NCBI GenBank assembly: GCA_944326135.1
Contig: CALVCU010000006.1
Coordinates: 1-48,664, forward strand
Source: an uncultured Ligilactobacillus sp.
GTDB lineage: Bacteria; Bacillota; Bacilli; Lactobacillales; Lactobacillaceae
Reading direction: 5' to 3'
Length of the DNA: 48,664 nt
The notes below the pieces were generated by a model, which was given only the letters and a program-made list of their open reading frames with translations, did not search any database and was not told where the DNA came from. Below are positions 1 to 48,664 of the stretch, one piece after another. Position 1 is the stretch's first letter. Each line of letters opens with the position of its first letter. Made by a program: the position numbers and the translations under genes.

Positions 1-296
<296 letters not shown>

Positions 297-318
297 TTTT
301 ATTGGTTTTGCTAAGAAG

Positions 319-351
319 AAAGAGAGAAATTAATATTTCTCTCTTTTTTTT
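319..351 (+). terminator. Rho-independent terminator of eno
   Basis: A perfect stem AGAGAGAAAT/ATTTCTCTCT with a TAAT loop is followed by a run of eight or nine T. Confidence 0.9.
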
Positions 352-410
352 GTTTAAAAAAAATATTATAATTTTTTAAGTAATTAAAATAAAAGAGGAA
401 ACGTTTAACG

Positions 411-1979
411 ATGAAAAAAGGCGAAGCTTTAGATTTAACGCGATTTAAATTTATTGCAAAGGGACTATTTGTTGGAATTATTGTAGGCTTTGTAGTAAGT
501 TTATTTCGCTATTTTATTGAATTAAATTTACATTTTGTGTTAATTGCATATAAATATATGCGAGAACATATATTTTTTATAATACCGTGGATAATATTAT
601 CAATTTTAATTTGCTTAATTAATGGATTATTAATAAAAAAAGAACCTAATATAAAAGGATCTGGTATACCACAAGTTGAAGGACAATTAGCTGGAGAACT
701 TGAAATGAATTGGTGGAGTGTTCTTTGGCGTAAATGGGTTGGAGGAGTATTATCTATTTCTTCTGGATTATTTTTAGGGAGAGAAGGCCCTTCAATTCAA
801 TTAGGAGCAGCTGTTGGACAAGCCTTTGCAGAAAAAACTAAACATAAAGGTGCTGGCCGAAGAGTTTTAATTGCTGGAGGAGCAGCTGCCGGATTATCTG
901 CAGCATTTAATGCACCAATAGCTTCTTCTCTTTTTGTATTAGAAGAAGTTTATCATAATTTTTCACCTTTAATTTGGACAACTGCATTGAGTTCTGCAAT
1001 AACTTCTGATTTTATTTCAATGAACTTTTTTGGTTTGACGCCAGTTCTTCATTTGCGTTATTTTGAATCATTTCCGATTAAGTACTATTTTTTATTAATA
1101 TTTTTAGGAATAATACTCGGATTTTTAGGCAAACTTTATTCATATATGACATTGAATATTGATAAAGTTTATTTGAAAATAAAAAAATTGCCACAGTATT
1201 TTGATTCAATTATTCCATTAATTTTAGTGATTCCAATTGGAATCTTTTGGCCAGAAGTTTTAGGTGGCGGAAATACTGTTGTTTTAGGAATAAGTCATTT
1301 TTGGTCAAATATTTGGATCCTTATAGTTTTATTTATAGTTAGATTAGTATTTTCTACAATTTCGTACGGATCTGGATTGCCAGGTGGAATATTTTTGCCA
1401 ATTTTAACATTAGGTGCGGTTTTAGGTGCATTATTTGGAAAAATATGTGTACTATTAGGATTAATGCCAAAATGCTTAATTATTAATTGTGTTATATATT
1501 CAATGGCTGGGTATTTTGCTTGCATTGGAAAAGCTCCATTTACTGCAATTTTATTAATTACAGAAATGGTAGGATCTTTAAGTCACTTAATGCCACTTGC
1601 GGTAGTTTCTTTAATTTCATATACTGTTGTGGATATATTGCACGGAAGACCAATTTATGAAGCTATGTTGGATACTTTGATACCTGAACCAGAGAAAGAA
1701 TCGCAATTGTCATCATTTCAAGATAAAATTGAAATACCTGTATTTGCTGGTTCATTATTGCAAGATAAGCAAGTCCGAGATTTTCAATGGCCAAAACAAA
1801 GCTTATTAATAGCGATTCGCCGCGGTGAAAAGGAACTCATTCCACATGGGGATACTCTAATTCGAAGTGGAGATACATTAATAATTTTAACATCACATGA
1901 AAATTGTGCTTGGGTAAGACATCAGATTGAGAAAATTGCAAAAAAGAGTTCAGAAAAAGAAACAACTGGAAAAATTTGA
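411..1979 (+). CDS. ClcA-family Cl-/H+ antiporter with C-terminal TrkA-C-like domain
   Basis: A 522-residue integral membrane protein of the ClC family, which exchanges chloride for protons or conducts chloride across the cytoplasmic membrane. The selectivity motifs are in order: GSGIPQVEG (83-91), GREGP (123-127, with the gating glutamate Glu125), GAAAGLSAAFNAPI (157-170) followed by the internal proton-transfer glutamate pair EE at 178-179, and GSGLPGGIFLP (320-330). Having both the gating and internal glutamates argues for an antiporter rather than a channel. The last 70 or so residues look like a TrkA-C (RCK-C) regulatory domain. AGAGGAAA precedes the ATG. No terminator separates it from secG, so read-through is likely. 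The exact substrate cannot be read from sequence. Confidence 0.93.
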   Translation: MKKGEALDLTRFKFIAKGLFVGIIVGFVVSLFRYFIELNLHFVLIAYKYMREHIFFIIPWIILSILICLINGLLIKKEPNIKGSGIPQVEGQLAGELEMNWWSVLWRKWVGGVLSISSGLFLGREGPSIQLGAAVGQAFAEKTKHKGAGRRVLIAGGAAAGLSAAFNAPIASSLFVLEEVYHNFSPLIWTTALSSAITSDFISMNFFGLTPVLHLRYFESFPIKYYFLLIFLGIILGFLGKLYSYMTLNIDKVYLKIKKLPQYFDSIIPLILVIPIGIFWPEVLGGGNTVVLGISHFWSNIWILIVLFIVRLVFSTISYGSGLPGGIFLPILTLGAVLGALFGKICVLLGLMPKCLIINCVIYSMAGYFACIGKAPFTAILLITEMVGSLSHLMPLAVVSLISYTVVDILHGRPIYEAMLDTLIPEPEKESQLSSFQDKIEIPVFAGSLLQDKQVRDFQWPKQSLLIAIRRGEKELIPHGDTLIRSGDTLIILTSHENCAWVRHQIEKIAKKSSEKETTGKI

Positions 1980-2039
1980 TGACAAATGATAAAATATAAA
2001 TTGGTTTTATATAACGGGAGAGTGAGGAGGATAAGTGAA

Positions 2040-2276
2040 TTGTATAATACGCTCTTAACGTTACTTGTAATTATATCAATTTTGATTATCATTGCAGTTA
2101 TGATGCAACCTGCAAAGACTGATAATGCATCATCAGCACTTTCTGGAGGTGCAGCTGATCTTTTCAGTAAGCAAAAGCCAAGAGGATTCGAAGCCTTTAT
2201 GCAAAAGGTAACTGTTGTATTAGGAATCCTTTTCTTTGCGATTGCTTTAGGCTTAGTTTATATTTCATCAAATTAG
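2040..2276 (+). CDS. secG: SecG, preprotein translocase subunit
   Basis: A small SecYEG subunit that assists protein export at the membrane. I start it at TTG 2040, because GAGGAGG sits nine bases upstream and the resulting 78 residues match the family length. An ATG at 1986 would add 18 non-conserved residues and lacks a ribosome site. Two membrane helices (about 5-24 and 55-75) flank the conserved cytoplasmic stretch MMQPAKTDNASSALSGGAAD and KPRGFEAFMQK. It is followed by a terminator and then rnr and smpB, the usual secG-rnr-smpB order of lactobacilli. Confidence 0.95.
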   Translation: MYNTLLTLLVIISILIIIAVMMQPAKTDNASSALSGGAADLFSKQKPRGFEAFMQKVTVVLGILFFAIALGLVYISSN

Positions 2277-2287
2277 CCAATAAGACA

Positions 2288-2316
2288 GGCTGTGACCTCG
2301 GTCGCGGTCTTTTTTT
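2288..2316 (+). terminator. Terminator/attenuator between secG and rnr
   Basis: A ten-pair stem GGCTGTGACC/GGTCGCGGTC (with G-T pairs) has a TC loop and seven T. It lies 11 bases after secG and about 48 before the rnr start, and may only partly stop transcription into rnr. Confidence 0.8.
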
Positions 2317-2363
2317 ACATAAAAATTCGATATAAAATTTTCGTAAAGATGATGAGGAAACTA

Positions 2364-4727
2364 ATGGAAAAACAAGAAATTATTAATCAATTATATAAAA
2401 AGTTTAATGAAGAACCAAATAAACATTTTACAGTAAAGCAATTGGCTGAATATCTAAATATGGATAAGGGTGCTCAATTTAAATTTGTTGTACAAGCATT
2501 AACCCAAATGGAACATGAAGATCAATTAGGATTCGATGATGATAATCGTTTTTTCTTAAAGAAAGAAATGCCTCATTTTGATGGAATTTTCCATGCTAAT
2601 GATCGAGGCTTTGGATTTGTAACTGTAGATCCAGAACAACCTGATTATTTTATTAATCCGCTAAACACTTTATCTGCATTAAATGGCGATGAAGTTGAAA
2701 TTCAAATGGTAACTCCTGGGGATCCAGCACATGAAGTTCGTCCTGAAGGTAAGGTTGTTGAAATTAAAGGACATGCTTTAACTCAAGTTGTAGGTGAATT
2801 TAAAAATGACGATGAGTCAAATTTGCCTGCAGGAATTATTGGAACTTTGCACTTAACTGATAAAAAAATGACAAATTTACAAGTTTTAGTGGAAGATAAA
2901 GGATTACATCCAGTTCCTGGGGAAGTAGTATTAGCTGATATTACTGCATATCCAAGTTCAAATTTACCTGGCATTTTAAAGGTAATTCCAATTAAAGTTA
3001 TTGGAAATGTTAATGATCCTGGCGTAGATATTCTTCAAGTTGTTTACAAACATGATATTCCAACTGAATTTCCAGATGATGTTTTAGATGAAATTAGTCA
3101 TATTCCTGATTATGTTACTGAAGAAGAAAAAGAAGGTCGTGTTGATTTAACTGATCAACATTTAGTAACGATTGATAGTATTGAATCTAAAGACTTAGAT
3201 GATGCGGTTAATGTTTGGAAATTACCAAATGGAAATTTCCACTTAGGGGTTCACATTGCTGATGTTTCGCATTATGTAACCCCCGGAAGTCCATTGGATA
3301 AGGAAGCCTTTGAAAGAGGGACATCTGTTTATTTAACTGATCGTGTCATTCCAATGCTTCCACATAAACTATCAAATGGAATTTGTTCATTAAATCCACA
3401 TGTAGAACGTTTAGCAATGACATGTGAAATGGAAATTAATTCTGAAGGAGAAGTTGTAAATCATAAAATTTTTCCAAGTATAATTAAATCAACGGAACGA
3501 ATGACATATATTGATGTTAATAAAATTGTTGAATCACATGATGAAAAAACAATGAAAAGATATGAAGAATTAGTTCCTATGTTTGAAGATATGGCGGAAT
3601 TACACAAAATTTTATTAAAAATGCGTAAAAGACGTGGAGCAATTGAATTTGAAGATGACGAAGCAAAAATTATCTTAGATGATGACGGTCATCCAATTGA
3701 TATTCAATTAAGAAATCGTGGAACTAGTGAACGAATGATCGAATCATTTATGTTAGCAGCAAATGAAACTGTTGCTGCACACTATAACAATTTGAATGTT
3801 CCATTTGTATATCGGATTCATGAACAACCTAAAGAGGAAAAGATTACAACCTTTTTAGAGACCCTTTCTGCATTAGGAATTCAAGTTACTGGTCAAAAGG
3901 GTGATGTAAAGCCTAAAATGTTACAAAATATTTTAAAGAAAGTAGTTGGAAAACCAGAAGAAGCAATGGTTTCAACAATGCTACTTAGATCAATGCAACA
4001 AGCTAAATATGATGATCATCCAATTGGTCATTTCGGATTAGCCGCAACTGATTATACTCACTTTACATCTCCAATTCGTCGTTATCCTGATTTAACTGTC
4101 CATCGTTTAATAAGATTTTACGCAGAAAATGGTACAGATGAAGCAGCTCAAGCTAAGTATAAAGATAAACTTCCTGAAATTACTAAACATAGTTCTGAAA
4201 TGGAACGTCGAGCAATTGATGCTGAACGTGAAACAGATGATTTGAAGAAAGCCGAATATATGGCAGACCATGTAGGGGAAGAATTTGATGCAGTAGTAAG
4301 TTCAGTAACAAAATTTGGAATGTTTATTTCATTACCAAATACAGTTGAAGGCTTGATTCATATTAGTGAATTAAAAGATGATTATTACGTATATGTTGAA
4401 AAGCAAATGGCTTTGGTTGGTCGAAGATATAAGAGAACATTTAGAATTGGACAAGAAGTACGTGTTAAATTAATGGATGTAAACGTTGAGTTACATGAGA
4501 TTAATTTTAAATTGTTGAATCCTAAAGATGCTCCAAAGAGTGATTTGCTTAAAGATGTAGAATTACCAGATATGCATAAGCGGTTTAATCGTGATGGAAA
4601 AAAGAAGAATAAGTTTAATGGTAATAAAAACCGTCGGAAAAATAATTTTAAGCGTAATAAAGATTCAATAAATGGACATAAAAGAAAAAATCAAAAGAAA
4701 AATGAAAATAATCGCTATCACCATTAA
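2364..4727 (+). CDS. rnr: Ribonuclease R (3'-5' exoribonuclease)
   Basis: A processive RNA exonuclease that degrades structured RNA and, together with tmRNA/SmpB, clears defective mRNAs. I start it at ATG 2364 (787 residues), where GAGGAA lies five bases upstream; the earlier in-frame codons overlap the secG terminator. Order of domains: winged helix (1-60), cold-shock OB folds (about 65-220), RNB catalytic domain with [11 protein letters not shown] carrying the Mg-binding aspartates D271, D277, D279 and D280, an S1 domain (about 620-705), and a basic Lys/Asn/Arg-rich tail of about 50 residues that probably binds RNA. smpB follows 14 bases downstream, so the two trans-translation partners are co-expressed. 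Confidence 0.97.
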
Positions 4728-4741
4728 AGAAGGTGAGAATA

Positions 4742-5206
4742 ATGAAAAAACAGGTAAAAAATGCCTCATTAGCTCAAAATAAGAAAGCATATCATGATTA
4801 TAATATTTTAGAAACAATTGAAGCTGGGATTGTGTTAACTGGAACGGAAATTAAATCAGTTCGTGCAAGTCGAATAAACTTAAAAGATGGGTATGCTCAA
4901 ATTCGAAATGGCGAAGCTTGGTTAATGAATGTTCATATTTCTGAGTATGATCAAGGAAATCGATTTAATCATGATCCTTTGAGAGCAAGAAAATTATTAT
5001 TGCATAAAAAAGAAATTAATAAATTAATTGGTGAGACAGGTCAGCAAGGAAGTACGCTTGTACCTTTAAAAGTGTATTTAAAAAATGGATTTGCAAAGGT
5101 GCTTTTAGGAGTTGCAAAAGGTAAGCACGAATACGATAAGCGTGAAACAATTAAACGAAGAGACCAAGAACGAGAAATTAGAAGGACTCTTAAGAATTAT
5201 AGGTAA
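4742..5206 (+). CDS. smpB: SsrA-binding protein SmpB
   Basis: It binds tmRNA and delivers it to stalled ribosomes in trans-translation. At 154 residues it matches the usual length. Conserved parts are [77 protein letters not shown] and the basic C-terminal tail that reaches the decoding centre. ATG 4742 is chosen over GTG 4733 because AAGGTGA sits six bases before it and overlaps the GTG. The tmRNA gene itself is about 19 kb away at 24050. Confidence 0.97.
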
Positions 5207-5209
5207 AAT

Positions 5210-5246
5210 AATAAGCTCAGTAACCAATGGTTGCTGAGCTTATTTA
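5210..5246. terminator. Bidirectional terminator, smpB / LURP-like gene
   Basis: AATAAGCTCAG/CTGAGCTTATT forms the stem, extended by AACC/GGTT. It is A-rich on one side and T-rich on the other, so it can serve both converging genes. Confidence 0.85.
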
Positions 5247-5248
5247 TT

Positions 5249-5770
5249 TTATAACAAATCATGAGCAAGATATTTTTCGCATAATTCATTTTTTTCTAAA
5301 TTCATTTTATCTTTTGCCCAAAAGTTTAAAATTGCAATGATACATAAACATAATGGTTCATTTTCTAGAGTATTTATTGAAATTTTTAAACGCTTGGGAA
5401 CTTTTTTTACAAGTTTTGTTTTAAGAATTTCTTGATTAAATAATCTAATTTTGTAATTCATTTTTAATAAATTGCCATATACAAGCCAGTGTAACCTAGA
5501 TAAATAGAATATCTCATTTGAAAAATTCAATGGACGCAAAAATTTGCTAATTAATTTGTTATTTTGAATTAATTTATACTGTGGCATTATTCCAGCATTG
5601 ATTTGAGTAATGCGTGCTAATTCATCACCATATAGAGAATTAATAATAAAACATTCTGCATCGTTTTTTAATTGGTTTGTAATTAAATATTCAACTTTTG
5701 ATTCTTTATTTCTAACGGTTAAAGTACTATTTGTAATTAAAGATTCATAATTGATATATAACACACGCAT
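5249..5770 (-). CDS. LURP-one-related (YxjI-like) protein
   Basis: A 173-residue soluble protein of unknown function. The pattern of short alternating beta strands (MRVLYINYESLI, TVRNKESKVEYLI, GDELARITQINAGIMPQYKL, a conserved FYLSRLHWLVYGN block and a closing helix LCLCIIAILNFW) fits the LURP-one/tubby-like barrel family of YxjI. The assignment rests on pattern only. AGGTG lies seven bases before the ATG. It starts 22 bases after the Cof-type phosphatase ends, so the two probably form an operon driven by the promoter near 6700. No catalytic residues can be named. Confidence 0.6.
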   Translation of the reverse strand: MRVLYINYESLITNSTLTVRNKESKVEYLITNQLKNDAECFIINSLYGDELARITQINAGIMPQYKLIQNNKLISKFLRPLNFSNEIFYLSRLHWLVYGNLLKMNYKIRLFNQEILKTKLVKKVPKRLKISINTLENEPLCLCIIAILNFWAKDKMNLEKNELCEKYLAHDLL

Positions 5771-5792
5771 ATTTTACACCTGATTCTTATAA

Positions 5793-6653
5793 TTAGTTAA
5801 GTTCTTGTAAAATAGCTTTGCCTACTCCATCATTAAAGTTTGTATCAGCAATATGGTTTGCGATTTTTTTAACTTCATCAGTTCCATTTCCCATTGCATA
5901 ACTTACGCCAGCAACTTTTAACATTGGAACATCATTGTTATTATCACCAATCGCCATTACATTATCTAAAGGTATATTTAGAGAATCTGCATATTTTTGT
6001 AATGCAATACCTTTAGTGGCATTTGCATGATTAATTTCAATATTTCTTTCACCAGATGAAGTTACTACTAATTCTGGATTAGCATCAAATTTTTCACGTA
6101 AAGGATCTAGGACTTTAGGTCCATCTTGACTAAATGCAACTATTTTATATATAGGATTGTGAACATCAGAGAGAATTTCTTGATAATCATCAACATATTG
6201 AATATTTACCAGTTCCATTCGTGCAGAGGCTAAACTTACAGCGAGTTTAAATGGAGTATCAGGTTGAATTGAAGCTAATAATTCTGCAAAATTTTCAATT
6301 CTTTTTGATTTATCATCTGAGCAAACACCATCTTTAGTTACAACTTCAAAATATAAATGAGCTTTTTTTAAAGTTGTCATAATTTGGCTGGCAAGTTCTT
6401 TGGGAATTGGAGTTGATTCAATTGTATTTCCGTTTTCATCTAAAATTAATCCACCATTAATTGAAATCATTGGACATTTAATACCAAATTTATCAAGTAG
6501 TGGTTTCACTTCATAATATGAACGTCCAGATGAGACAATAAAGTGAACTCCCTTCTCTTGTGCGGCTTTTATTGCATTGGCATTAAATGATGAAACAGTC
6601 ATTTCGCCATTTAATAAAGTTCCATCCATGTCAGAAGCTATAATTTGAATCAT
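5793..6653 (-). CDS. Cof-type HAD-IIB sugar-phosphate phosphatase
   Basis: A 286-residue cytoplasmic haloacid-dehalogenase hydrolase. Motif I, SDMDGTLLN, gives the nucleophile Asp8 and acid/base Asp10. Motif II is FIVSSGRSYYE. Motif IV, MAIGDNNNDVPMLKVAG, binds Mg, followed by YAMGNGTDEVKKIAN. The large C2-type cap between them marks subfamily IIB (Cof/YidA-like), whose members dephosphorylate sugar phosphates or cofactor phosphates. The true substrate is not predictable. It has its own divergent promoter facing that of ung. Confidence 0.92.
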   Translation of the reverse strand: MIQIIASDMDGTLLNGEMTVSSFNANAIKAAQEKGVHFIVSSGRSYYEVKPLLDKFGIKCPMISINGGLILDENGNTIESTPIPKELASQIMTTLKKAHLYFEVVTKDGVCSDDKSKRIENFAELLASIQPDTPFKLAVSLASARMELVNIQYVDDYQEILSDVHNPIYKIVAFSQDGPKVLDPLREKFDANPELVVTSSGERNIEINHANATKGIALQKYADSLNIPLDNVMAIGDNNNDVPMLKVAGVSYAMGNGTDEVKKIANHIADTNFNDGVGKAILQELN

Positions 6654-6679
6654 AAAATACTTTCCCTTTCTATTCGTTT

Positions 6680-6709
6680 ATTATATTTTATCATAAGTCA
6701 ACATTGCAA
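6680..6709 (-). promoter_or_regulatory. Promoter of the HAD phosphatase unit
   Basis: On the minus strand, TTGCAA (6704-6709), an 18-base spacer and a consensus TATAAT (6680-6685). It lies back to back with the ung promoter. Confidence 0.6.
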
Positions 6710-6714
6710 AATAC

Positions 6715-6743
6715 TTGTTTGTTGAAAGTTTTGAAAATATGAT
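6715..6743 (+). promoter_or_regulatory. Promoter of the ung-pta-tsaE unit
   Basis: TTGTTT (6715-6720), a 17-base spacer and TATGAT (6738-6743), placing the transcript start about 15 bases before the ung ribosome site. Confidence 0.5.
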
Positions 6744-6766
6744 AAAATACCAGTGAGGTGGCAGAA

Positions 6767-7474
6767 ATGAAGACGTTAATTCATAATGATTGGCAAAATG
6801 TATTAGAAAGTGAATTTCAAAAACCATACTATGCTAATTTACATAAATTTTTAAAAAATGAATATCAAAATTATTTAATACATCCTGATATGTATCATAT
6901 TTTTCAAGCATTTGAATGGACGCCTTTTTCAAAGGTAAAAGTCGTTATTTTAGGACAAGATCCATACCATGAACCTCATCAAGCTCATGGATTAAGTTTT
7001 TCAGTTCAACCAGGTGTTCCTGTTCCACCATCATTAAAAAATATTTATAAAGAATTATATAATGATTTAGGAATCAAACCAGTTAACCATGGATACTTAA
7101 AAAAATGGGCACAACAGGGAGTATTATTACTTAATTCGGTCTTAACTGTACGCAATGGACAAGCATTTTCTCATAGGGGAAAAGGATGGGAAAGATTAAC
7201 AGATGTTGCCATTCAAAAATTATCAGAACGACCTAAACCGGTAGTTTTTATTTTATGGGGAAAAGCGGCTCAGGCTAAAGAAAAGTATATTGATACAACA
7301 AAAAATGTTGTGATAAAATCAGCACATCCAAGTCCATTATCAGCAAACCGAGGTTTCTTTGGATCTAAACCTTTTTCTAAAGCAAATGCAGCTTTAGAGG
7401 CAATGGGGGAAAAGCCAATTGATTGGCAGTTGCCAGAACATGTGGCATTGGATGAGAAGGAGGATAAATCATGA
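6767..7474 (+). CDS. ung: Uracil-DNA glycosylase
   Basis: It removes uracil from DNA as the first step of base-excision repair. The 235 residues fit family 1. GQDPYH (63-68) holds the catalytic Asp65, HGLSFS and [11 protein letters not shown] line the pocket, LLLNSVLTV follows, and SAHPSPLS carries the catalytic His187 on the DNA-intercalating loop. I choose ATG 6767 because TGAGGTG ends six bases before it; GTG 6758 lies inside that ribosome site. The stop overlaps the pta start (ATGA), so translation is coupled. Confidence 0.97.
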
Positions 7475-8463
7475 ATTTGATGGATAACTTAAAGGGAAAA
7501 ATTAAAAACAAGGGCATTCGCATTGTTTTTCCTGAAGGAAGCGATGAAAGAATTGTAAAGGCGGCAGTTAGATTAGCAAAGGATAATTTAGCTGATCCTA
7601 TTATTTTAGGAACTAATGAAGAAGTAAAGAATATCTTAGAACAAAATGGGTTAGATTTACCTGATAATATCGAAATTATAGACCCTAAAACATATCCAAA
7701 TGAAGATTTTGATGAAATGTTAATGAGTTTTTTAGAACGACGTGCAGGTAAAAATACTGAAGGAGAAGCACGTGAATGGTTACGAAATGTAAATAATTAT
7801 TTTGGAACTATGCTAGTTTATATGAAAAAAGCAGATTGTATGGTTTCAGGTGCAATTAGTCCTACTGGTGATACAGTACGCCCAGCTTTGCAAATAATTA
7901 AAACCAAACCTGGTGTATCTCGTACGAGTGGTTCATTCATTATGACACGAAATGATGGAAAAGAGACATATGTTTTTGCTGATTGTGCGATCAATATTAA
8001 TCCAAATGCACAAGAATTAGCTGAAATTGCAGTAGAAAGTATTAAAACAGCAAGACTATTTGATATTGATCCTAAAGTTGCAATGTTGAGCTTTTCAACA
8101 AAAGGCTCAGGTCAATCTGAAGAAGTAACAAAGGTAATGGAAGCTACAAAAATTGCGCAAGAGATGGCACCAAATGAAATGATTGATGGAGAATTGCAAT
8201 TTGATGCCGCTTTGGTACCAAGCGTAGGGAAGAGTAAAGCTCCAGGATCAAAAGTTGCTGGAAATGCAAATGTATTTATATTCCCTGATTTACAATCTGG
8301 AAATATTGGATATAAAATAGCTCAACGTTTAGGTAATTTCACTGCTATTGGACCAATTTTGCAAGGCTTAAATCAACCTGTATCTGATTTATCACGCGGA
8401 GCTTCTGAAGATGATGCATATCAGGTAGGTATTATTACAGCCGCACAAACGACAATGGAGTAA
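7471..8463 (+). CDS. pta: Phosphate acetyltransferase
   Basis: It interconverts acetyl-CoA and acetyl phosphate; with acetate kinase (not in this window) it makes ATP and acetate. At 330 residues it is the short single-domain type of Firmicutes. Recognisable blocks are [20 protein letters not shown] near the N terminus, [47 protein letters not shown], and the C-terminal [20 protein letters not shown] and [17 protein letters not shown] strong AAGGAGG inside the end of ung and a four-base overlap indicate translational coupling. Confidence 0.96.
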
Positions 8464-8469
8464 TAAAAA

Positions 8470-8934
8470 ATGGAAATAGTAGTTAATTCAGCAACTGAGA
8501 TGCAAGAAATAGCAAAGAAAATTGCTAGTAAACTAGAAGCTAGTGATGTTATATTGCTTGATGGTGATTTAGGTGCTGGTAAAACAACTTTTACTAAAGG
8601 ATTAGCAGAAGGACTTGGGATTAAGCGAAATATTAAAAGTCCAACTTTTACTATAATTCGTGAATATCAACAGGGACGACTACCACTTTACCATATGGAT
8701 GTTTATCGGTTAGAAGAAACTGGTGGCGAAGGTATGGGATTAGAAGAGTATTTTAATGGAAATGGTGTTTCTGTAGTAGAATGGTCTCAATTTATTTCTG
8801 AAGAACTTCCTTTAGATAATCTTCTTATACATATTAAAAAAGATGAAAAAGATATGAATGTGCGTTATTTAGATTTTGAAGCACATGGTGAGAGATATAA
8901 TACTTTATTGAAAGAAATTAAAACTTTAATTTAA
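8470..8934 (+). CDS. tsaE: tRNA t6A37 biosynthesis ATPase TsaE
   Basis: With TsaB, TsaC and TsaD it makes the universal threonylcarbamoyl-adenosine modification at tRNA position 37. The 154 residues contain the Walker A motif GDLGAGKTT (32-40), the switch SPTFTIIREYQ and the conserved PLYHMDVYRLEE block, then VVEWSQF. It lies six bases after pta as the last gene of ung-pta-tsaE. The ribosome site is weak, so it may depend on pta translation. Confidence 0.95.
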   Translation: MEIVVNSATEMQEIAKKIASKLEASDVILLDGDLGAGKTTFTKGLAEGLGIKRNIKSPTFTIIREYQQGRLPLYHMDVYRLEETGGEGMGLEEYFNGNGVSVVEWSQFISEELPLDNLLIHIKKDEKDMNVRYLDFEAHGERYNTLLKEIKTLI

Positions 8935-8941
8935 TAAAGAA

Positions 8942-8978
8942 AAATAAAGAGGTTGAGAGTAACTCAACCTCTTTATTT
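8942..8978. terminator. Bidirectional terminator, tsaE / exonuclease
   Basis: A perfect 16-pair stem (8942-8957 with 8963-8978) with a five-base loop AGTAA. It is flanked by A and T on both sides and its arm reaches the stop codon of the minus-strand exonuclease. Confidence 0.9.
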
Positions 8979-9510
8979 AAACTTCTCTAACATAAGGCTT
9001 AATTGCTTGTGCACCAAAATTTTCTACTTGGTTAAGGAGAATGTTTGCACAAGCTTCACAATCATCTAATGCATTATGATGATGATCTAATCGAATGTTT
9101 AATTTATCACAAATAGTATTTAACTTATAATTTGTTAATCCTTTATAAAATGCACGACTAGTAGCTAAAGTATCAATTGATAGAAATTCAGGATTTGGAA
9201 TTTGATAATGTGCTAAAGTTTTTTGTAAAACACTATTATCAAAACGAGCATTATGGGCAACAATAATTTTATTAGGTTCAAAAAAATCTTTAATATGTGG
9301 CCATAATTCATTAAACTTGGGCGCGTTTTTTACTCTTTCTGGTGTAATGCCATGTATTTGGATATTACGGTATGAAAATGCCATATCGGGATTGATTAAT
9401 GAATAAAACTCATCTACAATTTTATTTTCTTTTACTACGGTTAGTGCTAAGGAACAGGCACTATCTCTTTTGCCACTAGCAGTTTCAAAATCAATGGTTA
9501 CAAAATTCAT
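8977..9510 (-). CDS. DnaQ-like 3'-5' exonuclease
   Basis: A stand-alone DEDDh exonuclease of 177 residues, related to the epsilon proofreading subunit of DNA polymerase III. Exo I is TIDFETAS (catalytic Asp and Glu near residues 6 and 8), Exo II is VAHNARFDNSVL, and Exo III is HHNALDDCEACA with the catalytic His and Asp. I start it at 9510, where GGAG sits nine bases upstream; the in-frame extension to 9582 is not conserved in character. The substrate, DNA or small RNA, cannot be decided. Confidence 0.9.
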   Translation of the reverse strand: MNFVTIDFETASGKRDSACSLALTVVKENKIVDEFYSLINPDMAFSYRNIQIHGITPERVKNAPKFNELWPHIKDFFEPNKIIVAHNARFDNSVLQKTLAHYQIPNPEFLSIDTLATSRAFYKGLTNYKLNTICDKLNIRLDHHHNALDDCEACANILLNQVENFGAQAIKPYVREV

Positions 9511-9624
9511 AACTAATCTCCTTACTAAAAACTTGCTTGCAACCATTGTATCATTTTGATGCAGAATTATCAGCATAAACATGGTAAAATATAAATGGAC
9601 GTATAAAATTAAGGAATGTTGAAA

Positions 9625-10530
9625 ATGAATTTTGAAAGATTACAAGTAAAAAAAGAACTTCAAGGAATTGAACTTTATTTTGATAAATCATTATCTAGTT
9701 ATACTAATACATGTACTGGAGGACCAGCTGATATATTAGCTTTACCTAAGTCAATTAAAGAGGTCCGTAAAGTAATAGAATGGACTAATCAAAAAAATGT
9801 TCCAATGACAGTATTAGGAAATGCTAGCAATTTAATTGTAAAAAATGGTGGTATTCGTGGATTAGTTATGATTTTAACTAATTTAGATGAGATTAAGGTT
9901 ATTAAAAATCAAATTATTGCACAATCTGGTGCACTTTTAATTGATGTTGCACAAATTGCTGGAGAACAAAGTTTATCTGGAATGGAACCACTTTCTGGAA
10001 TTCCTGGAAGCGTTGGTGGAGCAGTATTTATGAATGCTGGTGCATATGGCGGTGAAATTTCTCAAGTTGTCAAAACAGTTGAAGTCATTACTCGTAAAGG
10101 TGAATTAAAGACATATCGTGGAAATGAATTGCGATTTGGATATCGTCATAGCAGATTACAAGATGAAGATGAGATTGTATTACAAGCAACATTCTCATTA
10201 AGTTATGGTAATCAAGAAGAAATTATGAATGATATGCGTGAGTATAGTTTCCTTCGTGCTTCAAAACAACCACTTGAATATCCATCATGTGGAAGTGTAT
10301 TTAAGAGACCAGAAGGACATTATACTGGAAAATTAATTCATGATGCAGGACTACAAGGATTTCAAATTGGTGGAGCTCAAGTATCTAAAAAGCATGCAGG
10401 ATTTATTGTAAATGTTGATCATGCAACAGCAACAGATTATATGAATGTAATTCATCATATTCAAAAAACAATTAAAGAACAATTTGATGTAGATTTAGAA
10501 ACAGAAGTTCGAATAATTGGTGAAGATTAA
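9625..10530 (+). CDS. murB: UDP-N-acetylenolpyruvoylglucosamine reductase (MurB)
   Basis: This FAD enzyme reduces UDP-GlcNAc-enolpyruvate to UDP-MurNAc with NADPH, the second committed step of peptidoglycan precursor synthesis. It has 301 residues from ATG 9625, nine bases after AAGGA. The FAD-binding part shows [31 protein letters not shown] and [20 protein letters not shown]. The C-terminal part shows [23 protein letters not shown] with the proton-donating serine, and [10 protein letters not shown] with the catalytic glutamate. Its compact C-terminal half fits the type II enzymes of Firmicutes. A palindromic terminator follows. Confidence 0.96.
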
Positions 10531-10566
10531 TAAATAGGAGGTCAATTGACCTCCTATTTATTTTAT
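10531..10566 (+). terminator. Terminator of murB
   Basis: Bases 10531-10560 form a perfect 30-base palindrome (arms built on AAATAGGAGGTC, AATT centre) followed by TTTTATTT. It may also serve the converging DUF1361 gene. Confidence 0.88.
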
Positions 10567-10587
10567 TTAAATATAATACTATTATTT

Positions 10588-11265
10588 TTAAAGATTATGG
10601 TTTTTTTCCTCATAATTAATTGCAGAACGGTAAACGTTCATTGCAAGCCATATTGAAAGTTGTAAGATAGTAATCATTACAACAAAAGTAAGCATACGAG
10701 CATTCCACATTTGGATTAATTCATTTATAACTCCATTGGGATCGATAAATAAATAAACCGTATGTAGACGTAAGAAACGTCCAACATAAACGCCAACTGA
10801 TGAAGTAATTGTTAAAATAACTGTAACTAAGACTTTAAAAAAGGGTTTAGTTAAATGTAAACGATTGGCAAATACATCAGAGACATGTGATAAGCTCCAA
10901 ATTCCAAATAAACTGCTTATCAAAGCGCTAAAAACTAAGTTTCCAAAATGCCACCAATTTTTTAGACTAAAAACCATTAATCCAGTTGCCGAATCGTACG
11001 GATTAATTTTGGCTAAATGAAATAGATCAGTAAGGACATATGGAGCATTTGGATAAAATAGCATCCATAAGATAAACATAATGATAAATCCCCATTTTGT
11101 TTGATGAACATTTATATGCATAGCTATTTCAATTGGAATATATGCTAGGAAAGTATTTAATAATAAAAAGCCAAATACAGCATGATTAGAAGCAATAGTA
11201 CAGGCGATATAAAGCATGTAAATTAAAAATAATAGTCGCACAATCCAACGTGTCTTCTTTTCCAT
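10588..11265 (-). CDS. DUF1361 family membrane protein
   Basis: A 225-residue hydrophobic protein with about six or seven membrane helices. The motif FYPNAPYVLTDLFHL (about residues 70-84) and the later GVYVGRFLRLHTVYLF are typical of DUF1361, a family of unknown function found in Firmicutes. TAGGTGA lies upstream of the ATG. It converges on murB and is transcribed away from cdaA. No function can be assigned. Confidence 0.8.
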   Translation of the reverse strand: MEKKTRWIVRLLFLIYMLYIACTIASNHAVFGFLLLNTFLAYIPIEIAMHINVHQTKWGFIIMFILWMLFYPNAPYVLTDLFHLAKINPYDSATGLMVFSLKNWWHFGNLVFSALISSLFGIWSLSHVSDVFANRLHLTKPFFKVLVTVILTITSSVGVYVGRFLRLHTVYLFIDPNGVINELIQMWNARMLTFVVMITILQLSIWLAMNVYRSAINYEEKNHNL

Positions 11266-11393
11266 TTAAATCACCTAGTTATATTCACTTTATTATATTA
11301 TTCTTATTGTAACAATTTTATCCTATGATTGCGAAGAATTGTAAAATATTTATCAAGAGTTAATGAATAAGAAAAAATATTAAAAAATAATAC

Positions 11394-11422
11394 TTGAGTC
11401 ATTTTTCATGATAAAATATCTA
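11394..11422 (+). promoter_or_regulatory. Candidate promoter of cdaA-cdaR
   Basis: TTGAGT (11394-11399), a 17-base spacer and TATCTA (11417-11422), 26 bases before the start codon. An alternative -10, TAAAAT at 11412, has a poorer spacing. Confidence 0.4.
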
Positions 11423-11447
11423 TATATGTTGAATTTAGGAGGATTTC

Positions 11448-12323
11448 ATGGAGTTTTTAAGTAATATTTTTACTTGGCAACATTTTATCAATTTATTAGA
11501 TATTTGTGTTGTTTGGTTTGCAATTTATAAGTTAATGATGCTTCTACGTGGCACTAAAGCAGTTCAACTTTTTAAAGGTGTCATTGTAATTATAATTATT
11601 AAGTTAATAAGTTGGTACCTTGGATTAAGAACTGTATCGTGGATTACAGATCAAATAATTAACTGGGGAATTATTGCATGTATTGTTATTTTTCAACCGG
11701 AGATTAGACGTGGTTTGGAACATCTTGGGCGTGGTTCGCTGTTCTTTAATAATAATAAAAAGCAAAATGAAACACAGGAAAAGATGATTTTGGCTTTAGA
11801 TAAGGCAATTCAATATATGTCGAAACGTAGAATAGGTGCACTAATTACGTTAGAAATGAATACAGGATTAGAAGATTATATTGAAACCGGAATTCCATTG
11901 GATGCAGATGTGAGTGGGGAATTATTAATTAACATTTTTATTCCTAATACCCCATTGCATGATGGTGCAGTGATTATTAAAGATAATCGAATTGCTGTTG
12001 CTGCAGCATATTTACCATTATCTGAAAGTAATTTAATTCCTAAAGAACTAGGAACTAGACATAGAGCAGCAGTAGGGATTAGTGAAGTAACAGATGCATT
12101 AACAATTGTTGTTTCAGAAGAAACTGGATCAGTTACGATAACTAAAAATAATGAATTAATTCGTAATCTAACTCGACAAGATTATCTAAAACTATTGAGA
12201 AATGAATTAATTCCGACTGAAGAAAGTGCAAAGAAAAATGCTTTTGTACGTTTTTTAGAAAGAGTAAAACAAAAACGACAAAAAAAGAATAGTCATGCAC
12301 GAAAAGGAGGAAGGAAACATTGA
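11448..12323 (+). CDS. cdaA: Diadenylate cyclase CdaA
   Basis: A membrane-bound enzyme that makes cyclic di-AMP from two ATP; the messenger controls potassium uptake, turgor and wall homeostasis. Three membrane helices occupy about residues 1-85, followed by the DAC domain with the catalytic DGA motif (172-174) and RHR motif (204-206, inside GTRHRAAVG). It has 291 residues and TTAGGAGG before the ATG. Its stop overlaps the TTG start of cdaR, the known CdaA regulator. In most Firmicutes glmM follows directly; here a terminator and a surface-protein gene intervene. Confidence 0.97.
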   Translation: MEFLSNIFTWQHFINLLDICVVWFAIYKLMMLLRGTKAVQLFKGVIVIIIIKLISWYLGLRTVSWITDQIINWGIIACIVIFQPEIRRGLEHLGRGSLFFNNNKKQNETQEKMILALDKAIQYMSKRRIGALITLEMNTGLEDYIETGIPLDADVSGELLINIFIPNTPLHDGAVIIKDNRIAVAAAYLPLSESNLIPKELGTRHRAAVGISEVTDALTIVVSEETGSVTITKNNELIRNLTRQDYLKLLRNELIPTEESAKKNAFVRFLERVKQKRQKKNSHARKGGRKH

Positions 12324-13420
12324 AAGTAAATAATGTTTTTAATACTAAATTTGTATATGCAATTACCTCCTTACTTATTGCCGTTTGTTTGTTTGGATAT
12401 GTAACTACTGATACAGGAATTAACACAAATAATAATGACAAATCAGCATTAATGTCACAAAAATCAGTTACTATGACAGCTCCATTGAAAATTAATGTTA
12501 GTTCAAAGTATTTTGTTGAAGGATATCCTGAAAATGTAAAGGTTAAAGTGAATGGACCATCTGCTTTGGTTCAAACAGTACAAAATACTCAAAATTTTGA
12601 AGTATATGCTAATTTAAAAGGATTAAAACCAGGTAAGCATAAAGTAAAACTAAAGGTGTCTGGTATAAATCGTGAATTAACTGTAAATGTTGAACCAGAA
12701 ACAATTAATGTAAAAATTAGTAAACGTGAGACAAAAACAATGCCTGTTCAAGTAAGATTTGATTCTACTTTAATTGGTGATGATTATGCTGCGGGAATTC
12801 CAAGTAGTAATTACAGTAAGGTAAAAGTTACAGGAGCAAAAAGTACTGTAAAAAAGGTATCTAATGTTGTTGCAGATGTTTCTCTTCCAGAAGGTGTTGA
12901 GCATTCTGTATCTCAAAATGTTACTTTACAAGCATTAGATTCAAACGGAAAACCTCTTAATGTCGTGATTGAACCTTCTACAGTTAAAGCAACAGTACCA
13001 ATTTATACGGCTACAACTTCAAAGAAGGTTAGTGTTCATTTAATAGAAAGTGGAAGTGAGGTAAATGGTAAAAGTTATAGTTTATCAACAGATACAAAGA
13101 CAGTAACTGTTACAGGAACAAAGCAAGCATTAAGTAGATTGAAAACACTTAATGTAGCAGTCCCAATAGATGACGTTACCTCAACAACAACTAAAACCGT
13201 TCCAATTGATGTAAACCAAAATGGAGTAATTTCCGTAAATCCAAGTACTATTACAGTACAAATTTTAGTTGATAATAGTACTAATTCAGATTCAACAAGT
13301 AAAGACCAAGATGAATCTAGTTCAATTCAGAATACTTCAACAACTGAAAAGCAAAATAATGAGAATTCAAATTCTCAAAGTGCTTCATCACAATCTTTGA
13401 TACAAAGTTCAAGCAAATAA
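12320..13420 (+). CDS. cdaR: CdaA regulatory protein CdaR (YbbR-domain)
   Basis: A membrane-anchored extracytoplasmic protein that binds CdaA and modulates c-di-AMP synthesis. It starts at TTG 12320 behind GGAGGAAGG and overlaps the cdaA stop by four bases. One N-terminal helix (about 8-27) is followed by about three or four repeated YbbR beta domains (for example KYFVEGYPENVKVKVNGPS, then similar VKVTGAKSTVKKVSNV and VTVTGTKQALSRLKTL units). The C terminus is a low-complexity Ser/Asn/Gln/Thr tail of about 45 residues that could reach into the wall. Total 366 residues. Confidence 0.94.
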   Translation: MKVNNVFNTKFVYAITSLLIAVCLFGYVTTDTGINTNNNDKSALMSQKSVTMTAPLKINVSSKYFVEGYPENVKVKVNGPSALVQTVQNTQNFEVYANLKGLKPGKHKVKLKVSGINRELTVNVEPETINVKISKRETKTMPVQVRFDSTLIGDDYAAGIPSSNYSKVKVTGAKSTVKKVSNVVADVSLPEGVEHSVSQNVTLQALDSNGKPLNVVIEPSTVKATVPIYTATTSKKVSVHLIESGSEVNGKSYSLSTDTKTVTVTGTKQALSRLKTLNVAVPIDDVTSTTTKTVPIDVNQNGVISVNPSTITVQILVDNSTNSDSTSKDQDESSSIQNTSTTEKQNNENSNSQSASSQSLIQSSSK

Positions 13421-13452
13421 AAAGATGTGTATTTAATACACATCTTTTTATT
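13419..13452 (+). terminator. Terminator of cdaA-cdaR
   Basis: AAAAAGATGTGTATT/AATACACATCTTTTT form a perfect 15-pair inverted repeat around one base, ending in T-rich sequence. It overlaps the cdaR stop codon. Confidence 0.88.
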
Positions 13453-13486
13453 TTAATTGGGCAATTTGTTTTATTTATTTTAAATT

Positions 13487-13514
13487 TTTACTTTAACAAT
13501 TGATTTTATATAAT
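13487..13514 (+). promoter_or_regulatory. Candidate promoter of the Mub-like gene
   Basis: TTTACT (13487-13492), a 16-base spacer and consensus TATAAT (13509-13514). It would give a roughly 80-base leader before the start codon. Confidence 0.4.
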
Positions 13515-13603
13515 ATCGTGATAGATTTAATTACATGATTATTTGTACAATATAAGAATATATAATTTTAATTTTTAGAAAGCACTTTAAAAGGTAGTTA
13601 TAT

Positions 13604-14656
13604 ATGAAAAAAATAATCTTAACTTTTTTGACGTCAGTATCTATTTTATGCGGACTAAAAAGTTTAGCGTTTGGAGATGATGTTTCTTCGATGACATCTA
13701 GCTCAAGCCAACAATCGCAAACTGTGGAAATAAGTAGTGAAGAAAATGTTGATGATTACTTTTTAAATCATGGGCATCATACTCACCCAGAAGTTCAAAC
13801 TGAAACATATACTGAAACAATTAATTACTATTTAGTTGGAACAAATAAAAAAATTGCTCCATCAACTGTTAAAGAAATCACTTTTAAAAGAGAAGGATAT
13901 CGACAAGTTCCTTCTCAAGAAATAGTTTGGTTAGAATGGGATCATGATTCAGAAAGTTTTGAATCAATTGTTTCGCCAACTATTAAAGGTTATACTACTA
14001 ATACTTATTGCACTCCTCAAATTACAATTGTTCCAGGACAAGGTAGTCAACGTAATTATGAATATAATATTTATTATACGCCTGAAAGTAACGGTGAAAT
14101 TAATGGTTCTTCAGGGTCAATCCAAAGTTCTAGTTCATCAAAAATGTCTAGTTCAAGTTTAATAAAAAATAATGATAATAAATTAACGGCTAAAAAAAAT
14201 GTGCAAAAAGAAAAAAAGATTTCATCATATTCTGAAAAGAATCAGTTATCGGGTGAAATGAGTAGTAGAAAATTTCAAACTAATAAGGCAAAAAATAAGA
14301 GAATTCAATCTGTTCAAAATAGTTCTGAAAAGCAGAAATCAAATATTAAACAATCTGCAAAAAATAATTCTAATAACTCTAATTTTGTGAATTCTAAAAG
14401 TAAAAATAATATTAAAATTCAAAATAGATCTGTTAATACAAATAGTAAATCACAACAATCAAGTAGTTCAATTGCTTCCAATAATAAACATGTGATGAAA
14501 AATAGCTTAAAAAATTTACGTCAAAAAAATAGTAAAATAGAAAATAAATTTAATTTAATTACAGACATAGAAAAGAAACCAATTTTAATGATTAGTGGGC
14601 TAGTTGCTACTATAGCAATTGTTTTCGAATTATTTGATCAACGTAAAAGTAAATAA
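13604..14656 (+). CDS. Secreted surface protein with one Mub B2-like domain and C-terminal anchor helix
   Basis: A 350-residue exported protein. Residues 1-24 form a signal peptide (MKK, hydrophobic core, then LAFGDD). Residues 66-160 resemble a mucus-binding (Mub B2-like) repeat: TINYYLVGTNKKIAPSTVKE, then TFKREGYR, VWLEW, SIVSPTIKGY and ending in IYY. About 150 residues of Ser/Asn/Lys/Gln-rich, very basic low-complexity sequence follow, then one hydrophobic helix (about 326-343) and DQRKSK. The end looks like a sortase tail but no LPxTG motif precedes it in any frame, so membrane anchoring is more likely. A role in adhesion is inference. It separates cdaR from glmM. Confidence 0.75.
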   Translation: MKKIILTFLTSVSILCGLKSLAFGDDVSSMTSSSSQQSQTVEISSEENVDDYFLNHGHHTHPEVQTETYTETINYYLVGTNKKIAPSTVKEITFKREGYRQVPSQEIVWLEWDHDSESFESIVSPTIKGYTTNTYCTPQITIVPGQGSQRNYEYNIYYTPESNGEINGSSGSIQSSSSSKMSSSSLIKNNDNKLTAKKNVQKEKKISSYSEKNQLSGEMSSRKFQTNKAKNKRIQSVQNSSEKQKSNIKQSAKNNSNNSNFVNSKSKNNIKIQNRSVNTNSKSQQSSSSIASNNKHVMKNSLKNLRQKNSKIENKFNLITDIEKKPILMISGLVATIAIVFELFDQRKSK

Positions 14657-14748
14657 TTCATATAGACATAAAAGTTTATGTTAAAATTAATTAATGTGAG
14701 TTTCATTTATTTAAGAATTTAAAAAAAATCTTTATAAATATTCGAAAA

Positions 14749-14757
14749 TGTTATAAT
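14749..14757 (+). promoter_or_regulatory. Extended -10 promoter of glmM
   Basis: TGT-TATAAT is a full extended -10 element 33 bases before the glmM ATG. No good -35 is visible. It gives glmM a promoter separate from cdaA-cdaR. Confidence 0.5.
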
Positions 14758-14790
14758 TAAACTAGTTAAATTATGAAATGAGGATATAAA

Positions 14791-16143
14791 ATGAAATATT
14801 TTGGTACGGACGGTGTTAGAGGTATTGCAAATGCCTCTCTAAGTCCAGAATTAGCTTTCAAATTAGGACGTTGTGGAGGATATGTACTAACACAACATGC
14901 TACAAATAAGGAACGTGCTCCACGTGTTTTAGTTGCTCGTGATACACGGATTTCAGGACAAATGTTGGAAAGTGCATTAATAGCAGGACTATTATCTGTT
15001 GGTATTGAAGTTTTTGATTTAGGAGTAGTTACTACACCTGGAGTTGCTTATTTGGTTCGTTTACAAGATGCAGATGCAGGTGTTATGATTTCGGCCTCAC
15101 ATAATCCTGTACAAGATAATGGAATTAAATTCTTCGGTGGAGATGGATATAAATTATCTGATGAAAAGGAAGAAGAAATTGAAGAATTACTAGAAAAAGA
15201 AAAAGATACGCTTCCACGTCCTTCTGCAGAAGGCTTAGGAACAATGAGTGATTTTAAAGAGGGAACTCTAAAATATACTCAATTTTTAGAACAAACTATT
15301 CCAGATGATTTATCAGGCATGCATATCTGCGTTGATGGTGCTAATGGTGCAACTAGTGCATTAGTTTCAAGATTATTCGCTGATTTAGGTGCAGATTTTG
15401 AGACAATGGCAACAAATCCAGATGGACTAAATATTAATAAAAATGTAGGATCAACGCATCCTGAAGCATTAGCTAAATTCGTAGTAGAACAAGGCGCACA
15501 AGTTGGTGTTGCATTTGATGGTGACGGGGATCGTTGTATTGCAGTTGATGAACAAGGAAATATCGTCGATGGTGATAAGATAATGTATATTTGTGGTAAA
15601 TATATGAATGAACGTGGACGATTAAAGAAAGATACAATTGTTACAACTGTCATGAGTAATCTTGGAATGTATAAAGCAATGGAAAAGGCTGGCTTGAAGT
15701 CTGTTAAGACAAAGGTCGGTGACCGTTATGTTGTAGAAGCAATGCGTAAAGATGGTTATAACCTTGGTGGTGAACAATCTGGTCACGTTGTATTTTTAGA
15801 TTTTAATACTACTGGCGATGGTATGTTAACTGCATTGCAATTATTAAATGTAATGAAACAAACTGGTAAAAAATTATCAGAATTAGCTGCTGAGGTGAAA
15901 ACATATCCACAAGAATTAGTTAATGTGCGAGTAACAGATAAGAAAGCAGCATTAAATAATGAAGCAGTGAAAAAGGTTATTGCTGATGTAGAAGCTAAAA
16001 TGGATGGTGAAGGTCGAGTTTTAGTTCGACCAAGTGGTACAGAGGATTTATTGCGGATAATGTGTGAAGCAGCTACTCCAGAATTAGTACATGATTATGT
16101 AATGGAAATTGCTGATGTAGTAAAACAACAAATGGGTGTTTAA
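14791..16143 (+). CDS. glmM: Phosphoglucosamine mutase
   Basis: It converts glucosamine-6-phosphate to glucosamine-1-phosphate for UDP-GlcNAc and so for peptidoglycan and teichoic acids. The 450 residues show [14 protein letters not shown] at the N terminus, the phospho-serine loop ISASHNP (catalytic Ser103), the metal loop [13 protein letters not shown], the sugar-binding GGEQSGH and the phosphate-binding [21 protein letters not shown] precedes the ATG. GlmM binds and inhibits CdaA in several Firmicutes, so the proximity to cdaA has a functional logic although the operon is split here. glmS, the preceding pathway step, follows. Confidence 0.97.
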
Positions 16144-16144
16144 T

Positions 16145-16185
16145 AAAAAAGTGGTTATGACTTTATATCATAACCACTTTTTTAT
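16145..16185 (+). terminator. Terminator of glmM
   Basis: A perfect 16-pair stem (16145-16160 with 16168-16183) with loop CTTTATA and a T run. Its last bases overlap the start of the operator dyad of glmS. Confidence 0.9.
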
Positions 16186-16218
16186 TTCAATTGGTATAGG
16201 ACTATACCAATTGAAATA
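16183..16218 (+). promoter_or_regulatory. 17-base inverted repeat, NagR/GntR-like operator upstream of glmS
   Basis: Arms 16183-16199 and 16202-16218 are perfectly complementary around GA and contain ATTGGTATAG/CTATACCAAT. This resembles the NagR-type operators (ATTGGTATAGACCAAT) that control amino-sugar genes in lactic acid bacteria, as I remember that consensus. It ends five bases before the -35 of the glmS promoter. Confidence 0.6.
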
Positions 16219-16223
16219 AAAAT

Positions 16224-16252
16224 TTGACATTAATATAAAAAGTGTATATATT
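16224..16252 (+). promoter_or_regulatory. Promoter of glmS
   Basis: Perfect TTGACA (16224-16229), a 17-base spacer and TATATT (16247-16252). Confidence 0.75.
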
Positions 16253-16280
16253 AATAATTGCAATGGATAATTGATGATTT

Positions 16281-16296
16281 ATTAATCTATACCAAT
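16281..16296 (+). promoter_or_regulatory. Second NagR-like operator in the glmS leader
   Basis: ATTAATCTATACCAAT differs at two positions from the NagR-type box ATTGGTCTATACCAAT. It lies about 22 bases after the predicted transcript start, so two bound repressors could bracket the promoter. Confidence 0.5.
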
Positions 16297-16346
16297 TATC
16301 GTATTTTATAATTGATAAATCTAAAATCAGAAAGAAGTTTCTAATT

Positions 16347-18164
16347 ATGTGTGGAATTGTCGGAGAAGTTGGAAATGATAATGCAGTTGAATTATTAATT
16401 CATGGATTAAAAAAATTAGAATATCGTGGATATGATTCAGCAGGAATTTATGTAAATGATGAAAAAGGCAATGATTACCTAATTAAAACTAAGGGAAGAA
16501 TTGCGGAATTAGAAAAGAAAATTACAGATGATGTACATGGAAAGATTGGAATTGCACATACTAGATGGGCAACTCATGGAATTCCAAGTGCTGCAAATGC
16601 ACACCCACATGTATCAGAAGATGGACGTTTTTACATGGTACATAATGGTGTAATTACAAACTTCAAAGAATTAAAAAATGAATATTTAAGTGATGTACAT
16701 TTTGAAAGTGAAACAGATTCTGAAGTTGTAGTTCAATTAGTAGGCAAGTTTGCAAGTGAAGGATTATCTGCTTTAGAAGCATTTAAAAAAGCAATTAGTT
16801 TATTAGGAGAAGGGGCATCATATGCACTCTTAATGATTGATCGTGAAAATCCAGAGACATTGTATGTTGCTAAAAAGAAATCACCATTATTAATCGGGGT
16901 ATGTGATGGATTTAATGTTGTTTGTTCAGATGCAATGGCAATGTTGAATGTAACTCATGATTTTATTGAATTACACGATGGTGAAATTGTAGAGTTAACA
17001 GAAAATCAAATTAAAATCCAAGATAAAGATGGTAATCCAGTAGAACGTAAGCCGTTTCATGTTAGTCAAGATGCCAGTGCTTCAGAAAAAGGCGCATATG
17101 AACATTTTATGTTAAAAGAAATTGACGAACAACCTGCAGTAATGCGTAAATTAGTTCAAGAATATGTAAATGAAAATGGAAAAGTTGAAATTGATGAAAA
17201 ATTAATTAAGACAATTGAAGAATCTGATCGTATTTATGTTGTTGCAGCTGGTACAAGTTATCATGCAGGTTTAGTTGGACATGAATTAATTGAAAAATTT
17301 GCAGGAATACCAACTGAAGTACACGTTGCTTCTGAATTTGCTTATAATCGACCACTATTATCGAAGAAACCATTCTTTATTTTCTTAACACAAAGTGGAG
17401 AAACTGCTGATAGTCGTCAAGTATTAAATCAGGTAAATGAATTAGGTTATCCAAGTTTAACAATTACAAATGTTCCAAATTCAACATTGTCACGTGAAGC
17501 AACATTTACTTTATTATTATATGCGGGTCCTGAAATTGCTGTTGCATCAACTAAGGCATATACAGCTCAAATTGCGGTTGAAGCATTATTAGCAAAAGCA
17601 ATCGGTGACGATTTAGGTTTTGAAGATTCAAAAGCATTTGATATTCGTCAAGAGTTATCTACTGTAGCAAATGGAATGCAAACATTAGTTGATGAAAAAG
17701 AAAAAATTGAAGCTTTGGCACAAAAATATCTTGCTAAAGCACATAATGCATTTTATATTGGACGTGCAATTGATTATGATACAGCAATTGAAGCTGCTTT
17801 GAAATTAAAAGAAGTATCATATATACAAACTGAAGGATTTGCAGCTGGTGAATTAAAACACGGTACGATTGCTTTGATTGAAGAAGGAACACCAGTTATC
17901 TCAATTATAACTGATCAAACAATTGCTGCTCATACACGTAGCAATGAAGAAGAAGTTGTTGCAAGAGGTGCTAATTTAATTTCAATTGTATCTGAAAAAT
18001 TAGCTACAAAGAAAGATCAAATTGTTTTACCAACGGTAGATCCGTTATTGACATCTTTAGTTGCAATAATACCTGCTCAATTACTTGCATATTATGCGAG
18101 TGAGCAAAGAGGATATGATGTTGATAAGCCACGTAACTTGGCTAAAAGTGTAACAGTAGAATAA
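16347..18164 (+). CDS. glmS: Glutamine-fructose-6-phosphate aminotransferase
   Basis: It makes glucosamine-6-phosphate from fructose-6-phosphate and glutamine, the entry to amino-sugar and wall synthesis. 605 residues. The N terminus MCGIVGEVGN exposes the catalytic cysteine after Met removal; the glutaminase domain shows RGYDSAG, HTRWATHG and HNGVITNF. Two SIS domains follow (ATEVHVASEFAY, TQSGETADS, STKAYTAQ), and the enzyme ends in DKPRNLAKSVTVE. The leader is only about 90 bases, too short for a glmS ribozyme, and carries NagR-like boxes instead. A weak AGAAAGAAG ribosome site precedes the ATG. Confidence 0.97.
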   Translation: MCGIVGEVGNDNAVELLIHGLKKLEYRGYDSAGIYVNDEKGNDYLIKTKGRIAELEKKITDDVHGKIGIAHTRWATHGIPSAANAHPHVSEDGRFYMVHNGVITNFKELKNEYLSDVHFESETDSEVVVQLVGKFASEGLSALEAFKKAISLLGEGASYALLMIDRENPETLYVAKKKSPLLIGVCDGFNVVCSDAMAMLNVTHDFIELHDGEIVELTENQIKIQDKDGNPVERKPFHVSQDASASEKGAYEHFMLKEIDEQPAVMRKLVQEYVNENGKVEIDEKLIKTIEESDRIYVVAAGTSYHAGLVGHELIEKFAGIPTEVHVASEFAYNRPLLSKKPFFIFLTQSGETADSRQVLNQVNELGYPSLTITNVPNSTLSREATFTLLLYAGPEIAVASTKAYTAQIAVEALLAKAIGDDLGFEDSKAFDIRQELSTVANGMQTLVDEKEKIEALAQKYLAKAHNAFYIGRAIDYDTAIEAALKLKEVSYIQTEGFAAGELKHGTIALIEEGTPVISIITDQTIAAHTRSNEEEVVARGANLISIVSEKLATKKDQIVLPTVDPLLTSLVAIIPAQLLAYYASEQRGYDVDKPRNLAKSVTVE

Positions 18165-18165
18165 T

Positions 18166-18198
18166 AAATAAGGATCGCATTTATGCGATCCTTATTTT
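18166..18198. terminator. Bidirectional terminator, glmS / small membrane protein
   Basis: AAATAAGGATCGCAT pairs with ATGCGATCCTTATTT around a TT centre, with A and T tracts on both flanks. Confidence 0.88.
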
Positions 18199-18446
18199 TA
18201 TCGATTTTTAAAATTTAAAATATAATTTATAACTCTAAAAATTAAATATATACTTCCACAAATTACAAACAAGCGTAATAAAAAATATAAAATAGGCACA
18301 TACCAAATTGCAGTATGAAATAAATCAAAAATTGGAGTAAAAGTTTTATGTAAACCAGTACTTGGGATTAAACTTAAAAGAAGTTGGAATGCCATTATTA
18401 TAGTCCCGATTGTAATGCTTGTTTTTAATTGGATGTGATTAACCAT
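18198..18446 (-). CDS. Small two-helix membrane protein, unknown function
   Basis: An 82-residue protein with two hydrophobic helices (about 8-27 and 45-75), lying between an intergenic small-RNA candidate and glmS. A strong GAGGAGG lies seven bases before the ATG, and TATAAT occurs on the minus strand at 18468-18473, which supports a real gene. I recognise no family. Its end lies at the shared terminator. Confidence 0.65.
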   Translation of the reverse strand: MVNHIQLKTSITIGTIIMAFQLLLSLIPSTGLHKTFTPIFDLFHTAIWYVPILYFLLRLFVICGSIYLIFRVINYILNFKNR

Positions 18447-18521
18447 AAAAACTCCTCCTCTGTTTCTATTATAGTATGAATAGATAAAAAAATGAATAAA
18501 ATAAATTTTAACACTTTTGTG

Positions 18522-18550
18522 TTGACAGCGTTTACATTTGAATATATAGT
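18522..18550 (+). promoter_or_regulatory. Strong promoter overlapped by a cre (CcpA) box
   Basis: Perfect TTGACA (18522-18527), a 17-base spacer and TATAGT (18545-18550). TGACAGCGTTTACA (18523-18536) matches the cre consensus in reverse orientation with one mismatch and covers the -35, a position where CcpA would repress. Confidence 0.7.
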
Positions 18551-18556
18551 AAAGAT

Positions 18557-18647
18557 GTAAGGTATTTAATATTTACCTTCTAATCAATTCTCTTTCTCTC
18601 TTATGCCGAGGTTATGACTTATTAGTCATAACCTCTGTTTTATTATT
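18557..18647 (+). ncRNA. Candidate CcpA-regulated small RNA (about 90 nt)
   Basis: A complete promoter (18522-18550) and a strong terminator (stem 18608-18635) bracket about 50 bases with no open reading frame longer than a few codons and no ribosome site. The predicted RNA has a short 5' hairpin (AAGGTA/TACCTT), then an unpaired pyrimidine-rich stretch around 18582-18602 (TTCTCTTTCTCTCTT) that could pair with purine-rich Shine-Dalgarno sequences, then the terminator hairpin. The next gene has its own promoter beginning in the terminator tail, so this is not simply a leader. The layout is like the CcpA-repressed, CU-rich RsaI RNA of staphylococci, but no homology is claimed. The start is inferred. 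Confidence 0.55.
18608..18647 (+). terminator. Terminator of the small-RNA candidate
   Basis: A perfect 12-pair stem GAGGTTATGACT/AGTCATAACCTC with TATT loop, then TGTTTTATTATTTT. Confidence 0.85.
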
Positions 18648-18676
18648 TTGACATCTAACTTAAAGCTCGTTAAAAT
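18648..18676 (+). promoter_or_regulatory. Promoter of the 102-residue protein gene
   Basis: Perfect TTGACA (18648-18653), a 17-base spacer and TAAAAT (18671-18676), starting right at the end of the preceding terminator. Confidence 0.7.
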
Positions 18677-18708
18677 TGATATGATTTAATTATTGTGAGG
18701 GATAAATA

Positions 18709-19017
18709 ATGAAAAGTCATGAAGTGCTAACACTTATTGAAGAAATTACTAGAAATGATGGTTCGCGTTATTTTGAAATATCTAATATAGTTCAAAATGG
18801 TCGTGCAGAATTAGCTGCTAATCGCGGATTTATTAAACAAGTACGAATTATACAACTAAATATTCCAAGATCTAAAAATGTAATAAAATATGAAAAATAT
18901 ATAAATCAAAATTTTGAAATGCCAAGTGAAGATTTTGATCATTTTGAAGAGTGGAAACGAACTGATGAAATGGAAAAAGTTGTAGAAAATATTTTACATG
19001 AAAATCATGTTGCTTAA
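18709..19017 (+). CDS. Small soluble protein of unknown function
   Basis: A 102-residue protein without membrane segments or signal peptide. It is mixed alpha/beta in character, with an acidic C-terminal half rich in Glu and Asp (MPSEDFDHFEEWKRTDEMEK). GTGAGGG precedes the ATG and a near-consensus promoter lies just upstream, so it is likely expressed. I recognise no domain. It sits between the small-RNA candidate and the aldolase gene, and no obvious terminator separates it from fba. Confidence 0.7.
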   Translation: MKSHEVLTLIEEITRNDGSRYFEISNIVQNGRAELAANRGFIKQVRIIQLNIPRSKNVIKYEKYINQNFEMPSEDFDHFEEWKRTDEMEKVVENILHENHVA

Positions 19018-19049
19018 TTAATGATTTTTTAGAAATTCTAAAATGTACA

Positions 19050-19079
19050 TTACATTCTTACTATAAAATGTGGTAAAAT
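19050..19079 (+). promoter_or_regulatory. Candidate promoter of fba
   Basis: TTACAT (19050-19055), an 18-base spacer and an extended -10, TGG-TAAAAT (19071-19079). Confidence 0.5.
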
Positions 19080-19086
19080 AAAGCCG

Positions 19087-19102
19087 TACTCAATAATGAG
19101 TA
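19087..19102 (+). promoter_or_regulatory. Inverted repeat in the fba leader
   Basis: TACTCA-ATAA-TGAGTA, six-base arms, directly at the predicted transcript start of fba. It could be an operator or a short 5' mRNA hairpin; no matching regulator is known to me. Confidence 0.35.
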
Positions 19103-19133
19103 ATATATGTAAACATTTTTAGGAGGCTGTTTT

Positions 19134-20000
19134 ATGTCAGTATTCGTAAACGGTAACGCAATCTACAACGATGCTCGTAAGGGTCATTATGCTGTTGGTG
19201 CGTTCAACACAAATAACTTGGAATGGACACGTGCAATTCTTCAAGCTGCTGAAGAAACAAATACACCCGTTTTAATCCAAGTATCAATGGGTGCAGCTAC
19301 ATACATGGGTGACTACAAGTTAGTTAAGAACTTAGTAGAAAATGAAATGCGTGTTATGAACATTACTGTTCCTGTAATTATGCACTTAGACCACGGTAAC
19401 TATGAAGCTGCTAAGGAATGCATTAAGTTAGGTTACTCATCAGTTATGTTTGATGGTCACGACTTACCATTCGAAGAAAACTTAGAAAAGACAAAAGAAA
19501 TTGTTAAGTTAGCTCACGAAAAAGGTATCTCAGTTGAAGCAGAAGTTGGTTCAATCGGTGGTACAGAAGATGGTATTACAGGTGCTGGTGAATTAGCTAG
19601 TGTTGAAGAAGCTAAAACAATGGCTGCTACAGGTGTTGACTACTTAGCTTGTGGTATTGGTAACATTCATGGTAAATACCCAGAAGACTGGCAAGGACTT
19701 AACTTTGAACGCTTACAAGAAATTGCTGATGCTGTAGATACACCATTAGTATTACACGGTGGTTCAGGTATTCCTCAAGAACAAATTGAAAAAGCAATTA
19801 GCATGGGTATTTCAAAAGTTAACATCAACACAGAAAACCAAATTGCATTTGCTGAAGCTACACGTAAGTACATTGAAGCAGGTAAAGACCAAGAAGGTAA
19901 AGGTTATGACCCTCGTAAATTACTTGCACCAGGTACACAAGCAATTGTTGATACAGTTAAAGAAATTATTGGTTGGCTTGGTACACCATCAATCGACTAA
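19134..20000 (+). CDS. fba: Class II fructose-bisphosphate aldolase
   Basis: It splits fructose-1,6-bisphosphate into dihydroxyacetone phosphate and glyceraldehyde-3-phosphate. The 288 residues carry the zinc site in VPVIMHLDHGNYEAAKECI, SVMFDGHDLPFEENL, the glutamate-rich VEAEVGSIGGTEDG, GNIHGKYPEDWQGLNFERL, and LHGGSGIP. Presence of this enzyme together with Pgi indicates a functional glycolytic pathway. TTTTTAGGAGG precedes the ATG, and codon choice (AAC, GAC, TTC, CGT) shows high-expression bias like enolase. Confidence 0.97.
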   Translation: MSVFVNGNAIYNDARKGHYAVGAFNTNNLEWTRAILQAAEETNTPVLIQVSMGAATYMGDYKLVKNLVENEMRVMNITVPVIMHLDHGNYEAAKECIKLGYSSVMFDGHDLPFEENLEKTKEIVKLAHEKGISVEAEVGSIGGTEDGITGAGELASVEEAKTMAATGVDYLACGIGNIHGKYPEDWQGLNFERLQEIADAVDTPLVLHGGSGIPQEQIEKAISMGISKVNINTENQIAFAEATRKYIEAGKDQEGKGYDPRKLLAPGTQAIVDTVKEIIGWLGTPSID

Positions 20001-20019
20001 TATTGATATTTTTGTATCT

Positions 20020-20054
20020 AAAAAAGAGATTGGATATTCCAATCTCTTTTTTAT
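20020..20054 (+). terminator. Terminator of fba
   Basis: A perfect 15-pair stem AAAAAAGAGATTGGA/TCCAATCTCTTTTTT with a TAT loop. It lies between converging genes and may act both ways. Confidence 0.9.
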
Positions 20055-20066
20055 TATTAAAAAATA

Positions 20067-20561
20067 CTAATTTTGATCATATTCTTTAATAAGTTTTTCG
20101 CTAATTAATTTTGAAATTACAGTTTGAATAATTAAGTTTAAAATAAAATCGTCTTTTGAAGAAATATGATTATTTAAATTTAAATTGAATTGTTTTTGGT
20201 TAATTTGAGTAATCGATTGATTAAAAAAGTTGCTAAATTTATTATAGTTTTCTTCGGGTGATTCCTTTAAAGTATTGTTTAACCAAAGTCGTATATCATC
20301 TAAAGAATATACTTGTTTTAATAATGTAATTAATATAATTGAAACAAGATGTTTTTGTGAATATTTTTTTCTATTGGGCTTTGGCATTAGATTTTTTTTA
20401 ACGTAGCTATTTACCATTGATGGGGTAATTTGACCATTAACAATAAATTCTAAGTAACGATTAGCTAAACTTACTAATTGGTCCATATAGAGTTCAATAT
20501 CTGGTAAATCTTGCCATAAAGGAAGTTTAGGGACAGAATTAACCCATTCTTCTAATTCCAT
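20067..20561 (-). CDS. DUF1836 (MerR-like HTH) putative regulator
   Basis: A 164-residue protein. Residues 40-75 (NGQITPSMVNSYVKKNLMPK, then NRKKYSQKHLVSIILI) are the characteristic MerR-like helix-turn-helix of DUF1836, and the following ITLLKQVYSLDDIRLWLNNT fits the family. Function is unstudied as far as I know; DNA binding is inferred from the fold. AAAGGA lies before the ATG. It is transcribed divergently from the hemolysin III gene, with palindromic TCTAGATAA boxes over both promoters, which suggests it may control both. Its promoter has an extended -10 at 20594-20602. Confidence 0.82.
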   Translation of the reverse strand: MELEEWVNSVPKLPLWQDLPDIELYMDQLVSLANRYLEFIVNGQITPSMVNSYVKKNLMPKPNRKKYSQKHLVSIILITLLKQVYSLDDIRLWLNNTLKESPEENYNKFSNFFNQSITQINQKQFNLNLNNHISSKDDFILNLIIQTVISKLISEKLIKEYDQN

Positions 20562-20593
20562 TTTAAAAATTCCTTTCTTTTAATTTTATTATA

Positions 20594-20622
20594 ATTATAC
20601 CATAAATAAGTAAATTCTAGAT
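20594..20622 (-). promoter_or_regulatory. Promoter of the DUF1836 gene
   Basis: On the minus strand, extended -10 TGG-TATAAT (20594-20602). The -35 position (20617-20622) coincides with a TCTAGATAA half-site. Confidence 0.5.
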
Positions 20623-20681
20623 AATTGTATTCGTTTATCAAAATCAATAACCGTTTTATCTAGACTTTATATCTAGATAAA
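20616..20681. promoter_or_regulatory. TCTAGATAA operator cluster between divergent genes
   Basis: TTTATCTAGA (20655-20664) and TCTAGATAAA (20672-20681) form a perfect 10-base inverted repeat with a 7-base spacer, ending four bases before the TATAAT of the hemolysin III gene (20685-20690). A third copy, TCTAGATAAT (20616-20625), lies over the -35 position of the DUF1836 promoter. Confidence 0.6.
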
Positions 20682-20721
20682 GTGTATAATGTAATCATAA
20701 GATGTGAAAAGGGTGATGAAA

Positions 20722-21351
20722 TTGAGTAAAAAAGAACGTCTTATGAACGAGATATTAAGTGCATTAACACATGCAGTTGGGATTGGTTTAAGTATTTGGG
20801 GACTAATTTTATTGATTTTGAAGGGAATTCATACAAATTCAAATATTGAGTTAATCTCAATGATTATTTATGGTGTATCACTTGTAATGCTATATTTATT
20901 CTCTACACTTTTTCATACTTTTTATTTTACAAAATGTAAAAGATTGTTTCAGTGTTTAGATCACTGTGGAATAAATTTATTAATCGCGGGAACATATACT
21001 CCATATTGTTTATTAGCAATTAAAGGTAAATTAGGAATATTAATTTTAATTTCAATTTGGACTTTAGCTTTTGGTGGAATAATATATCATCTATTTGCTA
21101 AAAATCGAAAACAAGTTATTGAAACAGTATTATATTTAATTATGGGATGGTTTTGTATTCTTGGTGGAAGACCATTAATTTCAAATTTAGGTTCCACAGG
21201 GAGTGCATTATTAATTTCAGGGGGAATTATTTTTACATTAGGTGCACTGATCTATAGTATAAAGAATTTAAAATTTACACATGTTATTTGGCATATTTTA
21301 GTAATGGGAGGAACAATTTGTATGTTTTTATCAATTTATATTTTTATCTAA
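20722..21351 (+). CDS. Hemolysin III / TrhA-type membrane protein (PAQR superfamily)
   Basis: About 209 residues with seven membrane helices. LMNEILSALTHAVGIGLSIWG near the start, LFSTLFHTFYF and RLFQCLDHCGINLLIAGTYTP in the middle and FTHVIWHILVMGG at the end carry the conserved Ser, His and Asp residues of the PAQR/hemolysin III fold, which may bind zinc. TrhA homologues help membrane fluidity homeostasis; the historical hemolysin name need not mean toxicity. The start is uncertain: TTG 20722 sits at good distance from AAAAGGGTGAT, while GTG 20704 and ATG 20716 are in frame upstream. TATAAT at 20685 drives it. Confidence 0.88.
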   Translation: MSKKERLMNEILSALTHAVGIGLSIWGLILLILKGIHTNSNIELISMIIYGVSLVMLYLFSTLFHTFYFTKCKRLFQCLDHCGINLLIAGTYTPYCLLAIKGKLGILILISIWTLAFGGIIYHLFAKNRKQVIETVLYLIMGWFCILGGRPLISNLGSTGSALLISGGIIFTLGALIYSIKNLKFTHVIWHILVMGGTICMFLSIYIFI

Positions 21352-21373
21352 AACAATATTAAGCAATTAATAT

Positions 21374-21388
21374 GTGTAAACGCTTGCC
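21374..21388 (+). promoter_or_regulatory. cre (CcpA) box upstream of the ArsR gene
   Basis: GTGTAAACGCTTGCC: the core TGTAAACGCTTGCC misses the cre consensus only at the last base. It lies 58 bases before the ArsR gene. Confidence 0.6.
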
Positions 21389-21445
21389 GTCATTTATCGA
21401 AAATGCTACTCTATAACTAGAGTCAGGTTTTGAAAGAAGTGGGGA

Positions 21446-21784
21446 ATGATGGTAACTAAAAGATTTAATAAACAGCAAGAAGCAGCAGTTAAGTCATTTG
21501 AAAGTAATTTCAATATTATGCATGCTTTAGCTGATAAAAATCGGCAAAGAATTATTGTATTATTAGCACATCATCTAGATGATGGTTTGACGGTTACAGC
21601 AATTACTGAAAATATGGCAATTACTCAACCAGCTGTATCACATCATTTAAAAATTTTGCGTGATGCTGGAATTGTGTCTTTTCGGAAAAGAGGATTGCAA
21701 AGCATGTATTATCTGACTCTAAAAGAGCCGCTTAAAGATCTTGAAAAGTCATTAAAAGATTTGCGAACAAAATTTGAATGTTAA
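21446..21784 (+). CDS. ArsR/SmtB-family transcriptional regulator
   Basis: A 112-residue winged-helix regulator. The helix-turn-helix is TVTAITENMAITQPAVSHHLKILRD (about 50-74), preceded by ALADKNRQRIIVLLAHH and followed by the beta-wing GIVSFRKRGLQSMYYLTL. The usual metal cysteine pair (CxC in the recognition helix) is absent; the only cysteine is the last residue, so it may sense something other than arsenic or cadmium. GAAGTGGGG precedes the ATG. A cre box lies upstream and a terminator downstream, so it is a single-gene unit. Its targets are unknown. Confidence 0.9.
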   Translation: MMVTKRFNKQQEAAVKSFESNFNIMHALADKNRQRIIVLLAHHLDDGLTVTAITENMAITQPAVSHHLKILRDAGIVSFRKRGLQSMYYLTLKEPLKDLEKSLKDLRTKFEC

Positions 21785-21802
21785 TGAATATAATTATTTT
21801 TG

Positions 21803-21837
21803 TGGTAAACTACATTTATTGTGGTTTACCATTTTTT
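21803..21837 (+). terminator. Terminator of the ArsR gene
   Basis: TGGTAAAC/GTTTACCA stem with a 13-base loop and six T. Confidence 0.75.
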
Positions 21838-21867
21838 ATTTAAAAATGAAGGGAGATGAAATGGAAG

Positions 21868-22515
21868 ATGAAATATTATGCAGTTAAACGCGGAAGAATT
21901 CCTGGAATATATGAAAATTGGCAAGAATGTCAAAAGCAAATTACTAAATTTCCTGATGCAGAATTTAAGAGTTTTTCTAATATTAATGAAGCAAAGGAAT
22001 ATTTAGAAAAAAAAGCATCACAAGATATTTGGAAAGAGCCTGATATATTATTGTTTTCAGATGGTGGTTCAAGAAACCATGGAAATTATAAAGGCGGTCA
22101 TGTTAAAGAAGATGATAAAGCTGCATGGGCATTTTTGATCCATAGGGGCACACATAATGTTCGGGGAACAGGTGGAGAGTTTGGAGCTACTAATAATAGA
22201 ATGGAATTAATGGCATTAAGAAATTCATTGATGATAATAGGAAGAAGAAAATGGAACAATGAAAAAATTAATGCGATACTAGATTCGAAATATGTTTTAG
22301 ATGCAATAAGAAATGGTTGGCTAGAGTCATGGTATAAGAATGGTTGGAAAAAATCAAATGGAAAAGAAGTTATTAATGTAGATTTATGGAAAGATATTTA
22401 TAATTTATTAAAGTATTTTCCTAATTTAAAATTTCAGTGGACAAAAGGTCATGCTGATAATAAAGGAAATAACATTGTTGATAAATTATTAAATGAGACA
22501 ATGGATAAAATGTGA
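21868..22515 (+). CDS. Ribonuclease HI with N-terminal hybrid-binding (viroplasmin) domain
   Basis: It cleaves RNA in RNA-DNA hybrids. Residues 1-50 (MKYYAVKRGRIPGIYENWQE, then FKSFSNINEAKEYL) form the hybrid-binding domain seen in eukaryotic-type RNase H1. The catalytic domain has the DEDD set: FSDGGSRNHG, NNRMELMAL, LDSKYVLDA, and KGHADNKGNNIVDKL. 215 residues from ATG 21868. An in-frame ATG at 21856 adds four residues, but AGGGAG abuts it too closely. An eight-codon frame (21861-21887) with better spacing to that ribosome site overlaps the start, so translation initiation here is ambiguous. Confidence 0.9.
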   Translation: MKYYAVKRGRIPGIYENWQECQKQITKFPDAEFKSFSNINEAKEYLEKKASQDIWKEPDILLFSDGGSRNHGNYKGGHVKEDDKAAWAFLIHRGTHNVRGTGGEFGATNNRMELMALRNSLMIIGRRKWNNEKINAILDSKYVLDAIRNGWLESWYKNGWKKSNGKEVINVDLWKDIYNLLKYFPNLKFQWTKGHADNKGNNIVDKLLNETMDKM

Positions 22516-22613
22516 TTTCTATAAACAGCATTTTTATGAATTTTGTTGATTGAAAATCATTTTGTAACAGTTATAATAAATATGAATTAAAGAGTAAGGG
22601 TTGTAGCTATCAT

Positions 22614-23982
22614 ATGAAAAAGAAATATATTTTTATTACAGTGATTAGTGTTATTTTAATTGGTGGAACTATTACTTACCAAGCAAAACATTTTAATAAA
22701 GGGATTTCAATCGATGGAGTTGATGTTGGTGGGCTTACAGCAGAACAAGCTGCTAAAAAATTACAACAAGCTAAATTTACTAATAATGTTTATTTAGATG
22801 GGAAACTTTTTGTTCAAGGAAAAGCATCCTCAAGTAATTATAATAAAAGTGATAATGAAAAAAATAAAGCAAGCCTTGAAGGATCAATTTACAGTTTTTC
22901 CAATGCATAAAGATAAAAATTTTAGTATTTTAAAACAAAACAATCAATATCGAACATCTGAGTTAAAAAATGCAGTTGAACAGAAACTTAATAATGAAAA
23001 TCAATCACGAAAGCCTTCACAAGATGCATATGCAGAGTTAAGTGATGGGCAAGTTAAAGTAATTAATGCTCAACAGGGTGATCGTTATAACGTGAAACAA
23101 ATGATGAAACAATATAATAAGCAACTTAACAACGATAGTATTAAGTTAAAAGCTGTTATTGATAAACCATTAAGTGAAACGAGTCAAAAAGTACAAAACG
23201 AAAAAAGCAAATTAGAAAAATTGGCAAATGCCACTGTTGATTACAAAGTGGAAAACCAAATATATCAATTGAAAGCATCAGATATGATTAATTCTGCAAA
23301 ATATAAAAATGGAAAATATGAAATTGATTCGCAAAACTTAAAAAATAAAATTGATCAGATAAATAATGAAAAGGCCACTTTAAATAAAAAATTTAAATTC
23401 AAAACCACTTCAGGAAAAGAAATTGAAGTTCAAGGTAAAACATATGGATGGGCTTTATCAACTAATTTAGCTGAAAAAAGCATTATTAATGCATTTAAAA
23501 ACGGAACAAAAGAATTGAATGCAGAAAATGATATTTATGGTGTTGGTTATAACGAAAATGGGACAGGATATGGTGTAACTTCAAATGACGGAATTGGAGA
23601 TACATATGCTGAACTTTCTCTTTCAGATCAACATGCATGGTTTTATAAAGATGGTAAGTTAGTTGCAGATGTAGATGTTGTTACTGGAGATGTAAAAACA
23701 AAAGCAGAGACACCAAAGGGCGTATATTATATTATGTATAAAGAATCACCATCAACATTGAAGGGAACACATCCTGATGGATCAAAATATGAATGTAAAG
23801 TAACTTATTGGGCACAATTTACAAATGATGGATGTGGTTTCCACGATGCAAGTTGGCGAACAAACTGGGCTAAAGATGCCTATTTAACTGAAGGTTCTAA
23901 CGGATGTGCTAATATTAAACCTGCAGAAATGAAAAAGGTTTATGATGCACTATCTGTAAATGAACCAGTTATTGTGTATTAA
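22614..23982 (+). pseudogene. L,D-transpeptidase (YkuD), frame broken at an A7 run
   Basis: The intact product would be about 455 residues: N-terminal membrane anchor (4-22), a region containing SIDGVDVGGLTAEQAAKKLQ, a peptidoglycan-binding-type domain, and a YkuD catalytic domain with HAWFYKDGKL, GCGFHDASWRTNW and GSNGCANI (catalytic Cys in SNGC). Such enzymes make 3-3 crosslinks or attach molecules to peptidoglycan. The first frame (22614-22910) continues as family sequence only to DNEK; the family sequence then resumes as IKQALKDQFTVFP in the +1 frame, which stays open to 23982. The switch coincides with seven A at 22858-22864; removing one A restores one frame. Real mutation, slippage or sequencing error are all possible. 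Confidence 0.8.
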
Positions 23983-24049
23983 TTATTTAAATAAGCAGTT
24001 GATTTTGAATTTCAAATTTGTTGTGTTAAGATATTAATGTAACGAATTT

Positions 24050-24414
24050 GGGGATGTTTAGGATTCGACAGGTATAGGTTGAGCCTAAACTGCGTTTAGT
24101 AGGTTGCGTCTACTTTAAAACGCTCAGTTAAATATAACTGCAAAAAATAACAATAACTCATACGCTTTAGCTGCCTAAACGCAGTGAGCGTATAATCTTG
24201 ATTAATATCGTCCATGTATTAGTTAAGGTTTTATATGTAGTGGACTACGTTGCTAATTGCAACCTGAGATTAGCAAAAGAGACTTTCGGGTTAGCTAATA
24301 ACAACTGCCATGTTGCACGGCGAGGTTATTAGTGAATTTTAAATAGTGCAACTATGAACGTAGATGTTTAGGTGGCAATATGCTTGGACGCGGGTTCAAT
24401 TCCCGCCATCTCCA
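24050..24414 (+). ncRNA. ssrA: tmRNA (transfer-messenger RNA)
   Basis: The 5' end GGGGATGTTTAGGATTCGAC and 3' end GGTTCAATTCCCGCCATCTCC form the tRNA-like acceptor and T arms; GGGGATG pairs with CATCTCC. The tag frame runs from GCA 24140 to TAA 24176-24178 and encodes AKNNNNSYALAA, a degradation tag of lactobacillus type. The encoded sequence stops at discriminator A 24414 followed by TAT, so CCA must be added after transcription. It acts with SmpB (4742) to rescue stalled ribosomes. Confidence 0.97.
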
Positions 24415-24420
24415 TATAGG

Positions 24421-24467
24421 GCTGAAGGTATGAGGATAGTGATTACTATTTTCCTTCAGCTTTTTTT
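24421..24467 (+). terminator. Terminator of ssrA
   Basis: GCTGAAGG/CCTTCAGC stem with an inner ATAGT/ACTAT hairpin and seven T. Confidence 0.85.
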
Positions 24468-24488
24468 ATTAGATTGTAGGTGAATATA

Positions 24489-25205
24489 TTGAAAATATTA
24501 ATGGTAGAAGATAACAAATCTGTTTGTGAAATGATGTCAATGTTCTTTGAAAAAGAAGGTTGGGACGCTATATATGCATATGATGGAAAAGATGCATTAG
24601 TTAAATTTAATGAAGATCCTAAAAGTTGGGATATGATTACGTTGGATTTAAATTTACCCGAAATGGATGGAATGCAGGTAAATGCTGAAATTAGAAAAGT
24701 ATCAAAAACAGTTCCAATTATCATTTTAACAGCAAGAGATTCAGAAAGTGATCAAGTTTTAGGTTTGGAAATGGGAGCAGATGATTATGTAGTAAAACCA
24801 TTTTCACCAATTACATTGATTGCAAGAATGAAGGCTTTATATAGAAGAGCTAATTTAGTTAATAATGAAGAAAACGAAGAAGAAAAAAATGAAAAATATG
24901 ATATTGTAACTGATCATTTGAAACTAAGTACAAAAACGCGTGAAGTTTATTTGGATGATAAACCATTAAATAATTTAACACCAAAGGAATTTGATTTACT
25001 TAAAACTTTAGCTCAAAAACCTCGACAAGTTTTTTCTCGTGAACAACTATTGCAATTAGTTTGGGATTATGAATATTATGGCGATGAAAGAACCGTTGAT
25101 GCTCATATTAAAAAAATTAGACAAAAAATTGAAAAGGTCGGACCTCAAGTTATTCAAACAGTTTGGGGTGTCGGTTATAAATTTGATGATTCAGAGGTAG
25201 ATTAA
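24489..25205 (+). CDS. OmpR-family response regulator
   Basis: Cytoplasmic two-component regulator, 238 residues. The receiver domain shows acidic ED (7-8), the phosphorylated Asp53 in ITLDLNLPEMDG, the Thr of ILTARD and the Lys of VVKPFSP. The C-terminal winged helix (about 140-235) contains LTPKEFDLLKTLAQ, FSREQLLQLVWDY, RTVDAHIKKIRQKI and VWGVGYKF. I start at TTG 24489, six bases after TAGGTGA; GTG 24480 lies inside that site. It overlaps the kinase gene by one base (TAATG). Its targets are not visible here. Confidence 0.94.
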   Translation: MKILMVEDNKSVCEMMSMFFEKEGWDAIYAYDGKDALVKFNEDPKSWDMITLDLNLPEMDGMQVNAEIRKVSKTVPIIILTARDSESDQVLGLEMGADDYVVKPFSPITLIARMKALYRRANLVNNEENEEEKNEKYDIVTDHLKLSTKTREVYLDDKPLNNLTPKEFDLLKTLAQKPRQVFSREQLLQLVWDYEYYGDERTVDAHIKKIRQKIEKVGPQVIQTVWGVGYKFDDSEVD

Positions 25206-26692
25206 TGAAGTTCAAATTTAAGCTTTTGTATCAACAAATGCTCATGTTTTTTGTTATGATTCTATGTTTTTTGACAATTGTAGGGGTTTCATTATTTCAT
25301 TTAACCAAGGAAAGTGTATATCAAGATTCGTGGAATCGAATGGAAGGATATGCTCAGAGTATTCGAAAAAATGCTTTAAAATTAACTACAAATGAAAATG
25401 GGCAAACAGAAATTACTTTAGATGCACAGGAGCTTCAAAATAGCGAATTAGTGTTAGAAAATAGTGATGTCCATTTTACTATTTATACTTCAAGAAATCA
25501 GATTTTGTATCCTCAATATGGATTCAAATCTAAAATTTCTAAAAGTGATTGGGAGAAATTAGAAAATGGTGAAATTTTAAAGCGACGTGATGATTTAGGT
25601 GGAATGGGGCATGTTGGGAAAAAATCTCCACATCTCGATCCCGACCATATGCTTACAAAGCATCGAATGACAGATATATTTATGCCATGTTTTGATGTCA
25701 ATGGACAATTAGTAGCCGTTATTTCAGTTGCTTCTGCTGTTTCTAATGTACATAATGATTTTGAAAAAATGAAACAGAATTTATTAGTTGCATTATTAAT
25801 TTGTGCAATTATTGGGGCATTTATCAGTTATATTATTGCTCATTACATTACAAAGAGAATTAAAAAAATGCAACTTGCTACAAGACAAGTTGCAGATGGT
25901 AATTTCAATGTACAAATAGAACATGGTGATCATGATGAATTAGATGAACTTGCGAAAGATTTTAATCAAATGGCAAAATCTTTAAAGTCATCTAATGAAG
26001 AGATTAAAAGACAAGAGCAACGGCGGAAGGAATTTTTTGCAAATGCAGCTCATGAGATGAGGACTCCATTAACTACAATAAATGGAATATTGGAAGGATT
26101 AAAGTATGATGCTATTCCTGAAAGTAAGAAAAAAGAAAGTATTGATTTAATGCATAATGAAACTAAGCGATTGATTCGTTTAGTAAATGAAAATTTAGAC
26201 TATGAACGAATTCGTTCGGGACAATTGAAGTTAAATCGGACATCATTTAATGCTGTGGAATCAATACAGAAAATTGTAAAACAGTTAACGCCTAAAGCTA
26301 AAAATGAAAATGATAAATTTGTTATTAATGCAGAACCAAGAGTCATGGTTTATGCTGATTATGATCGATTTGTACAAATTTTTTATAATATTATTCAAAA
26401 TGCAATTCAATTTACAAATGATGGTAAGATTACGATAGACATAAAGAATTGTAAAAATGAAAAGGGAACTTTAATTTCTGTATCAGATACAGGGATTGGA
26501 ATGAGTCAAGATCAGTTAGATAATATTTGGGAAAGATATTATAAAGCAGATCAGTCGAGAGTGCAAACTAAGGGTGAGTCTGGATTAGGACTTGCAATAG
26601 TTCACCAATTAATTCAACAACATCATGGGAAAATTGAAGTAACAAGTAAAGAAGGAAAAGGAACAACGTTTAAGTTATTTTTCCCTTCGTAA
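25205..26692 (+). CDS. Sensor histidine kinase
   Basis: Membrane kinase of 495 residues partnering the regulator just upstream. Helix 1 (11-33) and helix 2 (192-215) enclose an extracellular sensor of about 155 residues; HAMP follows (about 213-265), then the HisKA domain with phospho-acceptor His283 in NAAHEMRTPL, and the ATPase domain with N box NIIQNAIQF, SVSDTGIGMS, WERYYKAD and GESGLGLAIVHQ. The sensor loop carries an unusual cluster of His, Met and Asp at residues 134-155 (H136, H143, H148, H153 with M134, M149, M155), which could bind metal. The signal is otherwise unknown. Confidence 0.94.
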   Translation: MKFKFKLLYQQMLMFFVMILCFLTIVGVSLFHLTKESVYQDSWNRMEGYAQSIRKNALKLTTNENGQTEITLDAQELQNSELVLENSDVHFTIYTSRNQILYPQYGFKSKISKSDWEKLENGEILKRRDDLGGMGHVGKKSPHLDPDHMLTKHRMTDIFMPCFDVNGQLVAVISVASAVSNVHNDFEKMKQNLLVALLICAIIGAFISYIIAHYITKRIKKMQLATRQVADGNFNVQIEHGDHDELDELAKDFNQMAKSLKSSNEEIKRQEQRRKEFFANAAHEMRTPLTTINGILEGLKYDAIPESKKKESIDLMHNETKRLIRLVNENLDYERIRSGQLKLNRTSFNAVESIQKIVKQLTPKAKNENDKFVINAEPRVMVYADYDRFVQIFYNIIQNAIQFTNDGKITIDIKNCKNEKGTLISVSDTGIGMSQDQLDNIWERYYKADQSRVQTKGESGLGLAIVHQLIQQHHGKIEVTSKEGKGTTFKLFFPS

Positions 26693-26695
26693 AAT

Positions 26696-26731
26696 AAAAA
26701 TGCGATTGCTTAGTAGCAATCGCATTTTTTT
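26696..26731. terminator. Bidirectional terminator, kinase / ltaS
   Basis: A perfect 15-pair stem AAAAATGCGATTGCT/AGCAATCGCATTTTT with a TAGT loop. Confidence 0.9.
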
Positions 26732-28952
26732 AATTTGAAGAACTTGAGGAACTTAAAGAACTTTCGCTCTCTTGTTCAGAATCTAATTTAGACATTATAC
26801 TTTCTTGATTCAATTGTTTTAAATACTTCTTTGCTGACGAATTTGCACTTGATACATTACTTTCATTTTTATCTGTAGTTTGTAATTCAGGTGCATCGCT
26901 ATTATATTTATCAATTGTTGTCTTATCATGATTTAATGACCAAAGACTATCAGAATGTGTACCTAATTTATTTTCTTGTTCAAGTAATTTAGCATAACCA
27001 TTATGATAATCATAGTTTGATGGATCTACAGGTTTAAAACCTTCTGGAACATAGTAACGAAGTAAATTTTTATTATTCAATGAATCTGACAATGAAAGTT
27101 GTTCTGTAACATGTTTTCGAGCCTTATTGATTTCTTCTTTAACAGTTTTTGAAGGATGTGTAATAATCTTTCCAGTACTGTTTTCATATATAGTATTTCC
27201 AATTACTGTATATTTAGGTGTTACAAAATTATCATTGCGGAATGCAACAACTTGATTATGTTCTGGAGAGAATAAATCCGTACCAAATTGAATATATTTT
27301 TCCGAGTTAATTCCTAGTAAATGTAATAGTGTTGGTAGGAAATCAATTTCTCCACCATATTGATGTTGAACACCACCATTGTTATCGCCAGGAATATGAA
27401 TCATTAATGGAACACGTTGCATTTGTGCATCATCAAAACTATCCCAGGTTGATGCAGACTTACCTAACAATGGAGCTAATTTTAGATTACGAGTATCTGA
27501 AATGCCATAGTGATCACCATATAAAATAATCAAGGAATTATCATACAAACCACTTTTTTTCAAATAATCAAAGAATTCTTGGAGCGCTTGATCCAAATAA
27601 TGAGCAGTAACAAAATAATTGTTTACAGAACTATCATCTGTATTGGCAGCATCAAATGATTTATTTTTTTGATCAATTACAAATGGAAAATGGTTAGATA
27701 AAGTAATATATTTTACATAAAATGGTTGTTGCATATGTTCAAGATATTTAATTGAATCGTGGAACATTAATTTATCTTTCATTCCATATTCAGTTAAGTT
27801 ATTCGAGTTTGTGTTGAAATAACTTGAATCAAAGAAATATTGGTATCCTAAATTCTTATATACATTATCTCGATTCCAAAATGAACCATTATTTCCATGA
27901 AATACGCCAGTAGTATAGCCTTCAGTTTGGTTTAAAATGGCAGGCGCACCTTCAAATGTATTATCTGATCCTAATGCAGAAAATAATGAACCTTGTGGTA
28001 AACCGAATGTTCCAGTTTCTAGCATATTTTCAGCATCAGAAGTTTTACCTTGTCCAACTTGATTAAAGAAGTTATCAAAACTATAAAACTCTTTTCCATT
28101 ATATAAACTATTTAGAAAAGGAGTAACTTCTTTATCGTTTAATTTGAAATTAATCAAAAACTGTTCAAAACTTTCTAAATGAATAATAATGACGTTTTTA
28201 TTTTTTGCTACCCCAAACATTTTTGAATTAGGCTGAGCATAATTCTCTTGATTAAATTTAAGAATTTTATTCAAGTCTGAACTTTCTGCACTATTACGAG
28301 CATGATTATTTTTTGCAGTTTTAATTGCATCATACACTGTAAAGGTATCTAGTCCTAAATATTTAACTAAATATTCTCTATCAAAAGTTCTAGTTAATAA
28401 TTGAGGACGATCAATTTCACCTAAAACAATATTAAAAAGCAACATGAATAATGAAAAAGAAGTCATTGCAACAGCTTGTTTTTTAGGAATTGGATTTGGA
28501 TCAACTTTCAGAAATTTAGTTATAAAACCAATAGCAATTAAAATTAAGTCACTAACTATAATTAAATCTTGAGGTTTAAGTAAAGCAAATGAGCTTGTGC
28601 TTAAGCCTTCTGAAACAGTTGAATATCCAAGTATTACGTTCATTGTCATAAAATCAGTGAATTCACGATAATAAATTACATTGAACATTAATAAAGCAGT
28701 GTTAGCAATATAAATTAATGTCATAAAAATATATGCAGGGACACCACGTTTTATATATAACGCTATTCCTAATAGTAAAAGCGTAGTTGCGATTGGGTTA
28801 ATTAAAAGAACAAAATATTGATACAGTCCTTTAACACCCAGATGAAAATCGATGAAGTAAACTAAAATAGTTTTTAACCAGAAAAGAAAGGTTAAAAGTG
28901 TGAAATAACCCCACCGAGTGTTTAAAAACTGATGTATTTTTTTGAAATGCAC
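26730..28952 (-). CDS. LtaS-type lipoteichoic acid synthase (polyglycerolphosphate polymerase)
   Basis: It transfers glycerolphosphate from phosphatidylglycerol to grow the lipoteichoic acid chain outside the membrane. 740 residues. Five N-terminal helices (about 15-180), a linker, then the extracellular sulfatase-like domain with metal ligand Glu260 in IIIHLESFEQF, catalytic Thr304 in GQGKTSDAEN, FHGNNGSFWNRD, YITLSNHFPF and ILYGDHYG. The C terminus is a Ser-rich tail. It begins at a GTG, with AAAGGA 12 bases before it, a long spacing, and a short inverted repeat (ACGG/CCGT) over the start codon. Paralogues such as an LTA primase are not excluded. Confidence 0.93.
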   Translation of the reverse strand: MHFKKIHQFLNTRWGYFTLLTFLFWLKTILVYFIDFHLGVKGLYQYFVLLINPIATTLLLLGIALYIKRGVPAYIFMTLIYIANTALLMFNVIYYREFTDFMTMNVILGYSTVSEGLSTSSFALLKPQDLIIVSDLILIAIGFITKFLKVDPNPIPKKQAVAMTSFSLFMLLFNIVLGEIDRPQLLTRTFDREYLVKYLGLDTFTVYDAIKTAKNNHARNSAESSDLNKILKFNQENYAQPNSKMFGVAKNKNVIIIHLESFEQFLINFKLNDKEVTPFLNSLYNGKEFYSFDNFFNQVGQGKTSDAENMLETGTFGLPQGSLFSALGSDNTFEGAPAILNQTEGYTTGVFHGNNGSFWNRDNVYKNLGYQYFFDSSYFNTNSNNLTEYGMKDKLMFHDSIKYLEHMQQPFYVKYITLSNHFPFVIDQKNKSFDAANTDDSSVNNYFVTAHYLDQALQEFFDYLKKSGLYDNSLIILYGDHYGISDTRNLKLAPLLGKSASTWDSFDDAQMQRVPLMIHIPGDNNGGVQHQYGGEIDFLPTLLHLLGINSEKYIQFGTDLFSPEHNQVVAFRNDNFVTPKYTVIGNTIYENSTGKIITHPSKTVKEEINKARKHVTEQLSLSDSLNNKNLLRYYVPEGFKPVDPSNYDYHNGYAKLLEQENKLGTHSDSLWSLNHDKTTIDKYNSDAPELQTTDKNESNVSSANSSAKKYLKQLNQESIMSKLDSEQESESSLSSSSSSN

Positions 28953-29070
28953 GGCTTATAACCGTCCTTTCTTTTAAAAATTAAACCAAACATACAAAGT
29001 ATATAATAAACTAGAAGTGCTTGTTAAGTTAAGTGTTTTTTATATTTATTAATAATTAATTTGAGTTTTT

Positions 29071-29109
29071 ATGAAAGCCCTTGCAAAAAATAAAGAAATC
29101 GTTTACAAT
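29071..29109 (+). promoter_or_regulatory. Promoter of glcU-like gene bracketed by two cre-like boxes
   Basis: TTGCAA (29081-29086), a 17-base spacer and TACAAT (29104-29109). ATGAAAGCCCTTGCA (29071-29085) and AGAAATCGTTTACA (29094-29107) each match the cre consensus with one mismatch and cover the -35 and -10. Confidence 0.6.
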
Positions 29110-29149
29110 ACATAATTGTTATGAATAAAGAGAAGAAAGAGGTATGAAT

Positions 29150-30019
29150 ATGTTTATTGCACTTATTCCTGCATTAGCATGGGGAAGTATTGGATTAATT
29201 AGTGGAAAATTAGGTGGAACAGCAAATCAACAAACTTTAGGAATGACGTGGGGAGCATTGCTTTTCGCGATTGTAATGACTTTATCAAATTGGAATCATT
29301 TTATTTCTATTAGTTCCTGGAAGTTATGGTTAGTTGGATTAATTTCAGGATTATTTTGGAGTTTAGGGCAAAATCAACAATTTCATGCGATGAAATCAGT
29401 AGGAATTTCTAAAACCGTTCCAATTTCTACTGGGGCACAGTTAGTTACAAATGCTTTAGCAGGTGTAATATTGTTTCATGAGTGGAAAACAACAAGACAG
29501 TTATCAATTGGATCAGTAGCAATTATTATATTAGTAATTGGTGCAACGTTAACAGCGTTGAGAGATAAAAAGAATAAAGAAGTAAACAGTGAACGTATTC
29601 ACGAAGATTGGCGAGCAGGCTCAAGAGCTTTAATTTTATCTACATTAGGATATTTAGGATATACAGTAGTTGTTACAGCAACTGGAGTAGATACGAAAGC
29701 AATGGTTCTGCCACAAGCTTTAGGAATGGTAATTGGTGCTTCAATGTTTGCTTTAGGTAAAAAAGCATTTGAAAAAGAAACTTATAAAAATATAATCACT
29801 GGGTTAGTATGGGGAACCGGTAATTTCTTTATGTTCGAAGCAACTACGTTAGTAGGGTTAGCAGTTAGTTTTTCATTTTCACAAATGGGAATAGTTATTT
29901 CAACTTTTGGTTCAATTCTATTTTTAGGTGAAAAGAAAACTAAAAAAGAATGGGTATATGTAATTTTAGGTTCTTTAATGGTTATTGTTGGTGGATTTTT
30001 ACTTGGATTATTAAAATAA
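29150..30019 (+). CDS. GlcU-type glucose uptake protein (GRP transporter)
   Basis: A proton-coupled sugar permease of the glucose/ribose porter family, about 289 residues with ten membrane helices. IALIPALAWGSIGLISGKLGG at the N terminus, SGLFWSLGQNQQFHAMKSVG, SKTVPISTGAQLVTNALAGV and GLVWGTGNFFMFEAT are family hallmarks. I take ATG 29150, seven bases after AAGAGG; ATG 29144 is too close. It lies directly before pgi, though with its own terminator. The promoter is covered by cre-like boxes, so non-PTS glucose uptake is probably repressed when rapidly used sugars are present. Confidence 0.9.
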   Translation: MFIALIPALAWGSIGLISGKLGGTANQQTLGMTWGALLFAIVMTLSNWNHFISISSWKLWLVGLISGLFWSLGQNQQFHAMKSVGISKTVPISTGAQLVTNALAGVILFHEWKTTRQLSIGSVAIIILVIGATLTALRDKKNKEVNSERIHEDWRAGSRALILSTLGYLGYTVVVTATGVDTKAMVLPQALGMVIGASMFALGKKAFEKETYKNIITGLVWGTGNFFMFEATTLVGLAVSFSFSQMGIVISTFGSILFLGEKKTKKEWVYVILGSLMVIVGGFLLGLLK

Positions 30020-30034
30020 AAATATTAATTTACT

Positions 30035-30064
30035 TAACTATGACGACTGTCATAGTTATTTTTA
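30035..30064 (+). terminator. Terminator of glcU-like gene
   Basis: TAACTATGAC/GTCATAGTTA stem with a GACT loop and a T-rich tail. Confidence 0.85.
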
Positions 30065-30159
30065 TTGTGATTAAAAGATATATTATTATTGTTTAAGGGT
30101 TTATAAGTAAAAATAATAATTTATCTTGTTTTTTATGTGCCATTTAAGCAAATTTATTG

Positions 30160-30165
30160 TATAAT
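30160..30165 (+). promoter_or_regulatory. -10 element of pgi
   Basis: Consensus TATAAT 40 bases before the pgi start, preceded by TTG; the -35 is weak. Confidence 0.45.
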
Positions 30166-30205
30166 GATAGCGTACAAAATATTGATAGCAAAAGGAGATA
30201 TTACG

Positions 30206-31558
30206 ATGGCTCATATTAAATTTGATAGCTCAAACTTAGGCAAGTTTGTTAATGATTACGAACTTGGTCAAATGCAAGCAATGGTTAATGCTGCAGACGA
30301 AGAATTACGTCAAGGCACAGGTGCTGGTAATGATTTCTTAGGTTGGATGGATTTACCAGTAGATTATGATAAGGATGAATTTGATCGCATTAAAAAAGCA
30401 GCTAAAAAAATTCAATCAGATTCAGAAGTTTTAGTTGTTTTAGGAATCGGTGGTTCATACTTAGGTGCACGTGCTGCAATTGAATTCTTAAATAATAACT
30501 TCTTTAACATTATTGGTGCAGATAAGCGCAATGCTCCACAAATTTTCTTTGCTGGTGATTCATTATCTTCATCATATTTATATAATTTATTAGATGTTAT
30601 TGGCGATCGTGATTTTTCAGTTAACGTAATTTCTAAATCAGGTACAACTCTTGAACCTGCCATGGCATTCAGAATTTTCAAAGAAAAATTGGAAGAAAAG
30701 TATGGTAAGGAAGGCGCACGTGAACGTATTTATGCAACAACAGACCGTGCTCGTGGAGCTTTAAAGACATTAGCTGATGATGAAGGATATGAAGAATTTA
30801 TTATTCCTGATGACATTGGTGGACGTTTCTCAGTATTAACACCTGTTGGATTATTACCAATCGCTGCTTCAGGTGTAGATATTGATCAATTGATGAAGGG
30901 TGCTGCAGATGCACGTGAAGCATACTCAGATCCTGATTTGACAAAGAATGAAGCATACCAATATGCTGCATTACGTAATATCTTATTCCGTAAAGGATAC
31001 AATATTGAATTACTTGAAAATTATGAACCATCATTAATGTACTTCACAGAATGGTGGAAACAATTAATGGGTGAATCAGAAGGTAAAGATGGCAAAGGAA
31101 TTTATCCATCATCAGCTAACTTTACAACTGACTTACACTCATTAGGTCAATACATCCAAGAAGGTCGTCGTGTATTAATGGAAACAGTTATCAGTGTTGA
31201 TAAACCAAACCATGATATTGATGTACCAATGGATGATAAGAACTTAGATGGTTTGAACTATTTGAAGGGCAAGACAATGGATTATGCAAATAAAAAGGCA
31301 TGTCAAGGTGTTGTATTAGCCCACACAGATGGTGGAGTGCCACAAATGTTGATTAACATTCCAGATCAAACAGAATATACATTAGGTTACTTAATGTACT
31401 TCTTTGAAATTGCTGTAGCTATTTCTGGATACTTAAATGGTGTAAATCCATTTAATCAACCAGGTGTTGAAGCATACAAACAAAACATGTTTGCTTTATT
31501 AGGTCGTCCTGGATATGAAGAAAAAACTAAAGAATTAGACGAACGTTTAAACAAATAG
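30206..31558 (+). CDS. pgi: Glucose-6-phosphate isomerase
   Basis: It interconverts glucose-6-phosphate and fructose-6-phosphate, linking glycolysis with the GlmS branch. 450 residues from ATG 30206, eight bases after AAAGGAG; the longer upstream extension is not family-like. Motifs: [66 protein letters not shown] with the catalytic glutamate, and [20 protein letters not shown] with the catalytic lysine. Codon choice shows moderate high-expression bias. Confidence 0.97.
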
Positions 31559-31578
31559 TTTTTAATATTTAAGATTGT

Positions 31579-31615
31579 AAAAAAAGAGACTATATCATAT
31601 AGTCTCTTTTTTTAT
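31579..31615 (+). terminator. Terminator of pgi
   Basis: A perfect 16-pair stem (31579-31594 with 31598-31613) with TCA loop and seven T. Confidence 0.92.
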
Positions 31616-31747
31616 TTATGAAGTTTAAATTAGAAAAAGTAAAACAATAACTACAAAAAGTAACATTTCACTAATAAAACTAACAAAATTCATGAAAATA
31701 CTTTACAATAGAAAGAAAGGAAGAAAATTCTGAAGGGAGATAAATGC

Positions 31748-32224
31748 ATGATTGCTAAATCTGCAGCAGATTTAATCAATAAACAAAAAGAACATTTTTT
31801 AATTTCTGCTGATCAAGTTGCTAATGTTTTTGAAAAAAATCATTTAGACCATGCTTTTTTAGTGTTAACTAAAATTGGTTATTCGAAAATTCCGGTTTTA
31901 GATAAAGATCAACATTTTAAAGGATTAATTTCTTTATCAATGATTACTGAATCAATGTTAGGATTGAATGGCATTGACCCAAGTAATTTAAGTCAACGAC
32001 AAGTTTGTGAAGTAATGCAAAAAGATGTCCCTGTTATAACTGATAATGATTCGTTAGAAGAAGTTCTTCATTTGTTAGTTGATCAGCCATTCTTAGTTGT
32101 AGTAGATAGTGAAAATATTTTTAAGGGGATTATTACTAGACGAGAGTTAATGAAAGCTATCAATTACATGGTACATGAATTAGATAAAAAATATGAAGTA
32201 AATTTAAGAGAAAATCTTAGTTAA
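31748..32224 (+). CDS. CBS-pair protein, CbpB/DarB-like c-di-AMP-binding protein
   Basis: A 158-residue cytoplasmic protein made of two CBS domains (about 15-70 and 85-145). The overall sequence, with NKQKEHFLISADQVANV, HAFLVLTKIGYSKIPVLD, LISLSMITESMLGL and the QPFLVVVDSENIFKGIITRR block, closely follows YkuL/DarB/CbpB, which binds c-di-AMP and, when unliganded, stimulates the stringent-response enzyme Rel and pyruvate carboxylase in other Firmicutes. Whether that holds here is inference. GGGAGAT precedes the ATG. The c-di-AMP synthase gene is in the same window at 11448. Confidence 0.82.
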   Translation: MIAKSAADLINKQKEHFLISADQVANVFEKNHLDHAFLVLTKIGYSKIPVLDKDQHFKGLISLSMITESMLGLNGIDPSNLSQRQVCEVMQKDVPVITDNDSLEEVLHLLVDQPFLVVVDSENIFKGIITRRELMKAINYMVHELDKKYEVNLRENLS

Positions 32225-32264
32225 AAAAATGCAAGCAAGAATTTTTCTTGCTTGCATTTTTTTA
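32223..32264. terminator. Bidirectional terminator, CBS protein / MscS
   Basis: A perfect 19-pair stem (32223-32241 with 32245-32263) with a TTT loop, overlapping both stop codons. Confidence 0.92.
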
Positions 32265-33170
32265 TTTTTCGCTTTGATTCATTGATAATTCAAGTGGGCT
32301 AGTTGGAACTGTAATTCCTGCATCTTTTAAAGCTTCAAGATATGCATGAAGGAACTCTCTTTGAATAATCGCTTGAGATCCATTTTTTACCATGATTACA
32401 ACTCTAAAAACAAGTTCTCCTTTTCCTATATCAACAGGTCCTTGAATAATAGGACCAGATGTAATATCGTCATTTTTTAAAGTTTTATTGACTTTTTCAA
32501 TAATCTTGGTCATTTTTTCAATATTAGTTGTGGGTTCTATTCTTATATTAATAACAGCTCTCATAGGATTACGGGACATATTTGAAACAATTGTAATATT
32601 TCTATTTGGAACAAAATTTAGGGTTCCATCTGCACTTAAAATTTGAGTAGTACGCAAGCCAATTGCATATACAGTTCCTTCTATATTAGAAACTTTTACA
32701 TTATCTCCAACAACAAATTGTTGTTCAAGTAAAATAAAAAATCCAGTAACTACATCAGTAACAAATCCTTGAGCTCCAAGGCCTAAAGCAACACTTGCAA
32801 TTCCGGCACCAGCAAGTAATGTTCCTACCGGAATGCCAAATAATGATAAAATTGCATAAATAAGGAAGAAGAGCATAACGTAATGGAAAATATTATTTAC
32901 TAGTGTATATATTGTTCGAATGCGTCCATCCGAAATTTGAGTTTGTTTTTTTGAAGTATGTAAAATTAATTTGCGAATAAGTTTTTTTCCTAAAGAATTA
33001 ATTAATGCAAATGTTATACAAATTAAAATAAAAGTAATAGATTTACTAATGATAATTGAAATTATTTTATCCCAATCAATATTATTAATAAAATTTGAAA
33101 TAATATTTTTTTTAGCTATATTTGCATGTTGTTGAATGGTTAAGCTTAAAATTGTAAAAGTGTTATACAA
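32262..33170 (-). CDS. Small-conductance mechanosensitive channel (MscS family)
   Basis: It opens under membrane tension to release solutes on hypo-osmotic shock. About 302 residues: three membrane helices (about 35-60, 80-105, 110-135), with the pore-lining TM3 LLAGAGIASVALGLGAQGFV and the adjacent VVTGFFILLEQQFVVGDNVK, then the beta domain GTVYAIGLRTTQI and FVPNRNI. I choose TTG 33170, seven bases after GGAGGG; GTG 33185 lies within that ribosome site. It converges on the c-di-AMP-binding CBS gene. Confidence 0.92.
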   Translation of the reverse strand: MYNTFTILSLTIQQHANIAKKNIISNFINNIDWDKIISIIISKSITFILICITFALINSLGKKLIRKLILHTSKKQTQISDGRIRTIYTLVNNIFHYVMLFFLIYAILSLFGIPVGTLLAGAGIASVALGLGAQGFVTDVVTGFFILLEQQFVVGDNVKVSNIEGTVYAIGLRTTQILSADGTLNFVPNRNITIVSNMSRNPMRAVINIRIEPTTNIEKMTKIIEKVNKTLKNDDITSGPIIQGPVDIGKGELVFRVVIMVKNGSQAIIQREFLHAYLEALKDAGITVPTSPLELSMNQSEK

Positions 33171-33272
33171 AATATATCCCTCCACTAATTAATAGTTAGT
33201 ATTATAACAAATAATTAAGATCTATTTGCATTGATTATTAAAATGAGTTATATTTTTTGAGTGATTGATATC

Positions 33273-33281
33273 TGTTATAAT
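33273..33281 (+). promoter_or_regulatory. Extended -10 promoter of the DUF948/YtxH pair
   Basis: TGT-TATAAT, a perfect extended -10, about 100 bases before the first gene; no clear -35 beyond a T run. Confidence 0.5.
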
Positions 33282-33382
33282 ATAAAGATAAGCTGTTTAT
33301 TATATCTAGAATGTATATTATTGCCCTTTTATTTATTAAATGATATTCTAAAATTATAGACAGTCAGACAGGAGGGATTTAC

Positions 33383-33805
33383 TTGGCGATGACATTTGGA
33401 CAATTAGCCGGTATTATTGCGGCAATTGCTTTTTTAATTTTAGTAGTGTTCTTGTGTCGGGTATTGGCAAAGTTAGTTAAAACAGTATCTCAATTAACAA
33501 GTACATTGAATTCTGTAACTAAAGATGCAGATAATATTTCTGACCAAGTCGAGAAACTTTTAGATAAGACTAATATTTTAATGGCTGATATAAATGAAAA
33601 ATCACAAAAAGTAGAACCACTTTTTGATACAATTGCGGATTTAAGTGAGAGTGTTTCTGATTTAAATGCGGCAAGTAGAAATATGGCAGTAAAAATATCA
33701 GAATCGGCCAAAGATTCATCAAAGATAAAAAAAGCTTCAACTTTATTTAGTGTTGGGAAACATGCATTTGGTGCAGTAAATAAAGCAAAAGCAAAAAAGA
33801 AATAA
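33383..33805 (+). CDS. DUF948 family membrane-anchored protein
   Basis: A 140-residue protein with one N-terminal helix (about 7-28) followed by a long heptad-rich helix region (LAKLVKTVSQLTSTLNSVTK through SVSDLNAASRNMAVKISESA), predicted coiled coil, and a Lys/Ala-rich C terminus. This is the DUF948 pattern, general-stress type, often next to YtxH. It starts at TTG 33383, seven bases after GGAGG. It forms a two-gene operon with the next gene and lies divergent from mscS. Function is unknown. Confidence 0.85.
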   Translation: MAMTFGQLAGIIAAIAFLILVVFLCRVLAKLVKTVSQLTSTLNSVTKDADNISDQVEKLLDKTNILMADINEKSQKVEPLFDTIADLSESVSDLNAASRNMAVKISESAKDSSKIKKASTLFSVGKHAFGAVNKAKAKKK

Positions 33806-33823
33806 TTTAGGAGGGTTTTTATT

Positions 33824-34312
33824 ATGAAGAAAGGTTTTTTAGTAGGGTTAGGTGCAGTTGCTGCAAGTGCATTTGTGATTTCAAAGAAATTAACTGAATC
33901 ACAAAAGGATAAAATTGCGATGAAAGTAGATGAGTTAATGCTTAATATGCGTGATACAGCAGTTAAGTATGATAAATATGCTCATGAATATTTAGATGAA
34001 AATCGTGATACTATTAACCATTTTAAAGAAAATGTAAACGAAAAAATTAATCATGTAAAAAATAATTCAGCTGTTTCTGATGCTTTTTCATCATTAAAAA
34101 AGGCAACATCTGATTTAAAAGACTACATGAATGAAAGTCAAAATGAAATTAACGATTCTGATGATGATGCAGTTATGCAAGATGATATTATCATTGATGG
34201 AACAGACTTGCATGATTTTGAAGATTCAGAATTAGAAACACAAGTTTTCTATCCAGAAGGTTGGCGTGAACCAGCTAAAAGTTTAGATGATAATAGCGAA
34301 CCACAATTATAA
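33824..34312 (+). CDS. YtxH-like protein
   Basis: A 162-residue protein with a short N-terminal hydrophobic segment (KKGFLVGLGAVAASAFVI), a long amphipathic helical middle (about 25-110), then a very acidic stretch (DSDDDAVMQDD and DLHDFEDSELE) and a Pro-containing tail. This fits the YtxH general-stress family seen after DUF948 genes. TTTAGGAGGG precedes the ATG. Membrane association and a stress role are inferred from family context only. Confidence 0.75.
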   Translation: MKKGFLVGLGAVAASAFVISKKLTESQKDKIAMKVDELMLNMRDTAVKYDKYAHEYLDENRDTINHFKENVNEKINHVKNNSAVSDAFSSLKKATSDLKDYMNESQNEINDSDDDAVMQDDIIIDGTDLHDFEDSELETQVFYPEGWREPAKSLDDNSEPQL

Positions 34313-34333
34313 TCTTTACTAATTATATTGTTT

Positions 34334-34387
34334 AAATAAAAAGTGTTATGTTGAAACAGTTAAGTTCAACATAACACTTTTTATTTA
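34334..34387. terminator. Bidirectional terminator, YtxH-like / pepQ
   Basis: A 21-pair perfect stem (34335-34355 with 34365-34385) with a nine-base loop, flanked by A and T tracts; it overlaps the pepQ stop. Confidence 0.92.
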
Positions 34388-35484
34388 ATAGGAATAATTT
34401 TTAAATCTTTTGAAGTGTGAGTGAAAGGTTTGCATCCATTTTCAGTAACATGAACACAGTCTTCAATTCTAACTCCAGCAAAGCCAGGAATGTAAATTCC
34501 AGGTTCGATTGAGAAACACATACCAGGTTTTAATTCCATATCGTTGCCTTCCATAATTGATGGAAATTCGTGTTCACTTTGTCCCATTCCATGACCTAAT
34601 CGATGAATAAAGTATTCACCATATCCGGCTTTATCAATTATATTTCGTGCTATTTCATCTAATTTAGATGCTGGAATTCCAGGCTTAACAGCATCTTGAG
34701 CAGCCAATTGAGCTTCTAAACATACTTTATAAATGTCTTTTTGTTTGTCATCGATTTCTCCAAAAGCAACTGTTCGAGTCGCATCAGAAATATAACCATC
34801 ATACACGACCCCTAAATCAAATAAAACCATTTCATGAGGTTGAATTAAATCTTTTGTTGGGGCACCATGAGGATCAGCGGCATTTTTTCCATTTTGAATA
34901 ATAGTATCGAAACTCATATGCATTATTCCTTTTTTCATTAATGCATATTGAATTTCAGCAACAATATCTTGTTCACTTAAATTTTTCTTTAATGCATTAA
35001 ATCCAGTTTCAAATGCAAAATCAGCCCATTGACCAGCGATTTCTAATTTTTTAATTTCATCTGGAGTTTTAATCAATTTTTCTTTTTCAATTATTGGAGT
35101 TAAATCACCAATAAATTTTGCATTTGGATATTGATTTTTTATGGATTCATAACGTTCGACTGTTAAGTTTCCTTTTTCAATAGCCCAATTTTCAGGATTT
35201 TTATTAATTTTATCAATGTGCTCCTTAATTAAAGCATATGGGTTTTCATGATCTAAATAACCATATACGGGATATTTCCAGCCGACTTTCTTTACTGACT
35301 CAACTTCCAAAGCGGGAGCAAAAATAAATGGTTCATGATCAGGAAAAATGAATAATGCTAATACACGTTCAATAGGATCGCTTTCGAATCCTGTAAAATA
35401 GGCAATGTTGCGAAAATCACTAATATATGCAATATCAAGATGCTTTTCAACTAACCATTGTTGGATTTCGTCTAAATGTGACAA
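34381..35484 (-). CDS. pepQ: Xaa-Pro dipeptidase PepQ (M24 family)
   Basis: A cytoplasmic metallopeptidase that cleaves Xaa-Pro dipeptides from casein-type peptides. 367 residues starting at TTG 35484 after AAAGGGATG. The pita-bread metal ligands are visible in VLFDLGVVYDGYISDATRT (two Asp), HRLGHGMGQSEHE (His), FSIEPGIYIPG (Glu) and VRIEDCVHVTENG (Glu). It is divergent from ccpA, the conserved lactobacillus arrangement, with a cre box in the shared 299-base intergenic region. Confidence 0.95.
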   Translation of the reverse strand: MSHLDEIQQWLVEKHLDIAYISDFRNIAYFTGFESDPIERVLALFIFPDHEPFIFAPALEVESVKKVGWKYPVYGYLDHENPYALIKEHIDKINKNPENWAIEKGNLTVERYESIKNQYPNAKFIGDLTPIIEKEKLIKTPDEIKKLEIAGQWADFAFETGFNALKKNLSEQDIVAEIQYALMKKGIMHMSFDTIIQNGKNAADPHGAPTKDLIQPHEMVLFDLGVVYDGYISDATRTVAFGEIDDKQKDIYKVCLEAQLAAQDAVKPGIPASKLDEIARNIIDKAGYGEYFIHRLGHGMGQSEHEFPSIMEGNDMELKPGMCFSIEPGIYIPGFAGVRIEDCVHVTENGCKPFTHTSKDLKIIPIK

Positions 35485-35516
35485 TTAAATTCATCCCTTT
35501 CAAATAACTTATTTTA

Positions 35517-35525
35517 AGTATAGCA
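35517..35525 (-). promoter_or_regulatory. Promoter of pepQ
   Basis: Minus-strand extended -10, TGC-TATACT, 33 bases before the pepQ start, with a weak -35 (TTTAAT at 35539-35544). Confidence 0.5.
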
Positions 35526-35699
35526 TAGGTTATAGCTAATTAAAGAATGATTAAAAAATAATATTAAATATTTTCATTTTGTGAGATGAATTTTATAAAC
35601 AGATTATAAATGGAAAATGAAAAAACATGAAAAAAGTTACAACTTAAATAATAATATTTACAATGAATAAAATGGCTAAAAATAACTAAATAATAACTA

Positions 35700-35736
35700 T
35701 TGAAACGCTTGCATTTTTTTGAAAACTTTGTTAAAT
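35700..35736 (+). promoter_or_regulatory. cre box and promoter of ccpA
   Basis: TTGAAACGCTTGCA (35700-35713) matches cre with one mismatch and overlaps a -35 TTGCAT (35709-35714); 16 bases later comes TTAAAT (35731-35736). The remainder of the 299-base pepQ-ccpA gap is AT-rich with no other feature that I see. Autoregulation of ccpA through this site is likely. Confidence 0.65.
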
Positions 35737-35783
35737 TAATAGTGGTTTAATGAAAATGAATTAAAAATGGAAGGAGAATTATA

Positions 35784-36788
35784 ATGGAAAAACAATCAAT
35801 TACAATTTATGATGTTGCTAAAAAAGCAGGCGTATCAATGGCAACTGTTTCACGTGTAGTAAATGGTAATCCAAATGTTAAGCCTGACACACGTAAGAAA
35901 GTTATGGAAGTTATTGATGAGTTGGATTATCGTCCAAATGCAGTTGCTCGTGGATTAGCAAGTAAGAAAACCACAACAGTGGGTGTTATTATTCCAGATG
36001 TAACAAATGTATATTTTGCATCTCTTGCACGTGGAATTGATGATGTTGCTACAATGTATAAATATAATATTATTTTAGCTAATTCTGATGGTGATAAAAA
36101 TAAAGAAATTCAAGTATTTAATACCTTATTAGCAAAACAAGTTGATGGGATAATTTATATGGGTACGCATTTAACAGATGTGCTTCGAGATCAAATTAAA
36201 CGCTCTAAAACGCCGGTAGTTTTAGCCGGATCAGTGGATCATAAAGATGAAATTGTAAGTGTTCATGTAAATTACATTAAAGCGGTTAAAGAAGCAATAA
36301 ATACGCTTATAGCACATGGAAATAAAAAAATTGCATTTATTTCAGGACCTTTAGAGTATCCAATTAATAGTGAATATCGACTAAAAGGATATAAGGAAGC
36401 TTTAAAAGAAAATGGAATTGATTATAATTCTGATTTAATTTTTGAGACAAATGAAACATATCGTGTAGGAGAAACTTTGTGGCCTGCTTTGTCATCAGTA
36501 AATGCAGATGCTGCTTTTATTGCAGATGATGAATTAGCAGCTGGCGTGTTAAATGGCGCAAAAGATGCAGGAATTAAAGTACCAGAAGATTTTGAAATAA
36601 TAACTGGAAATGATTCTAAATTGACTGAGATTGTGCGTCCACAATTATCATCAATTACACAACCTTTATATGATATTGGGGCCGTTGCAATGCGTTGCTT
36701 AACTAAAATGATGAATAAAGAAGATAGCGAATTGCAACCTACTGTTGAATTACAATATGGTTTTATTAAGAGAGGTTCAACTCGATAA
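35784..36788 (+). CDS. ccpA: Catabolite control protein A
   Basis: LacI-family master regulator of carbon catabolite repression; with Ser46-phosphorylated HPr it binds cre sites. 334 residues. The N-terminal helix-turn-helix and hinge read ITIYDVAKKAGVSMATVSRV, NGNPNVKPDTRKKV and YRPNAVARGLASKKTTTVG. The periplasmic-binding-protein-like core follows (IIPDVTNVYFASLARGIDD, DGIIYMGTHLTD, and ITGNDSKLTEIVRPQLSSI). AAGGAGAAT precedes the ATG. Sites it could bind in this window lie at 18523, 21374, 29071, 29094 and 35700. Confidence 0.96.
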   Translation: MEKQSITIYDVAKKAGVSMATVSRVVNGNPNVKPDTRKKVMEVIDELDYRPNAVARGLASKKTTTVGVIIPDVTNVYFASLARGIDDVATMYKYNIILANSDGDKNKEIQVFNTLLAKQVDGIIYMGTHLTDVLRDQIKRSKTPVVLAGSVDHKDEIVSVHVNYIKAVKEAINTLIAHGNKKIAFISGPLEYPINSEYRLKGYKEALKENGIDYNSDLIFETNETYRVGETLWPALSSVNADAAFIADDELAAGVLNGAKDAGIKVPEDFEIITGNDSKLTEIVRPQLSSITQPLYDIGAVAMRCLTKMMNKEDSELQPTVELQYGFIKRGSTR

Positions 36789-36808
36789 TATAAGTTAGAT
36801 TGTTTACA

Positions 36809-36837
36809 TTGATAAATTATGTGATTTTTGTTATCAT
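36809..36837 (+). promoter_or_regulatory. Promoter of yebC-like gene
   Basis: TTGATA (36809-36814), a 17-base spacer and TATCAT (36832-36837). Confidence 0.5.
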
Positions 36838-36887
36838 CTAAAGTGACTGTAATTGTCAAATTCTAAAACTGGAAAGAGGTATCTGAA

Positions 36888-37616
36888 ATGTCAGGACATT
36901 CAAAATGGCATAATATCCAAGGACGTAAAAACGCCCAGGATGCAAAACGTGGAAAAATTTTCCAAAAAATCTCACGAGAAATTTACATGGCTGCAAAAAC
37001 TGGTGGTCCTGATCCAGATGGAAATCCACAATTACGGCTAGTTATGGATAAAGCTCGTGCAGCTAATATGCCAAAAGATAATATCAAACGTGCAATTGAT
37101 AAAGCTACTGGTGCCGGTGGTGCTGATTATGAAGAAATTACTTATGAAGGTTATGGTCCAGCTGGTGTTGCAGTTTTAGTACATGCTTTAACTGATAACC
37201 GTAATCGTACAGCATCAGCTGTCCGTGGTGATTTTAACCGAAATGGTGGTAATTTAGGTGAATCTGGTTCAGTTAGTTTCATGTTTAATCGAAAAGGATA
37301 CATTGCAATTGCGCGCGAAGATTTAGATGTTGACGAAGATACAATGGAATTAGCTGCAATCGAAGCTGGCGCAGATGACGTTCAAACTTCAGATGAAGTT
37401 TTTGAAATATATACAGATCCAAAGGACTTTGAAAGTGTTCGTGACGAATTACAAAAAGAATATGATTTAGCTACTGCTGAATTAACTATGGTTCCAACTA
37501 CCACTACAGAAGTTCCTGAAAATAAAGTAGAACAACTTCAACGCTTAATTGATAAGTTGGAAGATGAAGATGACGTTTCTGAAGTATTCACATCAGCTGA
37601 ATTTCCAGAAGATTAA
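36888..37616 (+). CDS. YebC/PmpR/TACO1-family protein
   Basis: A 242-residue cytoplasmic protein. The N-terminal [20 protein letters not shown] and the following [35 protein letters not shown] and [20 protein letters not shown] blocks are family signatures. Members are annotated as transcription factors, while recent work on homologues points to translation at polyproline stalls, so the name should be held loosely. GGAAAGAGG precedes the ATG. It follows ccpA by about 100 bases with its own promoter. Confidence 0.94.
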
Positions 37617-37627
37617 TTTAAGATAAA

Positions 37628-37662
37628 AGAAAGTCGGAAATTGGTCCGGCTTTTTCTTTTTA
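37628..37662 (+). terminator. Terminator of yebC-like gene
   Basis: AAAGTCGGA/TCCGGCTTT stem (one G-T pair), six-base loop, then T-rich tail. Confidence 0.8.
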
Positions 37663-37709
37663 AAAGAGATAACTTTTGAAATGTGACAATAGAAAAGTGA
37701 GGAATTATT

Positions 37710-38630
37710 TTGAATAAAGTAACTGTTTTAGGTAGCTTAAACGTTGATACAATTTTACAAATTCCACGGTTGCCACAACCAGGTGAAACGTTAGCAATGT
37801 CTGATAAGAGAAATGCTGGTGGTGGTAAAGGAGCAAACCAAGCCATTTCTGCAGCACGCTCAGGTGCAAAGACATCTTTTATTGGAAAAATTGGAGATGA
37901 CGAAAATGGCCGAATGATGCTTAGTTTTTTAAAGGATGCAGGAATAAATACTGATCAAGTAACAATTTCTGGTAAGGGTACTGGACAAGCTTTTATTTTA
38001 TTACAAGATAGTGGTGAAAATAGTATCATTACTTTTGGTGGTGCAAATCAAGAAATTAAAGAAAAAGATATTGAAAATGCACGTGAAACGATTCAAAAAT
38101 CAGATTTTATCGTTACACAGTTTGAAACACCATCAGATCAAGCAAAAAATGCATTTAAAATTGCAAAGGCAGCAAATGTAGTTACTGTATTAAATCCAGC
38201 TCCTGCACATAAAAATGTAGATCCAGAATTGTTAAAAAATGTTGACTTAATTACTCCAAATGAAACAGAAGCAGAAATTTTAACAGAAATAAAAGTTGTT
38301 GATGAATTAACAGCACATGAAGCTGCAACAAGGCTACAGGAATTAGGTGCTAAAAATGTTATTATTACATTAGGTGGGCATGGTGCATATTATAAAACAC
38401 CAACAAACGAAAAATTAGTTAAAGCTTTTAAAGTTAATGCTGTAGATACTACTGCTGCGGGAGACACATTCTTAGGTGCTTTAGTAAGTCGTCTGAATAA
38501 AGATTTTAGCAATTTAGAAGAATCTATTATTTATGCAAGCAAAGCATCATCACTCGCAGTACAAAAAGTTGGTGCTATTCCATCAATCCCAACTGAAAAA
38601 CAAGTTTTAGCTGCATTGAATGAAGAATAA
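37710..38630 (+). CDS. rbsK: Ribokinase (PfkB family)
   Basis: It phosphorylates ribose to ribose-5-phosphate. 306 residues, TTG start at 37710 after GTGAGGAA. The first PfkB signature is NAGGGKGANQAISAARSG, with IGKIGDDENGRMM. The second is VDTTAAGDTFLGALVSRL, containing the catalytic Asp and the anion hole. VLNPAPA and LITPNETEAEIL are also ribokinase-like. No ribose transporter, RbsD or RbsR is adjacent, so it is a solitary gene, and a related sugar kinase is not fully excluded. Confidence 0.9.
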   Translation: MNKVTVLGSLNVDTILQIPRLPQPGETLAMSDKRNAGGGKGANQAISAARSGAKTSFIGKIGDDENGRMMLSFLKDAGINTDQVTISGKGTGQAFILLQDSGENSIITFGGANQEIKEKDIENARETIQKSDFIVTQFETPSDQAKNAFKIAKAANVVTVLNPAPAHKNVDPELLKNVDLITPNETEAEILTEIKVVDELTAHEAATRLQELGAKNVIITLGGHGAYYKTPTNEKLVKAFKVNAVDTTAAGDTFLGALVSRLNKDFSNLEESIIYASKASSLAVQKVGAIPSIPTEKQVLAALNEE

Positions 38631-38647
38631 TACAATATTTAATTAAT

Positions 38648-38684
38648 AAAAGATCTTGTTAATAGTTAACAAGATCTTTTTTTT
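38648..38684 (+). terminator. Terminator of rbsK
   Basis: A perfect 15-pair stem AAAAGATCTTGTTAA/TTAACAAGATCTTTT, TAG loop and eight T. Confidence 0.92.
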
Positions 38685-38735
38685 ATAAAAAAATGCAAAA
38701 AATTGCGTATATAAATAATGAGAGGAGGAAATAAA

Positions 38736-39719
38736 GTGCAAATAAAAAATAGTGCTTTAAAAATTTTAGATGCGGCAATTTCAAGTAAAAGTAGTGATAT
38801 ATACTTTTTACCGTATAAAGGAGGTTATGAAATAAAGTTTTTTGCTAGCGGTAAATATTATCTATATATTCACTTATCTTTTGAAGAAGCAGATAAATGC
38901 ATAAATTATTTTAAATTTAAAGCTAATATGAACATTAGTGAAAAAAGACGTCCTCAACTAGGAGCATGGCGTTATGCTGTGGATTCAAAAGTTGTTAATT
39001 GTCGCTTTTCTAGTGTAGGAAATTTTATGTCAAAAGAAAGTTTAGTTATTCGATTAATATATCAAATTGATGATTTAGAAAAGCAACGGTATTTCATTCC
39101 TTCACAATGGGAAAAAATTGAGAAAACTTGTTTAAAACGAGGACTAATACTTTTTAGCGGACCAACAGGTTCTGGAAAAACCACTTCAATGTATGAATTA
39201 ATAAAAAAGTATTCAGAGAAACAAATTTTATGTATTGAAGATCCAGTAGAAATTTTTCAACCAAATGTACTTCAACTTCAGGTGAATGAAGATGCTGGGA
39301 TAACTTATGAGCATCTTGCAAAAGTTGCTTTAAGACATCACCCAGAGATATTGGTTATTGGAGAAATAAGAGACTGCTTTACTGCAAAAATTGTAATTCA
39401 AGCTGCATTAAGCGGTCATTTAGTATTAAGTACAGTTCATGCATCAGATGCAAATGGAGTAGTAGCACGATTATTAAATTTAGGCATTAATGAAGTAGAC
39501 CTGAGTCAAACTTTAAAAATGGTAAATTATCAAAGATTAATTTCCGATACAAATAATGAAATTAAGGTTTTATTTGATCAAATTGATTTCGATGAAACAA
39601 CATTAGAAGAATGCTTAAATCAAAAAAATATCTCTAAGGAGTGGCAAAGTAATCTTGAAAAATTTAAAGAAGAAAGCAAAATCAGTACTGAAACATTTCA
39701 AAAATACTATTGGGGATAA
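38736..39719 (+). CDS. comGA: ComGA, competence pseudopilus assembly ATPase
   Basis: A PilB/GspE-type cytoplasmic ATPase that drives assembly of the DNA-uptake pseudopilus. 327 residues from GTG 38736, seven bases after GAGGAGG. Walker A is FSGPTGSGKTTSMYEL, Asp box IEDPVEIFQPNVLQLQVNE, Walker B HHPEILVIGEIRD and His box LSTVHASDANGVVARLLNLG. It is the first gene of a tightly overlapping seven-gene operon. I see no clear ComX (sigma-X) combox in the roughly 50 bases before it. Confidence 0.95.
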   Translation: MQIKNSALKILDAAISSKSSDIYFLPYKGGYEIKFFASGKYYLYIHLSFEEADKCINYFKFKANMNISEKRRPQLGAWRYAVDSKVVNCRFSSVGNFMSKESLVIRLIYQIDDLEKQRYFIPSQWEKIEKTCLKRGLILFSGPTGSGKTTSMYELIKKYSEKQILCIEDPVEIFQPNVLQLQVNEDAGITYEHLAKVALRHHPEILVIGEIRDCFTAKIVIQAALSGHLVLSTVHASDANGVVARLLNLGINEVDLSQTLKMVNYQRLISDTNNEIKVLFDQIDFDETTLEECLNQKNISKEWQSNLEKFKEESKISTETFQKYYWG

Positions 39720-40731
39720 CAAGTGGAAAATAAAATATCAAGCAGAATTTTTTGAAACGCTTGCGGATATGTTAAAAAGTGGATTTTCTTTAAAGCAGAG
39801 CATTAGCAATTTAATTATTTTATATCCTGAGCTAAGTAATGATTTAGAGAAAATATATTTGGATTTGGAAATGGGAAATGATTTTAGTCAAAGTATAAAG
39901 CCATATTTAAATGAAAATACATATAATCAAATATTTATTGCAGAACGACATGGACAACTAAAATTAAGCATAATGCAGTTGGGAAAATATATGCAACAAC
40001 GATTAAGACAAAGAGAAAAGATAATAGGAACATTAACCTATCCTGTTATTTTGTTGCTTTTATTAATTTTAATGCTTATTATCTTTTTTTATTGGCTCAA
40101 ACCTACAATTTCATCATTTAGTATTGAGAATCAATCAAATTTAAATGAGAAAATATATGTTGTTTCTTTTGAATATTTATTATTGGCTATTTTTGTATTA
40201 TTTTCTGTATATTTAATTAAAATTTTTATTTGGTGGAAAAAGCAATCATGTATTAACCGACATATTTGGTATAGTCAATTGCCTTTAGTAGGAAAAATTT
40301 ATTGTTATTTTTCATTTTATTATTTAAGTTTTAATTTAGCTTTATTATTTAGAAGTGGATTAAATTTGCAAGAAATTTGTTTCTTTTTGAAAACCTTTAA
40401 AAGTAGTTCATTGATATATCAACTTGGAGAAATGTTAAATAGTCATTTGCAAAATGGAGAAGAAATTGCAATTTTTATTGATAAGTATCCATTTATTCCT
40501 GCAGAATTAAATGTTTTTATGAAGAAAGGCCATACTAATTATCAATTAAGTGAGGATTTATTAATTTATTCACAAACGATATATCAAAGGTTGTTAAATA
40601 AAATTAATAATTTAATAAACCTAATTCAACCAATATCATTTTTGATTATTGCAATAATTATTATTTCAGTATATTTATCTATTTTGTTACCAATTTATTC
40701 AAACTTAGGAGGAATTTATAATGAAAACTAA
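39655..40731 (+). CDS. comGB: ComGB, competence type II secretion F-type membrane protein
   Basis: The polytopic platform protein of the pseudopilus, about 358 residues. It contains two GspF/PilC-type repeats (AEFFETLADMLKSGFSLKQS, and later FNLALLFRSGLNLQEICFFL) and three helices (about 125-148, 168-190, 325-350). It overlaps the end of comGA by about 65 bases. The start is uncertain; TTG 39655 has AAGGAG 13 bases before it. Confidence 0.9.
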   Translation: MKNLKKKAKSVLKHFKNTIGDNKWKIKYQAEFFETLADMLKSGFSLKQSISNLIILYPELSNDLEKIYLDLEMGNDFSQSIKPYLNENTYNQIFIAERHGQLKLSIMQLGKYMQQRLRQREKIIGTLTYPVILLLLLILMLIIFFYWLKPTISSFSIENQSNLNEKIYVVSFEYLLLAIFVLFSVYLIKIFIWWKKQSCINRHIWYSQLPLVGKIYCYFSFYYLSFNLALLFRSGLNLQEICFFLKTFKSSSLIYQLGEMLNSHLQNGEEIAIFIDKYPFIPAELNVFMKKGHTNYQLSEDLLIYSQTIYQRLLNKINNLINLIQPISFLIIAIIIISVYLSILLPIYSNLGGIYNEN

Positions 40732-41029
40732 AATCAAAGGATTTACATTAATTGAAATGGCGATTGTATTATTTATTATTAGTTTATTAATTTTAATTAT
40801 TGTCCCAAATATTAATCATCAGCGAAAAAATGCTTTAAAAATAAATAATGGTGCAATGAAAACAGAATTAAGAACTCAAAGTCAATTATATTTATCTGAA
40901 CATCCTAATATTGATGCTGGAAGATTAACAATTACAACTTTAGTAAGTGATCATTATTTAACTACTGATCAAGCAAAAAAATTAAATGATGAAAAAATTA
41001 CAATTCAAGAAGTGCTAAATGAAAAATAA
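40721..41029 (+). CDS. comGC: ComGC, major competence pseudopilin
   Basis: The main pseudopilus subunit, 102 residues. Prepilin leader MKTKIKG is followed by the cleavage site and FTLIEMAIVLFIISLLILII, with the conserved Glu5 of the mature protein. TTAGGAGG precedes the ATG, the strongest ribosome site of the operon after comGA, in keeping with a major subunit. It overlaps both neighbours. Confidence 0.95.
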   Translation: MKTKIKGFTLIEMAIVLFIISLLILIIVPNINHQRKNALKINNGAMKTELRTQSQLYLSEHPNIDAGRLTITTLVSDHYLTTDQAKKLNDEKITIQEVLNEK

Positions 41030-41438
41030 AGGGTTTACGTTGTTTGAAACTATTGTTGTTTTATTACTTACAAGTTTAATTTTAATAATTAGTATTTGTA
41101 TTTCTAAAAATACACAAAAGACGTTAGTTGAAGAACAATATATGCAAAATTTAACAGAAACAATGAACACACTTTTAATCGAAGGAAAAAATAAGCGTCA
41201 AGCGGTAGTTTTTCAATTTGGTCGAAATGAAGCTTCTTGTTATATTGGTGGAAAGTATATTCATCGACCATATCCAAATTCATTAACGGTATATGGTTAT
41301 AAATATATATGGGTGTCATATAAAGGTATGACTAAACCTCAGACAATTGAAATTGTAGAAAAAAATCATCGCTATAGTTATCGAATAATTTATGAATTGA
41401 GTTTTGGAGGAGTTTTTCGTGTTGAAAAATCAAATTAA
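41019..41438 (+). CDS. comGD: ComGD, minor competence pseudopilin
   Basis: 139 residues. Prepilin leader MKNKG, then FTLFETIVVLLLTSLILIIS with the conserved Glu of type IV pilin-like proteins. The remainder is a small globular domain containing YKGMTKPQTIEIVEK. It overlaps the end of comGC by 11 bases and continues into comGE. Confidence 0.88.
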   Translation: MKNKGFTLFETIVVLLLTSLILIISICISKNTQKTLVEEQYMQNLTETMNTLLIEGKNKRQAVVFQFGRNEASCYIGGKYIHRPYPNSLTVYGYKYIWVSYKGMTKPQTIEIVEKNHRYSYRIIYELSFGGVFRVEKSN

Positions 41439-41676
41439 TGGATTTGTAATAGCTGATTCCATGGTTGGATTAATGATAATTTCAATTGCTATTATACTTT
41501 TTTGCTTTAATCAATCCTGTTATATCAAAATGGAAAATAAATTTTATATTAAAAATTTACTTGTTCATCAAGCATATGTAGAAAGTACAAAAATTCTATA
41601 TCAAAATAGAAAAATTAAAAAGATTATTATTAGCGGAAAAAATGACAGATATGAAATATATAAAATTAAGAATTAA
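41419..41676 (+). CDS. comGE: ComGE, minor pseudopilin-like protein
   Basis: About 85 residues from GTG 41419, six bases after GGAGGAG. One N-terminal hydrophobic helix (FVIADSMVGLMIISIAIILF) resembles a prepilin segment, though the usual Glu5 is replaced by Asp (ADSM). The short C-terminal part is basic. The assignment rests on the position between comGD and comGF plus the helix. It overlaps both neighbours by 20 to 35 bases. Confidence 0.75.
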   Translation: MLKNQINGFVIADSMVGLMIISIAIILFCFNQSCYIKMENKFYIKNLLVHQAYVESTKILYQNRKIKKIIISGKNDRYEIYKIKN

Positions 41677-42106
41677 AGTTTTTACAATACTTGAAGTTAT
41701 AATTGCACTAATGATTTCATCGATTGGTATTGGATTAATTTATATGACTTTATATCCAATTCATCGTAATTTAATCAATGAATCAGGTATAAAAGAGCGA
41801 ATACAGTGGGAAAAATGCATTTCAACAATTGGTTCTGAAAATAATAAGTTTTATTTTGTGAAGAATAAAAATCATCATTTTCCGATTAGATTATATAATA
41901 ATATTCAACATAAAACCTATGAAATGCATATAACTGCTAAGAAGGCTTTAATTTTAAGAAGTACTGATCATGAAGGATTTATGCCACTTATTTTGAATTG
42001 TATTGGATATAGGTTTTCATACAATGAGCCAATATTAAATTTTGAAATAGAATTGAGGAATCATCATCATTACCATCAAAAAATTATTTTGTTTGAAAAA
42101 AAATAG
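41642..42106 (+). CDS. comGF: ComGF, competence pseudopilus component
   Basis: 154 residues; the N terminus has a pilin-like helix, FTILEVIIALMISSIGIGLI, with Glu5. The body contains HHFPIRLYNN and GYRFSYNEPILNFEIEL, similar in layout to ComGF proteins. The start is ATG 41642 or ATG 41651; neither has a strong ribosome site, so translation is probably coupled to comGE, which it overlaps by 35 bases. Confidence 0.82.
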   Translation: MTDMKYIKLRIKVFTILEVIIALMISSIGIGLIYMTLYPIHRNLINESGIKERIQWEKCISTIGSENNKFYFVKNKNHHFPIRLYNNIQHKTYEMHITAKKALILRSTDHEGFMPLILNCIGYRFSYNEPILNFEIELRNHHHYHQKIILFEKK

Positions 42107-42107
42107 A

Positions 42108-42388
42108 ATGCAAATTTCTGGGATGCTGTTATCAAGTGGTATGTTTTTTTAATGTTTTTAGGAATGATTTTTTTAGGCCAATTATTATATTATCAACAGC
42201 ATTTTCGCTTTTATGAAGAAGAAATATATTTTAATGAGGCGCGTATATTAAGAAATATTGCGCAAAATAATAAATTAAAAAACAATCAAACTTTAGTTTT
42301 AAATATTGGAAATGTTACTTATAAAAATTCATTATATTATGTTGAATTAAATAATGGAAAGAAATATCAACTTGATGAACTAAAATAG
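42108..42388 (+). pseudogene. comGG: ComGG, frame broken at a T7 run
   Basis: Two bases after the comGF stop an ATG opens MQISGMLLSSGMFF and then meets TAA at 42150-42152. The frame one base back continues from LMFLGMIFLGQLLYYQQHFR to the stop at 42388 and looks like the rest of a ComGG protein. The break coincides with seven T (42144-42150); adding one T joins the parts into about 93 residues with one continuous hydrophobic helix. This may be a true mutation, ribosomal or polymerase slippage at TTT-TTT-TAA, or a sequencing error. If genuine it may impair DNA uptake. Confidence 0.65.
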
Positions 42389-42460
42389 TTAAACTTGCAA
42401 TTACTTAGTTATATCGGTAAACTGTTACACGAATATCAAACGATTGTGAGGATATTAATA

Positions 42461-43468
42461 TTGAAATTAAAAGAGATTGAAAATAATTATCAAATTTTGT
42501 CACAAATTATTGAAATTTTGGAAAATAAATTAGAATTAAGTTATTTTGATGCATTATGTGAAGCATTAAGTAATATTTTAGATGAACATTTTAGCCAAAT
42601 AGATGAATTAGATCAGATAACGAAAGATAATTTAAATAAATTATATGGCGACTTAGATTTTAAGGAATTTAAAAGTGAAGACTATCGACAATTAATACAA
42701 TTATTGTTATTAAATTCATATAAAAAAGAAATAGTTCAAACAAATCATCAAATGACACCAGATTCAATTGGTTTTTTAGTTGCATTTTTAATTGAAAAAT
42801 TAGTAAATAAGGAAAATGTTCATTCTATTCTTGATATTGGGGTAGGAACTGGTAACTTATTAACAACAGTTGTTAATAATTTAAATTACTCTGGATATAA
42901 TAATTTAAATTTATTTGGTATTGATAATGATGATACTCTATTAGAAATTTCAGATATTTCGCTCGCTTTGCAAAAACACAAGGAAGTACAGTTATATCAC
43001 CAAGATGCGATTGAAAGTTTGATGGTTCCTAAAGTAGACATTGTTGTGAGTGATGTGCCAGTAGGTTATTATCCAATCGATGAAAATGTTGAAACTTTTA
43101 AATCGAAATTAGAAAATGGCCATTCATATGCACATTATTTATTTATTGAACAAGCAATGAGACAATTAAAGGATGGAGCTTGGGGATTTTTTATTGTTCC
43201 TAGTGATATTTTCAGTAATAAAGAATCACAAAGATTAATAAATGCTATCAGGGAAAATGGATACTTGCAGGGAATGCTTAATTTACCAAAAGAAATGTTT
43301 GTATCTGAGAAATCTAGAAAATCAATTTTATTTGTTCAAAAGAAAGGGAAACAAGCTAGACAAGCAAAGCAAGTACTATTAGGCGATTTTCCATCTTTGA
43401 AAGATAAAAAAGAATTTGAACAATTCTTAAATGAAATTAATATTTGGGCAAAAGAAAATATCATATAG
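42461..43468 (+). CDS. YtxK-type SAM-dependent methyltransferase (N6-adenine-type)
   Basis: About 335 residues from TTG 42461, eight bases after TGAGGA. An N-terminal helical part (1-95) precedes the methyltransferase fold with SILDIGVGTGNLLTTVV (motif I), FGIDNDD, the catalytic-loop analogue SDVPVGYYP in place of NPPY, HYLFIEQAMRQLKDGAWGFF and IVPSDIF. This is the YtxK family that follows comG in many lactobacilli. The usual next gene, acetate kinase ackA, is not present here. A possible promoter, TTGCAA (42395) with TAAACT (42418), would uncouple it from comG. Confidence 0.88.
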   Translation: MKLKEIENNYQILSQIIEILENKLELSYFDALCEALSNILDEHFSQIDELDQITKDNLNKLYGDLDFKEFKSEDYRQLIQLLLLNSYKKEIVQTNHQMTPDSIGFLVAFLIEKLVNKENVHSILDIGVGTGNLLTTVVNNLNYSGYNNLNLFGIDNDDTLLEISDISLALQKHKEVQLYHQDAIESLMVPKVDIVVSDVPVGYYPIDENVETFKSKLENGHSYAHYLFIEQAMRQLKDGAWGFFIVPSDIFSNKESQRLINAIRENGYLQGMLNLPKEMFVSEKSRKSILFVQKKGKQARQAKQVLLGDFPSLKDKKEFEQFLNEINIWAKENII

Positions 43469-43505
43469 ATAAAATAGCAATCTTAAAAAGATTGCTATTT
43501 TATTA
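43469..43505 (+). terminator. Terminator of the ytxK-like gene
   Basis: ATAAAATAGCAATCTT/AAGATTGCTATTTTAT, a perfect stem with an AAA loop. Confidence 0.88.
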
Positions 43506-43576
43506 TGTACTTTGTCATTAGTGAATTTTTAGTGTAAAATTTACAGGAAGAAGAAAAATTAGGAGGTGAATCATTT

Positions 43577-44131
43577 TTGAATGATAAGAAACGCGAGAAA
43601 TTAGAAGAACAGTTGGCAAAAAAAGCACATGCAATTGAAGAATACGCAAGTAAAGTGATTGTGCGAAATGAAACAGAAGTAATGATTGATGATGATTTAT
43701 ATGAGTTAGTAGAAAATTATCATGATGGATTTCAAATTGAAAAAATCAAGGAAAGATTTAGTCCGGTATTGACTAAATTTGATTATATTGTAGGGGATAT
43801 GGGATATGATCAATTAAGATTGCGTGGATTTTATAAAAATAGTCGCAAAGTTTCAGCAACTAAAAAAATTGATCAATTGCAAGATTATTTATATGAATAT
43901 TGCAATTTTGGATGTCCATATTTTATTTTAAAAAATTTAAATGTACATGAAAGTTTTCCAGTAATTCAAAAAAGAAAAACAAATAAAAAATATAATCGAA
44001 ATACAGAAAAGAAAAATCAGCCTAAAAAAGATAATAATAAGACGACAATTAAGGTCGTTAAATCTAAAAATAAAAGACAGGGAAGTCGTCATTTTGTAAT
44101 TCGAAAGAAAAAAAGAAAGCAGAGGAAGTAA
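43577..44131 (+). CDS. YutD-like protein (DUF1027)
   Basis: 184 residues. The N-terminal half shows the YutD/DUF1027 pattern: DLYELVENYHDGFQIEKIKE, RFSPVLTKFDYIVGDMGYDQ, LRLRGFYKNSRK and EYCNFGCPYFILKNL. The C-terminal 50 residues are strongly basic (KRKTNKKYNRNTEKKNQPKK onward), suggesting nucleic-acid or ribosome contact. It starts at TTG 43577 after a perfect AGGAGGTGA. The next gene begins one base after its stop. Function is unknown. Confidence 0.88.
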   Translation: MNDKKREKLEEQLAKKAHAIEEYASKVIVRNETEVMIDDDLYELVENYHDGFQIEKIKERFSPVLTKFDYIVGDMGYDQLRLRGFYKNSRKVSATKKIDQLQDYLYEYCNFGCPYFILKNLNVHESFPVIQKRKTNKKYNRNTEKKNQPKKDNNKTTIKVVKSKNKRQGSRHFVIRKKKRKQRK

Positions 44132-44132
44132 A

Positions 44133-44912
44133 ATGTATAAGGGATATATGATTGATTTAGATGGAACGATTTACAGGGGAAAAGATAAAATTCCTGCAGC
44201 AAAACGTTTTATTGAAAGGCTTCAACAATACGATATTCCATTTTTATTTGTAACAAATAATAGTACAAGATCACCACAAAAAATTGTAGACAATTTAGCT
44301 AATAATTTTGATATACATGTTTCATTAGATAATGTATATAGTTCGGCTATAGCAACTGCAGATTATATTGCAGACCTAGATATTAAAAAAAGAAGTGTTT
44401 ACGTAATTGGGGAGTTAGGATTAAAACAGGAAATACTAAAACGAGGTTTTGTTTTTGATGAAGAGCATCCTGATTATGTAGTAATTGGATTAGATTATGA
44501 TGTAACATATCATAAATTGGAATTAGCGACTTTAGCAGTAAGAGCTGGTGCAAAATTAATTGGGACCAATCCAGATACTAATTTACCTAGCGAAAGAGGA
44601 ATGATTCCTAGTGCAGGAGCACTAATTGCAAGTGTAGAATATTCGACACAACAAAAAGCAACTATTATTGGAAAACCCGAAAGTATAATAATGGAAAAAG
44701 CTTTAGAAAAAATGAATTTAAATAAAAAAGATGTAGCAATGATTGGTGATAATTATCAAACTGATATTTTAGCAGGAATTAATTTTGGAATGGATACAAT
44801 TATTGTATATACAGGCTTATCAACACCAGAAGATATAAAAAAGGTTAAAATAAAACCAACACATGAAGTTGAATCATTGGATGAATGGCAAGTCTCAGAA
44901 AATGAAAAATAA
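44133..44912 (+). CDS. TIGR01457-type HAD-IIA phosphatase (YutF-like)
   Basis: 259 residues. Motif I MIDLDGTIYRGKDKIP gives the nucleophile Asp; motif II is LFVTNNSTRSP, typical of NagD/YutF phosphatases; the C2-type cap follows; motif III lysine is in IGKPE; motif IV is AMIGDNYQTDILAGINFGMD. It lies directly downstream of the yutD-like gene, as in many Firmicutes. The substrate may be a nucleotide or sugar phosphate, but is not predictable. The end overlaps the next gene by 11 bases. Confidence 0.93.
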   Translation: MYKGYMIDLDGTIYRGKDKIPAAKRFIERLQQYDIPFLFVTNNSTRSPQKIVDNLANNFDIHVSLDNVYSSAIATADYIADLDIKKRSVYVIGELGLKQEILKRGFVFDEEHPDYVVIGLDYDVTYHKLELATLAVRAGAKLIGTNPDTNLPSERGMIPSAGALIASVEYSTQQKATIIGKPESIIMEKALEKMNLNKKDVAMIGDNYQTDILAGINFGMDTIIVYTGLSTPEDIKKVKIKPTHEVESLDEWQVSENEK

Positions 44913-45543
44913 TTTTATATTATTAAGAGATATAATTGTGATTTTAATTGCAATTATATCTTTTTCTATTATATTTGTGGTTAACTTTGTTCCACTTTAT
45001 TATTGGTTTGTATCTAAATTTGATTTAGCATCGTTAATTCATATATCTAAACATGAATTAATGATGAATTATATAAATTTATTGAAATATCTAAACTTTT
45101 TTTGGATTACAAAATGGGATAGAACAATTAAAGCATCTTATACAGGTTTAATTCATTTTGAAGAAGTAAAAATTTTAGTAGAAATTAACAACATTATTGG
45201 AATAATATTTATACTTTTATCATACTTTATAATTCGAAAACGTATGAAAAATAAAACGTTATGGCAATTTATTATTCCGTTAAAATTAATAAGCTCAGGT
45301 TTATTAATTTTCTTTTCGATTGTGTTTATTTATTTTTATCAGTTATTTATTTTATTTCATAAATTAATATTTGCTAATAATTATTGGATTTTTAATCCAA
45401 CAACTGATCCAATTATAAAAGTATTACCGATTGATTTTTTTGAAGCAAGTTTTATATTAATAGTTTTGATTGCATATTTATTTGGTCTGATTTTATATTT
45501 TAAATGTCGGGGTGAATTAAAAAAACTATCAACTAGTAGCTAG
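44902..45543 (+). CDS. TIGR01906-family integral membrane protein
   Basis: 213 residues from ATG 44902, overlapping the phosphatase gene. Four or five membrane helices; LIHFEEVKILVEI near the middle and NNYWIFNPTTDPIIKVLPID plus FFEASFILIVL near the end match the conserved blocks of TIGR01906, a family usually found directly after HAD-IIA phosphatases in Lactobacillales. Function unknown. Its stop codon lies in the terminator hairpin. Confidence 0.82.
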   Translation: MKNNFILLRDIIVILIAIISFSIIFVVNFVPLYYWFVSKFDLASLIHISKHELMMNYINLLKYLNFFWITKWDRTIKASYTGLIHFEEVKILVEINNIIGIIFILLSYFIIRKRMKNKTLWQFIIPLKLISSGLLIFFSIVFIYFYQLFILFHKLIFANNYWIFNPTTDPIIKVLPIDFFEASFILIVLIAYLFGLILYFKCRGELKKLSTSS

Positions 45544-45568
45544 TTGATAGTTTTTTTTAATTAATTTT
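45527..45568. terminator. Bidirectional terminator, TIGR01906 gene / dedA
   Basis: AAAAAACTATCAACTAG/CTAGTTGATAGTTTTTT, perfect, with a TAG loop and eight T. Confidence 0.9.
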
Positions 45569-46205
45569 TCTTTGATACTTTAGCCTTAATACCACTGATA
45601 ACAGCAGGTAATAGTGAAATAACGATTATTCCAATTACAATCATTGAAAAATGTTCTTTTACGAATGGGAAATTTCCAAAGAAGTATCCACCACCACAAC
45701 ATAATGCAACCCATGCAAAAGCTCCAGCTACATTATAGCGAACAAATTTTGAATATTTAACTCCGCTTCCACCAGCAACAAATGGTGAAAAAGTTCTAAT
45801 TATAGGCATAAAACGTGCAAGCGAAATGGCCATGCCACCATGCTTTTCAAAGAATGCTTCGGTTTTATTTAGATCGTCTTCTTTAATAAACTTTCCAAAA
45901 AAAGAATTTTTAGTTAATTTTCTGCCAACTGTTTTACCAATCCAAAAATTTAATGAATCACCTGTAATTGGTGCAATAAGGAATAATGCAACAAAAATCC
46001 AAATATTCAAATGATATTCAGGATTTGCAGCTAATGCACAGGCAGCAAATAGAAGTGAATCACCTGGTAAAAACGGCATTATTACTGCACCAGTTTCAAT
46101 AAAAATTATTAAAAATAAAATTAAGTAGGTCCAATCACCAAAACTATTTACGATTGAAACAAGGTGAGAATCTATATGTAATACAAAATCAATAAATTGT
46201 GCCAA
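45561..46205 (-). CDS. DedA-family membrane protein
   Basis: 214 residues, about five or six membrane helices. Family blocks include FIETGAVIMPFLPGDSLLFA, the re-entrant loop GDSLNFWIGKTVGRKL, FFEKHGGMAISLARFMPIIR and TFSPFVAGGSGVKYSKFV with the conserved Arg and Gly. DedA proteins act as lipid scramblases or flippases (undecaprenyl phosphate or phosphatidylethanolamine in studied members). I start it at TTG 46205, seven bases after GGAGG; ATG 46235 would place that site inside the gene. Confidence 0.92.
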   Translation of the reverse strand: MAQFIDFVLHIDSHLVSIVNSFGDWTYLILFLIIFIETGAVIMPFLPGDSLLFAACALAANPEYHLNIWIFVALFLIAPITGDSLNFWIGKTVGRKLTKNSFFGKFIKEDDLNKTEAFFEKHGGMAISLARFMPIIRTFSPFVAGGSGVKYSKFVRYNVAGAFAWVALCCGGGYFFGNFPFVKEHFSMIVIGIIVISLLPAVISGIKAKVSKKN

Positions 46206-46264
46206 ATCAAACCTCCAAATTGCGTTAATACTCAAATTATAATGCTTAAATTGGGGGATTACAA

Positions 46265-47272
46265 TTAATTTTTAAAATTCTTCATTAGTTGTGTACTATG
46301 AGTTGCTTGACGTTTGTCAGGATAAATAACATTCATAGCATGGTTAACGGCAATTGGTCCTGCTCCAAATCCAGTTGCAATTAAGTCTACTGCTCCTTCT
46401 TGATATGCATTATCACCAACTGCATAGATACCTTTAATTGATGTTTCTTGATTACTGTTAACTTTGATTTTACGATTTTCAATTTCTAAGTTCCATTTTT
46501 TTAATAAACTTGTATCGGTCATAAATCCATAATTAACAATTAATGAATCAGTTACTATAGTTTTAAATTCATCTTTGGTTCTTGCTCGTTTTAATATTAA
46601 TTTAAGTTTCTTATCTGTTGTTTCTTCCATTTGATCAATTATAAAAGGAGTAACAATTGAAACATTTTCTAATTTTTTAATTTGGGAAAGTGAACTTTCA
46701 AGTGCCCTAAACTGATCTCTTCGATGAATTAATGTAATATGATTAGCAATTTTCGATAATTCAAGAGTCCAATCAGTTGCGGAATCTCCACCACCAGCAA
46801 TAATAATATTCTTATTTTTAAATTTTGATATTTCAGAAACATTATAGAATAATGATTTGTTTTCAAAGTATTCTGCATTTTTGATTTTTAATTTTCTAGG
46901 TTCAAATGCACCTACTCCAGTTGCTAAAATAATTGTTTTAGAGTACGTAGTTCGTTTGTTTGTTTGTATTTTAAAAATATTATCTTCTTTTTGAAAATTT
47001 ATTACTGTTTCATTTAGATGAATCTCAGGTTTGAAAAAATCTAATTGCTTTTCTAAATTAGTGATTAAATCTGTTCCAGAAATTTTAGGAAAGGCAGGAA
47101 TATCGAATATTTGTTTTGAAGGAAACAATGCCGATACTTGACCGCCAATTTCGGATAAACTTTCAATTATTTGAACTTTACCTTGTCGCATTAATGCATA
47201 TGTAGCAGTAAATAAACCAACTGGTCCGCCACCAACAATTGTTATATCATAAATATTTTTCTCTTTATTCAT
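46265..47272 (-). CDS. Ferredoxin/flavodoxin-NADP+ reductase, thioredoxin-reductase-like (YumC type)
   Basis: An FAD enzyme of 335 residues. The FAD site is ITIVGGGPVGLFTATYAL; the NADPH site is IIIAGGGDSATDWTLEL; the closing FAD motif is GIYAVGDNAYQEGAVDLIAT. There is no CxxC redox pair, so it is a type 2 ferredoxin-NADP reductase rather than thioredoxin reductase. TAGGTGAT precedes the ATG. It is divergent from the cyclophilin gene across about 80 bases. Confidence 0.93.
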   Translation of the reverse strand: MNKEKNIYDITIVGGGPVGLFTATYALMRQGKVQIIESLSEIGGQVSALFPSKQIFDIPAFPKISGTDLITNLEKQLDFFKPEIHLNETVINFQKEDNIFKIQTNKRTTYSKTIILATGVGAFEPRKLKIKNAEYFENKSLFYNVSEISKFKNKNIIIAGGGDSATDWTLELSKIANHITLIHRRDQFRALESSLSQIKKLENVSIVTPFIIDQMEETTDKKLKLILKRARTKDEFKTIVTDSLIVNYGFMTDTSLLKKWNLEIENRKIKVNSNQETSIKGIYAVGDNAYQEGAVDLIATGFGAGPIAVNHAMNVIYPDKRQATHSTQLMKNFKN

Positions 47273-47350
47273 ATATAATCACCTATTCTAAGTTTAAAAC
47301 TGTTCTAATTTTGTTATACTACATATTAGAAGAATTTGAAGGAGATGTCC

Positions 47351-47938
47351 ATGATGAATTATCCACAATTAAATTTAAAAAATGAAAAAGGACCAAGAGC
47401 TATTTTTAATACAAATTATGGTGAAATGGAATTTCAATTATTTCCTAAGCAAGCTCCAAAAGCAGTTGAAAATTTTATTAGCTTATCCAAACAAGGATAT
47501 TATGATGGAGTTATATTTCATCGTGTAATTAAAGATTTTATGATTCAAGGGGGAGATCCAACAGGAACTGGAATGGGTGGTCAAAGTATTTGGAATAATT
47601 CATTTGAAGATGAATTTTCAAATGAATTATTTAATTTAAGAGGAGCATTATCAATGGCTAATGCAGGACCTAACACAAATGGAAGCCAATTCTTTATAGT
47701 TCAAAACGAAAATTTAGATCAAATGATGATTAAAGAAATGGAAGTAGCAAGTTATCCAGAAGAGATTATAAAAGAATATCAAAAGGGAGGTACTCCATGG
47801 TTAGATCATCGTCATACTGTATTTGGTCAAATTATTGCTGGATATGATGTATTAGACGAAATTGCTAAAGTTAAGACACTATCAAATGATAAGCCAGAAA
47901 AAGATGTTTTAATAGATAATATTCAAATTATAGAATAG
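47351..47938 (+). CDS. Cyclophilin-type peptidyl-prolyl cis-trans isomerase
   Basis: 195 residues, cytoplasmic (no signal peptide). Catalytic and binding blocks: VIFHRVIKDFMIQGGDPTGTG (catalytic Arg), LRGALSMANAGPNTNGSQFF, IVQNENL, and HTVFGQIIAGYDVLDEI. ATG 47351 is six bases after AAGGAG. The next gene lies eight bases downstream, so they are co-transcribed. Confidence 0.95.
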   Translation: MMNYPQLNLKNEKGPRAIFNTNYGEMEFQLFPKQAPKAVENFISLSKQGYYDGVIFHRVIKDFMIQGGDPTGTGMGGQSIWNNSFEDEFSNELFNLRGALSMANAGPNTNGSQFFIVQNENLDQMMIKEMEVASYPEEIIKEYQKGGTPWLDHRHTVFGQIIAGYDVLDEIAKVKTLSNDKPEKDVLIDNIQIIE

Positions 47939-47946
47939 GTGAGTAA

Positions 47947-48357
47947 ATGGATTATCGTATTGGAATGATTTTATCTGGAAAAATTACAGGAATTCAACCT
48001 TATGGTGCTTTTGTAATGTTGGATGATAAAACACAGGGCTTGATCCATATCTCAGAATTAAAGCATGGATATATAAGCGATATTGAAAATTGTTTAAAAA
48101 TTGGTCAATCTGTAAAAGTAATGATTATTGATATTGATGAATATACTAAAAAAATATCTTTATCATTAAGATGTATGGAAAAGCCATTTAATTTTAAATA
48201 TAATCGTGATGAAATTGCACATCAATATAAAAAATACTGGAGTAATAAACATTTAAATATTGGTTTCGAGCCAATTAAAAATCATTTAGATTTTTGGATT
48301 AATGAAGCTTTAAATGATATAGAAAAAAAAGATAAAAAAAATCTTGACCTTAACTAA
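47947..48357 (+). CDS. CvfD/YugI-like S1-domain RNA-binding protein
   Basis: 136 residues. The S1 OB-fold covers residues 1-72: [34 protein letters not shown] and VMIIDIDEYTKKISLSLR. The remainder is a helical, charged C-terminal part with HLNIGFEPIKNHLDFWI, matching the general stress protein 13/CvfD group of ribosome-linked translation regulators. TAGGTGAG precedes the ATG. It lies immediately upstream of the rRNA operon promoters, with no clear terminator. Confidence 0.88.
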   Translation: MDYRIGMILSGKITGIQPYGAFVMLDDKTQGLIHISELKHGYISDIENCLKIGQSVKVMIIDIDEYTKKISLSLRCMEKPFNFKYNRDEIAHQYKKYWSNKHLNIGFEPIKNHLDFWINEALNDIEKKDKKNLDLN

Positions 48358-48421
48358 AAAATCAGATATTATAATAAACGTTGTTGAGTTACTTAATTCG
48401 TTTTACAAATGAAAAAAGTTC

Positions 48422-48450
48422 TTGACAGGGTTTATTTTTTTCGATAAACT
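48422..48450 (+). promoter_or_regulatory. rRNA operon promoter P1
   Basis: TTGACA (48422-48427), a 17-base spacer and TAAACT (48445-48450). The -35 sits in a sequence (AAAAAAGTTCTTGACA) repeated at P2. Confidence 0.75.
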
Positions 48451-48494
48451 TTTAAGAGTCGTAAATAAGTGATAAGAAAAAATAAAAAAAGTTC

Positions 48495-48522
48495 TTGACA
48501 TTTATTTATAACATGTTAAAAT
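48495..48522 (+). promoter_or_regulatory. rRNA operon promoter P2
   Basis: TTGACA (48495-48500), a 16-base spacer and extended -10 TGT-TAAAAT (48514-48522). Together with P1 this is the tandem arrangement usual for rrn operons. Confidence 0.8.
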
Positions 48523-48664
48523 GATAAATGTTGTCGCTAAGATAACAAACAGATGTAGATCTTTGAAAACTGAATATGTTTCGATGAACAAATGTGCAGG
48601 GCAATTCATGAAAATGAATGCAAAAACATTTGCGAAGTCAATTCGCTAGTAAAATTTATGAGTC
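48523..48664 (+). other. rRNA operon leader, 16S gene begins beyond the window
   Basis: This non-coding stretch follows P2. It contains GATCTTTGAAAACTGAA, a box A-like antitermination element common in Gram-positive rrn leaders, and CGAAGTCAATTCGC, which can form the small hairpin GCGAA/TTCGC. The end, AAAATTTATGAGTC, resembles the sequence just before mature 16S, but the GAGTTTGATC start of 16S is not reached. With the P1-P2 segment it fills the last 307 bases, which hold no gene. Confidence 0.7.

Follow-up and report, generated by a model that had tools for sequence, protein, structure and literature searches.

RsaI is a staphylococcal small RNA (sRNA) with a pyrimidine-rich linker. In Staphylococcus aureus, RsaI (RsaOG, RF01775) is described as repressed by CcpA and as blocking the translation of GlcU (PMC9266662, PMC8334554) by pairing at the Shine-Dalgarno (SD) sequence of glcU (PMC9266662); its length is given as 144 nt, its conservation as within Staphylococcaceae (PMC8334554), and its binding to RsaE is attributed to two GGGG motifs (PMC9217828). 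RosA of Bacillus subtilis is described as a stand-alone RNA, transcriptionally repressed by CcpA, that sponges RoxS and FsrA via G-rich regions (PMC8216469). ArgX of Lactococcus lactis is reported to be CcpA-repressed and to have its own promoter and a predicted cre; it is located behind argR, is arginine-responsive and regulates arc, and its conservation is described among L. lactis strains (PMC6586332). The sRNAs of lactobacilli have been little studied; the authors of PMC8220740 knew of one earlier sRNA report for the genus, and they describe 307 putative sRNAs, obtained by sequencing, in Lactobacillus casei BL23, most of them group-specific.

In a 48,664-nt stretch of DNA from an uncultured Ligilactobacillus sp. 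(hereafter the window), positions 18557–18644 of the forward strand probably encode a trans-acting base-pairing sRNA of ~87 nt that would be repressed by CcpA in glucose, with a glcU-type mRNA as its best-supported conserved target. Like RsaI, the sRNA would be stand-alone, and here a cre lies at the promoter and pairing is predicted at the SD sequence of a GlcU-type gene; unlike RsaI, with its 144 nt and two GGGG motifs, the predicted sRNA is ~87 nt long and lacks such motifs. It resembles RosA in being apparently stand-alone, CcpA repression being described for RosA and predicted here from the cre, and differs from it in lacking G-rich tracts. With ArgX, compared by description only, it shares its occurrence in a lactic acid bacterium, its own promoter and a cre; the BL23 sRNAs likewise come from a lactobacillus. 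The covariance model of RF01775 gave no match at the locus with E up to 10 and matched 0 of 41 genomes, the control genomes being equally silent, and GGGG tracts were absent from the window RNA (18557–18643) and present near the core described below in 4 of 126 loci. The initial annotation had cited RsaI as a CU-rich sRNA, whereas the accounts in PMC8216469 and PMC9217828 speak of G-rich tracts. We consider the sRNA to work like RsaI but, as both the model match and the GGGG test failed, do not file it as an RsaI member; the two may be convergent, or the sRNA may be a cousin diverged beyond recognition.

The sRNA promoter (18522–18550, forward strand; TTGACA at 18522–18527, a 17-base spacer and TATAGT at 18545–18550) agrees with the consensus at 11 of 12 positions. 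A hexamer scan of the window returned 19 promoter-like sites versus 19.4 in shuffles; this is chance level, so the promoter alone proves nothing and the weight falls on the cre and on conservation. The predicted CcpA site lies over the −35 hexamer (18523–18536, forward strand; TGACAGCGTTTACA) and has 0 mismatches to TGWNANCGNTNWCA, which, like WTGNAANCGNWNNCW, we take to be a cre consensus. This perfect match to TGWNANCGNTNWCA is the sole one in 48.7 kb (0.14 expected; at least one in 12 of 100 shuffles). The 5′ end of the predicted RNA (18557–18644, forward strand) was placed by the spacing from the −10 hexamer and by where conservation begins. The RNA at 18557–18643 is predicted to fold into a 5′ hairpin (18559–18579, with 18559–18564 paired to 18574–18579), an open CU tract and a terminator, at −24.0 kcal/mol (z = −7.1), a stability reached by 0 of 200 shuffles. 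The open tract holds an invariant 17-nt core, CAATTCTCTTTCTCTCT (18585–18601), which is unpaired in the predicted fold, is the candidate pairing region, and has no other match in the window with up to 3 mismatches. The Rho-independent terminator (18608–18644) combines 12 pairs (stem 18608–18635), a 4-base loop and a T-rich tail. The near-consensus promoter, the cre overlapping it, the 12-pair terminator and the RNA of about 90 nt with a 5′ hairpin and an exposed CU tract had all been put forward in the initial annotation and were recovered here, as was the absence of an open frame: in the window no start-codon frame crosses the core, and the ATG that follows it opens a frame of only 4 codons.

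We examined the distribution of this RNA at several taxonomic depths. A DNA-level search of 100 related genomes gave matches in 36, every one among the 61 that share the family, and in 0 of the 39 from elsewhere. A covariance model of 87 positions, with the 5′ hairpin as its sole structure, was built from 28 sequences (alignment A1; 28 of the first 30 loci, L011 and L026 being left out). The covariance search of Lactobacillaceae genomes foreseen as a check matched 194 of 397, in 16 of 40 genera; the model matched 16 of 295 genomes in an order sample, every one a member of the Lactobacillaceae, and 1 of 398 in a class sample, the window's own, so that no match fell outside the Lactobacillaceae in these two samples. 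Diverged copies were found in seven genomes of one genus, which we infer to be Weissella. Scanning named genomes with the core pattern gave at least 120 matches; among those listed, 112 were Lactobacillaceae records and 8 belonged to unrelated phyla, and we take the latter to be chance. Species with the core among the matches listed include Lactiplantibacillus plantarum, Levilactobacillus brevis, Limosilactobacillus reuteri, Ligilactobacillus salivarius, Pediococcus acidilactici and Weissella confusa. The genera listed are Ligi-, Levi-, Lenti-, Limosi-, Lactiplanti-, Loigo-, Liquori-, Secundi-, Pauci- and Furfurilactobacillus, Pediococcus, Weissella and Periweissella, with Latilactobacillus added from a separate search; no Lacticaseibacillus record was among the pattern matches listed. 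A scan of viral contigs yielded no match. No Rfam 15 family matches the locus at its gathering score, and with E up to 10 there were 14 matches, all below gathering and none of them RF01775. The sRNA was not named in the titles and abstract openings listed by searches of open PubMed Central papers, nor did the core occur there as DNA or RNA letters. By sequence comparison, the locus is a new RNA family of the Lactobacillaceae. Within the window's genus, 23 of 25 genomes carry the sRNA; the two others (G002 and G015) are both without a close GlcU.

Next, we asked which parts of the locus stay constant. The core CAAUUCUCUUUCUCUCU was exact in 81 of 81 loci found by similarity (L001–L081), from 65 genomes by hand count, a set that leans to the best-scoring matches, with 30 loci taken per search; two weak model matches without the core (L082 and L083) were taken as false, and in the loci found by pattern (L084 on) the core is constant by selection. 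The eight pattern loci from other phyla (L088, L125, L154, L158, L171, L173, L185 and L194) were left out of the linkage, terminator, frame and GGGG counts; four of them (L171, L173, L185 and L194) were still among the 128 loci scored for cre and promoter, a set without L069, L126 and L174, whose flanks were masked or short. Of the 124 in-family loci, 117 have a cre with up to 1 mismatch located 25–95 bases upstream of the core (~1 expected from shuffles), none of the four off-family loci being among the 117; where up to 2 mismatches are allowed (120 loci), the cre starts 1 base into TTGACA in 94. A promoter-like site with at least 10 of 12 consensus positions was found upstream of the core in 114 of the 128 loci scored (4 off-family). 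A terminator was called by script in 121 of 127 in-family loci, its stem sequence differing from genus to genus; of the six others, four (L026, L073, L177 and L191) show a bulged one by eye. In a model-fitted alignment, 99.1% of the cells of the 5′ hairpin are paired and 4 of its 6 pairs have changes on both sides, a number that 0 of 500 shuffles equalled and for which slid controls gave 0–2; the search behind it returned 83 matches from 82 loci, one of them (L106, minus strand) probably false.

An open core that is fixed while the flanking structures vary is the pattern expected of a base-pairing RNA. A peptide-coding role found no support: of 125 in-family loci, 93, including the window, have no start-codon frame across the core, the remaining 32 disagree in frame and start, and the frames opened by the ATG right after the core (104 of 126 loci) range from 4 to 132 codons. 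With its own promoter, a terminator, conserved structure and no conserved frame, the locus displays what is generally sought in a trans-acting base-pairing sRNA. Together, these data carry the proposal of a stand-alone, CcpA-controlled sRNA with an anti-SD-like CU tract well beyond the window, to a family with its cre, terminator, hairpin and core; conservation of the promoter-cre-terminator unit in relatives had been set beforehand as a test, and the unit is kept in the relatives that carry the sRNA.

We then considered the GlcU-type transporter as a target. The window contains a GlcU/RhaT-type sugar transporter gene (29150–30019, forward strand) whose class rests on Pfam PF06800, the NCBIfam RhaT/GlcU model scoring below its cut-off, so that the substrate is putative. 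The predicted target site of the core (29127–29148, forward strand; −18.0 kcal/mol) covers the SD region ahead of the start codon at 29150; this pairing is modest, with ~15% of shuffled cores doing as well (p = 0.146). The window's second cre match, scored against the consensus WTGNAANCGNWNNCW (29094–29108, reverse strand), lies over the −10 hexamer of a putative glcU promoter (29081–29109, 9 of 12), two cre matches in the window being not significant by themselves (at least two in 18 of 100 shuffles). glcU was the third target hypothesis, picked from the RsaI literature and from the presence of the gene in the window. The carrier set comprised 23 sequences at least 54% identical, from which G263 was excluded because its match lacked the gene start, with the window representing its species; 19 of 20 sequences (L428 lacking a usable start) were kept for genomes without the sRNA, 10 of the 19 in-family and 6 at least 51% identical. 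Scored against 300 shuffled cores, the 22 carrier start regions gave a mean z of −1.67 (Fisher p = 7 × 10⁻¹⁰), whereas the 19 start regions from sRNA-less genomes (mean z = +0.24) and 12 distant glcU paralogues in carriers (mean z = −0.30) showed no pairing gain. The difference between carriers and non-carriers (p = 7 × 10⁻⁷) held against the 6 close orthologues from non-carriers (mean z = −0.17; p = 6 × 10⁻⁴). Because species are not independent, we also compared genera, and the genus means were negative in 11 of 11, one of them almost zero (sign test, p = 0.001). At least 4 paired bases fell in the SD zone in 20 of the 22 predicted carrier pairings. Nine control clusters of neighbour genes, with up to 40 sequences scored in each and at least two (glmS and glmM) including starts inside edge-cut genes, gave mean z values of −0.50 to +0.56, the lowest belonging to a glucosamine-6-phosphate deaminase-like gene (Fisher p = 0.05). 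An earlier pairing run had scored 18 of 21 sequences. The suggestion that a sugar-uptake mRNA would be targeted in the manner of RsaI thus gains support, since the glcU starts of carriers pair above shuffled cores and those of two control sets do not.

The presence of the sRNA is also associated with that of the transporter. A GlcU at least 54% identical was present in 23 of 34 carriers versus 2 of 25 in-family non-carriers (p = 3 × 10⁻⁶; hand count, with the 54% line set after inspection of the list), and any GlcU relative at E 1 × 10⁻⁴⁰ in 30 of 34 versus 13 of 25; the two Limosilactobacillus genomes searched had distant GlcU relatives only. A cre with up to 1 mismatch was found upstream of glcU in 14 of 21 carrier sequences (~1 expected) and in 9 of 20 non-carrier sequences; its occurrence in non-carriers means that the glcU cre is independent of the sRNA. 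The 11 of 34 carriers without a GlcU at least 54% identical imply that glcU cannot be the sole target and that other targets must exist.

An unbiased screen drew 802, 840 and 795 start regions from stretches of three genomes, one each of the window's species, Levilactobacillus and Limosilactobacillus. Compared with 40 shuffled cores, genome-wide pairing enrichment was ordinary in 8 of 9 measures, with one at 0.025 in G257; among 399 orthologue groups, glcU took 19th place (p = 0.03), below araD. Target prediction with the CU tract, as initially suggested, supports glcU in carriers but yields no general excess of start regions over shuffled tracts. Glycolytic mRNAs, also named as possible targets, received no clear support, the phosphoglycerate mutase group (4th of 399, p = 0.0098) being equalled by shuffled cores. 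pta was set aside as well, its match being the best in the window's species alone and not conserved. A seed-plus-ATG pattern, which gave 90 matches versus 40 for its reverse in 39 genomes (hand count) and no match in the window's own genome, was likewise discarded, many of the matches resembling ordinary SD sites. In one genome only, a PTS enzyme I-like start (G107:C1 near 537146) contains GAATTGATTA, a sequence that complements the open region on its 5′ side (−23.5 kcal/mol).

The sRNA could be real and CcpA-controlled and yet have other mRNAs, such as araD, as its main targets, with the glcU signal secondary; we regard this as unlikely, though it deserves consideration. araD was the top orthologue group of the screen (p = 2 × 10⁻⁵), 0 of 60 shuffled cores gave a group as extreme, and its start came first of 840 in G257 and first of 795 in G107; the raw pairing energies of araD favour carriers (29 versus 13 sequences, p = 0.011; genus means, p = 0.007), close GlcU proteins are missing from a third of the carriers as counted above, and so constant a core suggests many partners. 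Against this, araD pairing scored relative to shuffled cores was not better in carriers than in non-carriers (p = 0.16), and pta, the top candidate in the window's species, is not conserved. The individual araD starts (L354, L355 and G107:C1 near 564038; Levilactobacillus and Limosilactobacillus) reach −30.3 and −25.9 kcal/mol with the core. It is considerably less probable that the CU core binds a protein, or sponges another RNA, instead of pairing with mRNAs. The core would seem more constant than a few targets would need, and RosA and RsaI are described as acting partly as sponges (PMC8216469, PMC9217828); however, the glcU pairing signal is specific to the core's letter order, and the G-tracts that RsaI and RosA use are absent, as the scarcity of GGGG near the core indicates.

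The position of the locus raises another reading, in which it is the terminated 5′ leader (attenuator) of the next gene rather than a stand-alone sRNA. That gene (18709–19017, forward strand) encodes 102 aa, with no Pfam or NCBIfam family over cut-off and no solved relative, and of 127 in-family loci, 98 have it no more than 200 nt downstream of the sRNA; in the others it is farther off (12), on the opposite strand (2) or not found in the stretch examined (15). The separate promoter claimed for it is present in the window (18648–18676, forward strand; TTGACA, 17 bases, TAAAAT; 11 of 12) but does not generalize, as a promoter with at least 10 of 12 positions lies between terminator and next gene in just 18 of 94 relatives' loci (1.9 expected). 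While the close linkage and the scarcity of intervening promoters favour a leader, the window's own 11-of-12 promoter, the 14 loci in which the gene is far away or on the other strand, and its not being found beside the Weissella copies speak against one. Moreover, the core is open in the window's predicted fold and in 27 of 30 relatives' folds judged by eye, so that no competing antiterminator is seen. We consider a leader in place of an sRNA improbable, although part of the transcripts may serve as one. That the promoter and terminator stand together by chance, with no gene at all, is extremely unlikely: the promoter scan by itself is at chance level, but family-wide conservation, hairpin covariation and cre placement speak against such an origin. 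Upstream, on the other strand, lies a hydrophobic 82-aa frame (18198–18446), relatives of which occur in 17 other loci, for the most part from the window's genus.

For the CcpA-repressed, mRNA-pairing sRNA that we favour, promoter, terminator, structure and conservation are read from sequence and comparison, and CcpA control and glcU pairing are predicted. In the presence of glucose, CcpA would occupy the cre that overlaps the −35 box and block RNA polymerase; upon glucose exhaustion the sRNA would be made and accumulate. Its 5′ hairpin and terminator would keep the 17-nt CU core open for pairing with purine-rich mRNA start regions, hindering ribosome binding, and by covering the SD sequences of glcU and other mRNAs the core would lower their translation, repression rather than activation being assumed by analogy with known sRNAs. 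CcpA and the sRNA could thereby exert feed-forward control over sugar uptake, the window glcU having a cre match of its own. On paper the two arms are opposite: CcpA would repress glcU directly yet relieve it via the sRNA. Such an incoherent loop could restrain glcU under sugar scarcity, its direction and dynamics being our inference.

More tentatively, and at somewhat less than even confidence, we suggest that Lactobacillaceae carry an unrelated counterpart of RsaI, a CcpA-repressed sRNA that came to act on GlcU independently in this second Gram-positive family, and that sRNA and transporter tend to be retained, or lost, as a pair. If true, a carbon-responsive sRNA would be common to many food and probiotic bacteria, catabolite control in lactobacilli would gain a post-transcriptional layer, and two unrelated sRNAs wired to one target would offer a testable case. 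The 17-nt core offers a direct entry point for deletions, mutations and pull-downs with safe laboratory strains, and, as no Rfam 15 family matches at gathering score, the alignments made here could seed a new family.

Two further observations concern genomic context. Two of the records that carry the sRNA are labelled plasmids (220 kb, L234, Latilactobacillus curvatus NZ_CP016468.1 197763–203849; 592 kb, CP117684.1 192106–192192); the annotated neighbours of L234 look chromosomal, so NZ_CP016468.1 may be a piece of chromosome. In the window, ccpA itself lies 17 kb from the sRNA, at 35784–36788, and scores above the cut-off of NCBIfam TIGR01481; the same stretch also holds pgi-like, glcU-type, pta and fba genes.
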